This document shows positions 1 through 64,000 of a stretch of 64,000 nt of DNA, piece after piece. The position numbers and the translations under genes were made by a program. Source of the DNA: Paraburkholderia caballeronis (GTDB lineage: Bacteria > Pseudomonadota > Gammaproteobacteria > Burkholderiales > Burkholderiaceae); contig NZ_FNSR01000002.1 of NCBI RefSeq assembly GCF_900104845.1, forward strand, positions 1,984,001-2,048,000, in the 5' to 3' direction. Each line of letters starts with the position of its first letter. Position 1 is the first letter of the stretch. The notes beneath the pieces were generated by a model that searched no databases, was not told the DNA's origin, and saw only the letters and a list, made by a program, of their open reading frames with translations.

Positions 1-1
1 C

Positions 2-907
2 TGCGACGACGACGGCCGCGAGGTCGAAGGGCAACTGTACGAACTCGCGAACGGCTGTCTGTGCTGCACGGTGCAGGAGGAGTTTTTCCCGGTGATGGAG
101 CAACTGGTCGAGCGGCGCGATGCGATCGACCACGTGCTGATCGAGACGTCCGGCCTCGCGCTGCCGAAGCCGCTGGTGCAGGCGTTCAACTGGCCGTCGA
201 TCCGCAACAGCTTCACCGTCGATTCGGTCATTACCGTCGTGGACGGCCCGGCCGCCGCGAGCGGCCAGTTCGCGGACGATCCGCACGCGGTCGATGCGCA
301 GCGCCGCGCCGACCCGAACCTCGACCACGAATCGCCGCTGCACGAACTGTTCGAAGACCAGTTGGGCGCGGCGGACCTGGTGATCCTGAACAAGACCGAT
401 CAGCTCGACGAAACGCAGCAGCAGGCAGTCGAACAACTGATCGCGGCCGAAGTGCCGCCGCAGGTGAAGATCGTGCGCGCGCAGCGCGGGCAACTCGACC
501 TGCACACGCTGCTCGGCCTTGGCGCGGCGTCCGAGGAGACGATCCATCTGCGCGTCGATCATCACGGTTCCGCCGACGATCCCGACCACGATCATCATCA
601 CGACGACTTCGACTCGGTCGTCGTCGAAGCGGACGTGCGCTCGCGCGACGCGATCGTCGCCGCGTTGCAGGCGGTCGTCGCGCAGCACACGATCTATCGC
701 GTGAAGGGTTTCGCGGCGCTGCCCGACGCGCCGATGCGGCTCGTCGTGCAGGGCGTCGGCCAGCGGTTCGACAGTTATTTCGACCGCCGCTGGCAGGACG
801 GCGAAACCCGCAACAGCCGCTTCGTGCTGATCGGCGAGGACCTCGACCGCGCGACGCTGCAACGCGCGCTCGACGCCGCGCTCGGCGTCGAAACACAACC
901 GGTTTAA
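2..907 (+). CDS. cobW: CobW-family G3E GTPase (5' end outside window)
   Basis: The reading frame is already open at base 2, so the N-terminus with the P-loop lies upstream of the window. The visible part has the COG0523 hallmark GCLCCT (about bases 53-70), an ETSGL switch-like motif, the NKTD guanine-specificity motif and a His/Asp-rich stretch (HDHHHDD-like, about bases 560-610). CobW-type proteins are GTPases that deliver a metal; this family is tied to cobalt insertion when encoded beside cobN. Here the stop codon is 6 bases before the cobN start, which supports a cobalt chaperone role for the neighbouring chelatase. The methionine at 71 is a GTG well inside the conserved domain and is not the start. 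Identification is firm; the exact metal is inferred from context. Confidence 0.93.
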   Translation, partial: CDDDGREVEGQLYELANGCLCCTVQEEFFPVMEQLVERRDAIDHVLIETSGLALPKPLVQAFNWPSIRNSFTVDSVITVVDGPAAASGQFADDPHAVDAQRRADPNLDHESPLHELFEDQLGAADLVILNKTDQLDETQQQAVEQLIAAEVPPQVKIVRAQRGQLDLHTLLGLGAASEETIHLRVDHHGSADDPDHDHHHDDFDSVVVEADVRSRDAIVAALQAVVAQHTIYRVKGFAALPDAPMRLVVQGVGQRFDSYFDRRWQDGETRNSRFVLIGEDLDRATLQRALDAALGVETQPV

Positions 908-913
908 GCCGCG

Positions 914-3900
914 ATGCATCTGTTGCGCACGGTGCCGGGCGGGTTCGTCGACGACACCGAAGGCGTCGTGCGGATCGACCAGCGCCCGGCCGACATCGTC
1001 GTGCTGAGTTCGGCGGACACGACGCTGTCGCTGCTCGCGAGCGTTGCGCCGCGCCTCGGTGCGGGTTTTCCGTCGATCCGGCTCGCGAACGTCACGTTCC
1101 TGCGCCAGCCGGCGTCCGTCGATTTTTACGTGGACGACGTGTTGCAGCACGCGCGCGCGGTGATCGTCGACCATCTCGGCGGCGAGAGCTACTGGCCTTA
1201 TGGGATCGAGCAGGTGGTCGCGCTCGCGCAGCGCCGGCAGCAGACGCTCGCGATGTTCTCCGGCGATCTTCAGGAGGACCCGCACCTGCTCGCGCGCAGC
1301 ACCGCCGACGCGGACCTGTGCCGGCAGTTGTGGCGTTATCTGCGCGAAGGCGGCCCGCAGAACGCGGAAGCGTTCCTGCGCTGCATCGCGCACCGCGTGT
1401 TCGGCTTCGGCGCGGAGCCGCCGCCGCCGCGCGCGTTGCCGGCCGCGACGCTGTATCACCCGGCGCACGACACGCCGACGATCGCGGACTGGCAGGCGCG
1501 CTGGCGCGCCGGCGCGCCGGTCGCCGCGATCCTGTTCTACAAGGCGCATTTGCAGGCCGCGAACACTGCGGCGTTCGACGCGCTGATCGATGCGCTCGAC
1601 GCGGAAGGCATCAACCCGCTGCCGGTCGCGATCACGTCGCTGAAGGATGCGTTGAGCCGCGCGGTCGTGCAGGAATTGTGCGCCGCGCACGATGTGGGGC
1701 TGGTGCTGAACACGACCGCGTTCGCGGTGTCGTCGCCGGACGATCCGGAAACGTTCGAACTCGCCGGCGACGCGCCGGTGTTGCAGGTGATCCTGAGCGG
1801 CGGCAATCGCGACGCGTGGCTGAAGGACAACCACGGGCTGAGTTCGCGCGACATCGCGATGCACGTCGCGCTGCCGGAGGTGGACGGCCGCATCGTCACG
1901 CGCGCGATCAGCTTCAAGGGGCTCGCGTACCGCTGCCCGCATACCGAGGTGGACGTCGTCCGTTACCAGCCGGACGCGGAGCGCGTGCGTTTCGTCGCGG
2001 AACTGGCGCGGCGCTGGTGCCGGTTGCGCCAGGCCGCGAATGCGGACAAGAAACTCGCGCTGATTCTTGCGAACTATCCGGTCAGCGAAGGGCGGATCGG
2101 CAACGGCGTCGGGCTCGATACGCCGGCGTCGGCGCTCGCGATTCTCGCGATGCTGCGCGACGCCGGTTATCGCACCGACGCGCTGCCCGCCGACGGCGAC
2201 GCGCTGCTGCGCACGCTGACCGAAGGCGTGACGAACGATCCGGCCGTGCGCGATCTGCGGCCCGCGTTGCAGAGCCTGTCGCTCGACGATTACGCGGACT
2301 ATGCGTCGCGTCTGCCGGCCGGCGTGCTCGACGCGGTGACGCGCCGCTGGGGACCGCCGCACGCGGACCCGACCGTGCGGCGCGGCCGCTTCATGATTGC
2401 GGGCTGGCGCTGCGGGCATCTGTTCGTCGGCATCCAGCCGCCGCGCTCCCGCGAACTGAACGACTACGCGAGTTACCACGACGCGGAACTCGTGCCGCCG
2501 CACGCCTATCTTGCGTTTTACTTCTGGCTGCGGCACCGGTTCGGCATCGACGCGGTGGTGCACGTCGGCAAGCACGGCAACCTCGAATGGCTGCCGGGCA
2601 AGAGCGTCGCGTTGAGCAGCGAGTGCTGGCCCGACCTGATTCTCGGGCCGCTGCCGCATCTGTACCCGTTCATCGTGAACGATCCCGGCGAGGGCAGCCA
2701 GGCGAAGCGGCGCGCGCAGGCGGTCATCATCGATCACCTGATGCCGCCGCTGACGCGCGCCGAAAACTACGGTCCGTTGCAGGACCTCGAACGTCAGGTG
2801 GACGAATACTACGACGCGCTGATGGTCGATCCGCGCCGCGCGAAGCTGCTGAGGCGCACGATCCTCGCGACGATCGTCGAACACCGGCTGCACGACGAAC
2901 TGAGCGTCGCGGAACCGAATGGACAGGACGCGGAGGACGAACTGCTGACGCGCGTCGATGCGTGGCTGTGCGAGCTGAAGGAAGCGCAGATCCGCGACGG
3001 GCTGCATACGTTCGGGCAATCGCCGCAAGGCGTGCAGCGGCGCGACACGTTGCTCGCGCTCGCGCGTTTTCCGGTCGGCGACGGGCGCGGGCGCAACGCG
3101 AGCCTGATCGATGCGCTCGCGCTCGATCTCGGCGTCGGGCAGCGGTTCGATCCGCTGTCGCCGGACTGGTCGGCCGAGTGGACCGGGCCGAGGCCCGACG
3201 CGCTGCTGCGCGTCAGCGACGCGCCGTGGCGGCACAACGGCGATACGCGCGAGCGGCTTGAACTGCTCGCGGCGGAACTGCTGGATGCGTTGTGCGATGC
3301 GGATGACGCGAGTTCGACCGATGCCGCGCGGCCGCTTGCGGCCGCGCTCGAACGAACGGCGCTCGAACGAACGGCGCTCGAACGAACGGCGCTCGAACGA
3401 ACGGCGCTCGAACGAACGGCGCTCGAACGAACGGCGCTCGAACGAACGGCGCTCGAACGAACGGCGCTCGAACGAACGGCGCTCGAACGAACGACGCTCG
3501 AACGAACAAAGCTCGACCGCACCGCGCCAGTCCTCGGCCGCCTGCGCACCGACGTGCTGCCGCGCCTCGACGCCTGCGGCGAGCAGGAAATGACCCAGTT
3601 GCGCCGCGGCCTCGAAGGCCGTTTCGTGCCGCCGGGGCCGAGCGGTTCGCCGTCGCGCGGCCGGCCGGACGTGCTGCCGACCGGCCGCAACTTCTATTCG
3701 GTCGATACGCGCGCGATCCCGACCCAGGCCGCGTGGGCGCTCGGCCTGAAGTCCGCACAGCAACTGATCGAACGTCATCTGCAAGAACACGGCGACTATC
3801 CGCGCGCGGTCGGCCTGTCGGTGTGGGGCACCGCGACGATGCGCACCGGCGGCGACGACGTCGCGCAGGCGCTCGCGCTGATCGGCGTGCGGCCGAAGTG

Positions 3901-4891
3901 GGCGCCCGGCAGCCATCGCGTGACCGACTTCGAGATCCTGCCGATCGCCGCGTTCGACCGGCCGCGGATCGACGTGACGCTGCGCGTGTCCGGCTTTTTC
4001 CGCGACGCGTTTCCGAACGTGATCCATCTGTTCGACGCGGCCGTGCAGGCGGTGGCCGAACTCGACGAGCCCGACGACGTGAACCCGATCCGCGCGCGCG
4101 TGCGGCGCGAGCGCGACGACTGGATCGCGAAGGGGCTGTCCGCCGACGACGCGCGCCGCCGCGCGGGCTGGCGCGTGTTCAGCGCGCGGCCCGGCGCGTA
4201 TGGCGCAGGCTTGCAGGAGATCGTCGACGGCGGCCGCTGGCAGACCGACGCGGACCTCGCCTCCGCGTATCACGCATGGGGCGGTTATGCGTACACGCAG
4301 CAGCAGTCCGGCGAAGACGCGCGCGACGCGTTCGGCGTGCGGCTCGCGGCGATCGACGTGGTGCTGCACAACCAGGACAACCGCGAGCACGACGTGCTCG
4401 ATTCGAACGACTACTACCAGTTCCACGGCGGGATGGCCGTCGCGGTGCGGCACTTCGCGGGCGCGCAGCCGACGCTCTATCACGCGGACCACAGCAACCC
4501 GGCCGCGCCGGCGATCCGTCCGCTGACCGAGGAGATCGCGCGCGTGATCCGCTCGCGCGTCGTGAACCCGAAGTGGCTCGACGGCGTGAAGCGGCACGGC
4601 TACAAGGGCGCGGCGGAAATCGCCGCGACCGTCGATTATCTGTACGGCTACGATGCGACCGCGCGCGTCGTCGCCGATCATCAATATGCGCTGGTCGCAA
4701 ACGCGTATCTGAACGACGCCGACACGCGCGCGTTTCTCGAACGGCACAATCCGCATGCGCTGCACGGCATCTGCGAACGGCTGCTCGAAGCGATGCAGCG
4801 CGGGTTGTGGCAGTCGCCGGGCGACTATCGCGCGCAGATCGAACAGCATCTGATCGCAGCCGAACAGCGTATCGAGGGAGCACCTTCATGA
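914..4891 (+). CDS. cobN: Cobaltochelatase large subunit CobN
   Basis: A 1325-aa protein of the CobN/BchH/ChlH family, the large subunit that binds hydrogenobyrinate a,c-diamide and the incoming cobalt in the late-insertion, oxygen-tolerant B12 route. The length is slightly above the usual size of about 1250-1280 aa, and the excess is explained by an inserted pentapeptide repeat (ALERT, about residues 811-870). Family-typical segments include [13 protein letters not shown] (about bases 2563-2600) and the conserved C-terminal block with ENRxHD-like [15 protein letters not shown]. The ATG at 914 follows cobW by 6 bases, and the stop overlaps the ATPase start by 4 bases (ATGA), so the genes are translationally coupled. 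The partner subunits here are ChlI/ChlD-like rather than CobS/CobT. Confidence 0.95.
3346..3525 (+). repeat. 15-bp tandem repeat array inside cobN
   Basis: Nine identical copies of GCTCGAACGAACGGC run from 3346 to 3480, followed by three diverging copies (3481-3495, 3496-3510, 3511-3525). In frame they encode ALERT pentapeptides, then TLERT and KLDRT. Identity at the base level, including third positions, indicates recent slippage or unequal-crossover expansion. A period divisible by three keeps the gene open. The array sits in a linker between conserved CobN blocks. Confidence 0.97.
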
Positions 4892-5949
4892 CCGTATCGT
4901 CCGGCGGCAACCGGCCGGTGTTTCCGTTCGCGGCGCTGATCGGTCAGCCCGCGTTGCAGCAGGCGCTGCTGCTCGCGGCGATCGATCCGGGGATCGGCGG
5001 CGTGCTCGTCAGCGGGCCGCGCGGCACCGCGAAATCGACGGCGGCGCGCGCGCTCGCCGAACTGCTGCCGGAAGGGCGTTTCGTCACGCTGCCGCTCGGC
5101 GCGAGCGAGGACCGGCTGATCGGCACGCTCGACATCGAAAGCGCGCTGCGCGAGGGTTCGGTGCGCTTCTCGCCGGGGCTGCTCGCGCAGGCGCATCGCG
5201 GCGTGCTGTACGTCGACGAAATCAATCTGCTGCCGGACGCACTGGTCGACGTGCTGCTCGACGCCGCCGCGAGCGGCGTGAACACGATCGAGCGCGACGG
5301 CATCTCGCACAGTCACGATGCGCGTTTCGTGCTGATCGGCACGATGAATCCGGAAGAGGGCGAACTGCGGCCGCAACTGCTCGACCGCTTCGGGCTGATG
5401 GTCGAACTGGAGAACTGTTTCGATCCGCAGGTGCGTCGCGACATCGTGAACGCGCGGCTCGAATTCGACGCGGACCCGCAGCGGTTCAGCGACCGCCATG
5501 CGCCGCAACGCGACGACTACGTGCGGCGCATCGAGGCGGCGCGCGCCGTGTTGCCGGCGCTTCGGTTCGACGATGCGGTGCATCGGCGGGTCGGGCAGTG
5601 GTGCATCGAGGCCGCCGTCGATGGCTTGCGCGCGGACCTCGTGATGCTGCGTGCGGCGCGCGCGTTGGCCGCTTACGAGCAGGCGTCGTCGATCACGCCC
5701 GCGCATGTGGACCGCGTGGCCGATGCGGTGCTGAAGCATCGACGGCGCGCGGAAGGCAAGCCGCAGCCGGACGACGGCGAGGGGGCTTCGCGCGACGAAT
5801 CGCGTGACACGACATCCCCGCAGCCGCCGCACGACGGCAAGACCGCACCACAGACGGCCGACGAAAGCGACTGGGGTTATCTGCCGCCGGAACCGGCCGG
5901 CATCGACCCGGTGAAAGGCGTCGTCCCGCTCGCCGCAAAAAAACGCTGA
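4888..5949 (+). CDS. ChlI/BchI-like AAA+ ATPase, small cobaltochelatase subunit
   Basis: A 353-aa AAA+ protein of the magnesium-chelatase ChlI type. It has a Walker A motif GPRGTAKST (about residues 38-46), a Walker B motif [10 protein letters not shown] and sensor-1 region [18 protein letters not shown]. Beside cobN it should act as the ATP-driven motor of a class-I cobaltochelatase. The ATG overlaps the cobN stop (ATGA). The last codons are GCA AAA AAA CGC TGA: a run of seven A (5937-5943) right before the stop, followed by a hairpin, with a VWA domain open in the -1 frame. I infer that normal termination yields this short subunit and that a -1 shift yields a 582-aa ChlD-like protein ending at 6635. 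No separate small-subunit gene is visible. Confidence 0.9.
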
Positions 5950-5997
5950 GCCATCGGGACGGCGCCGCCGCCGGTTCGACCGGCGGTTTCCGATGGC
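5937..5997 (+). promoter_or_regulatory. Candidate -1 programmed ribosomal frameshift signal
   Basis: The slippery heptamer A_AAA_AAA lies at 5937-5943 in the phase needed for a -1 shift (zero-frame codons AAA AAA at 5938-5943). The zero-frame stop TGA is at 5947-5949. A hairpin begins 6 bases after the heptamer: outer stem GCCATCGG (5950-5957) pairs with CCGATGGC (5990-5997), and an inner 8-bp stem CCGCCGGT (5968-5975) pairs with ACCGGCGG (5979-5986) around a 3-base loop. The -1 frame is open from 5943 to the stop at 6633-6635. All three classical elements (slippery site, spacer, downstream structure) are present. Transcriptional slippage on A7 is the main alternative. Confidence 0.82.
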
Positions 5998-6635
5998 CGC
6001 AGCGACAGGGCGCGGGTTTGCCGACGCGCGGCGATGCACGACGAGGCGCACGCAGCGGCGCGCGCCGCATCGCATGGCCGCCGACGCTCGCGGCGAAGCG
6101 CGCGCAGCCGTTCGACGTTTCGCATCTGCGTTTCAGGCCCGAAATCCCGCGCGGCGGCGCGCTGCATTGTTTCGTGCTCGACTGTTCGGGGTCGATGATG
6201 AGCGGCCGGCAACTCGCGCATGCGAAAGGACTGCTCGTTGCATTGTTCGACCAGGTGGGCGCATCGCGCGACGACGCGGTTTTGATCTGCTTCGGCGGCG
6301 CGCGCGCGGATGTGCGTTTCGGTCCGGCGATTCCGCGCTGGTGGAACGAACGCTGGCTGGAGCCGATCGGCGGCGGGGGCGGCACGCCGCTCGCGCACGG
6401 CATCCGCGCGGCGCGCACGGTGCTCGCGCGCGCGGCGAGACGGCGGCCCGCGCAGCAACGCTGGTTATGGCTGCTGACGGACGGACGCAGCGCGGACCGT
6501 CCGGCGCGTCCGCTCGAAGCGGACCGCACGGTGCTGGTCGATTTCGAGCGCGGCGCGGTCCGGCTCGGCCGTTGCGCGGCGCTCGCCGACGCCTGGGACG
6601 GCCTCTATCTCACGCCGGACGATCTGCTGGGTTAG
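5943..6635 (+). CDS. VWA domain, C-terminal part of a frameshift-made ChlD-like chelatase subunit
   Basis: In the -1 frame relative to the upstream ATPase, 230 codons stay open to a TAG at 6633-6635. They encode a basic, Pro/Gly-rich linker and a von Willebrand A domain with the MIDAS motif DCSGSM and the later LTDG motif. ChlD/CobT-type medium subunits consist of a ChlI-like AAA domain, a linker and a VWA domain; joining residues 1-352 of the ATPase to this stretch gives exactly that order (582 aa). As a free-standing gene it would have to start at a TTG (6018) with no evident ribosome binding site, which makes expression by frameshift more likely. The 3' end overlaps the convergent cbiG-cobJ gene by 26 bases. 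Confidence 0.8.
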
Positions 6636-8379
6636 CGTTGCCGTTGCCGTCGTCTGGATCGCCAGGATACCAGCGCGGCGTGTAGATCCACTCGCGCTGC
6701 CCCGGATAAACGACCTTGCGCGTCTGCGACGACCCGACGATCACCATCGTCCGCATATCGACCTGGTCGGCGCGCAGCGCGCCGAGCGGGGTCGTCGTCA
6801 GCATCGCGCCGGGGCGGCCGACATCGCGGCCGAGCACGACCGGCGTGTCGGCCGACCGCACGGCGCGCAGCACGTCCAGCGCGCGGTCGAGTTGCCACGG
6901 CCGCGCGCGGGAGATCGGGTTGTACAGCGCGATCACGAAGTCCGCTTCGGCCGCGTGGCGCAGCCGCGTTTCGATGGTGCGCCACGGCTTCAGGTTGTCC
7001 GACAGCGACACGATGCAGAAGTCGTGGCCGAGCGGCGCGCCCGCGAGCGCGGCCGTCGCCATCGCGGCCGAGACGCCCGGCACGATCTCCAGTTCGACGT
7101 CGGCCCATGCGGGGTCGGCCGCGCCGTCGAGCGCTTCGAGCACGGCGGCCGCCATCGCGAACACGCCGGGGTCGCCGGACGACACGACCGCGACGCGGCG
7201 GCCTTCGCTCGCGAGTTCGAACGCATGGCGCGCGCGTTGCAGTTCTTCGCGGTTGTCGGTGCCGTGCAGTTGCTGGCCGTCGCGGAACGGGCCGGCCATC
7301 TTCACGTAGGTGGCGTAGCCGATGATGTCGGTTGCGTCGTCGAGCGCGCGGCGCGCGGCCGGCACCCTCAGCGCGGCGTCGCCGGGGCCGAGGCCGACGA
7401 CGCTCAGCCTGCCGCGCGCGCGGCCGATCCGCAGCGGGTCGATCGGCTGCTCGCAGACGGCGATCGCGGCGCTGTCGCCCGCGTCGAGCGCGCGATAACG
7501 GACGGGTATCGCGGCGGCGGCGAGCATCGCATGCGGATCGTCGTTGCCATGATCGTGCGTCGCCACGTAGCGCAACGGCACGCCGAGCGAGGCCGCGGCT
7601 TCCACCGCGTCAGCATCGCCGATGAGCCGGCGCGGCACGAGCAGCGTTGCGAGCGAACGCATGGCGATATGGTGGGCGTCGAGCATCCGGCGCACGTCGT
7701 CGGCCATCCGCTCGCCGCGCGTATTGAGGGCGACCACCACGCAGCGCGGATGAATCAGCAGTTCGTCGGCGCTTCCCTCGGACGTCAATTCGCTGACGCG
7801 GATCGCGAGCCGCGCATCGTCCGCGAGCGGCACGCCGGTGCCGTCGAGCCACGGCGCGTCGCCTTCGAGCCGCGCGGCTTCACCGGCGAGCAGGCTCGAT
7901 ACGAAGTGCTTGCCCTGTTCGATGCTCGCGAGCGCGTAACCGTCGGGCGGATTCAGCAGGCAGGTGCCGAACCGCAATTCGCCGCTCGTCGTGATCGCGG
8001 CGGCGGTCTGCAACGCGTCCGCGATCTCGCGCGCCATGACGTTCACGCCCGCGAGTCCGCCGAGCAGCGGCACGACCGCGCTGCCGTCCTCCGCGACCGC
8101 CAGCACCGGCGGTTCGACGCCCTTGTCCGCGAGCGCCGGCGCAAGCGAGCGGATCACGATGCCGGCCGCGCACAGCACGACGAGCGGCGTGCCGCGCGCA
8201 TACAACTCGCGCAGATGCGGGCCGAGCGCGTCGTAACGTTCGTCGGCGTCATCGCTGCCGATGCGCGGATGCAGCCCATGCACGCGCGCGCCGGGATAAC
8301 AGGCCTGAATGCGCCGCGCGGTCGCGAGCGCGGATGGCCCGAGCACGACGATCGCGGGCGCGGCGTTCAGCGTTGCCAT
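6610..8379 (-). CDS. Fused CbiG / CobJ: lactone-opening enzyme plus precorrin-3B C17-methyltransferase
   Basis: A 589-aa bifunctional protein. The N-terminal part (about 1-330) matches CbiG, with LLGGLAGVN and a C-terminal CbiG domain; CbiG opens the ring-A delta-lactone in cobalt-precorrin-5A. The C-terminal part (about 335-589) is a tetrapyrrole methyltransferase of the CobJ/CbiH type with [19 protein letters not shown] and [10 protein letters not shown]; it methylates C17 with ring contraction. The ATG at 8377-8379 overlaps the end of cobI by 13 bases, giving the operon cobG-cobH-cobI-cbiG/cobJ on this strand. The upstream open frame to 9600 is a shadow of cobI and cobH. Having CbiG alongside CobG suggests a route without CobF, with CbiG and CbiD doing its work. 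Confidence 0.93.
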
Positions 8380-9098
8380 TTTTGCCCCGGCACGACGAGC
8401 AGCGAGAAATACGGCGACGCCATCGGATCGACGTCCGCGAGCGGCACGATGCGCTGGTTCGCCATCGTCGCGCGCTCGACGTACAGCGCGCGCTCCGCGA
8501 GGCCGAGTTGTTCGAGCACGCGGCGCACCTTGTCGAAGTTGCGGCCGAGCTTCATCACGACGGCCGCGTCGGCGGTGGCGAGCCGCTCGCGCAGTTCGTC
8601 TTCCGGCAGCACGCCGGACAGCACCGACAGGCTCTGGTTCCGGTACACGAGCGGCGCGCCGAGCACCGCCGCGCCGCCGAGCATCGAGCAGACGCCGGGC
8701 ACGACCTCGGTGTCGAAGCGCGCCGCGAGCCGGTCGTGCAGGTACATGTACGAGCCGTAGAAAAACGGGTCGCCCTCGCAGATCACCGCGACGTCGCGGC
8801 CGGCGTCCAGATGCCGGGCGACCGACTGCGCGGCTTCGTCGTAGAACGCCGCGATGATCGCCTCGTACGACAGCGGCGGTTCGAGCGCCTCGGTCGTGAC
8901 CGGATAGACGAGCGGCAGCCGCTCCTGTCCTGCGTCGAGATGCGCCTCGATGATGCCGAACGCGTTGCCTTTTTTTCCCTTCGCGACGAAATACGCGACG
9001 ACCGCCGCGCTCTTCAGCAGGCGCAGCGCCTTCAGCGTCAGCAGTTCGGGATCGCCGGGGCCGACGCCGAGGCCGTACAGACGTCCGGTTCGATTCAT
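8367..9098 (-). CDS. cobI: Precorrin-2 C20-methyltransferase
   Basis: A 243-aa tetrapyrrole methylase. The N-terminal [17 protein letters not shown] loop, [13 protein letters not shown] and [13 protein letters not shown] are the SAM-binding and substrate motifs of CobI/CbiL. It transfers a methyl group from S-adenosylmethionine to C20 of precorrin-2, making precorrin-3A. The ATG at 9096-9098 directly follows the cobH stop codon, and the 3' end overlaps cbiG-cobJ, so translation is coupled. The length matches the family. Confidence 0.95.
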
Positions 9099-9725
9099 TT
9101 ATTCGACCTCGGTAGCGAGTGCGTTGACCGCGGCGGCCGCCATCGCGCTGCCGCCGCGCCGGCCTTCGACGCACACATAAGGCACGCCGCGGCTGTGCGC
9201 GGCGAGCGCCGCCTTCGACTCGGCCGCGCCGACGAAACCGACCGGAAAACCGACGATCAGCGCGGGTTTCGGCGCGCCCGCGTCGAGCATGTCGAGCAGG
9301 TGAAACAGCGCGGTCGGCGCGTTGCCGATCACGACGACGCTTTGCTCCATGCGCGGCCGCCACAGTTCGAGCGCGGCCGCCGAGCGCGTGTTGCCGAGTT
9401 CCTGCGCGAGCGCCGCGACGGCCGGGTCGCCGAGCGTGCAGATCACGTCGTTGTTCGCGGGCAGCCGCGCGCGCGTGATCCCTTCGGCGACCATCCGCGC
9501 GTCGCACAGGATCGGCGCGCCCGCGCGCAGCGCGCGGCGGCCCGCGTCGCCCGCGCCGGGCGAGAAGCGCAGCGCGTCGACGATATCGACCATCCCGCAC
9601 GCGTGGATCACGCGCACCGCGAGTTTTTCGAGGTCGGCGGGGATGCGCGACAGGTCCGCTTCCGCGCGGATCGTCGCGAACGACTGGCGATAGATGGCTT
9701 GCCCGTCGCGAAGGTAGTCAGACAT
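9099..9725 (-). CDS. cobH: Precorrin-8X methylmutase
   Basis: A 208-aa CobH/CbiC-family protein. Family motifs are visible: RVIHACGMVDI near residue 40 with the catalytic-region His, PILCDARMVAEGI, TRSAAALELW, and VIGNAPTALFHLLDML followed by PVGFVGAAESK. The enzyme moves a methyl group from C11 to C12, turning precorrin-8X into hydrogenobyrinate, the substrate for later amidation. The start overlaps the end of cobG by 8 bases and the stop abuts cobI, so it is the second gene of a four-gene operon. Confidence 0.96.
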   Translation of the reverse strand: MSDYLRDGQAIYRQSFATIRAEADLSRIPADLEKLAVRVIHACGMVDIVDALRFSPGAGDAGRRALRAGAPILCDARMVAEGITRARLPANNDVICTLGDPAVAALAQELGNTRSAAALELWRPRMEQSVVVIGNAPTALFHLLDMLDAGAPKPALIVGFPVGFVGAAESKAALAAHSRGVPYVCVEGRRGGSAMAAAAVNALATEVE

Positions 9726-11091
9726 CGGGGGTACTCCGGACCAGCTTGTCGAGGGTTTCGGCGGCCAGCGCGATCGACGCGTCGTGGGCGACCCGATCGC
9801 CGAAACCGGTTGTGCCGCCGTTGCGCCGGTACAGGTCGTAACGGCCGGGGGCGACGGCGAGCAGGGTGTAGGGCGCGCGATGCGCGGCCGCGCACGAGCG
9901 GCGGCAGCCGCTCAGATGGACTTCGGCTTTTGCCGGCAGACGGGCCGCGAGCGCGAGCGCATCGGCGCGTGTATCCGCGAGGCCGCGCGCGCAGCCGGCC
10001 GAGCCGGAACACGCGATCAGCCGCGCGAACGGCGCGTTCGCTTCGCACGCGAAGCCGAGCCGCGCGAGCGATGCGAGCGTGTCCGCCACGTCCCGGCTTG
10101 CGACGTCCGGCAGCAGCACGCCTTGCCACGGCGTGACGTGCAGTGAGCGGCTGCCGGTCGCGCGGCGGGCGAGATCGGCCAGTGCGCGCAGCGTCGCGGT
10201 GTCGATGCGGCCGAGCGGCGGCTGCGCGCCGATCCACCAGCGTTCGGCGTCGCGTTGCCGGTGCGCGCCGAAGCGCAGCGAAGGATCGGCTGCGGCGCGT
10301 CGCCATCCGGCGGGAGCGGGCTCGGGCGCGAAGTCGAGAGACGCGGACGCGCGTTGCCATACCGCCTCGGCCGGATGCCCGGCCGCGAGCAGGTCGCGCA
10401 TCCGCTGTGCGCCATCGAACGACGACGCGAAGTCGAGAAACGTATGCAGCAATGCGCGAACGAGCGCGGGGACCTGCGAGGGCCGCACCGTGCCGAGCGG
10501 CGTCGTGTTTGCGTTGCCGTGCGCGTCGTCGTTCGAGGGCGGACAACCGGCGAGACCGAACGCGAACCGCACGTCGCGCGCGGCGTCGTCCGCGATCGCG
10601 GCGAGCCAGATATCGTGCGGATGCGCGAGCATCGCGAGCCGTTCGCCGCCGTCGAGCAGCAACGCGAACTTCGGCGACAGCCGCGGAAAACGCGGCTCGT
10701 TCTGCAGCAGGTCGAGGATCTGTTCGGCCAGTGCGCGCGTGTCGATCGACGCGTGCGGATCGCGTCCGGCGACCGGGCTGGTCATCACGTTGCGCACGCC
10801 GTCGAGCGCGGCCGCGGCCTGCGCATCGAGGTCGCAGCGGCCGCCCGGCCCGAGGCCCGCCGCGATCAGTTCCGCGCTGAAGTCCGCTTCGCGGCCCGCG
10901 CGCACGCCGCGCACCTGAAGGTTCGCGCGGTTGGTCAGTTCGATCGGACCGGCCGCATGGCGGTCGGCGGCCGCGGCGAGCGCAAGCGCATGCGCGGCGT
11001 CGAGCACGCCGCCCGCGAGCCTGATCCGGCAGATGCCGCCGTCGAGCGCGGGCACGATGTGCAGCAGTCCCGGACAGTTCGACGTGTGCAT
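9718..11091 (-). CDS. cobG: Precorrin-3B synthase
   Basis: A protein of 457 aa when started at the ATG at 11089-11091, where similarity to CobG should begin ([20 protein letters not shown]). An in-frame extension to 11160 adds 23 Pro/Ser-rich residues that look non-coding. It has the nitrite/sulfite reductase half-domain fold, and its C-terminal cysteine set ([11 protein letters not shown], then HLSGCRRSC) would hold the [4Fe-4S] centre. CobG is the oxygen-using step that hydroxylates C20 and forms the gamma-lactone, so its presence marks the aerobic pathway. It is the first gene of the minus-strand operon and is divergent from cobL. Confidence 0.93.
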
Positions 11092-11305
11092 AGGGCGGTG
11101 GATCAGGATCGGCGGAACAGGCGGAACGGGAAGCGAAGTGGAACGCGACGGCGGCGGCATGAACCTGGGCCGCGCGCCAGGGCTGTATTATGCCTTCTTT
11201 CCGTACCCCGAAGCCGTGGCCGCGCGTCTGCGGCGCATCAGCAAGCCGATCCCATTGAAGCCCGACAAGAAGTTCGAACCGCAGTCCGGCCCTCCCTGTG
11301 CGCCG
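11092..11305. promoter_or_regulatory. Divergent cobG / cobL intergenic region
   Basis: About 210 bases separate the chosen cobG and cobL starts and must hold both promoters. The only AT-rich hexamer that stands out is TATTAT at 11186-11191, a possible -10 for cobL, without a convincing -35. I looked for cobalamin-riboswitch features and saw none I could support. The cobL frame is open back to 10931, so an earlier cobL start (for example the ATG at 11159) cannot be excluded. Confidence 0.35.
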
Positions 11306-12517
11306 ATGTCCGCATGGCTGACCGTCGTCGGCATCGGCGACGACGGTTATGCCGGCCTCGGCCGGTCCGCGCGCCGCGCGCTGCTCGACGCGCGCGTCGT
11401 GTACGGCGGCGCGCGTCATCTCGCGATGCTGCCGGCGTGCATCGGCGCGCGCCGCGAAGCGTGGCCGAGCCCGTTCGACGTCGCGCCCATTCTTGCGCAG
11501 CGCGGCGCGCCGGTGTGCGTGCTCGCGAGCGGCGACCCGATGTTCTACGGTGTCGGCGCGACGCTTGCGCGCGCGCTGCCGGCCGCCGAACTGAACGTGC
11601 TGCCCGCGCCGTCGTCGGTGTCGCTCGCGGCCGCGCGTCTCGGCTGGGCGTTGCAGGACGTCGCGACGGTGTCGCTGGTCGGGCGTCCGCTCGCGACGCT
11701 GAACGCGGCGCTGCACGACGGCGCGCGCGTGATCGTGTTGAGCGGCGACGGCGCGACGCCCGCCGCGCTGGCCGCGCTGCTCGCCGCACGCGGGTATCGC
11801 GCGAGCCGGCTGTCGGTGTTCGAGCATCTCGGCGGCCCGAACGAGCGGCGCATCGACGCGCGCGCGGACGAATGGTCCGCGCAGCCGGTCGCCGCGTTGA
11901 ACCTCGTCGCCGTCGAATGCCGCGCCAACGGCGACGCGATGCGTCTGCCGCTGACGCCGGGTCTGCCCGACGACGCATATCTGAACGACGGCCAACTGAC
12001 GAAGCGCGACGTGCGCGCGTTGACGCTCGCGCGTCTCGCGCCCGCGCCCGGTGAACTGCTGTGGGACGTCGGCGCGGGCTGCGGGTCGATCGGCATCGAG
12101 TGGATGCGCTCGCATCCGGCCTGCCGCGCGATCGCAATCGAAAGCCACGCGGAACGGCAGCGTTTCATCGAGCACAATCGCGACGCGCTGGGCGTGCCGT
12201 CGCTGCGGCTCGTTCGCGGCCGCGCGCCGGATGCGCTGCATGGGCTCGAAGCACCGGATGCGATCTTCATCGGCGGCGGGCTCACGGTGCCGGACGTGCT
12301 CGACGCATGCTGGGCGAATCTGCGCGATGGCGGTCGGCTCGTCGCGAACGCGGTGACCGTGCAGGGCGAAGCCGTGCTTGCCGGCTGGCGCGAGCGACAC
12401 GGCGGTTCGCTGACGCGGATCGCGTTGTCCGAGGCAAGCCCGCTCGGCCGCTTCGATACGTGGCGTCCCGCCTTGCCGGTGACGATCCTCGACACGCGCA
12501 AGCCAGGGCGGGTCTGA
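11306..12517 (+). CDS. cobL: Precorrin-6Y C5,C15-methyltransferase (decarboxylating), CbiE-CbiT fusion
   Basis: A 403-aa two-domain enzyme. The first half (about 1-200) is a CbiE-type tetrapyrrole methylase ([22 protein letters not shown]). The second half is a CbiT-type Rossmann methyltransferase with a SAM loop [14 protein letters not shown] and the downstream FIGGGL motif. It methylates C5 and C15 and removes the acetate carboxyl on ring C. I chose the ATG at 11306 because the domain starts right there ([11 protein letters not shown]). The stop shares one base with the cbiD start (TGATG), so the genes are translationally coupled. Confidence 0.93.
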
Positions 12518-13605
12518 TGCGCGACGAGACGCCCGAACGGGCCGCGCCGCTGCGCACCGGTTATACGACCGGCAGCTGCGCGACCGCGACGTCGCTCGCG
12601 GCGGCGCGGCTGCTGCTGACCGGCGCGACGGCCGACGCGGCCGAGATCGTGTTGCCGAAGGGACAGCGCGCGACGCTGCGGCTCGCGTTCTGCCGTCCGT
12701 ATGAACACGGCGCGGAAGCGGGCACGGTGAAGGACGCGGGCGACGACCCGGACGTCACGCACGGCGCGGTCGTGTTCGCGCGCGTGGCGCTGAACGCGGA
12801 ACCCGGCGTGCGCTTTTTCGCGGGGCCGGGCGTCGGCACCGTCACGCGCGCGGGGCTCACGCTGCCGGTCGGCGAACCGGCGATCAACCCGGTGCCGCGC
12901 CGGATGATGACCGACCATCTCGTCGCGCTCGCGCAAGAACACGGTTATCGCGGCGGCTTCGACGTGACGATCGGCATCGAGGGCGGCGAAACGCTCGCGC
13001 TCAAGACGATGAACCCGCGGCTCGGCATCGTCGGCGGGCTGTCGATTCTCGGCACGACCGGCATCGTGCGGCCGTTCTCGTGCTCCGCGTATATCGCGTC
13101 GATCCATCAGGGGATCGACGTGGCGCGCGCGAACGGGCATACGCACATTGCCGCGTGCACCGGCAACGCGAGCGAGGACGCGATGCGCGCGCATTACGGG
13201 CTGCCCGACATCGCGCTGATCGAGATGGGCGACTTCGCGGGCGCGGTGCTGAAGCATCTGCGGCGCGCGCCGGTCGAGCGGCTGAGTCTGTGCGGCGGGT
13301 TCGGCAAGCTGAGCAAGCTCGCGGCCGGGCATCTCGATCTGCACAGCCGGAATTCGTCGATCGATCTGCCGCAGCTTGCGTCATGGGCTGCCGCATCCGG
13401 CGCGGACGATGCGTTGCAGGCCGCGATCGTCGGCGCGAACACGAGCCAGCAGGCGTTGGCGCTTGCGCGCGCGGCCGGCGTGCCGCTCGGCGACATCGTG
13501 TGCCGTCGCGCGCTCGACGTCGCGCGCGAGATCGTGCCGGCCGGCGTCGCGGTCGAGATGTTCGCGATCGACCGCGCCGGCCAGTTCGTCGGAGTCGCGA
13601 CATGA
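12517..13605 (+). CDS. cbiD: Cobalt-precorrin-5B C1-methyltransferase
   Basis: A 362-aa CbiD. The signature [10 protein letters not shown] lies near residue 16, followed by DDPDVTHG and the glycine-rich [15 protein letters not shown]; later [11 protein letters not shown] and NTSQQAL are also family-typical. It methylates C1 after ring-A deacylation. CbiD belongs to the anaerobic set, but in genomes lacking cobF it is often found inside otherwise aerobic clusters, as here. It overlaps cobL by one base and cobK by four (ATGA). With CbiG on the opposite strand it would replace CobF, which does both jobs in the classical Pseudomonas denitrificans route. Confidence 0.95.
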
Positions 13606-14339
13606 GCCGCGTGCTGCTGCTCGGCGGCACCGGCGACGCGCTGCGGATCGCGCGTTCGCTGCGCGCGGAGCACGTGTACAGCCTCGCGGGGCTCGGCCGC
13701 ACGCCGGTCGATCTCGCATGCGGCGTGCGCGTCGGCGGCTTCGGCGGCGCGCAGGGGCTGGTCCGTTATCTCGCGGACGAAGCCATCGCGCTGCTGGTCG
13801 ATGCGACGCATCCGTACGCGGCGCGGATCAGCGCGAACGCGCGCGCCGCGAGCAGCGACGCGCGCGTGCCGTACTGGGCGCTGCGCCGTCCCGCATGGGA
13901 GCCGCAGGCGGACGACGACTGGCGGTTCGTCGACGCCTGGCCGCACGTCGTCGCCGCGCTCGCGCCGTTCCGGCGGCCGCTGTTCACGCTGGGCCGCGAG
14001 CCGCTTGCCCATCTCGACGCGATTCCCGCGCATCAACACTGGACCGTCCGCTGTCTCGACGCGCATCCGGGCAACGAGCGCGCGCGGATCATCGATGCGC
14101 GCGGCCCGTTCACGCTGGACGGCGAACGCGCGTTGTTCGACGCGGGCGGTTACGACGTGGTGGTCAGCAAGAACAGCGGCGGCGCGGCGACCGAGGCGAA
14201 ACTCCAGGTCGCGCGCGAGCGGCGCTTGCCGGTCGTGATGCTGCGCCGCCCGGCATTGCCCGCCGCCGATCGCGAGTTCGGCGACGTGGCCGGCGTGATC
14301 GACGCGTTGCGCGCGCAGCCTTTTCCCATCGTCCGCTAG
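13602..14339 (+). CDS. cobK: Precorrin-6A reductase
   Basis: A 245-aa CobK/CbiJ-family reductase with an N-terminal [17 protein letters not shown] nucleotide-binding loop, [11 protein letters not shown] and [15 protein letters not shown]. It reduces the C18-C19 double bond of precorrin-6A with NADPH. The ATG overlaps the cbiD stop (ATGA). A gap of about 60 bases separates it from cobM, the only longer spacer on this side of the cluster. Confidence 0.95.
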
Positions 14340-14401
14340 CCGCGTGGTTCGGGTTGCCGGTTATCGCGCGCGGACGGCATCGTATTTCGGAGCATCATCG
14401 G

Positions 14402-15133
14402 ATGACGGTTTATTTCATCGGCGCGGGGCCGGGCGACCCCGAACTCATCACGGTCAAGGGGCAGCGGCTGGTGCGCCGTTGCCCGGTGATCCTGTATGCG
14501 GGGTCGCTCGTGCCGGCCGCGGTGCTCGACGGGCATCGCGCGGAGCAGGTGGTGAACACCGCCGACCTCGATCTGGACGCGATCGTCGCGCTGCTCGACG
14601 ACGCGCACCGACGCGGGCTCGACGTCGCGCGCGTGCATTCGGGCGACCCGTCGCTGTACGGCGCGATCGGCGAGCAGATCCGGCGGCTGCGCGCGCTCGG
14701 CATCCCGTACGAGATCGTGCCGGGCGTCACGGCCGCCGCCGCGTGCGCGGCGACGCTCGGCTGCGAACTGACGCTGCCGGACGTGTCGCAGACGGTGATC
14801 CTCACGCGCTACGCGACAAAAACGTCGATGCCCGAAGGCGAGGCGCTGGCCGATCTCGCGCGGCATCGCGCGACGCTCGCGATTCACCTCGGCGTGCGCC
14901 ATCTCGCGCGGATCGTCGACGAACTCGTCGCGCACTACGGGGCCGATTGTCCGGTGGCGGTCGTTTATCGCGCGAGCTGGCCCGACGAGGAATCGATTCG
15001 CGGCACGCTCGCCGATATCGTCGGCAAGGTGCAGCCGACCGACCAGTCGCGGACCGCGTTGATTCTGGTCGGCCGCGTGCTCGATGCGGACGGGTTCGCG
15101 GATTCGACGCTGTATGCGAAGGACGGCGCGTAG
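14402..15133 (+). CDS. cobM: Precorrin-4 C11-methyltransferase
   Basis: A 243-aa tetrapyrrole methylase with YFIGAGPGDPELITVKG at the N-terminus, LYAGSLVP, HSGDPSLYGAIGEQ, and VPGVTAAAA. These are CobM/CbiF motifs; the enzyme methylates C11 of precorrin-4. A GGAGC element at about 14389 precedes the ATG. It is the last recognisable cobalamin gene in the window; cobA, cobB, cobQ and the nucleotide-loop genes are not here. Confidence 0.95.
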   Translation: MTVYFIGAGPGDPELITVKGQRLVRRCPVILYAGSLVPAAVLDGHRAEQVVNTADLDLDAIVALLDDAHRRGLDVARVHSGDPSLYGAIGEQIRRLRALGIPYEIVPGVTAAAACAATLGCELTLPDVSQTVILTRYATKTSMPEGEALADLARHRATLAIHLGVRHLARIVDELVAHYGADCPVAVVYRASWPDEESIRGTLADIVGKVQPTDQSRTALILVGRVLDADGFADSTLYAKDGA

Positions 15134-15331
15134 CGGGAGCAGGTTCGCGCACGCGCAAGCGAACGCAGGCGCAGCGCAGATTTCGAAATCGAAAACGCGC
15201 CGCGCGCGACGCATGACGTCACGGCTTGCGAACGGGCTACGCAGGCAGGCGTTCAGCCGGACAAGCCCGCAAGCGCCGCCGTTTTTGCCGCGCTAGAATG
15301 CGCACCTCGATTAACCGTGGACCCGCCACCG

Positions 15332-15865
15332 ATGGACGATCTCGTACAACGCCTCGACGTCATTCCCGCCTCGACCTGGAGCGAGCATCTGCCCGCGACC
15401 GTGCTGGCCGCGCTGCCGCGCGACGGCATGACGGTGTTCCGCGTCGACGACGACGCGTCGGACACCGCGCAGTTCAGCGAGCGTTACGGCTTCGGCCTCG
15501 AAGACTGCGCGAACACGATCGTGCTGCGCTACCGGAAGGGCGGCGAGGACCATCATGCGGCGATCGTCACGCTCGGCTCGCGGCGGCTCGACGTGAACGG
15601 CGCGGTGAAGGAGCGCCTCGGCGCGCAGCGGCTGTCGTTCGCGAAGCGCGAGGTCGCGACCGAACTGACCGGCATGGAGTTCGGCGGCATCACCGCGTTC
15701 GGCGTGCCGGACGACTGGGTCGTGCTGGTCGATGCGGCGGTGATGGCGCGCGACCAGGTCGTGATGGGCGCCGGCGTGCGGACCATGAAGCTGCTGCTGC
15801 GGCCGCGTCTGCTATCGGCGGTGCCGAATGTCGATGTTGCGTCGATCACCGTCGATGTAGTGTGA
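15332..15865 (+). CDS. YbaK/EbsC-family protein (aminoacyl-tRNA deacylase-like)
   Basis: A 177-aa protein if started at the ATG at 15332; an in-frame GTG at 15317 would add five residues. The region with CANTIVL, a glycine-lysine pair, AIVTLGSRRLDVNGAVKE and LTGMEFGGITAFGVP fits the YbaK fold, whose members hydrolyse mischarged aminoacyl-tRNAs in trans. The central lysine expected in the active site would lie in AVKERLG or FAKREVA. It is not obviously linked to the cobalamin genes and is separated by about 200 bases. Family assignment is likely; substrate is unknown. Confidence 0.75.
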   Translation: MDDLVQRLDVIPASTWSEHLPATVLAALPRDGMTVFRVDDDASDTAQFSERYGFGLEDCANTIVLRYRKGGEDHHAAIVTLGSRRLDVNGAVKERLGAQRLSFAKREVATELTGMEFGGITAFGVPDDWVVLVDAAVMARDQVVMGAGVRTMKLLLRPRLLSAVPNVDVASITVDVV

Positions 15866-16159
15866 GTTTCGGCGCGATGTCGTCGTGTCTCGCGCGGTCC
15901 GCGCGGCGGGTAAATGCAGTAGCGCGACGAAGTCCATCGCTTCGTGCGAAGAATATGCGCGGCATCAAATATCGATAGCAACTTTGCTTCGTTGCGCCGC
16001 GTGCCGCGGCGAAATTAACCTTGACGGTCTGTTCCGGAGATAACCCCGAATGACCCGTCACGTATCGATTCCCGCGCAGCGCGTTTCATGTTTCGGACTG
16101 CGGCCCATGCCGCCGTCCAGCCAGTTTCATCCGATCCCCTTCGCGCGGACGGCGGCCCG

Positions 16160-17830
16160 ATGAAGGCCGCTCCGTTCGCCTGCGCGGCGCTCGCCGCGAC
16201 CGTGGCCGCGCTCGCGTTGAGCGGCTGCAACGACGACAAGGACAACGCCGGTTCGAATCCCGTCGCGCAGCAGAAAACCGCCTTGACGCCGGTGTCCGGC
16301 GGCACGCTCACGTGGGGCGTGACGACCGAGCCGGTCTGCTTCGACCCGCACCGGTCGTCGCAGCAGAACTCGTTCTGGGTGATCCGCAACTTCATCGACT
16401 CGCTGATCGACAAGCAGCGCGACGGCAGCTACGCGCCGTGGCTCGCGAAGTCGTGGACGGTGTCCGACGACGGCAAGGCCTACACGTTCAACCTGCGCGA
16501 CGACGTGCACTTCACCGACGGCACGCCGTTCGACGCGCAGGCGGTGAAGGCGAACTTCGACTACATCCTCGCGAACGCAAGCACGACGTCCGCGTCCGCG
16601 TCGCTGCTGGTTCACTACGATCACACCGAGATCGTGTCGCCGTACGTGGTGCGGCTCGTGATGAAGCAGCCCGACTCCACGACGCTCGAATCGCTGTCGA
16701 GCGTGAAGCTCGGCTTCATCTCGCCGAAGGCGCTCGCGTCGAACGCCGATCTGTGCAGCGGCGGCCCCGGCCTCGTCGGCACCGGGCCGTTCGTGTTCAG
16801 CGCGTACCAGCGCGGCCAGTCGGCGACGTTCGTGCGCAATCCCGACTATCGCTGGCCGGCCGGCGGCGCGCATCACCAGGGGGCCGCGTATCTGGAGCGC
16901 GTCGTCTACCGGTTCCTGCCCGAAGCGGCGGTGCGCACCGGCGCGCTGAGTTCCGGCCAGGTCGATCTGATCGAAGGCGTGCAGCCGACCGACGCAAGCG
17001 TGTTCGACAAGGTGGACGGTTTCCAGTATCTGAGCGGCCCGTCCGCGACCACCTCGTTCACGCTGAACGTGAACTACACGGCGGCCCCGGCCGACGACGT
17101 GCGCGTGCGGCGCGCGCTGCGCGACGGCTTTGATCTCGACGCGATCGTGAAGAGCGTGTATCTCGGCACGGTGCGGCGCGCGTGGTCGAACATCGGCCCG
17201 GACAATCCGGACTACGCGGCGGCGCTGAACGGCTCGTGGGGCAACAACGTCGCGCAGGCGAACCGGCTGCTCGACGAAGCGGGCTGGACGACGCGCGACA
17301 GCGACGGGTTCCGCGCGAAGGACGGCAAGCGGCTGTCGATCGAGGTCGGTTATCCGCAGCCGTACGTGCGCGACAGCCGCGACGTGCTGATCCGCGCGAT
17401 CCAGTCGGCGCTGCGCCAGAACGTCGGCCTCGACCTGAAGCTGCGGATCACGACGGCCGGCGACTTCGCGAACCAGAAGGCGACCGGCAACTGGACGATC
17501 TATCCGAACACCGACAACCCGTCCGACGTCGCGATGGAGTTGTGGGACATGCTCGGCGACCACGGTTTCCTGTACGACTCGATCCATAACCCGGACCCGG
17601 TGATCGTCGGACAGATCAACCGCGCGCGCCTGCTGCCGGTCGGCGACGAGCGCCGCAAGCTGCTCGGCGACGTGCAGCGGCGCGCGGTGGACGAAGGGTA
17701 CATCGTGCCGCTGTTCGCGCCCGCGTATCACCTCGCGGCGAAGTCCACGGTGCACGGCATCGGCTTCGAGCCGGAACTCGACGGGCCGGCGAGCGCGTAC
17801 GAGATCTGGGTCGAGAAGCAGGGGGCCTGA
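16160..17830 (+). CDS. ABC transporter substrate-binding lipoprotein (peptide/nickel type)
   Basis: A 556-aa SBP_bac_5 family protein. Starting at the ATG at 16160 gives a clean lipoprotein signal peptide with lipobox LSGC, followed by a charged linker and the family start GGTLTWGVTTEPVCFDPHR. Internal landmarks are LAKSWTVSDDGKAYTFNLRDDVHF and TDGTPFDA. It would be a lipid-anchored, periplasm-facing receptor for an oligopeptide-like solute, and it heads a four-gene operon. The stop codon is 1 base before the first permease start. Confidence 0.92.
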   Translation: MKAAPFACAALAATVAALALSGCNDDKDNAGSNPVAQQKTALTPVSGGTLTWGVTTEPVCFDPHRSSQQNSFWVIRNFIDSLIDKQRDGSYAPWLAKSWTVSDDGKAYTFNLRDDVHFTDGTPFDAQAVKANFDYILANASTTSASASLLVHYDHTEIVSPYVVRLVMKQPDSTTLESLSSVKLGFISPKALASNADLCSGGPGLVGTGPFVFSAYQRGQSATFVRNPDYRWPAGGAHHQGAAYLERVVYRFLPEAAVRTGALSSGQVDLIEGVQPTDASVFDKVDGFQYLSGPSATTSFTLNVNYTAAPADDVRVRRALRDGFDLDAIVKSVYLGTVRRAWSNIGPDNPDYAAALNGSWGNNVAQANRLLDEAGWTTRDSDGFRAKDGKRLSIEVGYPQPYVRDSRDVLIRAIQSALRQNVGLDLKLRITTAGDFANQKATGNWTIYPNTDNPSDVAMELWDMLGDHGFLYDSIHNPDPVIVGQINRARLLPVGDERRKLLGDVQRRAVDEGYIVPLFAPAYHLAAKSTVHGIGFEPELDGPASAYEIWVEKQGA

Positions 17831-17831
17831 C

Positions 17832-18761
17832 ATGCTGCGCCAGGTCGCCACGCGCGTCGTCACCGGGCTGTTCGTGCTGTGGCTCGCGGCGAGCGCCGCG
17901 TTCGTCGCGATCCACGCGCTGCCGGGCCGCATCGAGGACATCCTCGCGGGCGACCTGTCGTATCCGGGACTGCGCGACGCGATCGCCGCGCAGTGGGGTC
18001 TCGACCATAGCCTGCTGTGGCAATACGGGCAGTTTCTCGCGCGGCTCGCGCACGGCGACCTCGGCACGTCGTTCGTGATGCAGCAGCCGGTCCGCGCGGT
18101 GCTCGGCAGCCAGTTGTGGCCGACGGTGCAACTGGCGGGCTCGGCCGGCGTGCTCGCGCTGGCCCTCGCGCTGATCGTCGCGACGGCGACGGCCGGCGCG
18201 AGCCACGGCCGCGCCGCCTGGGCCGGCCGGCTCGCGTCGATGCTCGAACTCGGTTTCACGTCCACGCCGGTGTTCTGGCTCGGCATGCTGCTGCTGATCG
18301 TGTTTTCGTTCCACTGGCGGCTGTTCCCGGTGTCCGGCGCGTCCGGCTGGCGCTCGCTGGTGCTGCCGGCGATCACGCTTGCATTGCCGACCGCCGGCGT
18401 GCTGTCGCAGGTGATGCGCGAGGCGCTCGAAGCCGCGCTCGACCGGCCGTTCGTGACGACGGTGCGCGCCCGCGGCGTGTCCGGCTGGGGCCTGCGCGTG
18501 CGCCATCTGCTGCGGCACGCGCTGCTGCCGGTCGTCACGCTCGGCGGCTGGCTGATCGGCGGGCTGCTCGGCGGCGCGGTGATCACCGAGAAGATGTTCG
18601 GCCGGCCCGGCCTCGGCAGCGTGACGCTCGAAGCGGTCACGTCGCAGGACGTGCCGGTCGTGCTCGCCGTCGTATTGCTCGCCGCGTTCGTGCACGTCGT
18701 GATCTCGACGCTGCTCGACGTCGCGTACCTGTTCATCGATCCGAGGCTGCGCAGCCAATGA
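17832..18761 (+). CDS. ABC transporter permease, DppB type
   Basis: A 309-aa inner-membrane protein with about six hydrophobic segments. The binding-protein-dependent transport domain contains the EAA-like loop TTVRARGVSGWGLRVRHLLRHALLPVVT and ends with DVAYLFIDPRLR, as in DppB/OppB permeases. The first residues form the usual N-terminal helix (FVLWLAASAAFVAIHALPG). It overlaps the second permease by four bases (ATGA). Confidence 0.93.
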   Translation: MLRQVATRVVTGLFVLWLAASAAFVAIHALPGRIEDILAGDLSYPGLRDAIAAQWGLDHSLLWQYGQFLARLAHGDLGTSFVMQQPVRAVLGSQLWPTVQLAGSAGVLALALALIVATATAGASHGRAAWAGRLASMLELGFTSTPVFWLGMLLLIVFSFHWRLFPVSGASGWRSLVLPAITLALPTAGVLSQVMREALEAALDRPFVTTVRARGVSGWGLRVRHLLRHALLPVVTLGGWLIGGLLGGAVITEKMFGRPGLGSVTLEAVTSQDVPVVLAVVLLAAFVHVVISTLLDVAYLFIDPRLRSQ

Positions 18762-19657
18762 GCGACCTTTCCGCTTCTTCCGGTTCTTCCCGTTCTTCAC
18801 CTTCGCGCCGCTCGTTCGCCACGCCGCGCGCGGCGTTCGTGCGGAGCGTGCTGCATGCGCCGGCGGCGGTTTTGCTGTCCGCCGCGTTCCTGCTCGCGCT
18901 GGCGTTTTCGATCGCGCTGCCGCACGCGGTCACGCCATACGACCCGCTGGTGAGCGACGTCGCGCACGTCATGCAGCCGCCCGACGCCGCGCACTGGTTC
19001 GGCACCGACCGGATCGGCCGCGACGTGTTCGCGCGCGTGATCTACGGCGCGCGTTATTCGCTCGTGATAGGCCTCGCGAGCATGATCGTGAGCCTGCTGA
19101 TCGGCCTCGCGATCGGCATGACCGCGGGGCTCGGCCGGCGTTTCGTGGACGAAGGCGCGTCGCGCGTGTTCGACGTGCTGTCCGCGTTTCCGCCGATCCT
19201 GCTGTCGCTGTTCGTCGTGTCGTTCCTCGGCCAGGGGATCGTGAACATCGCGGTCGCGGTCGGCATCGCGGGCATCCCGAAGTTCGGCCGCGTGCTGCGC
19301 TCGCAGACGCTCGTCGTGCGCCGCGCGGACTACGTGACGCACGCGGTGAGCTATGGGCTGTCGCGGTCGCAGGTGTTCGTCCGGCACGTGCTGCCGAACG
19401 TGCTCGCGGCAGTGCCGGTGATCGCGACGATCGACGTCGGCAGCGCGATCATCGCGGTGTCGGGACTCAGCTTTCTCGGGCTTGGCCCGCAGCCGCCGAC
19501 GCCGGAGTGGGGCGTGATGCTGGCCGAGGGACGCGACGTGCTGCGCGTCGCGTGGTGGCCGAGCGTGTTTCCCGGCCTTGCGATCACGCTGACCGTCGTC
19601 GCGTTCACCGTGATCGGCAAGCATCTGTCGCGGCAATACGGAGTGCGGACGCGATGA
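18758..19657 (+). CDS. ABC transporter permease, DppC type
   Basis: A 299-aa permease. After a serine/arginine-rich cytoplasmic start comes a transmembrane helix, then the DppC signature HWFGTDRIGRDVFARVIYGAR and near the end GLSFLGLGPQPPTPEWG. It pairs with the preceding DppB-type protein. It overlaps both neighbours by four bases, so the operon is tightly coupled. Confidence 0.94.
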   Translation: MSDLSASSGSSRSSPSRRSFATPRAAFVRSVLHAPAAVLLSAAFLLALAFSIALPHAVTPYDPLVSDVAHVMQPPDAAHWFGTDRIGRDVFARVIYGARYSLVIGLASMIVSLLIGLAIGMTAGLGRRFVDEGASRVFDVLSAFPPILLSLFVVSFLGQGIVNIAVAVGIAGIPKFGRVLRSQTLVVRRADYVTHAVSYGLSRSQVFVRHVLPNVLAAVPVIATIDVGSAIIAVSGLSFLGLGPQPPTPEWGVMLAEGRDVLRVAWWPSVFPGLAITLTVVAFTVIGKHLSRQYGVRTR

Positions 19658-21417
19658 GTGGCGATTTCACGTCTGCGCGCACGCTGATCGACGTGCGCGG
19701 GTTGTCGATCCGCTTCGCGCACGCGAACGGCGGCCGGCCGCTGGTGAGCGGCGTGGACCTGACGGTGCGCGTCGGCGAATGCGTCGCGCTGGTCGGCGAA
19801 TCCGGCTCGGGCAAGAGCCTCACCGCGCGCAGCCTGATCGGCCTTGCGGGGCCGGGCGCGCAGCTGGAGGCGGCGCGGTTCGACCTCGACGGCCACGCGG
19901 CGCTGCATTACCGCGAGCGTCAATGGCGCGCGGTGCGCGGCGCGTTCGCGGGCCTCGTGATGCAGGACGCGCTGGTGTCGCTCGATCCGCTGCGCACGAT
20001 CGGCGCGGAGATCGGCGAGGCGCTCGCGCTGCACGGCGACGGCCCGCGCTCGCGGCGCGAGCGGATAACGCGCGTGCACCGGACCATGAGCGACGTCGGC
20101 ATTCGCGAGCCGGAGCGGCGCGCGGCCCAGTACGCGCACGAACTGTCCGGCGGCTTGCGGCAACGCGCGCTGATCGCGTCCGCGATCGTCGCGTCGCCGG
20201 CGCTGGTGATCGCGGACGAGCCGACGACCGCGCTCGACGTGACCGTGCAGGCCCAGGTCCTCGCGGTGCTGGCCGGGCGGCTGCGCGCGGGCGTCGGCGT
20301 GCTGCTGATCAGCCACGATCTGGCGGTCGTCGCGGACATCGCGGACCGCGTGCTGGTGATGCATCGCGGCGAGGTGGTCGACAGCGGGCCGACGCGCGAT
20401 GTGCTGGAGCGGCCGACCCATCCGTACACGCGGCAACTGCTGGCCGCGCAGCCGGGCGAGCAGTCGCGCGGGCATCGGCTCGGGTCCGCGCGCCTCGTTG
20501 CCGACGCGGCGGATCCGGCCGCGCGCGACGGCCGCGCGTTGTCGATCGTGCGCGAGCCGCTGCCCGCGCGTGCGCGGTCGTCCGGCGAGATCGTGCTGCG
20601 TGCGAGCGGCATCGGCAAGCGCTATCCGAAGTCGGGTGCGAAGTCGGGCGCGAAGTCGGGCGCGCGCGATGCGGAGGCGTTCGTCGCGCTCGACGACGTG
20701 TCGTTCGAGGTGCGCAGCGGCGAAGTGCTCGGCATCGTCGGCGAGTCGGGGTCGGGCAAGAGCACGTCCGCGAACATCGTGCTCGGGCTGCTCGCGCCGT
20801 CGGCCGGCAACGTCGAGTTCCTCGGCACGCGCTGGAACGGCCCGGACGTGGACGAACGCGCGCGCCGCGCGCTGCGTTCGCGCCTGCGCTACATTCCGCA
20901 GGACCCGCTCAGTTCGTTCGATCCGCGCCATACGGTGCGCCAGTTGCTCGAAGAAGGGTTGTTCTCGAAGCGGCTGCCGAAACGCGACGTGCTCGACCGC
21001 AGCGTCGAACTGCTCGAACAGGTCGGGCTCGACGGCGACTTTCTGGAGCGGCGGCCGTTGTCGCTGTCCGGCGGCCAGCGGCAGCGGATCGCGATCGCGC
21101 GCGCGGTCGCATCGGAGCCGGCGCTGATCGTCTGCGACGAGCCGGTGTCCGCGCTCGACGTGTACGTGCAGGCGCAGGTGCTCGACCTGCTCGCGACGCT
21201 GCAGGCGCGGCTCGACATGGCGCTGCTGTTCATCTCGCACGATCTCGACGTGGTGCGGCACGTGAGCGACCGCGTGCTGGTGCTGAAGGACGGCCGCGTC
21301 GTCGAGACCGGCGACGCCGAAAGCGTGTTCGCGTCGCCGTCCGCCGCCTATACGCGGCTGCTGATCGAATCCGCGCCGTCGCTGCGGCGGCAGCGCGAGC
21401 GCGCGGCGGCGGCGTAG
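19654..21417 (+). CDS. Fused double ATP-binding protein of the peptide-type ABC transporter
   Basis: A 587-aa protein with two complete ABC cassettes, equivalent to DppD and DppF in one chain. Walker A motifs GESGSGKS lie at residues 48-55 and 363-370. Each half has an LSGG signature (ELSGGLRQRAL and SLSGGQRQRIAIARA) and a Walker B with DEPTTALDV or DEPVSALDV. A short SGAKSGAK-type repeat sits in the linker at about 20634-20665. The first half ends with the C-terminal HPYTRQLLAAQP segment typical of peptide ATPases. It is the last gene of the operon. Confidence 0.94.
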   Translation: MSGDFTSARTLIDVRGLSIRFAHANGGRPLVSGVDLTVRVGECVALVGESGSGKSLTARSLIGLAGPGAQLEAARFDLDGHAALHYRERQWRAVRGAFAGLVMQDALVSLDPLRTIGAEIGEALALHGDGPRSRRERITRVHRTMSDVGIREPERRAAQYAHELSGGLRQRALIASAIVASPALVIADEPTTALDVTVQAQVLAVLAGRLRAGVGVLLISHDLAVVADIADRVLVMHRGEVVDSGPTRDVLERPTHPYTRQLLAAQPGEQSRGHRLGSARLVADAADPAARDGRALSIVREPLPARARSSGEIVLRASGIGKRYPKSGAKSGAKSGARDAEAFVALDDVSFEVRSGEVLGIVGESGSGKSTSANIVLGLLAPSAGNVEFLGTRWNGPDVDERARRALRSRLRYIPQDPLSSFDPRHTVRQLLEEGLFSKRLPKRDVLDRSVELLEQVGLDGDFLERRPLSLSGGQRQRIAIARAVASEPALIVCDEPVSALDVYVQAQVLDLLATLQARLDMALLFISHDLDVVRHVSDRVLVLKDGRVVETGDAESVFASPSAAYTRLLIESAPSLRRQRERAAAA

Positions 21418-21583
21418 CCCGCATCGTTCGCCGCGACCGCGCGCGCGGTTATCCACGAACCGCGATTAGCTTTACGCGAAAGATCACTTATTCGAACGGC
21501 GCGAACCGGTTAGCATGGCTCGCCTCGTCCGCCGCAGCGGACGACACGACAACACCACTGCAACCTGCTACGGACGTTCGACG

Positions 21584-22540
21584 ATGAATCGCACGACACA
21601 ACAAGGCCGCCGGACCTTCATCGCGGCGCTCGGCGCCACGCTCGCGGGCGCGGCGCTGCCCGCGTGGGCGAAGTATCAGCCCGACCAGTTCCGGATCGGC
21701 TATCAGAAGGCCGCGAGCACGCTGGTGCTGCTGAAGGCGCACGGTTCGCTCGAAAAGCGGCTCGCGCCGCTCGGCCTCAAGCTCTCGTGGACCGAATTCC
21801 CGGCCGGCCCGCAGTTGCTCGAAGGGTTGAACGTCGGCGCGATCGACTTCGGCTACGTCGGCGAAGCGCCGCCGGTGTTCGCGCAGGCGGCCGGCGCGGA
21901 CTTCGTCTACACCGCATACGAGATTCCGACGCCGCATGCGGAAGGCGTCGTGGTCGCGCGCAATTCGCCGATCCAGCGCGTCGCGGACCTGAAGGGCAAG
22001 AAGGTCGCGTTCAATCGCGGCTCCGACGTGCACTGGTTCATCGTCGCGCTGCTGCGCAAGAACGGGCTCGACTTCGGCGACATCCAGCCGGTCTACCTCG
22101 CGCCGGCCGACGCGCGCGCCGCGCTGGAACGCGGCTCGATCGACGCATGGGCGATCTGGGATCCGTTCCTCGCGGCGGTGCTCGCGCAGAGCAACGCGCG
22201 CCTGCTCGCGGACGCGCAGAACGTCGCGAGCCATCATCAGTTCTTCCTGAGCCAGCGCGAGTTCGCGCAGAAGCGCAAGGACGTGATCGCGATCGCGATG
22301 GAGGAACTCGGCAAGGAAGGCCAGTGGGTCCGGCAGAATCCGTCCGCGGCCGCCGCGCAGCTCGCGCCGATCCAGGGGCTCGACGCGGGCATCATCGAAG
22401 CGGGCCTCAAGCACTACGAGCACATCTACAAGCCGGTCGACGCCGACGTGCTCGCCGAGCAGCAGCGGATCGCGGACACGTTCTACGAACTGAAGCTGAT
22501 CCCGCGCCGCATCGTCACGAAGGACGCGGTGCTCGCCTGA
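21584..22540 (+). CDS. ssuA: SsuA-like aliphatic sulfonate-binding protein, orphan
   Basis: A 318-aa periplasmic binding protein of the SsuA/NMT1 family. The ATG at 21584 gives a signal peptide with twin arginines (GRRTFIAALGA) ending in PAWA, so export by the Tat route is possible. The mature part begins FRIGYQKAASTLVLLKAHGSLEKRLAPLG and has the family stretch GAIDFGYVGEAPPVFAQAAGADF. Such proteins bind alkanesulfonates or related compounds for an SsuABC importer. No ssuB, ssuC or ssuD lies next to it: the upstream transporter is complete and of another type, and the next gene is on the other strand. Confidence 0.88.
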   Translation: MNRTTQQGRRTFIAALGATLAGAALPAWAKYQPDQFRIGYQKAASTLVLLKAHGSLEKRLAPLGLKLSWTEFPAGPQLLEGLNVGAIDFGYVGEAPPVFAQAAGADFVYTAYEIPTPHAEGVVVARNSPIQRVADLKGKKVAFNRGSDVHWFIVALLRKNGLDFGDIQPVYLAPADARAALERGSIDAWAIWDPFLAAVLAQSNARLLADAQNVASHHQFFLSQREFAQKRKDVIAIAMEELGKEGQWVRQNPSAAAAQLAPIQGLDAGIIEAGLKHYEHIYKPVDADVLAEQQRIADTFYELKLIPRRIVTKDAVLA

Positions 22541-22587
22541 GCCGCGCGCGGCCTTCGTGCCGTTCGATTCTGCATCTATCGCGCCGT

Positions 22588-23559
22588 TCACACCGGCAGT
22601 TCGCGCACCGGCTTGCCGTCGAGCCATGCGCGAATGTCCTCGACCGCCTGCGGATACGCGGCGCGGTAGGTTTTCTCCGTGACGTAGCCGATGTGCGGCG
22701 TCGCGACGACGTTCGTCAGTTGCCGGTATGGATGGTCGGCCGGCAACGGTTCGTCGTCGAACACGTCGAGCGCCGCGCCCGCGATCCTGCGCGCCGACAG
22801 CGTCTCGATCAGCGCGGGCTCCGACACGATCGGCCCGCGCGACGTGTTGACCAGAAACGCGGTCGGCTTCATCCACGCCAGTTCATGCGCGTCGACCAGA
22901 TTGCGCGTGCGGTCGCCGAGCTTCAGGTGGATCGTCAGCACGTCGGCTTCGCGGAACAACGCCTCCTTCTCCACGCGCTGCACGCCGGCCTCGGCCGCGC
23001 GCTCTTCGGTCAGGTTCTGGCTCCAGCCGATCACGCGCATGCCGAACGCGACGCCGATCTTCGCGACCGCCTGGCCGATGTTGCCGACGCCGAGCACGCC
23101 GAGCGTCTTGCCGTGGATATCGACGCCGACGCGCGTCTGCCAGCCGCCCGCGCGCAGCGACGCGGTCTCGAACGGCAGATGGCGCGTGGCCGCGAGGATC
23201 AGCGCCCACGTCAGCGCGGGCGTCGCGGCCGGGTCGCCGCCCATCGTGCCGGACACGACGATGCCGCGCGCCTTTGCCGCCTGAAGGTCGATCGCGGCGT
23301 TCCACATGCCGACCGTGACGATCAGCTTCAGGCGCGGCAGCCGCTCGATCAGCGCGGCGTCGAAACGCGTGCGCTCGCGCATCAGCACCACCGCGTCGAA
23401 CGGCGCGAGCCGCGCGGCCAGCGCGTCGGGATCGGCTTCGTGATCGTGGAAGAACACGGTGTTCGCGCGCGGCTGCAGGCTCGACCAGTCGGCGAGCGTC
23501 GGCGCGACGTGCTGATAGTCGTCGAGGACGGCGATGTTCACGGCGGAAGTTTCGGGCAT
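22588..23559 (-). CDS. D-2-hydroxyacid dehydrogenase (NAD-binding)
   Basis: A 323-aa protein of the phosphoglycerate/formate dehydrogenase-like family. The Rossmann loop GVLGVGNIGQAVAK lies near residue 145, the catalytic Arg region is NTSRGPIV, and the catalytic His region is TPHIGYVTE. The ATG at 23557-23559 with an AGGT element upstream is a better start than the in-frame codon at 23589. Substrate cannot be told from sequence. It converges with the ssuA-like gene. Confidence 0.88.
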   Translation of the reverse strand: MPETSAVNIAVLDDYQHVAPTLADWSSLQPRANTVFFHDHEADPDALAARLAPFDAVVLMRERTRFDAALIERLPRLKLIVTVGMWNAAIDLQAAKARGIVVSGTMGGDPAATPALTWALILAATRHLPFETASLRAGGWQTRVGVDIHGKTLGVLGVGNIGQAVAKIGVAFGMRVIGWSQNLTEERAAEAGVQRVEKEALFREADVLTIHLKLGDRTRNLVDAHELAWMKPTAFLVNTSRGPIVSEPALIETLSARRIAGAALDVFDDEPLPADHPYRQLTNVVATPHIGYVTEKTYRAAYPQAVEDIRAWLDGKPVRELPV

Positions 23560-23664
23560 CGAATGACCTGTAGCGGGGTGGACGGACAAGAAGCCGGTAG
23601 TCTAGTCGCGCCGCCGTTTTTTCGCTGGACGTAGCGTCGAAATCGCCCGAACGACAGGTCGTTG

Positions 23665-24825
23665 TCAGGTAGCGGCCGGCGCGTCGCGTGGCGCGGCGGC
23701 GCTATCGTCCTTTGCCTCGCGCGCGTCCCGTGTGTCCTGGGCGTCCGGCGGCAGATGCTCGGTATGCAGGTCGCTCAACCGGCACAGCAGGATGCCGTAG
23801 CCGGTCAGATGCCCGAGATAGACGCTCGTGAACACCGACGCGGCCGGCAGCGCCTCGACGAGCGCGCGCAGGTCGGCCTTGCGCAGCGGCTTGCTGTCGA
23901 GCGCCGGCCGCTCGACGCGCAGGTCCGCGACGTCCGCGAGACGCCGGTGCGCATGGACGAGCTTTGCCCAGCCGCCGAGCCACGCCGCCTTCCACTGCGG
24001 ATCGAGCGCCGCGAACTCGTCGTAGAACGTGTCCATCGTTTCGAGGAAGTTCACGACCGAATCGAATACCTCGTGATAACACCAGAACAACGGCAGCCGG
24101 TCGCGGTTGCGCTTCAGATGCGACGAGATCCACGCCTGTTGCAGATCGAGCTTCAGCAGCGCATGCGCCTGCTTCAGGTTCGTGCTCGACGTGCGCAGCC
24201 GGCCGGTCAGCGACCTTAGCTGATCGCGGTCCAGCGTGCCGGTGCTCAACTGGTCGAGCACGTCGATGGATTGCGCGTTGCCGTCGTTCACGAGCGTGTT
24301 CGCCCAGTAGCCGTGATCGGGCGGAAACACGATCTGCTGGATCAGGAAGCCGAGCAGCATGCCGAGCACCACGCCGAGGAGACGCTGCTCCAGCAGCGGG
24401 ATGTGCTCGCCGGTGTACAGCACGAGCGTCATCGGCACGGTGATGCTCGTCATCTGGAACAGCGACGGCCGGAGCTTCACAATCGAGAAGATCAGCAGCG
24501 GCAGCAGCAGCGTGCCGAGCAGCAGGTCCGGCGCGGTGAGCCAGATCACGAGCGTGCCGAGCGGCATCGCGACGAGGTTCGACATCACGCGCTTGTAGAA
24601 ATAGCCGCGCGCGGACGAGATCGACGTGCCGAGCGCGAGCGTCAGCATCGTCGAGCCGGCGAGCGCGACGGCCGCGTCCGGAAAACCGGCGTAGTACGGA
24701 ATCGCGAAGCCGATCCACAGGCCGATCGTCAGCTTCGTGTACTGCGCCATTTCGGACAGCGAGAAGCGCGCGATCCAGCGGCGAAACGGCGTGAGCGGCT
24801 TGTGCGCGTAAGGGGCGGTTGACAT
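23665..24825 (-). CDS. FUSC / aromatic-acid-exporter-like membrane protein
   Basis: A 386-aa protein. The first half has about six hydrophobic segments (LTIGLWIGFAIPYYAGF, AVALAGSTMLTLALG, LLLGTLLLPLLIF, LLGVVLGMLLGFLIQQIVF), and the second half is a soluble helical region with many Leu, Arg and Lys. This layout matches FUSC/ArAE-type proteins related to AaeB, which export aromatic carboxylates, and the plasmid-borne YccS-like family. The start at the ATG 24823-24825 removes an arginine-rich, unlikely extension. No partner membrane-fusion gene is adjacent, so the role is inferred from family only. Confidence 0.72.
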   Translation of the reverse strand: MSTAPYAHKPLTPFRRWIARFSLSEMAQYTKLTIGLWIGFAIPYYAGFPDAAVALAGSTMLTLALGTSISSARGYFYKRVMSNLVAMPLGTLVIWLTAPDLLLGTLLLPLLIFSIVKLRPSLFQMTSITVPMTLVLYTGEHIPLLEQRLLGVVLGMLLGFLIQQIVFPPDHGYWANTLVNDGNAQSIDVLDQLSTGTLDRDQLRSLTGRLRTSSTNLKQAHALLKLDLQQAWISSHLKRNRDRLPLFWCYHEVFDSVVNFLETMDTFYDEFAALDPQWKAAWLGGWAKLVHAHRRLADVADLRVERPALDSKPLRKADLRALVEALPAASVFTSVYLGHLTGYGILLCRLSDLHTEHLPPDAQDTRDAREAKDDSAAAPRDAPAAT

Positions 24826-25018
24826 GGTTCCTGCCGGTTCGATGGCGCCGCCGTCGGGCCGCGTGCGCCGGGGACGGCGCACGCCGGACGGCGCGAAGCG
24901 CAGCCAATATACCGCGTGTCGCGACGGCGTTACAGCGAGGCTGGCCGCGGGTTACCGGTGTCGGGCAGGACCGCGGCGGGCGGGCCGGCGCATGGACGCC
25001 GATCCGCCGCGGGCCGCA

Positions 25019-25363
25019 TCAATGATGCGCGTACAAGGAGCCGGACACGTCATGCGCCGCGATGCGCTCGCCGGATGCGCCGCTGCCGTCGCGCGCGCCG
25101 CCGAGCGCGTCGCGGGTCAGCGCGGCGTCGTTGCTGCGCGCGTGAATCTTCGCTTCGGCAGCCTGAATGTCGGCCGGATAGTGCGGGTCGTTCGCGCGGT
25201 TCGGCCGGTAGCCGGCCTGCTCGATCTGCACGAGTTCCGCGCGGACCTGCGCGCGGGTGAGCGGCGACGCGGATTCGCCGGCATGGCCGGCGACCGGCAG
25301 CGCGGCAGCGACGGCGGCGGTGAGGGCAACGGCGGCGGACGCGATCAGATGACGGATGTTCAT
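25019..25363 (-). CDS. DUF4148 domain secreted protein
   Basis: A 114-aa protein with an N-terminal signal peptide (IASAAVALTAAVAAALPVAGHA) and a mature part beginning SPLTRAQVRAELVQIEQAGY, the core of DUF4148, a family abundant in Burkholderiales. It is probably periplasmic; its function is unknown. AAGGAG lies upstream of the ATG at the right distance. Confidence 0.88.
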   Translation of the reverse strand: MNIRHLIASAAVALTAAVAAALPVAGHAGESASPLTRAQVRAELVQIEQAGYRPNRANDPHYPADIQAAEAKIHARSNDAALTRDALGGARDGSGASGERIAAHDVSGSLYAHH

Positions 25364-25449
25364 GGCAGTTCTCCTTCGGTTCGATGAATGGGCGAACGGA
25401 TCGTTCGGGATGAATAGTGGTCGAACCGGCGGAAAACTGAAATAGCATC

Positions 25450-25472
25450 AAGAGCATCGCATGCATGCTCTT
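25450..25472. repeat. Inverted repeat between LysR gene and DUF4148 gene
   Basis: AAGAGCAT (25450-25457) and ATGCTCTT (25465-25472) form a perfect 8-bp dyad with a 7-base spacer, in the 130-base gap after the LysR gene and before the DUF4148 gene. It is not followed by a run of T on the coding strand, so an operator is as likely as a terminator. Confidence 0.4.
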
Positions 25473-25495
25473 ATGTCATCAAGACGGTGACGGTT

Positions 25496-26440
25496 TCATG
25501 CGCGCCGTTTGCGGTCGGCGGTTTTCGCGGACGGCTCCGCGAGCGACACGATGAAATCGAGGAACGTGCGCACCTTCGCCGGAACGTGATGGCGCGACGG
25601 ATACAGCGCGTACAGCGGGAAACGTTCGTCCGGCCAGTCCGGGAACAGTTCGATGAGCCGGCCGTCCGCGACGAACGGCTCGACGCCTAGTTCCATTACC
25701 TGCGCGATCCCGTGGCCGGCCAGGCAGACGCTGTGCATCGTGCCCACGTCGTTGACCGTGAGCCGGCCGGCCGCGTCGACGGTGATCTTCTTGCGTCCGC
25801 GATGGAACTCCCATGCGAACGGATGGCCGGTGTCCGGGTCGCGGAAATGGATGCACGCGTGCGCGTCGCTCGCGAGGTCGGCGGGCTGCAACGGCCGGCC
25901 GTGGCGCTTCAGGTACGACGGCGCGGCGACGGTCAGGATCCGCGTGTCGAGCAGCTTGCGCGCGACGAGGCTCGACGGGCGCGGAAAGCCGAAACGCACC
26001 GCGAGGTCGAAGCCGTCCGCGATCATGTCGCCCAACTGGTCGCGCGTGACCAGCTCGATCCGCAGTTCCGGATACTGCTCGACGAACGCGCCGAGCCGCG
26101 GCGCGAGCACGAGCCGCGAGAAGAACGGATCGACGTTCACGCGCAGCTTGCCGCGCACGGCCGTCGCGCCCTGCGCGGTGGACGTCGCGGCTTCTTCGAG
26201 CGCCGCGAGCAGCGGCATCACCTGTTCGTAGAAGCGGCGGCCTTCGTCGGTGAGCTTCACCGAACGCGTCGTGCGGTCGAGCAGGCGCACGCCGAGCCGC
26301 GCTTCGAGCCGCGCGATCGAGCGGCTGACGCCCGACTGCGACATGTCGAGCCGCTCGCCGGCGGCCGCGAAACTGCCGCTGTCCACGATCGCGGACAACA
26401 CGCCCATCCCGTTCAGGATGCGTTCGTCGAATCCCGCCAT
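25496..26440 (-). CDS. LysR-family transcriptional regulator
   Basis: A 314-aa LTTR. The N-terminal winged helix-turn-helix spans about residues 8-65 (FAAAGERLDMSQSGVSRSIARLEARLGVRLLDRTT), followed by the linker helix and a substrate-binding domain. The ATG at 26438-26440 has a GGGAG element upstream and is preferred over a TTG at 26464. It is divergent from the NmrA-like gene at 26542, so it probably controls that gene and itself from the shared 100-base region. Confidence 0.93.
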   Translation of the reverse strand: MAGFDERILNGMGVLSAIVDSGSFAAAGERLDMSQSGVSRSIARLEARLGVRLLDRTTRSVKLTDEGRRFYEQVMPLLAALEEAATSTAQGATAVRGKLRVNVDPFFSRLVLAPRLGAFVEQYPELRIELVTRDQLGDMIADGFDLAVRFGFPRPSSLVARKLLDTRILTVAAPSYLKRHGRPLQPADLASDAHACIHFRDPDTGHPFAWEFHRGRKKITVDAAGRLTVNDVGTMHSVCLAGHGIAQVMELGVEPFVADGRLIELFPDWPDERFPLYALYPSRHHVPAKVRTFLDFIVSLAEPSAKTADRKRRA

Positions 26441-26541
26441 TGATGCACTCCCGGCATGAATCAAATGACGTCGATGTTATCGCGAAAGCACGCGGCGCTG
26501 CGCAGAATCGGCGCAACGAAAGTCATCGGGTGCGGGGGAAG

Positions 26542-27366
26542 ATGTTTGCGATTACCGGCGCCGGCGGGCGCGTCGGCGGCGTCGTGGCGCGGCTGCTGCT
26601 CGCGGCGGGCGAGGATGTGACCGCGGTCGTGCGCGAGCGTGCCGACGGCGACGCGTGGGCCATGCAGGGTTGTGCAGTCGCGGTCGTGCGGAGCGACGAC
26701 GCGCGCGCGTTGACGCGTGCGTTCGAATGCGCGGAAGGCGTGTTCGTGCGGCTGCCTTTTGCCGGCCTGGCGGCATTGCACGATTCGTCATCGCTGGCGG
26801 CGATTGCGGCATTGAAGGACGCGCTCGTGGCGGCCGCTCCGGCGCGCGTCGTTTGTCTGTCGGCGTCAGGCGCGCACGTTGGACATCGCGGTTCGCCGGC
26901 ATCGCTCGCGTTCGCGCAGATGGAGCACGCGTTCCGCGCGCTGCCGATGCCGGTTGCGTTCGTGCGGGCGGCATCGTTTTCGGAGAACGTCGCGCCCTTC
27001 ATCGAGGCCGCCGTGACGACCGGCACGATTCCCGGTTTCGCGTATCCGCTCGACCAACCGATACCGATGGTCGCGACTGCCGATGTCGGGCGCGTTGCAG
27101 CGGCGTTGCTCAGGCAGACGTGGGCCGGCGTGCGTGTGCTCGAACTCGAAGGCCCGACGCGGATCACGTCGAACGAAATCGCGGCAGCGTTTGCGCATCT
27201 GCTCGGCCGCGCGGTGCGGATCGAACGGATGAGTGGGGATGGCTGGCCGCGAGGATGTGTCGCGGATACGGTCGAATTCGAAAACCCCGCGCACACGATT
27301 AAAGGCACGTTACCGTTCGAAAAAGTGCTGCGCGGGCTGATTCAGCGCGCCTTCGACTCCGCGTGA
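26542..27366 (+). CDS. NmrA-like NAD(P)-binding protein
   Basis: A 274-aa short-chain-dehydrogenase-like protein with FAITGAGGRVGGVVARLLLAAGEDV at the very N-terminus, the NmrA/HSCARG-type dinucleotide-binding loop. Later landmarks are VVCLSASGAHVG and FVRAASFSENVAPFIEAA. Members sense or reduce quinones and similar compounds. The ATG at 26542 follows a strong GGGGGAAG ribosome binding site; the upstream in-frame extension to 26440 runs through the divergent promoter and is rejected. A LysR regulator lies back to back. Confidence 0.85.
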   Translation: MFAITGAGGRVGGVVARLLLAAGEDVTAVVRERADGDAWAMQGCAVAVVRSDDARALTRAFECAEGVFVRLPFAGLAALHDSSSLAAIAALKDALVAAAPARVVCLSASGAHVGHRGSPASLAFAQMEHAFRALPMPVAFVRAASFSENVAPFIEAAVTTGTIPGFAYPLDQPIPMVATADVGRVAAALLRQTWAGVRVLELEGPTRITSNEIAAAFAHLLGRAVRIERMSGDGWPRGCVADTVEFENPAHTIKGTLPFEKVLRGLIQRAFDSA

Positions 27367-27776
27367 CGCCCGCGGGTTGCAAAGTCCCGGGTTGCAAAGT
27401 CCTTACGCCGCTCGCGTTGCGGTTCGATGTCGTTCGTGTTGCAGCGCAGTCCGAATTGTCACGCGGCGACGCGCTGCGCGCCTATGCCGCTGCCCGTGCA
27501 TTTGTAAGCCCCCTTGCCCCCGTTGCGCGCGGTGCACTATCTTTTGGCGTAGCACCTGGCGCGCGCCGCCGTTCATGCGCGTTGCAGCAGGCGACGACGA
27601 CCCGGCCGGCATCGTGCGGTTGGCGGCACGACGCGATGCAGGCCGACAGGTGCCCGAAGCGAAGCGGCGGTTCGCCCCGTGCGAGGCCGGCATGTATCGT
27701 GCGGTTCCCGGTGCCGGGTCTTCGTCGTGCGGGCAGGCCGTCTCCCTGCATTACGCAGCCAGGAGCCCACCGCGCC
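27367..27776. other. Intergenic region before the ClpC-like gene
   Basis: Some 410 bases without a credible gene. A weak sigma-70-like pair, TTGCCC (27513-27518) and CACTAT (27535-27540), has a 16-base spacer on the + strand and could drive the ATPase gene. I saw no heat-shock (sigma-32) consensus. The ribosome binding site AGGAG lies at 27761-27765. The frame of the downstream gene stays open through this region, but codon use there does not look coding. Confidence 0.4.
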
Positions 27777-30641
<2,865 letters not shown>

Positions 30642-30904
30642 TCGAGTGTGAACGGGCGCGGCGGCCGGATGAAGCGCGGCCGCCGTGTGCGTTTCTATAC
30701 CCCCGCAGCCGCACGACGTTTCGCTTCCTGCGCATCGCACCCAAAATTTTCCGATCCGCCCCACCTCGACGCACGGCGTCTTTCGTCCGCCATTTGTCCC
30801 GAATCGTCCGCCGCTAGCACTGGGTTCATGCGCGCCGCCGACCCATAATCGTTTCGCAGCGACGGGGCCGTTCCGGTCCCGGCAAACGATGGAGAGCGCG
30901 CAAC

Positions 30905-31591
30905 ATGAGCACGGCAGTGAACGATGGAGCGGAGCGGGTCGGCCCGGCCTTCTCGGTCGATGGAATGCTGGTCGCCCGGCAAAAGACGCGTCAGGCGATC
31001 CGCGACATCGCGGCGAAGGTGCGGCCCGGCATGGTCGAGGAACAGGCGGTCGAGATGGCGAAGCAGGTGCTCGTCGATTCGGGCATGCAGTTGAGCTGGC
31101 ACCCGACGCGCGTGCGCTTCGGTCCGAACACGATCAAGCCGATGAAACTCGCGTCGGCGCCAGGCGTCGTGCTGCAGGAGAACGACCTCTTCTTTCTGGA
31201 CATCGCACCGCGCGTCGAGGCGTGGGAAGGCGACGCGGGCCAGTCGTTCGTCGTCGGGCATCAGCCGGAATACCGGCGCTGCGCGGACGACGCGGAACGG
31301 CTTTTTCACGACGTGCGCGACGTGTGGCTGCGCGAGCGGTTGACCGGACACGACCTGTACGCATTCGCGGACCGCACCGCGAAGTCGATGGGCTGGGAGC
31401 TGAACTTCGACCTGCCGGGGCATCGGGTGTCCGATTTCCCGCATGCGGCGATCTACACCGGCTCGCTCGCGGACCTGGAGGCCGCGCCGTCCGAACTGCG
31501 CTGGATCCTCGAAATCCATCTGCGCGATCCGCAGCACCGCTTCGGCGCGTTCTACGAGGACATGCTGCTCAGCGACGACTACTACGATTGA
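30905..31591 (+). CDS. M24-family metallopeptidase-like protein
   Basis: A 228-aa protein with a pita-bread-type fold signature. The first metal-ligand region is FFLDIAPRVEAWEGDAGQSFVVG with two aspartates, the histidine is in GHRVSDFPHAAIY, and the glutamate region is ILEIHLRDPQ. This fits a creatinase/Xaa-Pro-aminopeptidase-like enzyme lacking the usual N-terminal domain. It is preceded by a GGAGAG element. The 3' end overlaps the convergent regulator by 10 bases. Substrate is unknown. Confidence 0.75.
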   Translation: MSTAVNDGAERVGPAFSVDGMLVARQKTRQAIRDIAAKVRPGMVEEQAVEMAKQVLVDSGMQLSWHPTRVRFGPNTIKPMKLASAPGVVLQENDLFFLDIAPRVEAWEGDAGQSFVVGHQPEYRRCADDAERLFHDVRDVWLRERLTGHDLYAFADRTAKSMGWELNFDLPGHRVSDFPHAAIYTGSLADLEAAPSELRWILEIHLRDPQHRFGAFYEDMLLSDDYYD

Positions 31592-32562
31592 GCGGAGCGC
31601 GCGGCCGGTTCGAGAAAATGCGCGCGATATTCCTGCGGCGACAGCCCGAGGCGTCGCCGGAACACCGCGCGCATCCGGTGCGCGTCGCCGAAGCCGCATT
31701 CATACGCGATCGTCTTGACCGGTTGCCCGGTCGTTTCCAGCAGCACGCGCGCGGCGTCGAGCCGCGCGCTTTCGACGAAGTCGGACGGATTCGTCTGCGC
31801 GTCGCGCGCGAACACGCGCGTCAGATTGCGCACGCTCATGTTCGCGACGCTCGCGAGCACCGCGAGCGACAGATCCTCGCGCAGATGCGCAAGCACGTAT
31901 TGCTGGACCTGCGCGACGGCTGACGTCGGCTCGACGTACGGCGTCAGATACGGGCTGAACTGCGACTGGCCGCCCGCGCGATGGCTGAACAGCAGCAGCC
32001 GTTTCGCGACGTTCAACGCCAGTTCGCGGCCGCGTTCGCGCGCGAGCAGATACAGGCTCATGTCGATGCCGGCCGTCACGCCGGCGGACGTCACGAGCTT
32101 GCCGTCCTGCACGTATAGATGGTCGGCGCACAGGATCGCGGACGGGCATTCGAGCGCGAGGGCCGCCGCGTCGTTCCAGTGCGTCGTCACGCGCCGGCCG
32201 TCCAGCAGCCCAGCGCGCGCGAGCACGAACGCGCCGTTGCAGATCGAGCCGATGCCCGCGCAGCGCTCGGCGGCGTCGCGCAGCCATGCGTACAGCGACT
32301 CGTCGAACTTCGCGCCGGGCAGCACCGGGCCGCCGGCGACCAGCAGCAGGTCGTATTGCGCGGGTGCGGTGGCGTACAGGCGATGCGCGCGGATGTCGAG
32401 CCCGTTCGAACAGCGGATCTGGCCGTCCTCGGTGCCGAGAATTTCCAGTTCGAAACGTTCGTGCGGAAGAAGAAACCGGTTCGCTTCCGCGAACACGTCG
32501 AGCGGCCCGGTGACGTCGAGCGCCTGCACGCCCGGGAAGATCAGGATGGCGATGGTGGTCAT
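31582..32562 (-). CDS. GlxA-type AraC-family regulator with DJ-1/PfpI domain
   Basis: A 326-aa protein. The N-terminal half (1-190) is a DJ-1/PfpI amidotransferase-like domain (ILIFPGVQALDVTGPLDVFAEANRF; GSICNGAFVLARAGLLDGRRVTTHW). The C-terminal half carries two AraC helix-turn-helix motifs (SVRNLTRVFARDAQTNPSDF and KTIAYECGFGDAHRMRAVFRRRLG). Members of this architecture often control catabolism of small amines or amides. The targets here are not evident. It converges with the M24 gene. Confidence 0.92.
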   Translation of the reverse strand: MTTIAILIFPGVQALDVTGPLDVFAEANRFLLPHERFELEILGTEDGQIRCSNGLDIRAHRLYATAPAQYDLLLVAGGPVLPGAKFDESLYAWLRDAAERCAGIGSICNGAFVLARAGLLDGRRVTTHWNDAAALALECPSAILCADHLYVQDGKLVTSAGVTAGIDMSLYLLARERGRELALNVAKRLLLFSHRAGGQSQFSPYLTPYVEPTSAVAQVQQYVLAHLREDLSLAVLASVANMSVRNLTRVFARDAQTNPSDFVESARLDAARVLLETTGQPVKTIAYECGFGDAHRMRAVFRRRLGLSPQEYRAHFLEPAARSAQS

Positions 32563-32641
32563 CGGCGCGAACGGAAGTTCTTGTCGGGACGACGGGATGC
32601 CCCGGCCGGCAGGCGGCAGGGCGGGTGCGCGGCTTGCCGGA

Positions 32642-32848
32642 TCAGCAACGGCTCGCGTTCTTGTCCGCGATCGGCGGCGCGGCCGTTTTCGTATCGGATA
32701 CCGCCGTCGGCTCGTCGCTCAGGTCAGCGAAGCGGCCGTGGCGCGACGCGCGGTCGAGCAGCGACTGCGGCAGCACGGTCGCGAGCAGCCAGGTGGTATA
32801 GCCGCCGAAAGCGAGCGCGATCAGCACATAAAACAGCACGAGCAACAT
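32642..32848 (-). CDS. Small membrane protein, hypothetical
   Basis: A 68-aa product from the ATG at 32846-32848: one strongly hydrophobic N-terminal helix (MLLVLFYVLIALAFGGYTTWLLATVL) followed by a polar, charged tail. An in-frame start at 32905 would add 19 residues. It follows the GlxA-type regulator's start by about 80 bases on the same strand and would be transcribed toward it. Codon use looks coding, but there is no recognised family. Confidence 0.5.
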   Translation of the reverse strand: MLLVLFYVLIALAFGGYTTWLLATVLPQSLLDRASRHGRFADLSDEPTAVSDTKTAAPPIADKNASRC

Positions 32849-33486
32849 GAGAGGGTCCGGTTTCGAGACATGAGGGCCGGCCCGCGAGGTTCCGATTGGA
32901 AACACCGGCGGCCTGCCAGGACGCCAGTTTACGGGTAACGGCCGGCGAGCGCATCGCGGCGGTGCGGAGCAATCCGGCCATCGTGTGGCGGATTCGGGAC
33001 GGCCGGTGTCGTTCGCGAAACGCCGGCATTTTAATCAGACGATAAAGCCTTTAATCGGCGATTGGAGAAAACCGGTAATTCGATGGTTATCAATCGAATG
33101 CGGTTAACCTGATCCGGGCATGAAACGTTGGCCGAAAAGGCCCGCCCACGCTTGATTTGCAAACCTCGAACCGAATGAACGATTCGGGTAAATCCGAATG
33201 AACCGTTATCCAGCATCGCCAATAAATCCGATAAAAATGACCATTGCGGCGAGTTGATTTTCGCCTATGCTTACACAGGATTTGCGGTAGCCGATTCATT
33301 CATCACCCACGGAGGAGACCCGCGGCGTCGGCCTATCGGCGTCGTGCGCGCGAGGCGCGGCACGTCGCATCGCGGTCGTCCGCCTCCATCCCCGGCAGGC
33401 CCGGCCCTTCCCGTAGAGGCGTCGCCCGATGCGCGGCGCGCCGACCGGAAGGCGTACGACGTATACGCCCGAAAAAGGTAATCCGC
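32849..33486. promoter_or_regulatory. AT-richer intergenic region with several dyads upstream of the CHAT cassette
   Basis: No credible gene. The stretch 33020-33300 is clearly richer in A/T than its surroundings. Dyads: ATTCGAT (33078-33084) with ATCGAAT (33093-33099); the palindrome GGTTAACC (33102-33109); and the alternating series CCGAAT (33171-33176), ATTCGG (33182-33187), CCGAAT (33194-33199), which gives two overlapping inverted repeats. A weak promoter pair, TTATCC (33206-33211) and GATAAA (33230-33235), has an 18-base spacer. The region probably controls the cassette that starts at 33487. Confidence 0.5.
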
Positions 33487-34239
33487 ATGGCTTCCTTCGA
33501 CGAACTCCTTTCCGAAACGATCCGCACGCCGGGCCTGCTGGCCGCGAGCACGTCGCCCGACGAAGAGCGCAAGCTGTTCGAGAGCGAACATGTGCCGCCG
33601 CCCGTGCTGCTGCTCGCGGTCGCGCCGATCTCGTCGCGCGCGATCGACATGATCGTCGCGTTCGAGGTGAGCAGCGAGGCCGCGTACGACAAGCTGTACG
33701 TGCATCCGGTCTGGCCGAAGGGGCAGTCGGGCGTGACGATCGGCATCGGCTACGACATCGGCTACGTGAACGCGGACAGTCTCGCGAAGGACTGGACGCC
33801 CGGCATCGGCGCGAGCGCGGTCGCAATGCTGGCCCCCGCGTGCGGCAAGACCGGCGCGGCGGCGAACCAGATCCTGCCGCAATTGCAGGCGGTGTCCGTG
33901 CCGTTTTCGGTTGCGAACTCGGTGTTCGGGCAGACCGACATTCCGCGCTACACCGCGCGCACGCTCGCCGCGCTGCCGCCAGCCGCCGGGGACCTGTCGC
34001 CGGATTGCCTCGGCGCGCTCGTGTCGCTCGTGTACAACCGCGGCGCGTCGTTCAACGCGGCCGGCGACCGTTATCGCGAGATGCGCGCGATCCACGACGA
34101 CCTCCAGCAGCAGAACCTGAAGGACATTCCCGCGCAGATCCGTTCGATGAAGCGCCTGTGGGCGAACGATCCGAGCCTCGCGGGCCTCGTGCGCCGGCGC
34201 GAACTGGAGGCGGTGCTGTTCGAGCAGGGGCTCGCGTAG
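33487..34239 (+). CDS. Lysozyme-like (GH24-related) protein, first gene of the CHAT cassette
   Basis: A 250-aa protein. Around E60 the sequence reads IVAFEVSSEAAYDKLY, then after a short insert SGVTIGIGYDIGY (T84, D90), and later GALVSLVYNRGASF. This resembles the Glu...Thr catalytic layout and the S-x-x-x-N-x-G helix of T4-type lysozymes. There is no signal peptide, so if it cuts peptidoglycan it must be delivered by lysis or a secretion system, or be used inside the cell for something else. The gap to the next gene is 60 bases with a GAGGAGA element, so co-transcription is likely. Family assignment is moderate. Confidence 0.62.
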   Translation: MASFDELLSETIRTPGLLAASTSPDEERKLFESEHVPPPVLLLAVAPISSRAIDMIVAFEVSSEAAYDKLYVHPVWPKGQSGVTIGIGYDIGYVNADSLAKDWTPGIGASAVAMLAPACGKTGAAANQILPQLQAVSVPFSVANSVFGQTDIPRYTARTLAALPPAAGDLSPDCLGALVSLVYNRGASFNAAGDRYREMRAIHDDLQQQNLKDIPAQIRSMKRLWANDPSLAGLVRRRELEAVLFEQGLA

Positions 34240-34299
34240 CCGCGCACGGACGCGGCGCGCAGGCCGCCGCGCGAACGAACAAAAACGAGGAGACACGAC

Positions 34300-37200
34300 A
34301 TGCCGATACTCGACGTTCCCGGCAGCGACATCGCGTATTTCCTGATCCTGTTCGACAAGGACGGCAACGAGCGCGCGGAGGCGGACGGTTCCCTGACGAG
34401 CGGCGCGATCGCCGCGCGGCTTAATGATCGCGCGAATCCGGTCACCGACGTGTTCGTTTGCAGCCACGGCTGGCAGGGCGACGTGCCGGCCGCGATCGAT
34501 CAGTACAACCGCTGGATCGCGGCGATGGCCGGCTGCGGCGGCGACGTCGCCGCAATGCAGGCGCAGCGCGCGGGTTTCAATCCGATGGTGATCGGGCTGC
34601 ACTGGCCGAGCCTGCCGTGGGGCATGGAGACGGTGCCGGCCGGCGCGGGCGGTCTGCTCGGAATCGGCGGCGGCGCGTCGCCGGACGCGGACATCGACGC
34701 GCTAGCGGAGCAGTTCGGCGATACCGATGCCGACACGACCCGCGAAGCCTTGGGCCGGATCTTCGGCTATGCGCAGACGGCGACCGCGACGGCGCTGCCC
34801 GCCTCGGTTCTCGACGATTTCGCCGCGTTGTTCAACGCGTCCGGGCTGCGCACCGGCAGCGCGGGCGGACGGCCCGGCGCGGACCAGGACGGCTTCGACC
34901 CGCAGCAGATCGTGAACCGCGTCGCGAAGGACGAGGCCGCCGCCGCGAGCGCGGCCGGCGCGGCGGTGGCCGTCGCGGCGACGGCGGCGGCCGTGGCGAC
35001 CGGCACGCCCGGCACGGCCGGCACCGCGGCCGCGGCAACGACCGGGCTGCTCGGCATCGGCGACAAGATCCGGGACGCGGTGCTCGCGCCGCTGCGTCAA
35101 CTGTCGTTCTGGACCATGAAGGATCGCGCGCGCCGCTTCGGCGAAAGCGGCGCGCACGCGCTGCTGGTCGCGATGCAGGACGCCGCGCCGGCCGCGCGTT
35201 TTCATCTGATGGGGCATAGCTTCGGCTGCATCGTCGCGTCGGGAATGGTCGCGGGCGGCGGGGCCGTCGCGCTGCGCCGTCCGGTCGATTCGCTGATGCT
35301 CGTGCAGGGCGCGTTGTCGCTGTGGTCGTATGCGGACGACGTGCCGTTCGCGCCCGGCAAGCCCGGTTATTTCCAGCGCATCGTGATGAACGGGCTGGTG
35401 CGCGGGCCGATCGTCACGACGCGCTCGAAGTACGACACGGCGGTCGGCCGCTTTTATCCGCTCGGCGCGGCGGTGAAGGACCAGTACCTGCTCGGCGAAG
35501 GCAGTTTTCCGAAGTACGGCGGCGTCGGCGCGTTCGGGCTGCAGGGCGTCGCCCATGCGGTGGACCAGGCCATCGCGGCCAGCGGCGCGCCGTACGAGTT
35601 CGGCGCGGCCCGCGTGGTCAATCTCGAAGCGAGCGACGTGATCCGCAACGGCGACGGAGCGGCCGGCGCGCATAGCGACATCGCGCATCCGGAAGTCGCG
35701 CACGCGTTCTGGTCGGCCGCGCTCGCGGGCGACGCCGGGCAGGGGCGGACGCTTGCGGCGTCGGTCGATGGAGCGTTCGGGTTCGATGTGCCGGCAACGG
35801 TTGCGGTGCCGGTTGGGGTCGGCGCAGGGGCGGCTGCCGGCGTTGGCGCAGGCGGCACATTCGCTGGCGTGGGCAGCGGCCCGAAGCGCGGCGGCCTGCT
35901 CGGCATCGACGACGGGTCTGACGCGACAGCGGCTCCAGCGGCAGGCGGCGGTTTCGCATTCGAAGCGCCGCCCGCCGCCGCTGCTCCGCCACCGCCGCCG
36001 GCGGCAACACCGGCCACGCCGGCCGCTCCCAGCAGCGCATTCCAGCAGGCCGGCGTGGAAGGCCCGCCGCGCTGGATCAACGCGAGCTTCGACGACCTCG
36101 CGCCCGGCGATCCGCTCGTGAAGGGCAACTGGTACACGCTCGGCTTCGGCGTCGACGTGAAGCAGTTGCCGGCGTCGGCGGGCGCGTCGTCGCCGTTCGT
36201 CGAACAGGGCGTGTTCGCGCCGGACGCGCACGACGTCGTGCTGACCGTGCAGCTCGACACCGACGACTTCGACACGTCCGGCCACACCGCGCCGATGCGC
36301 GTGCCGCGCGCGGGCAAGGGCTACACGAAGGCGCGCTTCGACCTGTCGCCGCGCCACGACGGTCCGTGCGCGTTGACCGCGACGGTCCTGAAGGACGGCC
36401 AGTTCATCCAGCAACTGGCGCTGACGTTCGTCGCCGGCGCAGCCGGCGCGGGCGCGCAAACGGACGTCGAGACGCGCGGCCGCGCGCTCGGCGGCGTCGC
36501 GGTGTTGCAGCCGCGCGACCTGAGCCTGCAGATCTATCCAGCCGGCAACGGCTACGAATGCGTGTTGTGCGGCGCGGTCGCGACGCACGTGCGGCTGCCG
36601 GTGAACGCCGGCCTGATCGACGCGTACATCCGCGACGCGCGCAGCAACCTGATGCAGGTCGTGATGTACCAGGACCCGGCGAGCGGCTACGTGTTCCAGA
36701 GCGGCATCGACATTCCGCAGTCCGCGCTCGACGCGGCGTTGCCGGTGATGGCGCAGGCGGGCGCGCTGCTGATGATTACGCTGTTCGACGGCCCCGGCGC
36801 GGGCGACGACGTGCGCGCGGTCGGCAACGCGCTGCGCCAGCTCGGCACGCAGCCGGACGTCCGCCTGAAGATCCAGATCGTTGCGGAGACGCTGCCGGTG
36901 CCGTGGCCGCTGCTGTATCTCGGCGACGCGAGCGGCGCGGTGCCGCTCAGCTGGGACAACTTCCTCGGCATGCGCCACGTGATCGAGCAGATCCCGTTGC
37001 AGAATCCGATGACGGTGATGGAGCCGCAGATCGCGAGCGCGCCGAGCCTGAACGTGAGCCTCAATTTCCACGAGGGGATCGACGCGGCGATGGGGGTGGA
37101 CGTCGTCGCCGCGCAGCGCGCGTTCTGGAAGGGGCGCAGCGGCACGACGATCACGGACCGCACGAAGCGCGCGGACTTCATCAACGCGCTGCGGCAGGCC

Positions 37201-37770
37201 GAAACGCCGGACCAGATCCTGTACCTGTACTGCCATGCCGTGTCGACGAATCTGACCGATCCGGTCGGCCCCGGCGGATCGAAGCTCGAACTGACCGATC
37301 AACTGATCAGCCTGAACGACCTGAAGCTCGGCGCGCCGTCGTCCGCGCGGCTCGCGGGCAAGCCGCTCGTGTTCATCAACGCGTGCGAATCGGCGGAAAT
37401 GTCGCCGACGTTCTACGACGGTTTCGCGCCTTATTTCATGGACAAAGGCGCGCGCGGCGTGATCGGAACCGAATGCAAGACGCCCGCGCTGTTCGCAAAG
37501 GAATGGGCGCTGCGGTTCTTCGATCGTTTCCTCGGCGGCGAAACGCTCGGCGAAACGGTGCTCGCGCTGCGGCGCGAGTTCCTCGAACGGCATCGCAATC
37601 CGCTCGGCCTGCTGTACGCGGTGCATTGCGATGCGGACACGGCGATCCGGCCCGCGCTGCCGGGTGTCGCGGTGCCGGCGGCTACGACGGCTACGACGGG
37701 CGCGGCGGGCGCGGCGGGCGTGGCCACGGCGGCCGGCGCAACGGGTGTCGCCGGCGTGGCGGGAGGCTGA
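34300..37770 (+). CDS. Alpha/beta-hydrolase fused to a CHAT caspase-like domain
   Basis: A 1156-aa protein with two putative enzymes. The N-terminal region has a lipase/hydrolase layout: VFVCSHGWQGD near residue 50 and the nucleophile elbow GHSFG at 305-309 (Ser307), with a long Ala/Gly-rich insert between them. A low-complexity Ala/Pro linker lies at about 505-585. After a beta-rich middle part, the C-terminal domain fits CHAT peptidases: His979 in LYLYCHA and Cys1029 in FINACES, followed by GARGVIGTE and FFDRFLGGETLGETV. CHAT domains are caspase/separase-like cysteine proteases. The stop is 2 bases before the start of the next gene, so the two large proteins are made together. The substrate is unknown. 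Confidence 0.8.
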   Translation: MPILDVPGSDIAYFLILFDKDGNERAEADGSLTSGAIAARLNDRANPVTDVFVCSHGWQGDVPAAIDQYNRWIAAMAGCGGDVAAMQAQRAGFNPMVIGLHWPSLPWGMETVPAGAGGLLGIGGGASPDADIDALAEQFGDTDADTTREALGRIFGYAQTATATALPASVLDDFAALFNASGLRTGSAGGRPGADQDGFDPQQIVNRVAKDEAAAASAAGAAVAVAATAAAVATGTPGTAGTAAAATTGLLGIGDKIRDAVLAPLRQLSFWTMKDRARRFGESGAHALLVAMQDAAPAARFHLMGHSFGCIVASGMVAGGGAVALRRPVDSLMLVQGALSLWSYADDVPFAPGKPGYFQRIVMNGLVRGPIVTTRSKYDTAVGRFYPLGAAVKDQYLLGEGSFPKYGGVGAFGLQGVAHAVDQAIAASGAPYEFGAARVVNLEASDVIRNGDGAAGAHSDIAHPEVAHAFWSAALAGDAGQGRTLAASVDGAFGFDVPATVAVPVGVGAGAAAGVGAGGTFAGVGSGPKRGGLLGIDDGSDATAAPAAGGGFAFEAPPAAAAPPPPPAATPATPAAPSSAFQQAGVEGPPRWINASFDDLAPGDPLVKGNWYTLGFGVDVKQLPASAGASSPFVEQGVFAPDAHDVVLTVQLDTDDFDTSGHTAPMRVPRAGKGYTKARFDLSPRHDGPCALTATVLKDGQFIQQLALTFVAGAAGAGAQTDVETRGRALGGVAVLQPRDLSLQIYPAGNGYECVLCGAVATHVRLPVNAGLIDAYIRDARSNLMQVVMYQDPASGYVFQSGIDIPQSALDAALPVMAQAGALLMITLFDGPGAGDDVRAVGNALRQLGTQPDVRLKIQIVAETLPVPWPLLYLGDASGAVPLSWDNFLGMRHVIEQIPLQNPMTVMEPQIASAPSLNVSLNFHEGIDAAMGVDVVAAQRAFWKGRSGTTITDRTKRADFINALRQAETPDQILYLYCHAVSTNLTDPVGPGGSKLELTDQLISLNDLKLGAPSSARLAGKPLVFINACESAEMSPTFYDGFAPYFMDKGARGVIGTECKTPALFAKEWALRFFDRFLGGETLGETVLALRREFLERHRNPLGLLYAVHCDADTAIRPALPGVAVPAATTATTGAAGAAGVATAAGATGVAGVAGG

Positions 37771-37772
37771 GC

Positions 37773-40700
37773 GTGGACGTCCAGCAAGACGCGGCGCAGT
37801 CCGCCGGGGCGGGCGGCACGGGCGCGGAAAGCGACGCGGACGTCGCGGGCGCGGCCGACCTCGCGGCCGAATCGTCAGACGCGAAAGGCGTGACCGACGT
37901 CGGCGTCGCGCCTTCGATGCGGGCCGAAGCGCCGCCGTCGTCCGCCGAATCCATCGAGATTGAAACCGCGACCGCCGCCGCTTCGGCCACCACGCTCCCC
38001 GCCCCGACTCGCGGGCTGTCGCTTGGCCAGACCAGACCCGCCGGCGCGTCCGCCGACCGCGGCGCGCCGCTGAAGGTCGAGGTCGTCAACGCGAACCTGC
38101 GTTTCGTCGAGGAGCCGGTGCTCGTCGGCCACTATCGCGGCAGCGTGCTCGCCGGCGCGGAAGCGGTGCTCGACTGGCTGCTAGGCAGCGCGATGAGCAC
38201 GTCGATCCGGCTCGGCCGTTATCCGCAGGAACTGAAGGCGCAGCAGATCTTCGTGAACGCGCCGGTCGATCGCACCAATCCGCTGCGCGACGTGCCGCGC
38301 CCGAAAGGCGTCGTGGTCGCCGGCCTCGGCGACGAAGGGCATCTGCGCGTGAGCGGGCTCGCGACCGCCGTGCGGCTTGGCGTGATCGCGTGGGCGCAGC
38401 ATCTCGCGGAGGCCGCGCGCACGCTCGACGGCACGCCGCCGCCGCCGCCGTTCGAACTCGCGGCGACGCTGATCGGCAGCGGCGGCACCGGCATGACGCC
38501 GGGCCTCGCCGCGCGTTCGGTCGCGGAAGGCGTGTACGAGGCCAACCGGCTGCTGAAGGCGGCCGGCTGGCCGCAGGTGGAGCAACTGAGTCTGGTCGAA
38601 CTGTTTCTCGACCGCGCGACCGAGGCGTGGCGCTCGCTGCAACTGTTGAGCAAGACGTCGCCGGGCTGCTACGAGGTGCGCGGCTACGTGCGCGGCGGGC
38701 CGGGCGCGCTGCTGCGGCCGCTCGATTCGAGTTATCGCGGCGCGGACTTCGACCTCTTCACCGCGTCGACGCAGATCGACGAGGACGGCGGCGCGTCGAT
38801 CGTCTATACGCTCGACACGCGCCGCGCGCGCACCGAAGTGCGCGCGGTCGCCGCGCAGGGGCGGCTGTTGCAGGAACTGGTCAGCGTCGCGTCGTCGAAC
38901 ACCGGCAACGACGACAGCATCGGCCGCACGCTGTTCAAGCTGCTGGTGCCGGTCGAGATGCGGCCGTTCCTCGACGGCGCGAGCGAGATGCAGCTCGAAC
39001 TCGACGCGGGCACGGCCGGCATTCCGTGGGAACTGCTCGACAGCCGCCGCGACGCGGACAGCGCCGGCGGCGATCACAAGCCATGGGCGATCCGCGCGAA
39101 GCTGCTGCGCAAGCTGCGCACCCAGGAGTTCCGCCGCCAGGTGGACGAGACCGGCCGCCGCGCGCCGATCCTGCTGATCGGCGACCCGTCGTCGGACGAT
39201 CCGCGTTATCCGCTGCTGCCCGGCGCGCGGCGCGAAGTGCGCGAGGTCGCGGCGCTGTTGCAGGGCAGCCTGGGCAACACGCGCGGCGTGACCGCGCTGG
39301 TCGGCGCGACCGACACCGAACGCGGGCCGGACGCGCGGCAGATCGTCGTGAGGCTGCTCGACAACGACTGGAGCGTGGTGCACATCGCCGGGCATGGACA
39401 GCCGGCGATGGATCGCGCGGCGGCCGCGGCCGTCGCCGCGAACCGCGCGGTGGCGGCGGCCGCGGCCGCGCGTGGCGGCGGCGCGTTCGTCGGCGGCGCG
39501 GGCGCGATGAACGGCGCGGCGTTCAACGGCGGTGCGAATGCGGCGGCCGGCGCGGCGCTCAACGGCGCGAACGGCGGCGGCCAGGGAGCGGGTCCATACG
39601 GATCCTACGGACCGTATGGACCCTACAGTCCTTACGGCGGCTACGGCCTGCAAGCCACGCCGGAGACCGCGTCGCGCGCGGGCGGCGTCGTGCTGTCGAA
39701 CGGCACGTTCCTCGGCGCGGACGAATTCGCGAAGATGCAGCGCGTGCCGGAACTCGTGTTCATCAACTGCTGTTATCTCGCGCGCAGCGATCCGGGGAGC
39801 CTGCTGAACGCGGAGCCGCCGCCGTCGATCCATCGGCCGTATTTCGCGGCGAGCGTCGCCGACGCGCTGATCCGGATCGGCGTGCGCTGCGTCGTTGCGG
39901 CGGGCTGGGCCGTGGACGACGACGCGGCGTCGAAGTTCGCGACGAGTTTCTATCGTGCGCTGCTCGACGGGCGGCGTTTCGTCGATGCGGTCGCGGTCGC
40001 GCGCGAGGCCGCGTGGACGCCGGCGAACAACACGTGGGCCGCGTACCAGTGTTACGGCGACCCGGACTGGTGCCTGCACGAGCGGACCGGACCCGACGAG
40101 TCGCAGGCCGACGAGCACGCGCAGCGCGACGACGACGCGGCGCTCGCCGCCGACTACGCGTGCATTGCCTCGTCGCACGGGCTGCTGATCGCGCTCGAAC
40201 AGATCCAGACCGAACTGCGCGTGAACAGCGCGGACGTCGCCGCGTCGGTGCGGCGCCTGCGGTTCCTGCATCGCAACTATGCGACGACGCCGCCGTACTG
40301 GGGGCGCATGGGCGCGGTCGCCGAGGCGTTCGCGACCGCGTGGAAGGAGGCCGGCTCGCTCGAACAGGCGGTCGAGTTCTATCGGCAGGCGCTCGCCGCG
40401 AACGACTGCACCGCGACGATGTACGCGGCCGAGCAACTGATCCGCAGCCAGGTGCGGCTCGCGTTGCAGCGCGTGCGGACGGCGTCCGCGAGCGGGTCGG
40501 CCGCGCTGCTGCAACCGGCCGTCGATGCCGCGCGCAAGCTGCTGTGCGCGGCGTTGGCGAGCCTCGCGCAACTGGTCGCGATGTTTCCGACGATGGACCG
40601 GCTGTCGTTATGCGGCGCGGTCAGCAAGCGGCTCGCGATGATCGAGCGCCATGCCGGCTGCCGCGACGCGGAGGTCGCCGCGATCGCGCAGGCGATGGGC

Positions 40701-41156
40701 CACTATCAGGCCGCCGAGGCGGCCGGCGTCGCGAGCGACAACGGCGACGTGTATTACGTGCGGATCAACCGCTGCGCGGCGGAGCTGGTTTCGCACCTCG
40801 CGGCGGCGCAGGCGGGCGACTACGCGGCGGACTGGACGCGGATCGTCGATGCGCTGCCGGAGCGCGTGAGCGCGGAGCCGGATTTCTGGAGCCGCGCGGC
40901 GCGCAGCGAAGTGTGGATCTTCCAGTGCGTCGCGGAGCGCACCCTTGCGCTGAACAGCGCGCTGATCGCGCTGGATCTGATGCAACTGCAACGGCGGCTG
41001 CCCGCGGCCGCGTACTGGATGTCCGTGTACGACCACTGCGACTTCGTGCTGTCCGAATACGCGCGGCGCGCGGAGCCGCCCGAGGCGGACGCCGCGCGCT
41101 CGCTGCTCGCGAACCTCGAAGCGTGGGCGGCGCCGGTGCCGGTCGGCGGCGCGTGA
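37773..41156 (+). CDS. Second CHAT-domain protein with helical C-terminal region
   Basis: An 1127-aa protein. The GTG at 37773 is chosen because GGAGG sits 6 bases upstream. The first 70 residues are low-complexity Ala/Ser/Glu. The middle contains a CHAT domain with His541 in VVHIAGHG and Cys667 in FINCCYL, and MQLELDAGTAGIPWELL, the conserved CHAT entry motif. Between the catalytic residues lies an unusual insert of roughly 85 residues, rich in Ala, Gly, Asn and then Gly-Pro-Tyr repeats (about 550-640). After residue 770 the protein is helical and TPR-like (AVEFYRQALAAN). It is likely the partner protease of the upstream hydrolase-CHAT protein. Confidence 0.8.
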   Translation: MDVQQDAAQSAGAGGTGAESDADVAGAADLAAESSDAKGVTDVGVAPSMRAEAPPSSAESIEIETATAAASATTLPAPTRGLSLGQTRPAGASADRGAPLKVEVVNANLRFVEEPVLVGHYRGSVLAGAEAVLDWLLGSAMSTSIRLGRYPQELKAQQIFVNAPVDRTNPLRDVPRPKGVVVAGLGDEGHLRVSGLATAVRLGVIAWAQHLAEAARTLDGTPPPPPFELAATLIGSGGTGMTPGLAARSVAEGVYEANRLLKAAGWPQVEQLSLVELFLDRATEAWRSLQLLSKTSPGCYEVRGYVRGGPGALLRPLDSSYRGADFDLFTASTQIDEDGGASIVYTLDTRRARTEVRAVAAQGRLLQELVSVASSNTGNDDSIGRTLFKLLVPVEMRPFLDGASEMQLELDAGTAGIPWELLDSRRDADSAGGDHKPWAIRAKLLRKLRTQEFRRQVDETGRRAPILLIGDPSSDDPRYPLLPGARREVREVAALLQGSLGNTRGVTALVGATDTERGPDARQIVVRLLDNDWSVVHIAGHGQPAMDRAAAAAVAANRAVAAAAAARGGGAFVGGAGAMNGAAFNGGANAAAGAALNGANGGGQGAGPYGSYGPYGPYSPYGGYGLQATPETASRAGGVVLSNGTFLGADEFAKMQRVPELVFINCCYLARSDPGSLLNAEPPPSIHRPYFAASVADALIRIGVRCVVAAGWAVDDDAASKFATSFYRALLDGRRFVDAVAVAREAAWTPANNTWAAYQCYGDPDWCLHERTGPDESQADEHAQRDDDAALAADYACIASSHGLLIALEQIQTELRVNSADVAASVRRLRFLHRNYATTPPYWGRMGAVAEAFATAWKEAGSLEQAVEFYRQALAANDCTATMYAAEQLIRSQVRLALQRVRTASASGSAALLQPAVDAARKLLCAALASLAQLVAMFPTMDRLSLCGAVSKRLAMIERHAGCRDAEVAAIAQAMGHYQAAEAAGVASDNGDVYYVRINRCAAELVSHLAAAQAGDYAADWTRIVDALPERVSAEPDFWSRAARSEVWIFQCVAERTLALNSALIALDLMQLQRRLPAAAYWMSVYDHCDFVLSEYARRAEPPEADAARSLLANLEAWAAPVPVGGA

Positions 41157-41194
41157 CCGTTCGAGCGGCGCGTTGACGACCGGCCCGCGCACGC

Positions 41195-41974
41195 TCACAG
41201 GTCCGGCAACTGGCTGATGTACGCCTTGCTGTGTTGCGCGACGCGGTTGCTCAGGTCCGGTTCGAGCGAGTCGAGTATCGTCACGTCGATGTCCGCGCTC
41301 GACGCGTAATGCGAGAACTGCACGTCCTGTTTTTTCGCGCGGAAGAACAGCACCTGCGTGCTCGCGGCGGTGCCTTTTAATACGAATGCCATGATCGACA
41401 CGACGAAGCGGCCGTCCGGCGACTGTTCCGCGAGCGCGACCTGGAAGTTCGACGCGTTCACCGTGCGCGTCTCGCGATCGAAGATCGTGATCCACGGCTT
41501 GCCGGTGTCCAGGCCGGACAGCGCGTCGAGCGTCGTGCCGATCAGCTTCAGCGCGGTCAGCGCGCCGCCGCCGAGCAGCGACGTCGCGATCGACAGCACC
41601 GCGTCGTGCGTCTCGAACTCGGTGCCGCTGTCGACGGCCTGCGTGGTGCTCGTCGTCTCGACGAGCCAGCCGATGTTCGCGAGCACCGACGTGTATTGCC
41701 TGTACCACGCGTCGAGGTCGCTCGCGTCCGGCACGTTGCGCCGCGCGACGAGTTGCGCGAGGAGCAGCGAATTCGTCACCGACTGCCGGCGCTCGGGCGG
41801 CACCCCTTGCGCGAACGTCACGACTCCCGAGCCGACCACGACCGCCTGGTCCTTGCCGGCGTCGAACGACGGGCCGGACGCGTCGAGCAGCAGCGGCGCA
41901 TGCGCGTGATCCACCGGGGGAAGCTGCAAGTCGAGCAGATAAACCCGGGCAGAATTCAACGTGGCGGTCGGCAT
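41195..41974 (-). CDS. Unknown protein converging on the CHAT cassette
   Basis: A 259-aa protein that I do not recognise. It has no signal peptide. Features seen: a Thr/Ser-rich centre with a glycine-rich hydrophobic stretch (SLLGGGALTALKLIGTTLDAL, about residues 130-150), then an even beta-like C-terminal half (WITIFDRETRTVNASNFQVALAEQ; FVVSIMAFVLKG; TQVLFFRAKK). It ends 38 bases from the second CHAT gene, tail to tail. By position it could be a protease substrate or a membrane-acting effector such as those paired with caspase-like proteases. It lacks an N-terminal cysteine, which argues against a typical bacterial gasdermin. Function remains open. Confidence 0.7.
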   Translation of the reverse strand: MPTATLNSARVYLLDLQLPPVDHAHAPLLLDASGPSFDAGKDQAVVVGSGVVTFAQGVPPERRQSVTNSLLLAQLVARRNVPDASDLDAWYRQYTSVLANIGWLVETTSTTQAVDSGTEFETHDAVLSIATSLLGGGALTALKLIGTTLDALSGLDTGKPWITIFDRETRTVNASNFQVALAEQSPDGRFVVSIMAFVLKGTAASTQVLFFRAKKQDVQFSHYASSADIDVTILDSLEPDLSNRVAQHSKAYISQLPDL

Positions 41975-42227
41975 CGCAGGTCTCCTTTCGTGGCGTTATC
42001 GCTTCATGGTAGGACAACGCCGGAGATAACGGAGCATGGATGCGCGTGTTAAATCGATTTCACGCGCCGACTGCAGTTTGTGCAAACATTCGATACCGAA
42101 CGTTGGTGCCGACCATCCGGACAGGATATTGAAAAATAGATGGAGATCCTAAGCAATTGCCGTGATGCGACCCTACCGGTCGAGATTCATAACGTTGTCC
42201 ATACAAGCGGCGCGCGGCGTTTCCGTC

Positions 42228-42254
42228 TCAAGTTGACGCGGCGATTGCCGTAAA
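42228..42254 (+). promoter_or_regulatory. Candidate sigma-28 (FliA) promoter of the first chemoreceptor gene
   Basis: TCAAGTTG (42228-42235), exactly 11 bases, then GCCGTAAA (42247-42254). The enteric flagellar consensus is TAAAGTTT-N11-GCCGATAA. The match in both boxes and the spacing, about 60 bases before a chemoreceptor start, make a flagellar-class promoter likely. The rest of the 339-base gap (41975-42313) shows nothing I can support. Confidence 0.72.
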
Positions 42255-42313
42255 CCCGAAGGTGTCACGACGTTTTCCCATCCTGCCTTCAACTGCCTTG
42301 CGAAGTATCCCTC

Positions 42314-43810
42314 ATGACAATCAAGCTCAAACTCCAGATCCTCATGTTCGTCACGCTGGTCGCGATAGCGGGAGGCATCGTCGTGACGGCGCTCGGCTTT
42401 CGCTCGGTCGACGAAGCGCAGGCGGCTGCGCATCGCCGCGAAACGCAGGTGCGGGGGCTCACGGAGATCAAGGCGAGCGCGTTGTCCACCGTTGAACTGG
42501 ACGCGGCGTCCGACGACACGAAGCACATTTTCTCGGACGCCGAGCAAAACATCGCCAAATGGTCTGACGTTATCGCGCCGCTGTTCGCGTCGCCGGAGCA
42601 GCAGGAGCGTCTTCGCACGCTGCGCGCGCAATGGGCGGGCTATGACGACAAGTCGCGCCAGCTGATGACGCTCGCCGCGAACGATCCGAAAACGGCCGAG
42701 GAGAAGGTCGTCGATCTGTACCACTCGGACTTCGAGCCGATGCGCGCGTCGATCGAGTCGATCATCGGCGAAGCGAGCCGGCGCGGCCAGGTCGCGGCCG
42801 ACACGGCGGAGCGCACGAGCCGCAACGCGGTGCTCACCGTCGTCATCGTGCTCGGCGTGGTGCTGGTCGTCGTGGTCGGCTGGATCTTCGTGCTGTCGCG
42901 TTCGATCCAGCGTTCGGTGGCCGGCATCGAGCGCACGCTCGAAGCGGCGAGCGCGGCGCTCGATCTGACGAAGCGCGCGCCGGTGTTCGGCAACGACGAG
43001 ATCAGCCGCACCGCGCTTGCGTTCAACCAGTTGATGGGCCGCATCGCGGAAGTGATGGTTTCGGTCCGCGATTCGGCCGAGTCGGTCAGCACCGCGTCGA
43101 AGCAGATCGCAGCGGGCAACGTCGATCTGTCGGCGCGCACCGAGGAGCAGGCCGCGTCGCTCGAACAGACCGCCGCGAGCATGGAGGAACTGACCAGCAC
43201 CGTGCGCCAGAACGCGGACAACGCGCGGCAGGCGACCGGCCTCGCATCGAACGCATCGGAGATCGCCGGGCGCGGCAACGACGTGGTGTCGAACGTCGTC
43301 GGCACGATGGACGAGATCCACGCGAGTTCGTCGAAGATCGCGGACATCATCGGGATGATCGAGGGGATCGCGTTTCAGACCAACATCCTTGCGCTGAACG
43401 CGGCGGTCGAGGCCGCGCGCGCCGGCGAACAGGGGCGCGGTTTCGCGGTGGTCGCGGGCGAGGTGCGTTCGCTCGCGCAGCGTTCGTCGACGGCCGCGAA
43501 GGAGATCAAGGAACTGATCGACACGTCGGTCGGCCAGGTGAACGCGGGCAGCGAGCAGGTCGGCCGCGCGGGCACGACGATGCAGGAGATCATCGGCGCG
43601 GTGTCGCGCGTGACCGACATCATGGGCGAGATCGCGGCCGCGTCCGACGAGCAGAGCCGCGGCATCGACCAGGTCGGCCAGGCGGTGTCGCAGATGGACG
43701 AGGTCACACAGCAGAATGCCGCGCTGGTCGAGCAGGCGGCCGCCGCCGCGCAGTCGCTCGAAGACCAGGCGAAGAAACTGCACGCGGCGGTCAACACGTT
43801 CCGGCTGTGA
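42314..43810 (+). CDS. Methyl-accepting chemotaxis protein with periplasmic four-helix-type sensor
   Basis: A 498-aa chemoreceptor. An N-terminal transmembrane helix (residues about 8-28) precedes a helical periplasmic domain of about 150 residues and a second transmembrane helix ([23 protein letters not shown]). HAMP and the signalling hairpin follow, with the invariant tip [32 protein letters not shown]. It detects an unknown ligand and controls CheA. There is no C-terminal NWETF-like pentapeptide. A sigma-28-like promoter lies upstream and a terminator downstream, so it is a single-gene unit. Confidence 0.95.
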
Positions 43811-43812
43811 GG

Positions 43813-43852
43813 CGGTCGCGGGCCGCGACCGCAGCCCGCGTTTCTCTTTTTT
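43813..43852 (+). terminator. Rho-independent terminator after the chemoreceptor gene
   Basis: A GC-rich hairpin starts 3 bases after the stop: either CGGTCGCG/CGCGACCG (43813-43831, loop GGC) or CGCGGG/CCCGCG (43818-43840). The latter is followed at once by TTTCTCTTTTTT (43841-43852). A second hairpin, GCCGGGCC-GTTC-GGCCCGGC (43862-43881), follows and may back it up. Confidence 0.75.
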
Positions 43853-44264
43853 CGTTATCGAGCCGGGCCGTTCGGCCCGGCGCTTTCCCTTCACGACAGG
43901 TGAACGCTCCTCTTGTCGCGATGCCGCGCCGGCACGATCCGCTGCCGAAAGCCCGCTGAAATCCTTCGTCGCCGCATTCGCGCGGCCAGCTTGCGTTGCG
44001 CGATGCACCGCGAATGTTCGCGGACGCCGATGCTTTCACTCGCATTCCGTTCGAACGAACATCGTCTATAACTCTAGTGTTTTGCGCGTGCAGCGAACGA
44101 ACCGGTTTCGGTAGCGCCCGACGGCCGCGGTCCGCCCAGGACCCGGAGGAGACAGCCGTAAGCGGGCGGCTGCCTTATCCGGACGCGGCCCGCGCGTCGC
44201 CATGCCCAGCCAGCAGTTGCAGTTTTCACGAGCCGTACAACCCTTATAAAAAGGAGACGCTTTG
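43853..44264. other. Intergenic region before the sorbosone-dehydrogenase-like gene
   Basis: About 410 bases without a gene. It holds the second hairpin (43862-43881), a TATAAC hexamer at 44066-44071 that could be a -10 element, a GTTCGAAC palindrome just before it, and the ribosome binding site AAGGAG (44251-44256) of the next gene. Confidence 0.4.
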
Positions 44265-45536
44265 ATGAACGCAACGCTCAAGCTTCTGCCGCTCGCCGTG
44301 ACCGCCGCGTGGCTCGCCGCCGCGCCGGCCGCGCATGCCGCGCAGGACAACGTGACCGCGCTGTCGAACTTCCAGCAGACCGGCAACACCGCGCCGGCCG
44401 AACAGGTGCCGCAGACCGGCGCGCGCGCCGATGCGCTGCGCCAGAACCTGAAGGCGATCAAGCTGCCGCCGGGGTTCCGGATCGACCTGTACGCGGTGGT
44501 CCCCGACGCGCGCCACATGGCGATCGAGCCATCGACCGGCGTCGTGTTCGTCGGCACCCGCAAGGCGCGCGTGTGGCAGGTGACGGACCGCACGAAACGC
44601 CGCGTCGCCGACGATGTCGTCGCGTTCGCGAGTTCGGTCACGTTCAAGGTGCCGAACGGCGTGTGCTTCTCGCCGGACGGCGTGCTGTACATCGTCGAGC
44701 AGAACCGCGTGCTCGCGTTCCCGGCCGCGCAGTTCTTCGGGGAGGGCGGCCCGGACGTCGCGGCGGCGGTCGTCGTGCCGCAGGGCAAGCTGATCCCGAC
44801 GAAGTTCGAGAGCTTCAACCATGGCGCGCGCGCGTGCCGGATCGGGCCGGACAAGAAGCTGTACATCGCGCTCGGCCAGCCGTGGAACGTGCCGCCGAAA
44901 GACCAGTTGGCCGAACTCGACCGCAACGGTCTCGCCGGCATCATCCGGATGGACCAGGACGGCAAGAACCGCGAGACCTACGCGCACGGCGTGCGCAATT
45001 CGGTCGGCCTCGACTTCAACCCGAAGGACAAGACGCTGTGGTTCACCGACAACCAGGTGGACGGCATGGGCGACGACATTCCGCCCGGCGAGCTGAACCA
45101 CGCGCCGCAGGCCGGCCAGAACTTCGGTTTCCCGTGGTACGGCGGCGGCCACGTCCGCACGGCCGAATACAAGGACAGCACGCCGCCCGCCGGCGTCGTG
45201 TTCCCGCAGGTCGAATACGCGGCGCACGCGGCCGACCTCGGCATGTCGTTCTATACCGGCAAGATGTTCCCCGACAGGTACCAGGGCGGCATCTTCGCGG
45301 CCGAACACGGTTCATGGAACCGCACGAAGCCGATCGGCGCGCGCATCGTGTTCACGCCGGTCAACGACGACGGCTCGGTCGGGCAGACCGAGGTGTTCGC
45401 GGAAGGCTGGCTCGCGCCGGACGGCGAATACATGGGCCGGCCGGTGGACGTGCAGCAGTTGCAGGACGGCTCGCTGCTCGTGTCGGACGACTACGCGGGC
45501 GCGATCTATCGCATCTCGTACGGGTCGTCGAAATGA
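44265..45536 (+). CDS. Sorbosone dehydrogenase-family (PQQ-type beta-propeller) periplasmic protein
   Basis: A 423-aa exported protein with a Sec signal peptide (LLPLAVTAAWLAAAPAAHA). The mature part is a beta-propeller like soluble glucose/sorbosone dehydrogenases: IKLPPGFRIDLYA, PNGVCFSPDGVLYIVEQ, GVRNSVGLDFNP, WFTDNQVDGMGDDIPPGEL, GIFAAEHGSWNR. Such enzymes oxidise sugars or aldehydes with PQQ. The next gene, overlapping by four bases, is a c-type cytochrome that probably takes the electrons. I start at the ATG 44265; a TTG just before it is in frame. Confidence 0.88.
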   Translation: MNATLKLLPLAVTAAWLAAAPAAHAAQDNVTALSNFQQTGNTAPAEQVPQTGARADALRQNLKAIKLPPGFRIDLYAVVPDARHMAIEPSTGVVFVGTRKARVWQVTDRTKRRVADDVVAFASSVTFKVPNGVCFSPDGVLYIVEQNRVLAFPAAQFFGEGGPDVAAAVVVPQGKLIPTKFESFNHGARACRIGPDKKLYIALGQPWNVPPKDQLAELDRNGLAGIIRMDQDGKNRETYAHGVRNSVGLDFNPKDKTLWFTDNQVDGMGDDIPPGELNHAPQAGQNFGFPWYGGGHVRTAEYKDSTPPAGVVFPQVEYAAHAADLGMSFYTGKMFPDRYQGGIFAAEHGSWNRTKPIGARIVFTPVNDDGSVGQTEVFAEGWLAPDGEYMGRPVDVQQLQDGSLLVSDDYAGAIYRISYGSSK

Positions 45537-45856
45537 CGCGTGCGCGCTTCGCGGCCGCCTTGCTCGCGGCCGCGTGGTACGGCGGCGGCGCGGCGGAGGT
45601 CGCGAGCGCGGCCGACCTCGCGGCCGGGCGCGCGAAGGCGGTGCAGTGCCAGGCGTGCCACGGCCTCGACGGCATCGCGAAGATTCCCGAAGCGCCGAAT
45701 CTCGCGGGGCAGAACGAGGATTATCTGGTGAAGGCGCTGAACGACTTCCGGTCCGGCGCGCGCACGAACGAGATGATGTCGATGGTCGCGAAGCCGCTGT
45801 CCGATGCGGACATCGCGAATCTCGCGGCGTTCTATCACAGCCTGGGGCGTCAGTAG
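45533..45856 (+). CDS. Class I cytochrome c
   Basis: A 107-aa exported protein: signal peptide, then the haem-binding motif CQACH near residue 39 and a methionine ligand within MMSMVAKPLSD. It is a mono-haem periplasmic cytochrome. The ATG overlaps the stop of the dehydrogenase gene (ATGA), which implies a functional pair with electron transfer from the propeller enzyme. Confidence 0.94.
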   Translation: MTRARFAAALLAAAWYGGGAAEVASAADLAAGRAKAVQCQACHGLDGIAKIPEAPNLAGQNEDYLVKALNDFRSGARTNEMMSMVAKPLSDADIANLAAFYHSLGRQ

Positions 45857-45934
45857 CCGCTGCGCGCCCGCCCAGTCATACGGACGGGAGCGAGAAACGC
45901 TATGCTACGGCTTCCGTTGATCGAGGACTAAACG

Positions 45935-46642
45935 ATGAAACAGACTGCAGGTTCGATGGTGACGTTCAGCCGCCCCGACGGCAAGGAGCTTCAGGGGTAT
46001 CTCGCGACGCCGGCGCAGGCCGACGGCGCGCCGGCGATCGTCGTGATCCAGGAGTGGTGGGGGTTGAACGACCAGATTCGCGGCGTCGCGGACCGGCTTG
46101 CGCGCGCCGGTTATCAGGCGCTCGTCCCGGACCTGTATCGCGGCAAGGCGACCGTCGAGGAAGAAGAGGCACACCATCTGATGGACGGGCTCGACTTCGG
46201 CGACGCCGCGAGCCAGGACGTGCGCGGCGCGGTGCAGTTCCTGAAGCAGCGTGCGCCGCGCGTGGGCGTGACCGGCTACTGCATGGGCGGCGCGCTGACG
46301 CTGCTCGCGTTGCAGCAGACACCGGAAGCGTCGGCCGGCGTCGTCTGGTACGGCTGCCCGCCGCTCGACTATCTCGACGCGAAGAACCTCCGCGTGCCGC
46401 TGCTCGGCCACTGGGCGACCCAGGACGCGGCGTTCCCGATCGCGACCGTCGACGCGCTCGAAGCGAAGCTGCGCGAAGCGAACGTCGATTTCACGTTCCA
46501 TCGTTATCTCGCGCATCATGCGTTCGCGAACGAAACGGCCGTCGGGCCGACCCGCATCGCGCTCACGCAGTACGACCCGGTGTGGGCCGAACATGCGTGG
46601 GACCGCACGCTGACGTTCTGGGCGCGCACGCTGTGGGCGTGA
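45935..46642 (+). CDS. Dienelactone hydrolase-family protein
   Basis: A 235-aa cytoplasmic alpha/beta hydrolase. The motif QEWWGLNDQIRGVADRLARAGY, the nucleophile Cys in GYCMGG and the late His in LAHHAFAN match dienelactone hydrolases, which open enol-lactones in chlorocatechol breakdown. Many homologues act on other esters, and no catechol genes are nearby, so the substrate is unknown. Confidence 0.9.
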   Translation: MKQTAGSMVTFSRPDGKELQGYLATPAQADGAPAIVVIQEWWGLNDQIRGVADRLARAGYQALVPDLYRGKATVEEEEAHHLMDGLDFGDAASQDVRGAVQFLKQRAPRVGVTGYCMGGALTLLALQQTPEASAGVVWYGCPPLDYLDAKNLRVPLLGHWATQDAAFPIATVDALEAKLREANVDFTFHRYLAHHAFANETAVGPTRIALTQYDPVWAEHAWDRTLTFWARTLWA

Positions 46643-47083
46643 TGGAGCGCGTGCGGTACGTGTCTTGATGGATCGATGTCGCCGGCGGCTTTCGGTTTTG
46701 GGTCGCCGGCGGGTTGTTGTACTGCTGTTATCTCGCGCCGCTCTTCGCTTTTCACATCCGTCCGGATCACGATGGCGAATGCGTAGGGGGCTTCTCGTCA
46801 TTCGCCATCAGCAAGCGCCCCGTGCGTCGACAAATCGGTGCACATGCGCTTTGCACAAAACGAACACGAAGATTCGTTCCAGGCAAGGGATGTCCCTGGT
46901 TGAACCGGCGCAATGCCGCTGGCGGCGGCATCGCACGCCTATTCACTGCATCCCCGGATAAACCCCGCCGCCGCCCCGCCGCTAAATAAGCGCACGCGCG
47001 TGCCGATATCAATGTCAGGAGGCCGTTCGCAGTGCGCGCGGCCCCGGTCCGGTGCACGCAAAATAAAAGGAGACTGCCGCGGC
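46643..47083. other. Intergenic region before the second chemoreceptor, with inverted repeat
   Basis: About 440 bases without a convincing gene. It holds a perfect 11-bp inverted repeat, GATGGCGAATG (46771-46781) and CATTCGCCATC (46799-46809) with a 17-base loop and no T-run, and a direct repeat GTCGCCGGCGG near 46678 and 46704. It also contains a sigma-28-like promoter described separately. Confidence 0.6.
46959..46985 (+). promoter_or_regulatory. Candidate sigma-28 (FliA) promoter of the second chemoreceptor unit
   Basis: TAAACCCC (46959-46966), exactly 11 bases, then GCCGCTAA (46978-46985). The -35 half matches only in TAAA, but the -10 half and the spacing fit the flagellar consensus. 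It lies about 100 bases before the small leader frame and 200 bases before the chemoreceptor. Confidence 0.58.
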
Positions 47084-47188
47084 ATGCCGGCAACGCAAAT
47101 GCAAACGCAACCGCAGACGCATCGGCGACCCTCGCGCGTCCGATGCGACGCCCATATCGATTCCTGCCGCGGACACCATCGACGATGA
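47084..47188 (+). CDS. Possible 34-aa leader peptide coupled to the chemoreceptor gene
   Basis: AAGGAGA (47067-47073) is the only good ribosome binding site in this leader, and it serves the ATG at 47084, not the chemoreceptor. The resulting 34-codon frame is Gln/Arg/His-rich and ends with TGA at 47186-47188, overlapping the chemoreceptor ATG (ATGA). The chemoreceptor itself has no visible binding site, so coupled translation through this leader is plausible. No homologue is recognised; it may work only as a translational relay. Confidence 0.45.
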
Positions 47189-48744
47189 TCAGATTCGGTT
47201 CACTGGAAACCCAGGTTCACCGCCTGTATAAAAAACTCGCAGACCGCTATCCAGCCGGCTTTGCGATCGACCGCTCGCGCCAGGTCGAAGTCGCCGGCCG
47301 GCCGACGCCGGTGATGGCGAGCGGCTCGCAGCAGATCAACCTCGAATCCGCGATCCTCGACCGCTTCGAGCAGGAGACGGGCGGCATCGCGTCGATCTTC
47401 GTGCTGGCCGGCGACGACTTCGTGCGCATCGCGACGAACGTGAAGGACAAGCAGGGCAACCGCGTGCTCGGCGTGCTGCTCGACCGCTCGCATCCGGCCT
47501 ATGCGCTGAACCGCTCGGGGCAGTCGTACTTCGGCTATACGCTGCTCGCGGGCCGCAAGTTCATCGTCGACTACCGGCCGATCGTCGACGCGCACGGCGC
47601 CGTGATCGGCATCTTCGCGGTCGGCCTCGACATCGGCGGCATAAGAATGCTGAGCGTTTCCGGGAAGGTGTCGCTCGCGTCGGCCGCGTTGTCGGCGCTG
47701 CTGCTCGTCGGCCGCGACATGCTGCTGAACGCGGTCGAATCGCACGCGATCGTGCAGGGCGTCGCGCAGGTGCTGCCCGACGTCGTCGTCGCGCTGCTGA
47801 TCGGGCTGTGCGTGTACGCGACGATCTCGCGCAGCGTGAGCCGCCCCCTCGCGGAGGCGCAGGCGGCCGCGCGCCGGCTCGCCAGCGGCGATCTGTCCGC
47901 GCAGGCGCCGGTGCGGCGCGGCGACGAAATCGGCCTGATCCTCGACGCGCTGAACGGGATCAACGTCGGGTTGTCCGGCCTGATCGGCAACGTGCGGCGC
48001 TCGACGGACAGTCTCGCGATCGCGTCGCGCGAGATCGCGGCCGGCAACACGGACCTGTCGTCGCGCACCGAGGCGCAGGCGGGTTCGCTCGAACAGACGG
48101 CCGCCGCAATGGATCAGTTGACCTCGACGGTGCGCAACAACGCGGAGAACGCGAAACAGGCGCACGAACATGCGGGTTCGACGTCCGACCTCGCGGACGC
48201 CGGCTCGACGCTGATGACCCAGGCGGTCGCGACGATGGGCGAGATACGCGCGACGTCGGCGCAGGTGGCGGAGATCGTCGGCACGATCGAAGGGATCGCG
48301 TTCCAGACCAACATCCTCGCGCTGAACGCGGCGGTCGAGGCCGCGCGCGCGGGCGAGGAAGGGCGCGGTTTCGCGGTCGTCGCGCAAGAGGTGCGCAGCC
48401 TCGCGCAGCGCAGCGCGTCGGCCGCGAAGGAGATCAGGAGCCTGATCGCGGATTCGGTGTCGCGCGTGGATACGGGCGGTCAACTGATCGACGACGCGGG
48501 CCGCACGATGGCGCAGATCGTGTCGTCGGTGCAGGGCGTCACGCAGTTGATGGCGCAGATCAGCCGCGCGAGCAACGAGCAGAGCGCGGGCATCGAGGAA
48601 GTGAACCGCGCGGTGTCGCACATGGACGAGATGACACAACAGAACGCGGCGCTCGTCGAGCAGGCGGCGGCCGCGTCCGCGAGCATGCAGCAGCAGACCG
48701 GCGCGCTGGAACAGGCAGTGCGCGCGTTCAGGCTGGCTAGCTGA
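47185..48744 (+). CDS. Chemoreceptor with N-terminal Cache-like domain lacking TM1
   Basis: A 519-aa methyl-accepting chemotaxis protein. The N-terminal part (about 1-160) reads like a Cache_3/Cache_2-type ligand domain ([47 protein letters not shown]). No transmembrane helix precedes it. Two hydrophobic segments follow (about 158-175 and 195-215), then HAMP and the signalling tip [32 protein letters not shown]. This predicts a cytoplasmic sensor with a membrane hairpin, as in Aer-like receptors. The start at 47185 overlaps the stop of a short leader frame. Confidence 0.92.
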
Positions 48745-48828
48745 GGCATCCGGCGGCGGCGCCGGCACGCGGGCTTGCGTGTCGGCGCCGCGCCGCGTTT
48801 TATCCGCCGGCGAACGTAAAAACGAAGC

Positions 48829-49785
48829 TCAGGCAGAACGCTTCGCGACGTACATCGCGGAGTCGGCCTCTTCGAGCATGTGCCGCACCGATGCGTGACG
48901 CGCGGCGTCGTACTCGACTTCGCCCACGCTGAATTCGATCGGATACCGGCAACTGGCCGCCGCGCGGGCGCGATCGAGTTCGTCGCGCAGCCGCTGCGCG
49001 AGCGCCGCCGCCTGCGCCGTGTCGGTATCGACGAACAGCGCGACGAACTCGTCGCCGCCGAGCCGCGCCACCACGTCTGTTTCGCGCCCGACGCCGCGCA
49101 GCGCCGCCGAGAACTCGACTAGCGCGCGGTCGCCTTCCGCATGGCCGAAGCGGTCGTTGATCGTCTTGAAGTTGTCTAGGTCGAAGTACGCGAGCAGCGC
49201 CGGCTTGCGCGCGCGCCGGCACACGTTCAGCGCGTGCTGGGCGATGCCCATGAACGCGCGCCGGTTCGGGATGCCGGTCAGCTCGTCGGTCGTCGCGAGT
49301 TCATACGCGATCAGTTCGCGCACAACGAGTTGCCCGATGTCGCGCAGGCTGCGGCGATCCTCGGCGTCGAAGTCGCGCGGCCGGTTGTCCATCAGGCACA
49401 CGGTGCCGAGCGTGACGCCGCCGGACAAGGTCAGCGGACAGCCCGCATAGAAGCGGACGCGCGGACCGTCGACGACGAACGGGTTGTCGCTGAAGCGTTG
49501 GTCCTGCAACGCGTCGGACACGACCAGCAGGTCGTCTTCGAGGATCGCGTGCGCGCAGAACGACGAGTCGCGCGGCGTCTCTGCAAAACAGAAGCCGTCG
49601 GCCGACTTGAACCACTGGCGGTCCGCATCGACGAGACTCACCAGCGCGACCGGCACGTCGAACAGGCGGCGCGCGAGCCGTGTCAGCCGGTCGAAGCGTT
49701 CTTCGCGGGGCGTGTCGAGAATCTCCAGCGCCCGCAATGCTGCGAGTCGTTCCGCTTCGTTCGGCGGGGTGGCGGGGGACTTCAT
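48829..49785 (-). CDS. GAF-GGDEF diguanylate cyclase
   Basis: A 318-aa cytosolic signalling protein. Residues about 25-160 form a GAF domain (FDVPVALVSLVDADRQWFKS; FCAHAILEDDLLVV). The C-terminal GGDEF domain has an intact active-site motif RLGGDEFVALF, an upstream RETD that fits the inhibitory RxxD I-site at the right distance of five residues, and DELTGIPNRRAF. It should make cyclic di-GMP with product inhibition. It converges with the second chemoreceptor; both could act on motility. Confidence 0.95.
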   Translation of the reverse strand: MKSPATPPNEAERLAALRALEILDTPREERFDRLTRLARRLFDVPVALVSLVDADRQWFKSADGFCFAETPRDSSFCAHAILEDDLLVVSDALQDQRFSDNPFVVDGPRVRFYAGCPLTLSGGVTLGTVCLMDNRPRDFDAEDRRSLRDIGQLVVRELIAYELATTDELTGIPNRRAFMGIAQHALNVCRRARKPALLAYFDLDNFKTINDRFGHAEGDRALVEFSAALRGVGRETDVVARLGGDEFVALFVDTDTAQAAALAQRLRDELDRARAAASCRYPIEFSVGEVEYDAARHASVRHMLEEADSAMYVAKRSA

Positions 49786-49884
49786 TCAGGGGTTCCTCGG
49801 CTGCGCGACGCGCGGGTGTCCGGCAAGAAGCGGGTTTCGTTGTTGTCATTTTACGGACACGCCCGGCGAAACTTTAGTCCGGGT

Positions 49885-50140
49885 TTAATCCGGGCCGCGC
49901 CGGATCTGCGCGACGCGCGGCAGCGTTTCGCCCGCGTGGCCGAGGTCCACGTCGAGCGCGCCGCGCGGTTCGCGGCGGCCGAACGACAGATCGATCGCGC
50001 GCGAGACGCGCGCGCCGGCCAGCGCGTGAGCACCGCGTTGCCGTAACGGCGCGCGGCGGTGTCGGGCGTCGGGCCTTCGACCGCATGGCAGCCGGTCGCG
50101 GCGCGCAGCAGCGGCGTGGCGGCAGTGTCGTTCGTGATCC
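49885..50140 (-). pseudogene. Possible frame-disrupted gene remnant
   Basis: On the minus strand two adjacent frames look coding by codon use. Upstream is a frame reading TAATPLLRAATGCHAVEG, ending near RRYGNAVL. Then, shifted by one base near 50020, comes a frame reading GARVSRAIDLSFGRREPRG and ending with TAA at 49885-49887. Neither is a full gene. I do not recognise the family. It may be a decayed gene between the diguanylate cyclase and the transposon insertion. Confidence 0.3.
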
Positions 50141-50263
50141 CGGATCTGGCGGGTGCATCGTTGCGTTGCGCTCCGTGTCGGGTTTTTCGGAACGGGGCAA
50201 AGAGCGGACCTGGTTACGCAGGCGAGGTCGGGCGCACGGTACGAACGTTTTCCGGAATTTCGG

Positions 50264-50268
50264 GATGC
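50264..50268 (+). repeat. Left copy of 5-bp target-site duplication
   Basis: GATGC directly before the element's terminal TGT. The same five bases follow the element's terminal ACA at 51966-51970. A 5-bp duplication is what Tn7-like and Tn5053-like transposons produce. Confidence 0.9.
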
Positions 50269-50417
50269 TGTGAACGAATAATAGAGCTTGACACGGCGAG
50301 CCTTGAGGAATCAAAGGCTTGGCGATAGGCGTGATCGCGATCCATTGAAATAGAGTTCGACACAATTCCCGACTTGCTCTATGGATGCGGGCATTTTGCG
50401 ACAAAATAGGTTGACAC
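50269..50417. repeat. Left transposon end with three spaced binding-site-like repeats
   Basis: The terminal repeat starts TGTGAACGAA at 50269. Core sites are AATAGAGCTTGACAC (50280-50294), AATAGAGTTCGACAC (50349-50363) and AATAGGTTGACAC (50405-50417), all in the same direction, with starts 69 and 56 bases apart. Confidence 0.88.
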
Positions 50418-50497
50418 AAGTACGGCACGATGCGGGCTAAAGACCGATGGCACTTCACACGCATCACGCCGGCCTGGTCTCCTTTCATATGCTCTAG

Positions 50498-50752
50498 TTA
50501 GCTCCGACAGTACCGCCATAACTTCATGATCGCCACATAGGCGAGCACTGCTACGAGCAATTCGATAGTCACCCACGCCACGAAAATCAAATCTTCCGGG
50601 TCCCCAATGCCGAGCCAGTCCGACGCACGCCACCAGGCGGCTAGATGCCTCTCCGTCATTGGGAAGGGATACGGGCGAATATAACGAACCGAAAGGACGA
50701 ACAGACACACAAACAGGGCGACCTTGAACGCCCTACGGGCAAGTGTCGCCAT
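50498..50752 (-). CDS. Small membrane protein, probable immunity to the adjacent Tlde1-like effector
   Basis: An 84-aa protein from the ATG at 50750-50752 (an in-frame start at 50767 adds five residues). Two hydrophobic segments (ALFVCLFVLSVRYI and LIFVAWVTIELLVAVLAYVAIM) flank a Trp-rich loop. The gene starts inside the last 20 bases of the effector gene, a coupling typical of toxin-immunity pairs, and immunity proteins to periplasmic cell-wall effectors are usually exported or membrane-bound. There is no recognised domain, so the role is inferred from position and topology. Confidence 0.68.
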   Translation of the reverse strand: MATLARRAFKVALFVCLFVLSVRYIRPYPFPMTERHLAAWWRASDWLGIGDPEDLIFVAWVTIELLVAVLAYVAIMKLWRYCRS

Positions 50753-51251
50753 ACGTGATGACCTCAATTATTCCGTAAGCGTTAAGCCCCGAATTGCGGG
50801 CCGGGATAGTCGTAGTGTGCAGGAATGCGTTGCGGATTCTCATAAAATCAACGCGGCTCGACAGGGTGATACAGCCTAGCGAAATACCCTGCCCACCTGC
50901 CGGATGTAGCCGGAAATGCCCGCGCTGGACGCCGTTTACCCAAGTCCTGTCATCAATCGCTCCGTCATCCCGATACAGCGCGAACCAGTCACTGTGATTG
51001 GTTGCACTGCCCCATGCGGTATTCCACGTATCCTTCGCCATAGCAAGGGCCTGTGAGCCGAGTCCGCCCGTGGGCCGGTCTACGACCCAATACCTACCGG
51101 CAGGGATCGGCCCTTTGTTAGGGATCGTCGTGCAGCCGCCTCGATTTCGGTATTGTTGGTCACCTGAAAATGCGTTGAACGTACCGACGCCAAAAATCGT
51201 CAAGGGCGACAACGGCTCGTTATTGACCAGAAATTTACCCTGATAAGCCAT
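50733..51251 (-). CDS. Tlde1-like (DUF2778) L,D-transpeptidase-fold effector
   Basis: A 172-aa protein. The C-terminal half has GHFRLHPAGGQGISLGCITL, with His116 and Cys127 in the layout of L,D-transpeptidase-like catalytic centres and of the type VI effector family Tlde1. The N-terminal part (FNAFSG, NKGPIPAGRYWVVDRP) also matches DUF2778. Tlde1 enzymes attack peptidoglycan tetrapeptides in target cells. There is no signal peptide, as expected for a protein carried inside an Hcp tube. The ATG at 51249-51251 follows a GGGGGA site and lies 9 bases after the hcp stop; the next gene is the probable immunity gene. Confidence 0.88.
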   Translation of the reverse strand: MAYQGKFLVNNEPLSPLTIFGVGTFNAFSGDQQYRNRGGCTTIPNKGPIPAGRYWVVDRPTGGLGSQALAMAKDTWNTAWGSATNHSDWFALYRDDGAIDDRTWVNGVQRGHFRLHPAGGQGISLGCITLSSRVDFMRIRNAFLHTTTIPARNSGLNAYGIIEVITYGDTCP

Positions 51252-51260
51252 CACTCCCCC

Positions 51261-51746
51261 TTACCCGCGCTCGTTCCACGAGTCCGTGAATTTAATATTG
51301 CCGTCGAGATAGTGCCATGTGATGCGGTCGTACATCATGGATACAGCCTCAACGTGATTGAGCGTGGACGCCTGCGACAGTTTCGTGTTGGACATGCCGG
51401 GGTTGACGCCGCAGACTTTCACGCCTTCCAGCAGCATCACGAAATACACTTCCTCCTTGCCCGCGTCGTTGATGCGATACCACTTGATTTCGGCGGATTG
51501 CAACGTTTGGCCCTTTGCTACGGCCTTGTAAAGATAAGGCGTCGCAGCATCAAACTCTTTTTCGAACGCGGCGACCGAGTGAGTTCGCGCGCCAGTTATC
51601 TTGCCGTTCGCAGCATCAACCGGCAGGTTTACGCCGTGTCCAAAACTGATAATTTCTATGCTGCCTTCGCGGCCTTGCACGGTTGACGAGCCTTTGATAT
51701 CTGCGCCGCCATCATCTTTAGGCCACATATACGCGGGAATCGGCAT
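51261..51746 (-). CDS. hcp: Hcp tube protein of the type VI secretion system (orphan)
   Basis: A 161-aa Hcp1-family protein from the ATG at 51744-51746, with AAGGA upstream. It has the standard opening (PAYMWPKDD, GSSTVQGREGSIEIISFGHGVN) and the later motifs HSVAAFEKEFDAATPYLYKAVAKG and VYFVMLLEGVKVCGVNPG. Hcp stacks as hexamer rings and carries small effectors in its lumen. No other secretion-system gene is in the window, so it must serve an apparatus encoded elsewhere. It is the first gene of the transposon cargo and directly precedes a Tlde1-like effector, presumably its passenger. Confidence 0.94.
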   Translation of the reverse strand: MPIPAYMWPKDDGGADIKGSSTVQGREGSIEIISFGHGVNLPVDAANGKITGARTHSVAAFEKEFDAATPYLYKAVAKGQTLQSAEIKWYRINDAGKEEVYFVMLLEGVKVCGVNPGMSNTKLSQASTLNHVEAVSMMYDRITWHYLDGNIKFTDSWNERG

Positions 51747-51899
51747 GCTGATTTTGTCCTTCGGTTGATTGAACGGGGTTCCGGTCGGTGCCAGAGCCCG
51801 AAACAATGAACGAAGACAGCAGTGCAACTCCATGATCTGGAACAGATGACTGCCTGACTGCTATCTGCCGATACTCATCGCTTCGGGGACGTGCTTCTC
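51747..51899 (-). promoter_or_regulatory. Cargo promoter region inside the transposon
   Basis: About 150 bases between the right-end repeats and the hcp start must contain the promoter of the three-gene cargo. I could not identify a convincing sigma-70 pair. A TGGCAC hexamer exists on the coding strand but lacks the TTGCA partner expected of a sigma-54 promoter. Confidence 0.3.
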
Positions 51900-51965
51900 G
51901 TGTCAAACTTTATTGTTTTGTGTCAAGCGTTTTTGTCCTGTGTCGAACTCTATTGTTCGTTCACA
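51900..51965. repeat. Right transposon end with three tandem 20-bp-period repeats
   Basis: Reading inward on the minus strand: AATAGAGTTCGACAC (51940-51954), AAAAACGCTTGACAC (51920-51934), AATAAAGTTTGACAC (51900-51914), each start 20 bases from the next. The terminal repeat ends with ACA at 51963-51965, followed by the GATGC duplication at 51966-51970. Confidence 0.9.
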
Positions 51966-52390
51966 GATGCCGGATTTTTCGTTTGCGAGACGCGAGCGAT
52001 CGTTCGTTTCCGATGCGAATGGCTTGCCGATGGATGTGGTCGCGCGTCGGTTTGACGCGAAACGGTTTTTTCGCCGGCAGCGCGTGCCGGACGCGCCCGT
52101 CGTTCGGTATTCGCGGTTTTCCGTTAAAGCCGCCAGCCGCAGCGGATCGCGGTACGCGACGTTATTCGCACAAACGGCGCGGCCACGATGCGGGACAGGC
52201 CGTCGGGTCGTTGCGGACTTGCATCCCACGAGCCGCACGCTCGTTCCCTGTTAAGAGAAGTTTAAGAAACCGCCCATAACGTCGATCCGTTTGTTTCGCC
52301 CGGGCAGCCGCGCTGCCCGAAACGATTGCGGATGCGACGCTCCCTCGCGATCGCGTCCGCAGCCTCATCCGCCGTTCAGTCGTTCATCCG
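51966..52390. other. Intergenic region between the transposon and the M23 peptidase gene
   Basis: About 425 bases starting with the right GATGC duplication. No gene is supported. Near the end, TTTAAG and CATAAC hexamers (about 52258-52280) could be promoter parts for the peptidase gene. Confidence 0.4.
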
Positions 52391-53398
52391 ATGCCGCTTT
52401 CAGTCATCTCCGCGCAGCGTGGGCGTGCAGGCCGTTTTGTGCTGGTCTGCGCACTCGGTTCGATCTGCGCCGCGCTCGTGCTTACCCAGCAGCGCGCTTC
52501 TTCTCCCGCCAGCGTCGATGCGTCGGTGGTTTCCGTTCGGAATCGCGACGCGTCGCCGCCTACCGCCCCGCAACCCGAGCTGGATACGGTGCCGTCCGGA
52601 TCCGACTATCAGGTCGCGAGCGTGACCGTCGAGCGCAGTTTCGCGTCCGCCGTGCAGCGCGCGGGCCTCAGCGCCGCGGTCGCCGCGATGCTCGCGCGCG
52701 CGTTCGCGGACGAGATCGATTTCCGGCGCGACCTGAAGCGCGGCAACGCGGTGAAGTTCATCTTCGAGAATCCGCAGGACGGCGAAACCGAAACGGGCGA
52801 CGGCGACCTGCTGATGCCGCTCGCGGTGCGCATCGAGATCGGCCCGCGTTTTCACGACGTGTTTCTGTTCCGCGACGACGATGGCAACGCTTCGTACTAT
52901 CCGAAACACGGGCTCGAACCGGAGCCGGCGATGTCGCGTTATCCGGTCGCGTTCCGGCGCATCTCGTCGCACTTCGCGCCGCGGCGGCTGAACCCGGTCA
53001 CGCGCCGCTGGCTGCCGCACGACGGCGTCGATTTCGCCGCGCCGGCCGGCACGCCGGTATACGCGACCGCCGACGGCTCGGTGGCGTTCGTCGGCTCGCA
53101 GACCGGCTACGGCAACGTCGTGAAGCTGCGCCACCGGCCGCCGTATTCGACGACGTTCGCGCATCTGTCGCGCTTCGCGGACGGGCTGCGCGCGGGCGGC
53201 AGCGTGAAGCAGGGCGACGTGATCGGCTACGTCGGCTCGACCGGTTGGTCCACCGCGCCGCATCTGCACTACGAGGTGCGCGTGAACGGCGTGCCGCAGG
53301 ATCCGCTGTCGGTCGATCTGCCGCGCGAGGAGCCGATACGAACGGCGGAACTCGAACGTTTCGCACAGGAAACCGGCCGCCTCGCCGCGCTGTTCTGA
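52391..53398 (+). CDS. M23-family (LytM-type) peptidoglycan metallopeptidase
   Basis: A 335-aa protein with an N-terminal membrane anchor or uncleaved signal (FVLVCALGSICAALVL). The C-terminal domain has both zinc-site motifs: HDGVDFAAPAGTPV (HxxxD) and HLHYEV (HxH), so it is predicted to be active. The middle part (residues about 70-190) resembles the OapA/helical region that precedes LytM in MepM-like endopeptidases. It would cut cell-wall cross-links in the periplasm. It converges with ddpF, 6 bases away. Confidence 0.92.
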   Translation: MPLSVISAQRGRAGRFVLVCALGSICAALVLTQQRASSPASVDASVVSVRNRDASPPTAPQPELDTVPSGSDYQVASVTVERSFASAVQRAGLSAAVAAMLARAFADEIDFRRDLKRGNAVKFIFENPQDGETETGDGDLLMPLAVRIEIGPRFHDVFLFRDDDGNASYYPKHGLEPEPAMSRYPVAFRRISSHFAPRRLNPVTRRWLPHDGVDFAAPAGTPVYATADGSVAFVGSQTGYGNVVKLRHRPPYSTTFAHLSRFADGLRAGGSVKQGDVIGYVGSTGWSTAPHLHYEVRVNGVPQDPLSVDLPREEPIRTAELERFAQETGRLAALF

Positions 53399-53404
53399 TC
53401 CGCG

Positions 53405-54166
53405 TTAGCCCGGCGCGGTCTCGCGCCGGTAGCCATCGGTCGCTTCGAGCATCCGGCGCGTGTATTCGTGTTCGACCCGGCGCGCGCGCACGGCGTCGAT
53501 GCCGGCCTGCTCGACGATCTCGCCGTTGCGCATCACCGCCACGCGCGAGCACAGGAAACCGACCACCGCGAGATTGTGGCTGACCAGCACGATCGTCAGG
53601 CTGCGCTCGCGATGCAGCCGGCGCAGCAGGTTCAATATCTCCGCCTGCACCGATACGTCGAGCGCGGACGTCGGTTCGTCCAGCAGCAGCACGCGCGGCT
53701 CGACGATCAGCGCGCGCGCAATCGCAACGCGCTGCCGTTGTCCGCCCGAAAGTTGATGCGGGTAGCGGAAACGAAACGCCGGGCCGAGGCCGACTTCGTG
53801 CAGCGCATCGACGATGCGCGCGTCGTGCCGGTCGCTGCCGGCGATCGCGAGCGGCTCGCGCAGCGTGCGGTCCACCGTGAAGCGCGGATGCAGCGAGCCA
53901 TACGGGTCCTGAAACACCATCTGCACGTCGCGCCGGAACGCGCGCGGCAGCGCGCTGCCGAGCACGTGGCCGCCGACCGTCGCGTGTCCCGCGCTGACCG
54001 GCGCGAGGCCGCACAGCGCGCGCAGCACCGTCGTCTTGCCCGATCCCGATTCGCCGACAAGCCCGAACGCTTCGCCGGTTTCCACCTGGAAACTCACGCC
54101 GCGCACCGCGTCCACATGACCGCGCCGCGAGCCGAAGCGCACGCCCAGCGATTGCACGTCGATCAT
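53405..54166 (-). CDS. ddpF: ABC transporter ATP-binding protein, DdpF/DppF type
   Basis: A 253-aa ATPase: Walker A GESGSGKT near residue 40, signature QLSGGQRQRVAIARAL, Walker B LLLDEPTSALDV and switch His in SHN. It is the last gene of the ddp operon and overlaps ddpD by four bases. It powers import of D-Ala-D-Ala together with DdpD. Confidence 0.9.
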   Translation of the reverse strand: MIDVQSLGVRFGSRRGHVDAVRGVSFQVETGEAFGLVGESGSGKTTVLRALCGLAPVSAGHATVGGHVLGSALPRAFRRDVQMVFQDPYGSLHPRFTVDRTLREPLAIAGSDRHDARIVDALHEVGLGPAFRFRYPHQLSGGQRQRVAIARALIVEPRVLLLDEPTSALDVSVQAEILNLLRRLHRERSLTIVLVSHNLAVVGFLCSRVAVMRNGEIVEQAGIDAVRARRVEHEYTRRMLEATDGYRRETAPG

Positions 54167-55053
54167 CGCGCGGCCTCCACGGGGCCATCGAGCCATGACG
54201 GATCGCGCGTCATCACCGGCAGCCACTCCGGCGGATTCGCAAGCGGCGGATTCGCGGCGAGCAGCGCGCGCGTGTACGGATGCGTCGCGTGCGCGAGGTC
54301 GCGCGCCGCGCAGGTTTCGACCGCGCGTCCCGCGTACATCACGACCACGCGGTCGCAGAACGACATCACGAGCGGCAGGTCGTGGCTGATGAACACCAGC
54401 CCCGTGTCGTGCTGCGCGATCATCCGGTCCAGCACGCCGAGCACCTGCATCGACACGAGCACGTCGAGCGCGCTGGTCGGCTCGTCCGCGACGAGCACGC
54501 GCGGGCCGTTCGACACCATCATCGCGATCATCACGCGCTGGCCCATGCCGCCGGACAGTTCGTGCGGGTACAGGCCGGTCACGCGCAACGGGTCGCGAAT
54601 CTGCACCGCCGCGAGCGCGTCGACGATCCGCTCGCGCAGTTCGCGGCGGCCGGCCTTCGGGTCCTGAAGCCGGAACGCCTCGCGCATCTGCCGCCCGACC
54701 GTCATCACCGGATTCAGCGAATATTTCGGGTCCTGCAGGATCATCCCCATCTGCCGGCCGCACAGGCCGCGCCGTTCGCGCGCGCTCATCGTCAGCAGGT
54801 CGCGGCCCTCGAAGCGCAGTCCGTCGGCGCTCATCCGCGCGGACGGCGGCAACAGGCCGAGCAGCGCGCGGCCGGTCAGCGACTTGCCGGACCCCGATTC
54901 GCCGACGATGCCGAGCCGCTCGCCGTGCCGCAACGTCAGCGACAGGCCGCGCACCGCGTGCGTGTCGCGGCCGTCGTCGCCGCGAAACGCGATCCGCAGG
55001 CCGTCGATCTCGCACAGCGGCGGCGCGGCGCCGGGCGTGTCCGGTGTCGTCAT
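54163..55053 (-). CDS. ddpD: ABC transporter ATP-binding protein, DdpD/DppD type
   Basis: A 296-aa ATPase with Walker A GESGSGKS, signature ELSGGMGQRVMIAMM and VLVADEPTSALDV. The C-terminal HPYTRALLAANPPL segment is typical of the DppD side of peptide importers. It overlaps ddpF at its 3' end and is one base from ddpC. Confidence 0.9.
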   Translation of the reverse strand: MTTPDTPGAAPPLCEIDGLRIAFRGDDGRDTHAVRGLSLTLRHGERLGIVGESGSGKSLTGRALLGLLPPSARMSADGLRFEGRDLLTMSARERRGLCGRQMGMILQDPKYSLNPVMTVGRQMREAFRLQDPKAGRRELRERIVDALAAVQIRDPLRVTGLYPHELSGGMGQRVMIAMMVSNGPRVLVADEPTSALDVLVSMQVLGVLDRMIAQHDTGLVFISHDLPLVMSFCDRVVVMYAGRAVETCAARDLAHATHPYTRALLAANPPLANPPEWLPVMTRDPSWLDGPVEAAR

Positions 55054-55054
55054 G

Positions 55055-56047
55055 TCAGTCTCCGTGGCGCGGGTCGAACACGTCGCGCAGTCCGTCGCCG
55101 AGCAGGTTGAACGCGAGGCTCACGAGCAGGATCGCGATGCCCGGAATCGTCGCGACCCACCACGCGTCGAGCAGCACGTTGCGGCCCGACGCGACCATGA
55201 AGCCCCATTCGGGGCTCGGCGGCTGCGCGCCGAGGCCGAGGAAGCCGAGGCCCGCGACGGTCAGGATGATGCCTGCCATGTCGAGCGTCGCGCGCACGAT
55301 CACCGACGACGCGCACAACGGCACGATGTAGCGCAATAGCAGCCGCGTTCGAGATGCGCCTTGCAGCCGCGCCGCGTGGATGAAGTCCGCGTGCACGTAG
55401 CGCAGCGTCTCCGCGCGCGCGAGCCGCGCATACGCGGGCCATGCGGTGATCGAGATCGCGATCACCGCGTTGAGCACGCCGGGTCCGAGCGCGGCGGCGA
55501 ATGCGAGCGCGAGCACGATCTTCGGAAACGCGAGCGCGACGTCGGTGATGCGCATCAGCACGACGTCGGCCCAGCCGCCGAAGAAACCGGCGATCGTGCC
55601 GATCAGCAGCCCGATCGGCACGACGACCACGACGACGAGGATCGCGATCGACAGCGTGAGCCGCGAGCCGTAGACGAGCCGCGAGAGGATGTCGCGGCCG
55701 AGCTGGTCGGTGCCGAGCCAGTGCGACGGACGGCCGGGCGGCAGCAGCCGGTCGGGCAGCACCTGTTGCAGCGGATCGTGCGGCGCGAGCCACGGGCCGA
55801 ACGCGGCGGCCGCGATCAGCAACAGCAGGATCGCGAGGCCGAACATCGACAGCGGGTTTGACGCGAAGCGCGTCCAGCGCCGATACGCATGGCCGAGCAC
55901 GGCCTGCGCGCGCGACGCGGGCGCATCGGTCAGCAGCCAGTCGCGGCGACGGCGCGCGGCGTTCGTCGCGTGAACCGGGCCGTTGTCTTTGTCGTTAGCC
56001 GGCGAAGTGGAAGCAGCGGGGCGGCGCAAGAACGGGTCTCCGGTCAC
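55055..56047 (-). CDS. ddpC: ABC transporter permease, DdpC/DppC type
   Basis: A 330-aa permease starting at GTG (56045-56047), directly after the ddpB stop. A cytoplasmic basic N-terminus precedes the first helix (MFGLAILLLLIAAAAFGPWLA), then the DppC motif HWLGTDQLGRDILSRLVYGSR and near the end GLGFLGLGAQPPSPEWG. It forms the membrane channel with DdpB. Confidence 0.9.
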   Translation of the reverse strand: MTGDPFLRRPAASTSPANDKDNGPVHATNAARRRRDWLLTDAPASRAQAVLGHAYRRWTRFASNPLSMFGLAILLLLIAAAAFGPWLAPHDPLQQVLPDRLLPPGRPSHWLGTDQLGRDILSRLVYGSRLTLSIAILVVVVVVPIGLLIGTIAGFFGGWADVVLMRITDVALAFPKIVLALAFAAALGPGVLNAVIAISITAWPAYARLARAETLRYVHADFIHAARLQGASRTRLLLRYIVPLCASSVIVRATLDMAGIILTVAGLGFLGLGAQPPSPEWGFMVASGRNVLLDAWWVATIPGIAILLVSLAFNLLGDGLRDVFDPRHGD

Positions 56048-57112
56048 TCAGCGAACGCGCGGATCGAGCACGCGGTACAGCGCGTCGGTCAGCAGGTTCA
56101 ACGCGATGAACGTCGCGCCGATCACGAGCGTGCTGCCGAGCACCGCGTTCATGTCCGCGTTCAGCAGCGCGCCGGTCAGATACGAGCCGATGCCGGGCCA
56201 CGCGAACACGATCTCGGTCAGCACCGAGCCTTCGAGCAGATAGCTGTACGACAGCGCGATCACCGTCAGCAGCGGCACCGCGATGTTGCCGAACGCATGC
56301 ACCCAGATCACGCGGCGCTCGGGGACGCCCTTCGCGCGCGCGGTCGTCACGTACTCGTGGTTCAACTGGTCGAGCATGAACGAGCGCGTCATCCGGCTCA
56401 GGTACGCGACCGAGTAATAGCCGAGAATCGCGGCCGGCAGCGCGATATGCGACAGCGCGTTGAAGAACACGTCCCATTCGCCGGCGAGCAGCGCGTCGAT
56501 CAGCAGGCTGCCGGTGCGCGCGTCGACCATGCCGTCGAACTCCGGATCGATGCGGCCGGGGCCGGACACCCAGTGCAGCTTCGCATAGAACAGCAGCAGC
56601 CCCATCAGCCCGAGCCAGAACACCGGCACCGAACTGCCGATCAGCCCGACGAAACGCGCGACGTGATCGATCCAGCGGTTGTGCCGCGCGGCCGCGATCA
56701 CGCCGAGCGGCACGCCGACGAGCACGCCGATCAGCGTGGACAGTGTCGCGAGTTCGAGCGTCGCCGGAAACACGCGGCGAATGTCGTCGAGCACCGGGTT
56801 CGACGTCAGCAGCGACATGCCGAGGTCGCCGTGCAGCACGTCGCGCGCGTACAGGATGAACTGCACCGCGAGCGGCCGGTCGAGGCCCAGTTGCGCGCGC
56901 GCGGCCGCATACGCGCTCGCGGACGCGCGGTCGCCGACCACCGCGAGCACCGGATCGATCGGCACCTTGCGGCCGATCACGAACGTGACGACGAGCAGGC
57001 CGGCGAGCGTCAGCGCGAGCGTGAGCAGCCAGCGCAGCGCGACGAACGCGCGGCGCGCGGCGGCGTGTCCCGCATCCGGTCCGCGCGTGGGGGGCGTCGT
57101 GTCAGGCGTCAC
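56048..57112 (-). CDS. ddpB: ABC transporter permease, DdpB/DppB type
   Basis: A 354-aa permease with about six membrane segments. It starts at GTG (57110-57112) behind a strong GAGGAG site. The conserved loop EYVTTARAKGVPERRVIWVHAFGN and the C-terminal DALYRVLDPRVR fit the DppB family. It follows ddpA by 27 bases. Confidence 0.9.
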   Translation of the reverse strand: MTPDTTPPTRGPDAGHAAARRAFVALRWLLTLALTLAGLLVVTFVIGRKVPIDPVLAVVGDRASASAYAAARAQLGLDRPLAVQFILYARDVLHGDLGMSLLTSNPVLDDIRRVFPATLELATLSTLIGVLVGVPLGVIAAARHNRWIDHVARFVGLIGSSVPVFWLGLMGLLLFYAKLHWVSGPGRIDPEFDGMVDARTGSLLIDALLAGEWDVFFNALSHIALPAAILGYYSVAYLSRMTRSFMLDQLNHEYVTTARAKGVPERRVIWVHAFGNIAVPLLTVIALSYSYLLEGSVLTEIVFAWPGIGSYLTGALLNADMNAVLGSTLVIGATFIALNLLTDALYRVLDPRVR

Positions 57113-57139
57113 GCGAGGCTCCTCGCTTGCGGGACAAGG

Positions 57140-58753
57140 TCATTGCTTCTTCAGATGCTGATACGACACGAGATCGTTGATCGGTCCGACCTCGATGCCG
57201 CCGACGCCCGGCCGCATCGCAACCTGCGACACGCGCTGGAACAGGATCACGAACGGCGAGTTCGCGAGCATCTCGCGCTGCATTGCCTGGTACATCTGCG
57301 CGCGTTTCTGCGTGGACGGCTCCGCGAGCGCCGCGTCGGTTTCCTTCGTCAGTGGCGGAATGTTCCAGCTATTGCGCCACGCGAGCATCTTGTAGCTGGA
57401 CGCATCCGAGTTGTCCGGGTTCCATGCGAAACCCTGCGCGTTGCTGTGCGGGTCGATGTAGTCGGCCGACCATTCGCCGATGTAGATGTCGTGCTGCCGC
57501 GCGCGATACTTCGCGAGCGTCTGCTTGTTGTCGCCCGGCAGGATCGCGAGCTTGATGCCGCCCTGCGCGAGATTCGCCTGGATCGCCTGGGCGATCTCGG
57601 TGTACGGATAACCGCTGCGCACGTCCATCGTCACGCTGAAGCCGTTCGGGTAACCGGCCTTCGCGAGCAGCGCCTTCGCTTTCGCGACGTCCTGATGGTA
57701 CGGGTTTTCGTTCAGCGTGCCGAGGAACCCTTCGGGGATGAACGTCTGGTGAACCTTGTAGATCGTCTTCACGATGTTCGACTGGATGCCGTCGTAGTCG
57801 ATCAGCCACTTGATCGCCTGCTGCACGTCCGGCTTCGCGAGCGCCGGGTTTTTCACGTTCAGCCCGAGATACAGCAGCGTCGCCTGCGGCACGCCGGTCG
57901 TCTGCGCCTTGCCGTTCTTCGCGAGCGCGGCGATGTCGTCGGGGCTCAGGTTGCGCGCGATGTCCGCGTCGCCGTTTTCGAGCAGCAGCCGCTGGGTCGA
58001 CGCCTCCGGCACGTGGCGCAACACGATCCGCTTCAGCGCGAGCGGCGCGCGGTAGTCGTCGTTGCGTTGCAGGATCAGGCTGTCGTTGGCGGTCCACTTC
58101 ACCAGTTTGTACGCACCCGAGCCGGCCTCGTGCGTGCGCAGCCAGTCGTTGCCGAAGTCGCCGTTCTTCTGGTGCTCCAGCGCGAGCTTGCGATCGACGA
58201 CCGACGCGGGCCATGCGCCGAGCACGTTCAGCACGAACGTCGGCGCATAACGGCGGTCGGTGCTCACGCTGACCGTCGTGTCGTCGATCTTCTTCACGTT
58301 CTTCAGCACGTTGTCCTTCGTGAGGCCGATGCCTTGCAGCACCGCGGCCGCGCCCTTGTCGAGCAGCACCGTGCGCTGGATCGACCACGCGACGTCGTCG
58401 GCGGTCAGCGGATTGCCCGAGTGGAACTTCAGGCCCGAACGCAGCCGGAACGTGAACGTGAGGCCGTCCTGGCTCACGGTCCACGACTGCGCGACGTCGC
58501 CGTTGAAGTGCGACGGGTCTTTCAGATCGACGCGGATCAGCCGGTCGTAGGTGTTCGCGACGTACTCCTCGGGCATCAGCTCGTAGACTTCGCCGGGGTC
58601 GAGCGTCGAGAATTCGTCGAGCAGCGTCGCCATCACCAGCATGTCCTTCGGCGTCGCGGCGGCGGCCGGGAACGCGGCCGGCAGCGACAGCGTTACCGCG
58701 GCCGCCAGCGCCGCGATCGTCCGGATACCGCGCGATCTTGTGTTTTCCTGCAT
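57140..58753 (-). CDS. ddpA: Substrate-binding protein of the D-Ala-D-Ala/peptide importer
   Basis: A 537-aa SBP_bac_5 protein with a Sec signal peptide (AALAAAVTLSLPAAFPAAAA). Landmarks: YDRLIRVDLKDPSHFNGDVAQSW, FHSGNPLTADDVAWS and EWSADYIDPHSNAQGF. It is the periplasmic receptor of the operon. The gene order ddpX-A-B-C-D-F matches the E. coli D-Ala-D-Ala operon, which suggests D-amino-acid dipeptides as the substrate; other dipeptides remain possible. Confidence 0.88.
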   Translation of the reverse strand: MQENTRSRGIRTIAALAAAVTLSLPAAFPAAAATPKDMLVMATLLDEFSTLDPGEVYELMPEEYVANTYDRLIRVDLKDPSHFNGDVAQSWTVSQDGLTFTFRLRSGLKFHSGNPLTADDVAWSIQRTVLLDKGAAAVLQGIGLTKDNVLKNVKKIDDTTVSVSTDRRYAPTFVLNVLGAWPASVVDRKLALEHQKNGDFGNDWLRTHEAGSGAYKLVKWTANDSLILQRNDDYRAPLALKRIVLRHVPEASTQRLLLENGDADIARNLSPDDIAALAKNGKAQTTGVPQATLLYLGLNVKNPALAKPDVQQAIKWLIDYDGIQSNIVKTIYKVHQTFIPEGFLGTLNENPYHQDVAKAKALLAKAGYPNGFSVTMDVRSGYPYTEIAQAIQANLAQGGIKLAILPGDNKQTLAKYRARQHDIYIGEWSADYIDPHSNAQGFAWNPDNSDASSYKMLAWRNSWNIPPLTKETDAALAEPSTQKRAQMYQAMQREMLANSPFVILFQRVSQVAMRPGVGGIEVGPINDLVSYQHLKKQ

Positions 58754-58800
58754 AGAGGCTCCGTAAATTGAATCCGGTGGCGCATCGCAATGCGGCGCGT

Positions 58801-59370
58801 TTACATCAACGCGGGCGCGCCGGCCGCGCCGTCGTCGATCAGCGGCAGCGCGCGCGAGCCGGGCAGTTCGTAGTGCCACCACTCGCTCGGAATATGCCCG
58901 AATCCGGCTGCGTGCATGATGCCCAGCAGCAACAGACGGTGACGTTGCACGGTATGCGGCAGGCCCGGATGAAAATGCGCGGACGCGGCGGTCATGTCGT
59001 CGAAGCCGGTGCCCATGTCGAGCGGCGCGCCGTTGGCGTCGAGCAGCGTCAGGTCGATCGCGGTCCCGCGGCTGTGGTTCGAGCCGATCTTCACGTCCGC
59101 GATGTACGTCGGATCGGGCAGGAAATTCCACAGCGCCTGTTGCGCCTGCGGCGGCCGGTACGCATCGAAGATCCGCAGTTTGAGCCCCGCGTCGCGCGCG
59201 ATTCCGGTCGCGCGGCGCAGCGCCGCTTCGGCGGTGTCGAGCAGCAGGCAGTGGGCGGCGCGGTAGATCGGCTTGCCGGTGAGATTGCGGTCGGTGGCGT
59301 ACACGAGGTCGATATCGACGTCGTGCGTGGAGGCGGTAATCGGAAGCAGTCGGTGGGTCGTGTCGGTCAT
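58801..59370 (-). CDS. ddpX: D-alanyl-D-alanine dipeptidase (DdpX/VanX-like)
   Basis: A 189-aa zinc peptidase with both VanX-family motifs: SNHSRGTAIDLTL (SxHxxGxAxD) and EWWHYEL (ExWH). It also has the substrate-side FDAYRPPQAQQALW. It hydrolyses D-Ala-D-Ala released from cell-wall turnover so the alanine can be used. The start overlaps the rpiR stop by four bases, and the binding-protein gene follows after 47 bases. No signal peptide was seen, so the enzyme acts in the cytoplasm after import. Confidence 0.94.
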   Translation of the reverse strand: MTDTTHRLLPITASTHDVDIDLVYATDRNLTGKPIYRAAHCLLLDTAEAALRRATGIARDAGLKLRIFDAYRPPQAQQALWNFLPDPTYIADVKIGSNHSRGTAIDLTLLDANGAPLDMGTGFDDMTAASAHFHPGLPHTVQRHRLLLLGIMHAAGFGHIPSEWWHYELPGSRALPLIDDGAAGAPALM

Positions 59371-60260
59371 CGGGTAGCCGGGGCGGTGCCGCGAGGGCGG
59401 GAGGGCGGGTCGAGTGGGCCGAGTTCGCGTTGCAGTTCGCGATGGCGCGCGAGGCGGGCATCGAGCGCGGGGCCGAGCCGTTCGACCACGGACGTGATCA
59501 GCAGGTTGAACACGCACGCGAGCGGCGCGAGCGAGTCGCGGAACTGGCCGACGTCGGTTCGCACCTGAAGCAGGTCGCACGGAAAATCGCGCGCCCACGG
59601 GTTATACAGGTCGGTGACGAGCGCGAACGGCAACTGCCGCCGCGCGGCGGCTTCGCAGTAGCGGCGCGCGACCGGCGAGTCCGCGCGCACGTCGGCGACG
59701 ATCAGGTACGGCGACGCGAAGGTTGTGTTCAGCGCATCCGCGAACGAGCCGGTGGCGCTTTCCGGATGGAACACGTGCGCGCGCACGTAATCGAGGTCGC
59801 GATAGAACGCGTTGACGAGGCCGCGCGTCGATGGGAGCGCGGGCAGATAGACGGCGTCCGCGTGCGCGATGCGTTCGGCGATTCGCGTGAAGGCGGGCGT
59901 GTTCGCGAGCGCATACGCGTCGCGGATCGCATCGAGTTCGAGGTCGAGCGAATGGGCGAACGCGATGCCCGGTCGCGCCGTTGCGTCGCCGGGCGCGGCA
60001 TTCGAGCGGCGCCAGGGCCGCGGATGGAGGTCGCGCAGTTCGCGCTTCAGGTCGTCGAGATTGCGATAGCCGACGTGGCGCAGGAAGCGCCCGACCGAGA
60101 TGCCGCTGGTGCCGGTCTGTTGCGCGATGCGGTCGGCCGTTTCGAGTCCGATCCGTTCGAGATTCGCGAGCATGTAGCTCGCGATTCGTTTCGCCGTCGG
60201 TGTCAGTTCGGCGAAACGCGCTTCGACAGCCTGGGCGAAGGGCGTGGACGTGTCGTGCAA
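59367..60260 (-). CDS. RpiR/MurR-family transcriptional regulator
   Basis: A 297-aa regulator: N-terminal RpiR helix-turn-helix (ELTPTAKRIASYML; QQTGTSGISVGRFLRHVGY) and a SIS-type sugar-phosphate-like domain (YLPALPSTRGLVNAFYRDL; LIVADVRADSPVARRYC). It starts at TTG (60258-60260); an in-frame stop lies 18 bases further upstream, so no longer start is possible. It heads the ddp operon and probably controls it in response to a cell-wall metabolite. Confidence 0.9.
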   Translation of the reverse strand: MHDTSTPFAQAVEARFAELTPTAKRIASYMLANLERIGLETADRIAQQTGTSGISVGRFLRHVGYRNLDDLKRELRDLHPRPWRRSNAAPGDATARPGIAFAHSLDLELDAIRDAYALANTPAFTRIAERIAHADAVYLPALPSTRGLVNAFYRDLDYVRAHVFHPESATGSFADALNTTFASPYLIVADVRADSPVARRYCEAAARRQLPFALVTDLYNPWARDFPCDLLQVRTDVGQFRDSLAPLACVFNLLITSVVERLGPALDARLARHRELQRELGPLDPPSRPRGTAPATR

Positions 60261-60372
60261 GATCGGACGGGCCGGTTAGCTTTCTGTCATCGGGGATTCC
60301 GTTGGGAGCTATCTAACAGGGCCAATAACGAAAGCGCCAGCTTAAAAAATTTATGGCGTCCGGCGATTCATA

Positions 60373-60415
60373 GCGGCAGGCGCCCGTGCACCGGGTTCGC
60401 GCGGGCGCTTGCCGC
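60373..60415 (-). repeat. Stable hairpin downstream of the AbrB-family operon
   Basis: The arms 60373-60386 and 60402-60415 pair over 14 bases with a single G-U pair and a 15-base loop. It lies just after the stop of the small membrane protein gene and before the rpiR promoter region. No T-run follows on the minus strand, so it may protect the 3' end rather than terminate. Confidence 0.6.
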
Positions 60416-60421
60416 ATCCTC

Positions 60422-60730
60422 TCATGCGTTGCGCTTCGCCTGCACGGCGCCGAAGTGATGCGCGAGATACAGGCCGATCACCAGCACGCCGGCCAGCATC
60501 GAGACGAGATCGGCGGCCGGTTCGAGCGTGAACGGATGGCGCGCGAGCAGCACCAGCGCAACCGCCAGATTCACGAAGCCCCAGACGAAGTTCACCAGCG
60601 GCGGCGAGAAGCCGATGCCGCGCGGCTTCGCGAACGGCGTCGGAAACGGTCTGCCTTCGAGCCCGCAGACGAGATGCGGAATGCAGTTGCACAGCAGCAT
60701 GCCGCAGAAGAACAACGTGACGTAGTGCAT
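60422..60730 (-). CDS. Small three-helix membrane protein
   Basis: A 102-aa protein with about three hydrophobic segments (YVTLFFCGMLLCNCIPHLV; LVNFVWGFVNLAVALVLLA; LVSMLAGVLVIGLYLAHHFG). It starts 2 bases after the stop of the AbrB-family gene, so it is translated from the same message. No known function. Confidence 0.8.
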   Translation of the reverse strand: MHYVTLFFCGMLLCNCIPHLVCGLEGRPFPTPFAKPRGIGFSPPLVNFVWGFVNLAVALVLLARHPFTLEPAADLVSMLAGVLVIGLYLAHHFGAVQAKRNA

Positions 60731-60732
60731 GG

Positions 60733-61863
60733 TTACCTCGGGGTTGGAATGTCTTGACACGCTTCGTTCGGCTGCTGTGGAGCCGGCGCGTAGCGCACCA
60801 GCAGCCGTGCGAGCGGCGGCGCCGCGAACAGCACGACGATGAAGCGCATCATCTGCATCGCCATCACGAACGGCACGTCGACGTTCGTCGAGGCGGCGAT
60901 GATCGCGACGGAGTCCGCGCCGCCGGGGCTCGTCGCGAGCCACGCGGTCAGCGGGTCGATGTGGAGCGTCGCGACGAGCAGCGCGGCCAGCGCGCCGCAT
61001 GCGGCGACGAGCGCCACCGAGCACGCGGCGAGGCGCGGCAGCGCGCGTGCCGCATGACGCAGCAGTTGCGGCGTGAATTGCAGGCCGATGCGCCAGCCGA
61101 CCAGCGCATACGCGACCGCGAGCAGCCAGCGCGGCAGTTCGATCGTGATCCAGCCGGCGTGCGTCAGCACGACGCCGGCGACGAGCGGCACGAGCAGCGG
61201 CCCGGCGGACAACCGCACGAAGCGGCCCGCGATGCCGCCCGCGACGGCGAGCGCGAGCGTGGCCGCGAACGGTCCCCACGCGACCGGCGCGAACCACGCG
61301 AGCGCATGCGATGCGTGATGCGCGCCCGCGCCGATGAACGCGGCGGCCGTCGACGCGACCGCCGCGACGATCAGCACGCGCAGGTATTGCAGGACCGCGA
61401 CCATCTGCGCGTCCGCGCCGTTCGCTTCGGCCATCAGGATCATCACGGTCGCCGCGCCGGGGCTCAAGCCCCACAGCGCGGTGGTGCCGGGCAGCACGCG
61501 CAGCCGCATCAGCAGCCAGCCGAGCAGCCCGCTGACGACGATCACCGACACGACGCCGAACGCGAACAGCGGCCAGTGCGCGCCGACCTGCCCGACGATC
61601 GCGGCCGGCAGCAGCTTCGCGATCATGCAGCCGAGCAGCGCCTGCACCGGCAGCGACGTTCGGCGCGGCACGCTGAGCCGCGCGCCGTTCACCGACACCG
61701 CGATGGCCGACAGCATCGGACCGAGCAGCAGCGCGGCCGGCATGCCGGTTGCCGCGAGCAGCGCGGACACGACGATCGACAAGCCGATCAGCACCGCCCA
61801 TTGCGCGGCCGGCGCGTTGCCGCCGATCCATCGGGACGGGGCAGGAAGCGGCGGGGCCGTCAT
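60733..61863 (-). CDS. AbrB-family membrane protein (PF05145-like)
   Basis: A 376-aa integral membrane protein with about ten hydrophobic segments and an internal duplication: GMPAALLLGPMLSAIAV in the first half and a matching SAGPLLVPLVAGVVL in the second. Central motif LPGTTALWGLSPGAATVMILMAEANGAD and later TSPGGADSVAIIAA. The name AbrB in this family is misleading: these are transporter-like proteins, not the Bacillus regulator. The gene is divergent from a TetR regulator and has a well-formed promoter overlapping operator repeats, so it is very probably the repressed target. Confidence 0.88.
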   Translation of the reverse strand: MTAPPLPAPSRWIGGNAPAAQWAVLIGLSIVVSALLAATGMPAALLLGPMLSAIAVSVNGARLSVPRRTSLPVQALLGCMIAKLLPAAIVGQVGAHWPLFAFGVVSVIVVSGLLGWLLMRLRVLPGTTALWGLSPGAATVMILMAEANGADAQMVAVLQYLRVLIVAAVASTAAAFIGAGAHHASHALAWFAPVAWGPFAATLALAVAGGIAGRFVRLSAGPLLVPLVAGVVLTHAGWITIELPRWLLAVAYALVGWRIGLQFTPQLLRHAARALPRLAACSVALVAACGALAALLVATLHIDPLTAWLATSPGGADSVAIIAASTNVDVPFVMAMQMMRFIVVLFAAPPLARLLVRYAPAPQQPNEACQDIPTPR

Positions 61864-61947
61864 TGGGTTGCGCGCCGTGCGGGCGGGCTGGGCGGAGCGA
61901 AGCTCATCGGGGACTCCTGTGTGCGGCGGGCGAGACGCGTTGACGAG

Positions 61948-62004
61948 TTATGCGAGGACATCCTCGCGAAACGCGATAATAGAGGCTGTCCTCGCATAAG
62001 TCAA
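61948..62004 (-). promoter_or_regulatory. Sigma-70 promoter with overlapping TetR operator for the AbrB-family operon
   Basis: On the minus strand TTGACT (61999-62004) and TATTAT (61976-61981) have an ideal 17-base spacer. The arms TTATGCGAGGA (61948-61958) and TCCTCGCATAA (61989-61999) are perfect inverted copies; the second sits between -35 and -10. A further TCCTCGC (61961-61967) makes a compact dyad GCGAGGA-CA-TCCTCGC with the first arm. A bound repressor would block RNA polymerase. Confidence 0.82.
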
Positions 62005-62065
62005 AAGCGGAGGACCGAGGTGCGAATCTGGCTCCGTTAAAGCGTGGGTGAATCGCGCATGCTAA

Positions 62066-62097
62066 TATGCGAGGAATTCCTATCATTTCCTCGCATA
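62066..62097 (+). promoter_or_regulatory. Second TetR operator, in front of the regulator gene
   Basis: TATGCGAGGAA (62066-62076) and TTCCTCGCATA (62087-62097) form a perfect 11-bp inverted repeat with a 10-base spacer, 14 bases before the tetR-type ATG. The half-site is the same as in the operator at 61948-61999, which supports autoregulation by the same protein. Confidence 0.82.
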
Positions 62098-62111
62098 GCC
62101 GGACCCGTACG

Positions 62112-62744
62112 ATGACCGCTCCCGCACTGGAAGACCCGCCGCTCGCCGACCTGCCCGCCCCGAAGCGCGAACGCGGCCGCCAGCGCGTGGCCGCGATCAT
62201 GGACGCGGCCGTCGAGGTATTCAGCGAGAAGGGCTACGACGCGGCGACGATGACCGAGATCGCCGCGCGCTCCTCGACGGCGATCGGCTCGCTATACCGG
62301 TTCTTTCCGTCGAAGGAGGCACTGGCCGACGCGCTGCTGCAACGCTACGCGCAGCATGTGAGCGCGAGCCTCGCGGAACTGGAGGCGCAGGTGCAGCGGA
62401 TGTCGATGGAGGCGCTGGCGGGCGCGCTGGTGGATTTCATGCTCGCGTTGCAGTCGCAACGGCGTTTCGCGGTCGCGCTGGTCGATGCGCGCGGCGGCAG
62501 CGACGAGCGGCGCAGGCGCTTTCGCGCGAGCGCGCGCGGCGGCATTGCACGGATCCTGCAACGCGCGATCGACGGTCTCGCGCCCGCGAAGGCGCACGCG
62601 ATGTCCGTCGTGCTGCTGCATCTGCTGAAGGGGATTGCGGTGGCCGCCGACGAAACGCCGGCGATCCAGGCGGTGTTGACCGGCGAGATCCGCGAACTCG
62701 TGCGGCTTTATCTGCTGGCCGCGCGCCGCGAGGCGCGCGGATAG
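62112..62744 (+). CDS. TetR-family transcriptional regulator
   Basis: A 210-aa regulator with the TetR DNA-binding domain at about residues 20-70: AAIMDAAVEVFSEKGYDAATMTEIAARSSTAIGSLYRFFPSKEALAD. The C-terminal ligand domain is helical. The ATG at 62112 lies just after an operator-like repeat, whereas an earlier in-frame start would include the repeat. It probably represses the divergent AbrB-family operon and itself. Confidence 0.93.
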   Translation: MTAPALEDPPLADLPAPKRERGRQRVAAIMDAAVEVFSEKGYDAATMTEIAARSSTAIGSLYRFFPSKEALADALLQRYAQHVSASLAELEAQVQRMSMEALAGALVDFMLALQSQRRFAVALVDARGGSDERRRRFRASARGGIARILQRAIDGLAPAKAHAMSVVLLHLLKGIAVAADETPAIQAVLTGEIRELVRLYLLAARREARG

Positions 62745-62770
62745 ACGGTTGTTGTCGCTCTGCCGGCTGT

Positions 62771-63880
62771 TCAGTCGTGGCCCGCCGTGCTGTTCATCAG
62801 TTCGACCAGGTACGGCTTCCACACGTCCGGATGCGCGAGCGTCTGGTGGCCGTACGAATGCGGGCCTTCGGGCACTTCGACGAAACGCCCGTTCGGCACC
62901 TGCGAAACGAGCTTCTGCATCACGCCGAGGTCGGCCGCGTTGATCAGGTCGTCCGCGAAGTTCACCGCGAACAGCGGCGCGCGAATCTTCGACAGGTCCG
63001 GCGACGGATCGTAGTCCCACGACGACTCGAACCAGTACAGCACGTCGTTCGCATCGTTCGCGCCGAAGCGCTCGACCAGCGTGTCGTACAGATGCGTCGC
63101 GCTCGCGCGGTCCGGCGCGGTGGTCTGCATCCGCGCGGGATTCTCGGTCATGATCGTGAAGACCGGCATCACGCGCGTCCATTGCGTCGGGTTCGCCGCG
63201 TAGTCGCCGCCCTGCCAGTTCGGGTCGTTGCGGATCGCGCCGACGATCATCTGCCGCCACAGCCAGTTGCGGCCCGCCATCGGAATCGGCTGGCTCGCGA
63301 TCGGCATCAGCGCGGACGCCATCTGCGGATAACGTTCGCCCCACATCCACGTCTGCATGCCGCCCATCGACGTGCCGAGCACGAGGCGCAGGTGGTCGAT
63401 CTTCAGCCTTTCGACGAGCATCCGGTGATGCGCTTCGATCACGTCGTTATAGCCGTAGTGCGGAAAGCGCGCGTGCAGTCCGTCGCTCGGCTTCGTCGAG
63501 CCGCCGCGGCCGAGGCCGTCCGGCATCACGATGAAGTAGCGGCGCGCGTCGAGCGGCGCGCCTGGCGCGAACAGTTCGTGTTGCATCGCGGGTGCGAGGT
63601 ACGCGCGGCCGGTGCCGGTGGTGCCGTGCAGCAGCAGCACCGCGTTCGTCGCGTGGCCGTGCGCGTCGCGTTGCAGCGTGCCGAGCGTCACGTAGTGGAC
63701 GCGGACCTCGGGCAGCGTCGTGCCGTCGGAAAATTTGAAGTCGCGGGCAACGTAGTCGCCGGCGACGGGATGCAGCGCGAGATCGGAAGCCGGTGCGGAC
63801 GCGGTGGACGGATCGCCGGCGGCATGGGCGGACAGCGACAGCAGCGTCATGCAGGCGGCGGCGAGCAACGGGCGTATCAA
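62771..63880 (-). CDS. Secreted MetX-like alpha/beta hydrolase
   Basis: A 369-aa protein starting at TTG (63878-63880), which has GGAGA 7 bases upstream and directly opens a Sec signal peptide (IRPLLAAACMTLLSLSAHAAG). The body resembles homoserine O-acetyltransferase-type hydrolases: AVLLLHGTTGTG, nucleophile elbow LGTSMGGMQTWMW, and late His in GPHSYGHQTL. A periplasmic location makes a methionine-pathway role unlikely; it is probably an esterase of unknown substrate. An in-frame extension to 63967 is basic and lacks a binding site. Confidence 0.82.
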   Translation of the reverse strand: MIRPLLAAACMTLLSLSAHAAGDPSTASAPASDLALHPVAGDYVARDFKFSDGTTLPEVRVHYVTLGTLQRDAHGHATNAVLLLHGTTGTGRAYLAPAMQHELFAPGAPLDARRYFIVMPDGLGRGGSTKPSDGLHARFPHYGYNDVIEAHHRMLVERLKIDHLRLVLGTSMGGMQTWMWGERYPQMASALMPIASQPIPMAGRNWLWRQMIVGAIRNDPNWQGGDYAANPTQWTRVMPVFTIMTENPARMQTTAPDRASATHLYDTLVERFGANDANDVLYWFESSWDYDPSPDLSKIRAPLFAVNFADDLINAADLGVMQKLVSQVPNGRFVEVPEGPHSYGHQTLAHPDVWKPYLVELMNSTAGHD

Positions 63881-64000
63881 GATGTTTTCTCCGGTGGTGG
63901 CGTGGGTCTGTGCGCTTGTCGGGCGCAAGGACCGGCGCATTGTGCCTGTGCGCGAAGCCATGCGCAAACGGTTGCGCTTTTTTGTCGGGCGCGGTTCGGA
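63881..64000. other. Window end
   Basis: The last 120 bases contain the ribosome binding site of the MetX-like gene and its upstream region; I see nothing else that I can support. Confidence 0.4.

What the first reader, a model, noticed from the sequence alone, without database searches (positions are those of the whole stretch)
50269..51965. Transposase-less Tn7-like element carrying hcp, a Tlde1-like effector and a putative immunity gene
The sequence directly shows 26-bp terminal inverted repeats (23 matches), a perfect 5-bp GATGC duplication, three spaced end sites on the left and three 20-bp-period sites on the right. Family knowledge: Tn7 ends have this asymmetry, start with TGT and duplicate 5 bp. 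The cargo is a self-contained type VI secretion payload: carrier tube protein, cell-wall effector and a two-helix membrane protein. Inference: a non-autonomous transposon spreads a ready-to-use weapon and its antidote, mobilised in trans. I do not know of a described element of this exact kind.
Basis: partly seen in the sequence, partly recalled or inferred. Interest (0 to 1): 0.95.

Follow-up and report, generated by a model that had tools for sequence, protein, structure and literature searches.

The report
Miniature Tn7-like transposon carrying T6SS payload
A 1.7-kb piece of mobile DNA with the ends of a Tn7-type transposon but no transposase carries a ready-made set of genes for a bacterial killing system (carrier, cell-wall toxin, probable antidote), and a second copy elsewhere in the same genome carries a different antidote version.

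Summary
Window 50269-51965 is 1697 bp with 26-bp terminal repeats (23 matches), a perfect GATGC duplication, three spaced sites on the left and three 20-bp-period sites on the right. A second 1697-bp copy lies at C3:957290-958986, homology ending at the termini. The same ends flank elements with complete tnsA-tnsB-tnsC-tniQ in B. contaminans and G114. Of 15 family elements for which I found two ends, 11 have perfect 5-bp duplications. So the window element is a non-autonomous Tn7-like element, one of at least eight without tns matches (263 bp to 24.6 kb). Cargo: Hcp, a Tlde1-domain effector, a two-helix putative immunity protein. The copies share ends and Hcp (94-98% nt) but their immunity alleles belong to different clades (AU p = 1e-5), so alleles were exchanged inside a conserved backbone. 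This genome gave no match to the family's TnsB; its only family tns set found (a 19.4-kb element below rpoD, carrying vgrG, tssM, tssF, tssJ) is broken. Movement now would need an incoming helper. No empty site could be shown: no close relative is held. Listings of ten paper searches showed no Tn7-derived miniature element with T6SS cargo. Effector and immunity function and mobilisation in trans are inferred.

The parts
50264..50268 (.). target-site duplication, left copy GATGC
50269..50419 (+). Tn7-like left end, ~150 bp, with three spaced TnsB-like sites (50278-50295, 50347-50364, 50401-50418)
   Evidence: found by the left-end model (this end was among those used to build it)
50498..50752 (-). 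putative immunity gene, 84 aa from ATG (ORF runs to 50767 from TTG), two hydrophobic stretches; overlaps the effector gene by 20 nt
50733..51251 (-). effector with Tlde1 domain (DUF2778), 172 aa from ATG
51261..51746 (-). hcp (tssD), 161 aa from the MPIP start
51899..51965 (-). Tn7-like right end (the end next to tnsA in relatives with tns genes), three 20-bp-period sites (51899-51916, 51919-51936, 51939-51956) and the 26-bp terminal repeat
51966..51970 (.). target-site duplication, right copy GATGC

Best explanation
A non-autonomous (miniature) element of a Burkholderiaceae Tn7-like family. Shown: Tn7-type ends, 5-bp duplication, two copies at unrelated sites, and relatives with complete tnsABC-tniQ and the same ends. 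Inferred: TnsB from a helper element bound the three left and three right sites, TnsA+B cut the element out, and TnsC/TniQ directed it to the intergenic target. Cargo: Hcp is exported by a resident T6SS and carries the Tlde1-domain effector into neighbouring bacteria, where it attacks peptidoglycan peptide stems; the small two-helix membrane protein protects the producer. Hcp and the ends form a conserved backbone in which effector and immunity alleles are exchanged by recombination.
For: Second 1697-bp copy at C3:957290-958986, homology ending at the termini. Same right end beside annotated tnsA-tnsB-tnsC-tniQ in B. contaminans and, by protein match, beside sets without breaks in G137 and G114. 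Perfect 5-bp duplications in 11 of 15 elements with two ends. Cargo domains. Backbone 94-98% nt identical against 67% for the immunity gene. dS 0.18 for hcp, 0.58 effector, 1.05 immunity. Hcp rows are sisters, 98/95, while one clade for the two immunity rows is rejected, p-AU 1.06e-5.
Against: No empty site was found: in 141 genomes of the genus the flanking genes match only at about 65-79% and no listed row crosses the junction (two candidates scored per genome, lists cut). The duplication of the second copy is 4 of 5 (GCCGC/GTCGC). No intact helper found in this genome. Four of 15 two-ended elements lack a perfect duplication. No experiment on effector, immunity or transposition. The effector rows of the two copies group together, though weakly (94/97), so the exchange is best shown for the immunity gene.
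Confidence: 0.87

Rival explanations
1. Decayed remnant of a once complete Tn7-like island that lost its tns genes in place; the cargo never moved as a 1.7-kb unit.
For: Large family members with T6SS cargo and broken tns genes exist: own C3:60412-79789, and a shrunken derivative in G126.
Against: Two copies of exactly 1697 bp with the same layout lie at unrelated sites, so loss preceded the last movement. Other short family elements have perfect duplications: 263, 691, 783 and 910 bp.
Confidence: 0.07
2. Ordinary orphan hcp-effector-immunity island in which the terminal repeats are unrelated to its presence.
For: Matches to the hcp-Tlde1-immunity module at 67-82% nt identity occur in many genomes of the genus without such ends.
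Against: Homology of the two copies stops at the repeats; 5-bp duplication; ends match two end models built from 12 and 10 family ends, although the ends of both own copies were among those used for building.
Confidence: 0.02
3. The difference between copies reflects diversifying selection on effector and immunity rather than allele exchange.
For: Immunity and effector diverge more in protein than Hcp; the two effectors still group together, weakly.
Against: Synonymous divergence also jumps from 0.18 to about 1.0 and the immunity rows fall into different well-supported clades with other species. dN/dS stays below 1 in all three genes.
Confidence: 0.1

Closest known systems
Burkholderia Tn7-like elements of Lan et al. 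2023 (BGImetal; PMC10702557, passages and section 16 seen)
   Same: tnsA-tnsB-tnsC-tniQ order, right end 90 bp and left end 158 bp in the figure legend, found in B. contaminans; probably the same family as L059/G470 (inference)
   Different: 33-43-kb metal-resistance islands with tns genes; no miniature or T6SS-carrying forms in the passages read; end letters are in a figure that is not held, so not compared
TIMEs, Tn3-derived miniature elements of Pseudomonas (PMC4133298, abstract seen)
   Same: Transposase-less, 262-3892 bp, mobilise varied modules, 5-6-bp duplications
   Different: Tn3-family ends (38 bp); no T6SS payload in the abstract
Aux3 of Vibrio cholerae (PMC7721734, abstract and passages seen)
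   Same: Mobile T6SS effector-immunity module
   Different: Prophage-like, own integrase and att sites; not Tn7, not miniature
Orphan hcp/vgrG islands (PMC13098142, passages seen)
   Same: hcp with adjacent effector-immunity pair serving a resident T6SS
   Different: Associated there with plasmids and with IS3, IS5, IS110 and ISAs1 elements; the term Tn7 has 0 occurrences in the main text
Tlde1a of Salmonella (PMC9638812, passages seen)
   Same: Tlde1 domain, LD-transpeptidase-type motif region
   Different: This protein reads SLGC where the paper's motif is (S/T)HGC; no PDB sequence match at E 0.01

Membership tests
Tn7-like transposon (ends) | Termini TGT...ACA with short inverted repeats | tested here: met
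Tn7-like transposon (ends) | 5-bp target duplication | tested here: met
   GATGC perfect in the window copy; 4 of 5 in the second copy; 11 of 15 two-ended family elements perfect
Tn7-like transposon (ends) | Asymmetric TnsB sites: spaced over ~150 bp at left, clustered over ~70-90 bp at right | tested here: met
Tn7-like transposon (ends) | Same ends in elements with tnsA next to the right end | tested here: met
Autonomous Tn7-like transposon | tnsA, tnsB, tnsC and tniQ/tnsD inside the element | tested here: not met
   No tns match in the 1697 bp (locus L095)
Tn7-like transposon (ends) | Binding by TnsB and transposition | not testable with these tools
   needs bench work
T6SS Hcp (TssD) | Hcp domain over the curated cut-off | tested here: met
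   107.7 bits against 23.5
Tlde1 effectors | Tlde1 domain over the curated cut-off | tested here: met
   110.5 bits against 30.1
Tlde1 effectors | HXX14-17(S/T)HGCh motif as given in PMC9638812 | tested here: inconclusive
   His and S-x-G-C present, the His of (S/T)HGC replaced by Leu (SLGC) in both copies
Tlde1 immunity (Tldi1) | Neutralises the effector | not testable with these tools
   Only adjacency (27 of 27 fetched loci L030-L056 match both effector and immunity at E 1e-5) and hydrophobic stretches

The most novel reading that the evidence does not exclude
A Tn7-like family in Paraburkholderia acts repeatedly as a vehicle for T6SS weapons. Helper-dependent miniature elements with a fixed shell (ends plus Hcp) exchange effector-immunity alleles, while larger members move vgrG and structural tss genes between species; one helper can then distribute a changing arsenal over a genome.
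Probability: 0.45. Interest if true: 0.78.

Novelty: new variant of a known kind. Interest (0 to 1): 0.66.

Why it matters
Orphan T6SS effector-immunity islands are common, but how the small ones move is mostly unexplained. Here is a compact vehicle with clear ends, target duplications, two copies and identifiable helpers, so movement in trans can be tested directly. It also extends the miniature-element idea to Tn7, with one-gene and three-gene cargo, and points to immunity alleles being exchanged inside a mobile shell.

Tried and rejected
Empty site: searched with both flanking regions (141 genomes each, two candidates scored per genome, lists cut). Flanking genes matched only at about 65-79%, no listed row crosses a junction, so nothing is shown either way.

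Helper in the own genome: the family TnsB gave no match (the tool warned that this call held no positive control). A Mu-transposase-C family search over five genomes then found G137's TnsB and, in G000, one TniA/TniB-type pair at C2:747190, near which no family end was found (right-end model nothing, left-end model only E 0.14 and 0.71). Rejected as helper.

Phages: no match to the element. Viral contigs: no match to the end pattern. Genome-contig scan with one right-end pattern: 3 stretches.

Ends near other hcp-Tlde1 loci: a consensus scan (up to 4 mismatches) of 44 loci found sites in L029 and L064 (own copies) and L036 only. An end-model scan of 33 loci, the two own copies not included, found only L036 and its overlapping locus L115. 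Caballeronia plasmid module H1/L200: no ends.

PDB sequence search for the effector: none. Promoter scan: none found, shuffles 1.4. Structure prediction was not run.

Two-ended elements: a first count of 14 left out G026 (L094, about 6.8 kb). I looked at it again: its ends are degenerate and no duplication is visible, so the count is 11 perfect of 15. One search also showed that tnsC of the P. phymatum element (G069) matches in more than one frame, so I do not call its set complete.

Tree rows: hits under 90% coverage, hits with stops, and duplicate loci L065, L067, L069 were left out.

Full report
What is there. Window 50269-51965 is a 1697-bp element. Its 26-bp termini agree at 23 of 26 positions, and GATGC is duplicated at its borders. 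An 18-bp site consensus with up to 5 mismatches matched 7 places in 64 kb: six in the element (three spaced on the left, three at a 20-bp period on the right) and one 5-mismatch place at 44063. G+C is 53.7% against 69.1% around it. It lies between a GAF-GGDEF gene and an M23 peptidase gene.

Cargo. All three genes read from the right end inwards: hcp (51261-51746, Pfam T6SS_HCP 6.7e-31), a Tlde1-domain effector (50733-51251, 8.5e-32) and an 84-aa protein with two hydrophobic stretches (50498-50752; no Pfam family over cut-off) that overlaps the effector gene by 20 nt. In 27 of 27 fetched relative loci (L030-L056, brought in by similarity to the element) both an effector and an immunity homologue matched, several with more than one immunity match; hcp matched over at least two thirds of its length in 19 of the 27, and the loci are cut about 1.5 kb from the match. 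The effector has S-L-G-C where the Tlde1a paper gives (S/T)HGC (PMC9638812, passages seen). It found no solved structure by sequence.

Second copy. The own genome (7.1 Mb, three contigs) holds another 1697-bp copy at C3:957290-958986. Homology stops at the same termini and the flanks are unrelated. It lies between a phospholipase A1 gene and an alpha/beta-hydrolase gene. Its border repeats agree at 4 of 5 (GCCGC/GTCGC). Two copies with identical limits at unrelated sites are the best evidence of movement.

Exchange of alleles. Between the copies the left end is 97.4% identical, hcp 95.9%, right end 94.1%, effector 82.0%, immunity 67.4% (57% of residues). Synonymous divergence is 0.18 for hcp, 0.58 for the effector and 1.05 for the immunity gene, so selection on protein alone does not explain it. 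In trees (24 Hcp, 32 effector, 46 immunity rows) the Hcps are sisters (98/95), the immunity proteins fall in different supported clades with other species, and the effectors group together weakly (94/97). A single clade for the two immunity rows is rejected, p-AU 1.06e-5. The immunity alignment has 84 columns for 46 rows, which the tool flags as few.

The family. The same right end lies beside annotated tnsA-tnsB-tnsC-tniQ in a B. contaminans plasmid. Related ends with tnsABC and tnsD/tniQ are annotated in two Pseudomonas plasmids. By protein match, sets without breaks lie in G137 and G114. In G069 (P. phymatum) tnsC matches in more than one frame. G029 has tnsA, tnsB and tnsC, and its contig ends 174 bp past the tnsC match. 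Two ends could be found for 15 elements; 11 have perfect 5-bp duplications (window copy GATGC, own 19.4-kb ATTGC, G418 CATCA, P. megapolitana TCCAT, G004 AGTTT, G098 TCGGC, B. contaminans G470 GGTGG, G069 CCAGA, G139 CTGGT, G126 691-bp ATAGG, G114 CCATC), and four do not (second own copy 4 of 5; G120; G126 3.7-kb, whose left end is degenerate; G026, both ends degenerate). In G139 the outermost bases have changed (TGC, TAT), and its limits were set from the end models. Eight of the 15 with good ends have no match to the family's tns proteins: both own miniatures, G418 (24,568 bp), G004 (263 bp), G098 (783 bp), G139 (910 bp), G126 (691 bp) and P. megapolitana (7,286 bp); decayed G026 has none either. 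Left ends were found in 20 of 141 and right ends in 20 of 141 genomes of the genus, own genome included (strict filters, E at most 1e-4); the ends of both own copies were among the sequences used to build the models. Right ends occur in 13 of 398 genomes of the family sample, own included, at E 1e-4.

Helper. The only tns genes of this family that I found in the own genome lie in a 19,378-bp element (C3:60412-79789, ATTGC duplicated) 80 bp below an rpoD-type sigma gene. There tnsA matches only to residue 154, tnsB is missing, tnsC matches from residue 203 and tniQ is in more than one frame. A search of the genome with the family TnsB found nothing (no control within that call; G137's TnsB was found by domain, where G000 gave one TniA-type protein at C2:747190). 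So the miniatures are probably stationary now unless a helper enters.

T6SS link beyond the window. That 19.4-kb element carries vgrG, an IcmF/TssM gene, tssF and tssJ. A rearranged 3.7-kb derivative with family ends sits in another species, G126, with 2,151 bp at 93.6% identity. In G100 a decayed right end lies upstream of an hcp-Tlde1-immunity module in the same arrangement as in the window; no left end was found there. The own genome has six Hcp-family matches, the two miniature copies included, and four TssC-family matches, so resident machines are likely; the miniature Hcps are 61% identical to one resident Hcp.

Mechanism. Shown: ends, duplications, two copies, family with helpers, cargo domains, discordant immunity alleles. 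Inferred from knowledge of Tn7: TnsB binding and movement in trans. Inferred from knowledge of Hcp and Tlde1: delivery by a resident T6SS, attack on peptidoglycan and protection by the small membrane protein.

Novelty. Papers: Burkholderia Tn7-like elements with a similar end layout carry metal resistance (PMC10702557, passages and section 16); miniature Tn3 elements are known (PMC4133298, abstract); a review of prokaryotic miniature elements mentions Tn7 twice, and the passage shown to me is about its target site (PMC10969869, passages); mobile T6SS modules are known in prophage-like Aux3 (PMC7721734, abstract and passages) and orphan islands (PMC13098142, passages, Tn7 not mentioned); a Burkholderia contact-killing locus lies on an IS composite transposon (PMC6350997, abstract). 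The listings of ten searches showed no Tn7-derived miniature element carrying T6SS genes; most subscription papers are outside that library.

Limits. No empty site, no experiment, one species with the intact miniatures; the link to other species rests on one decayed end (G100) and one derivative (G126).

Noticed in passing
G000:C3:60412-79789 (L025, L026): 19.4-kb Tn7-like element below an rpoD-type gene with broken tns genes and vgrG, TssM, TssF, TssJ cargo; ATTGC duplication.
   Followed up: partly
L183 (G126:C155), about 3061-6787: 3.7-kb rearranged derivative of that T6SS-carrying element in another species (93.6% over 2,151 bp), with a VgrG start joined to tssF.
   Followed up: partly
L182 2721-3630 (G139): 910-bp family element with CTGGT duplication carrying one intact gene of the uracil-DNA glycosylase superfamily.
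   Followed up: partly
L193 1350-2040 (G126) and L090 17633-18415 (G098): 691- and 783-bp family elements in two species that align over most of their length (74% nt identity over 533 columns, 78% over the left 93), with a small ORF; the one tested (L193) has no Pfam family.
   Followed up: partly
L084 1471-1733 (G004): 263-bp element made of little more than the two ends, AGTTT duplicated.
   Followed up: no
L077/L078 (G418:C103:18748-43315): 24.6-kb element with family ends, no tns match and what reads like catabolic/transport cargo (read by eye, no domain search), CATCA duplicated.
   Followed up: no
L036 / L115 (G100:C2:29412-31021): Decayed right end upstream of an hcp-Tlde1-immunity module, same arrangement as the window element.
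   Followed up: partly
G114:C5 (L184/L185): Complete tnsABC-tniQ element of 24.6 kb with CCATC duplication; a second right end on the other strand lies inside it (about 17984), perhaps a nested end.
   Followed up: partly
L037, L038, L047, L048 and others: More than one immunity-gene homologue beside Tlde1 modules in relatives.
   Followed up: no
G000:C2:747190 (L101, L114): A TniA/TniB-type transposition pair without ends of this family nearby.
   Followed up: partly
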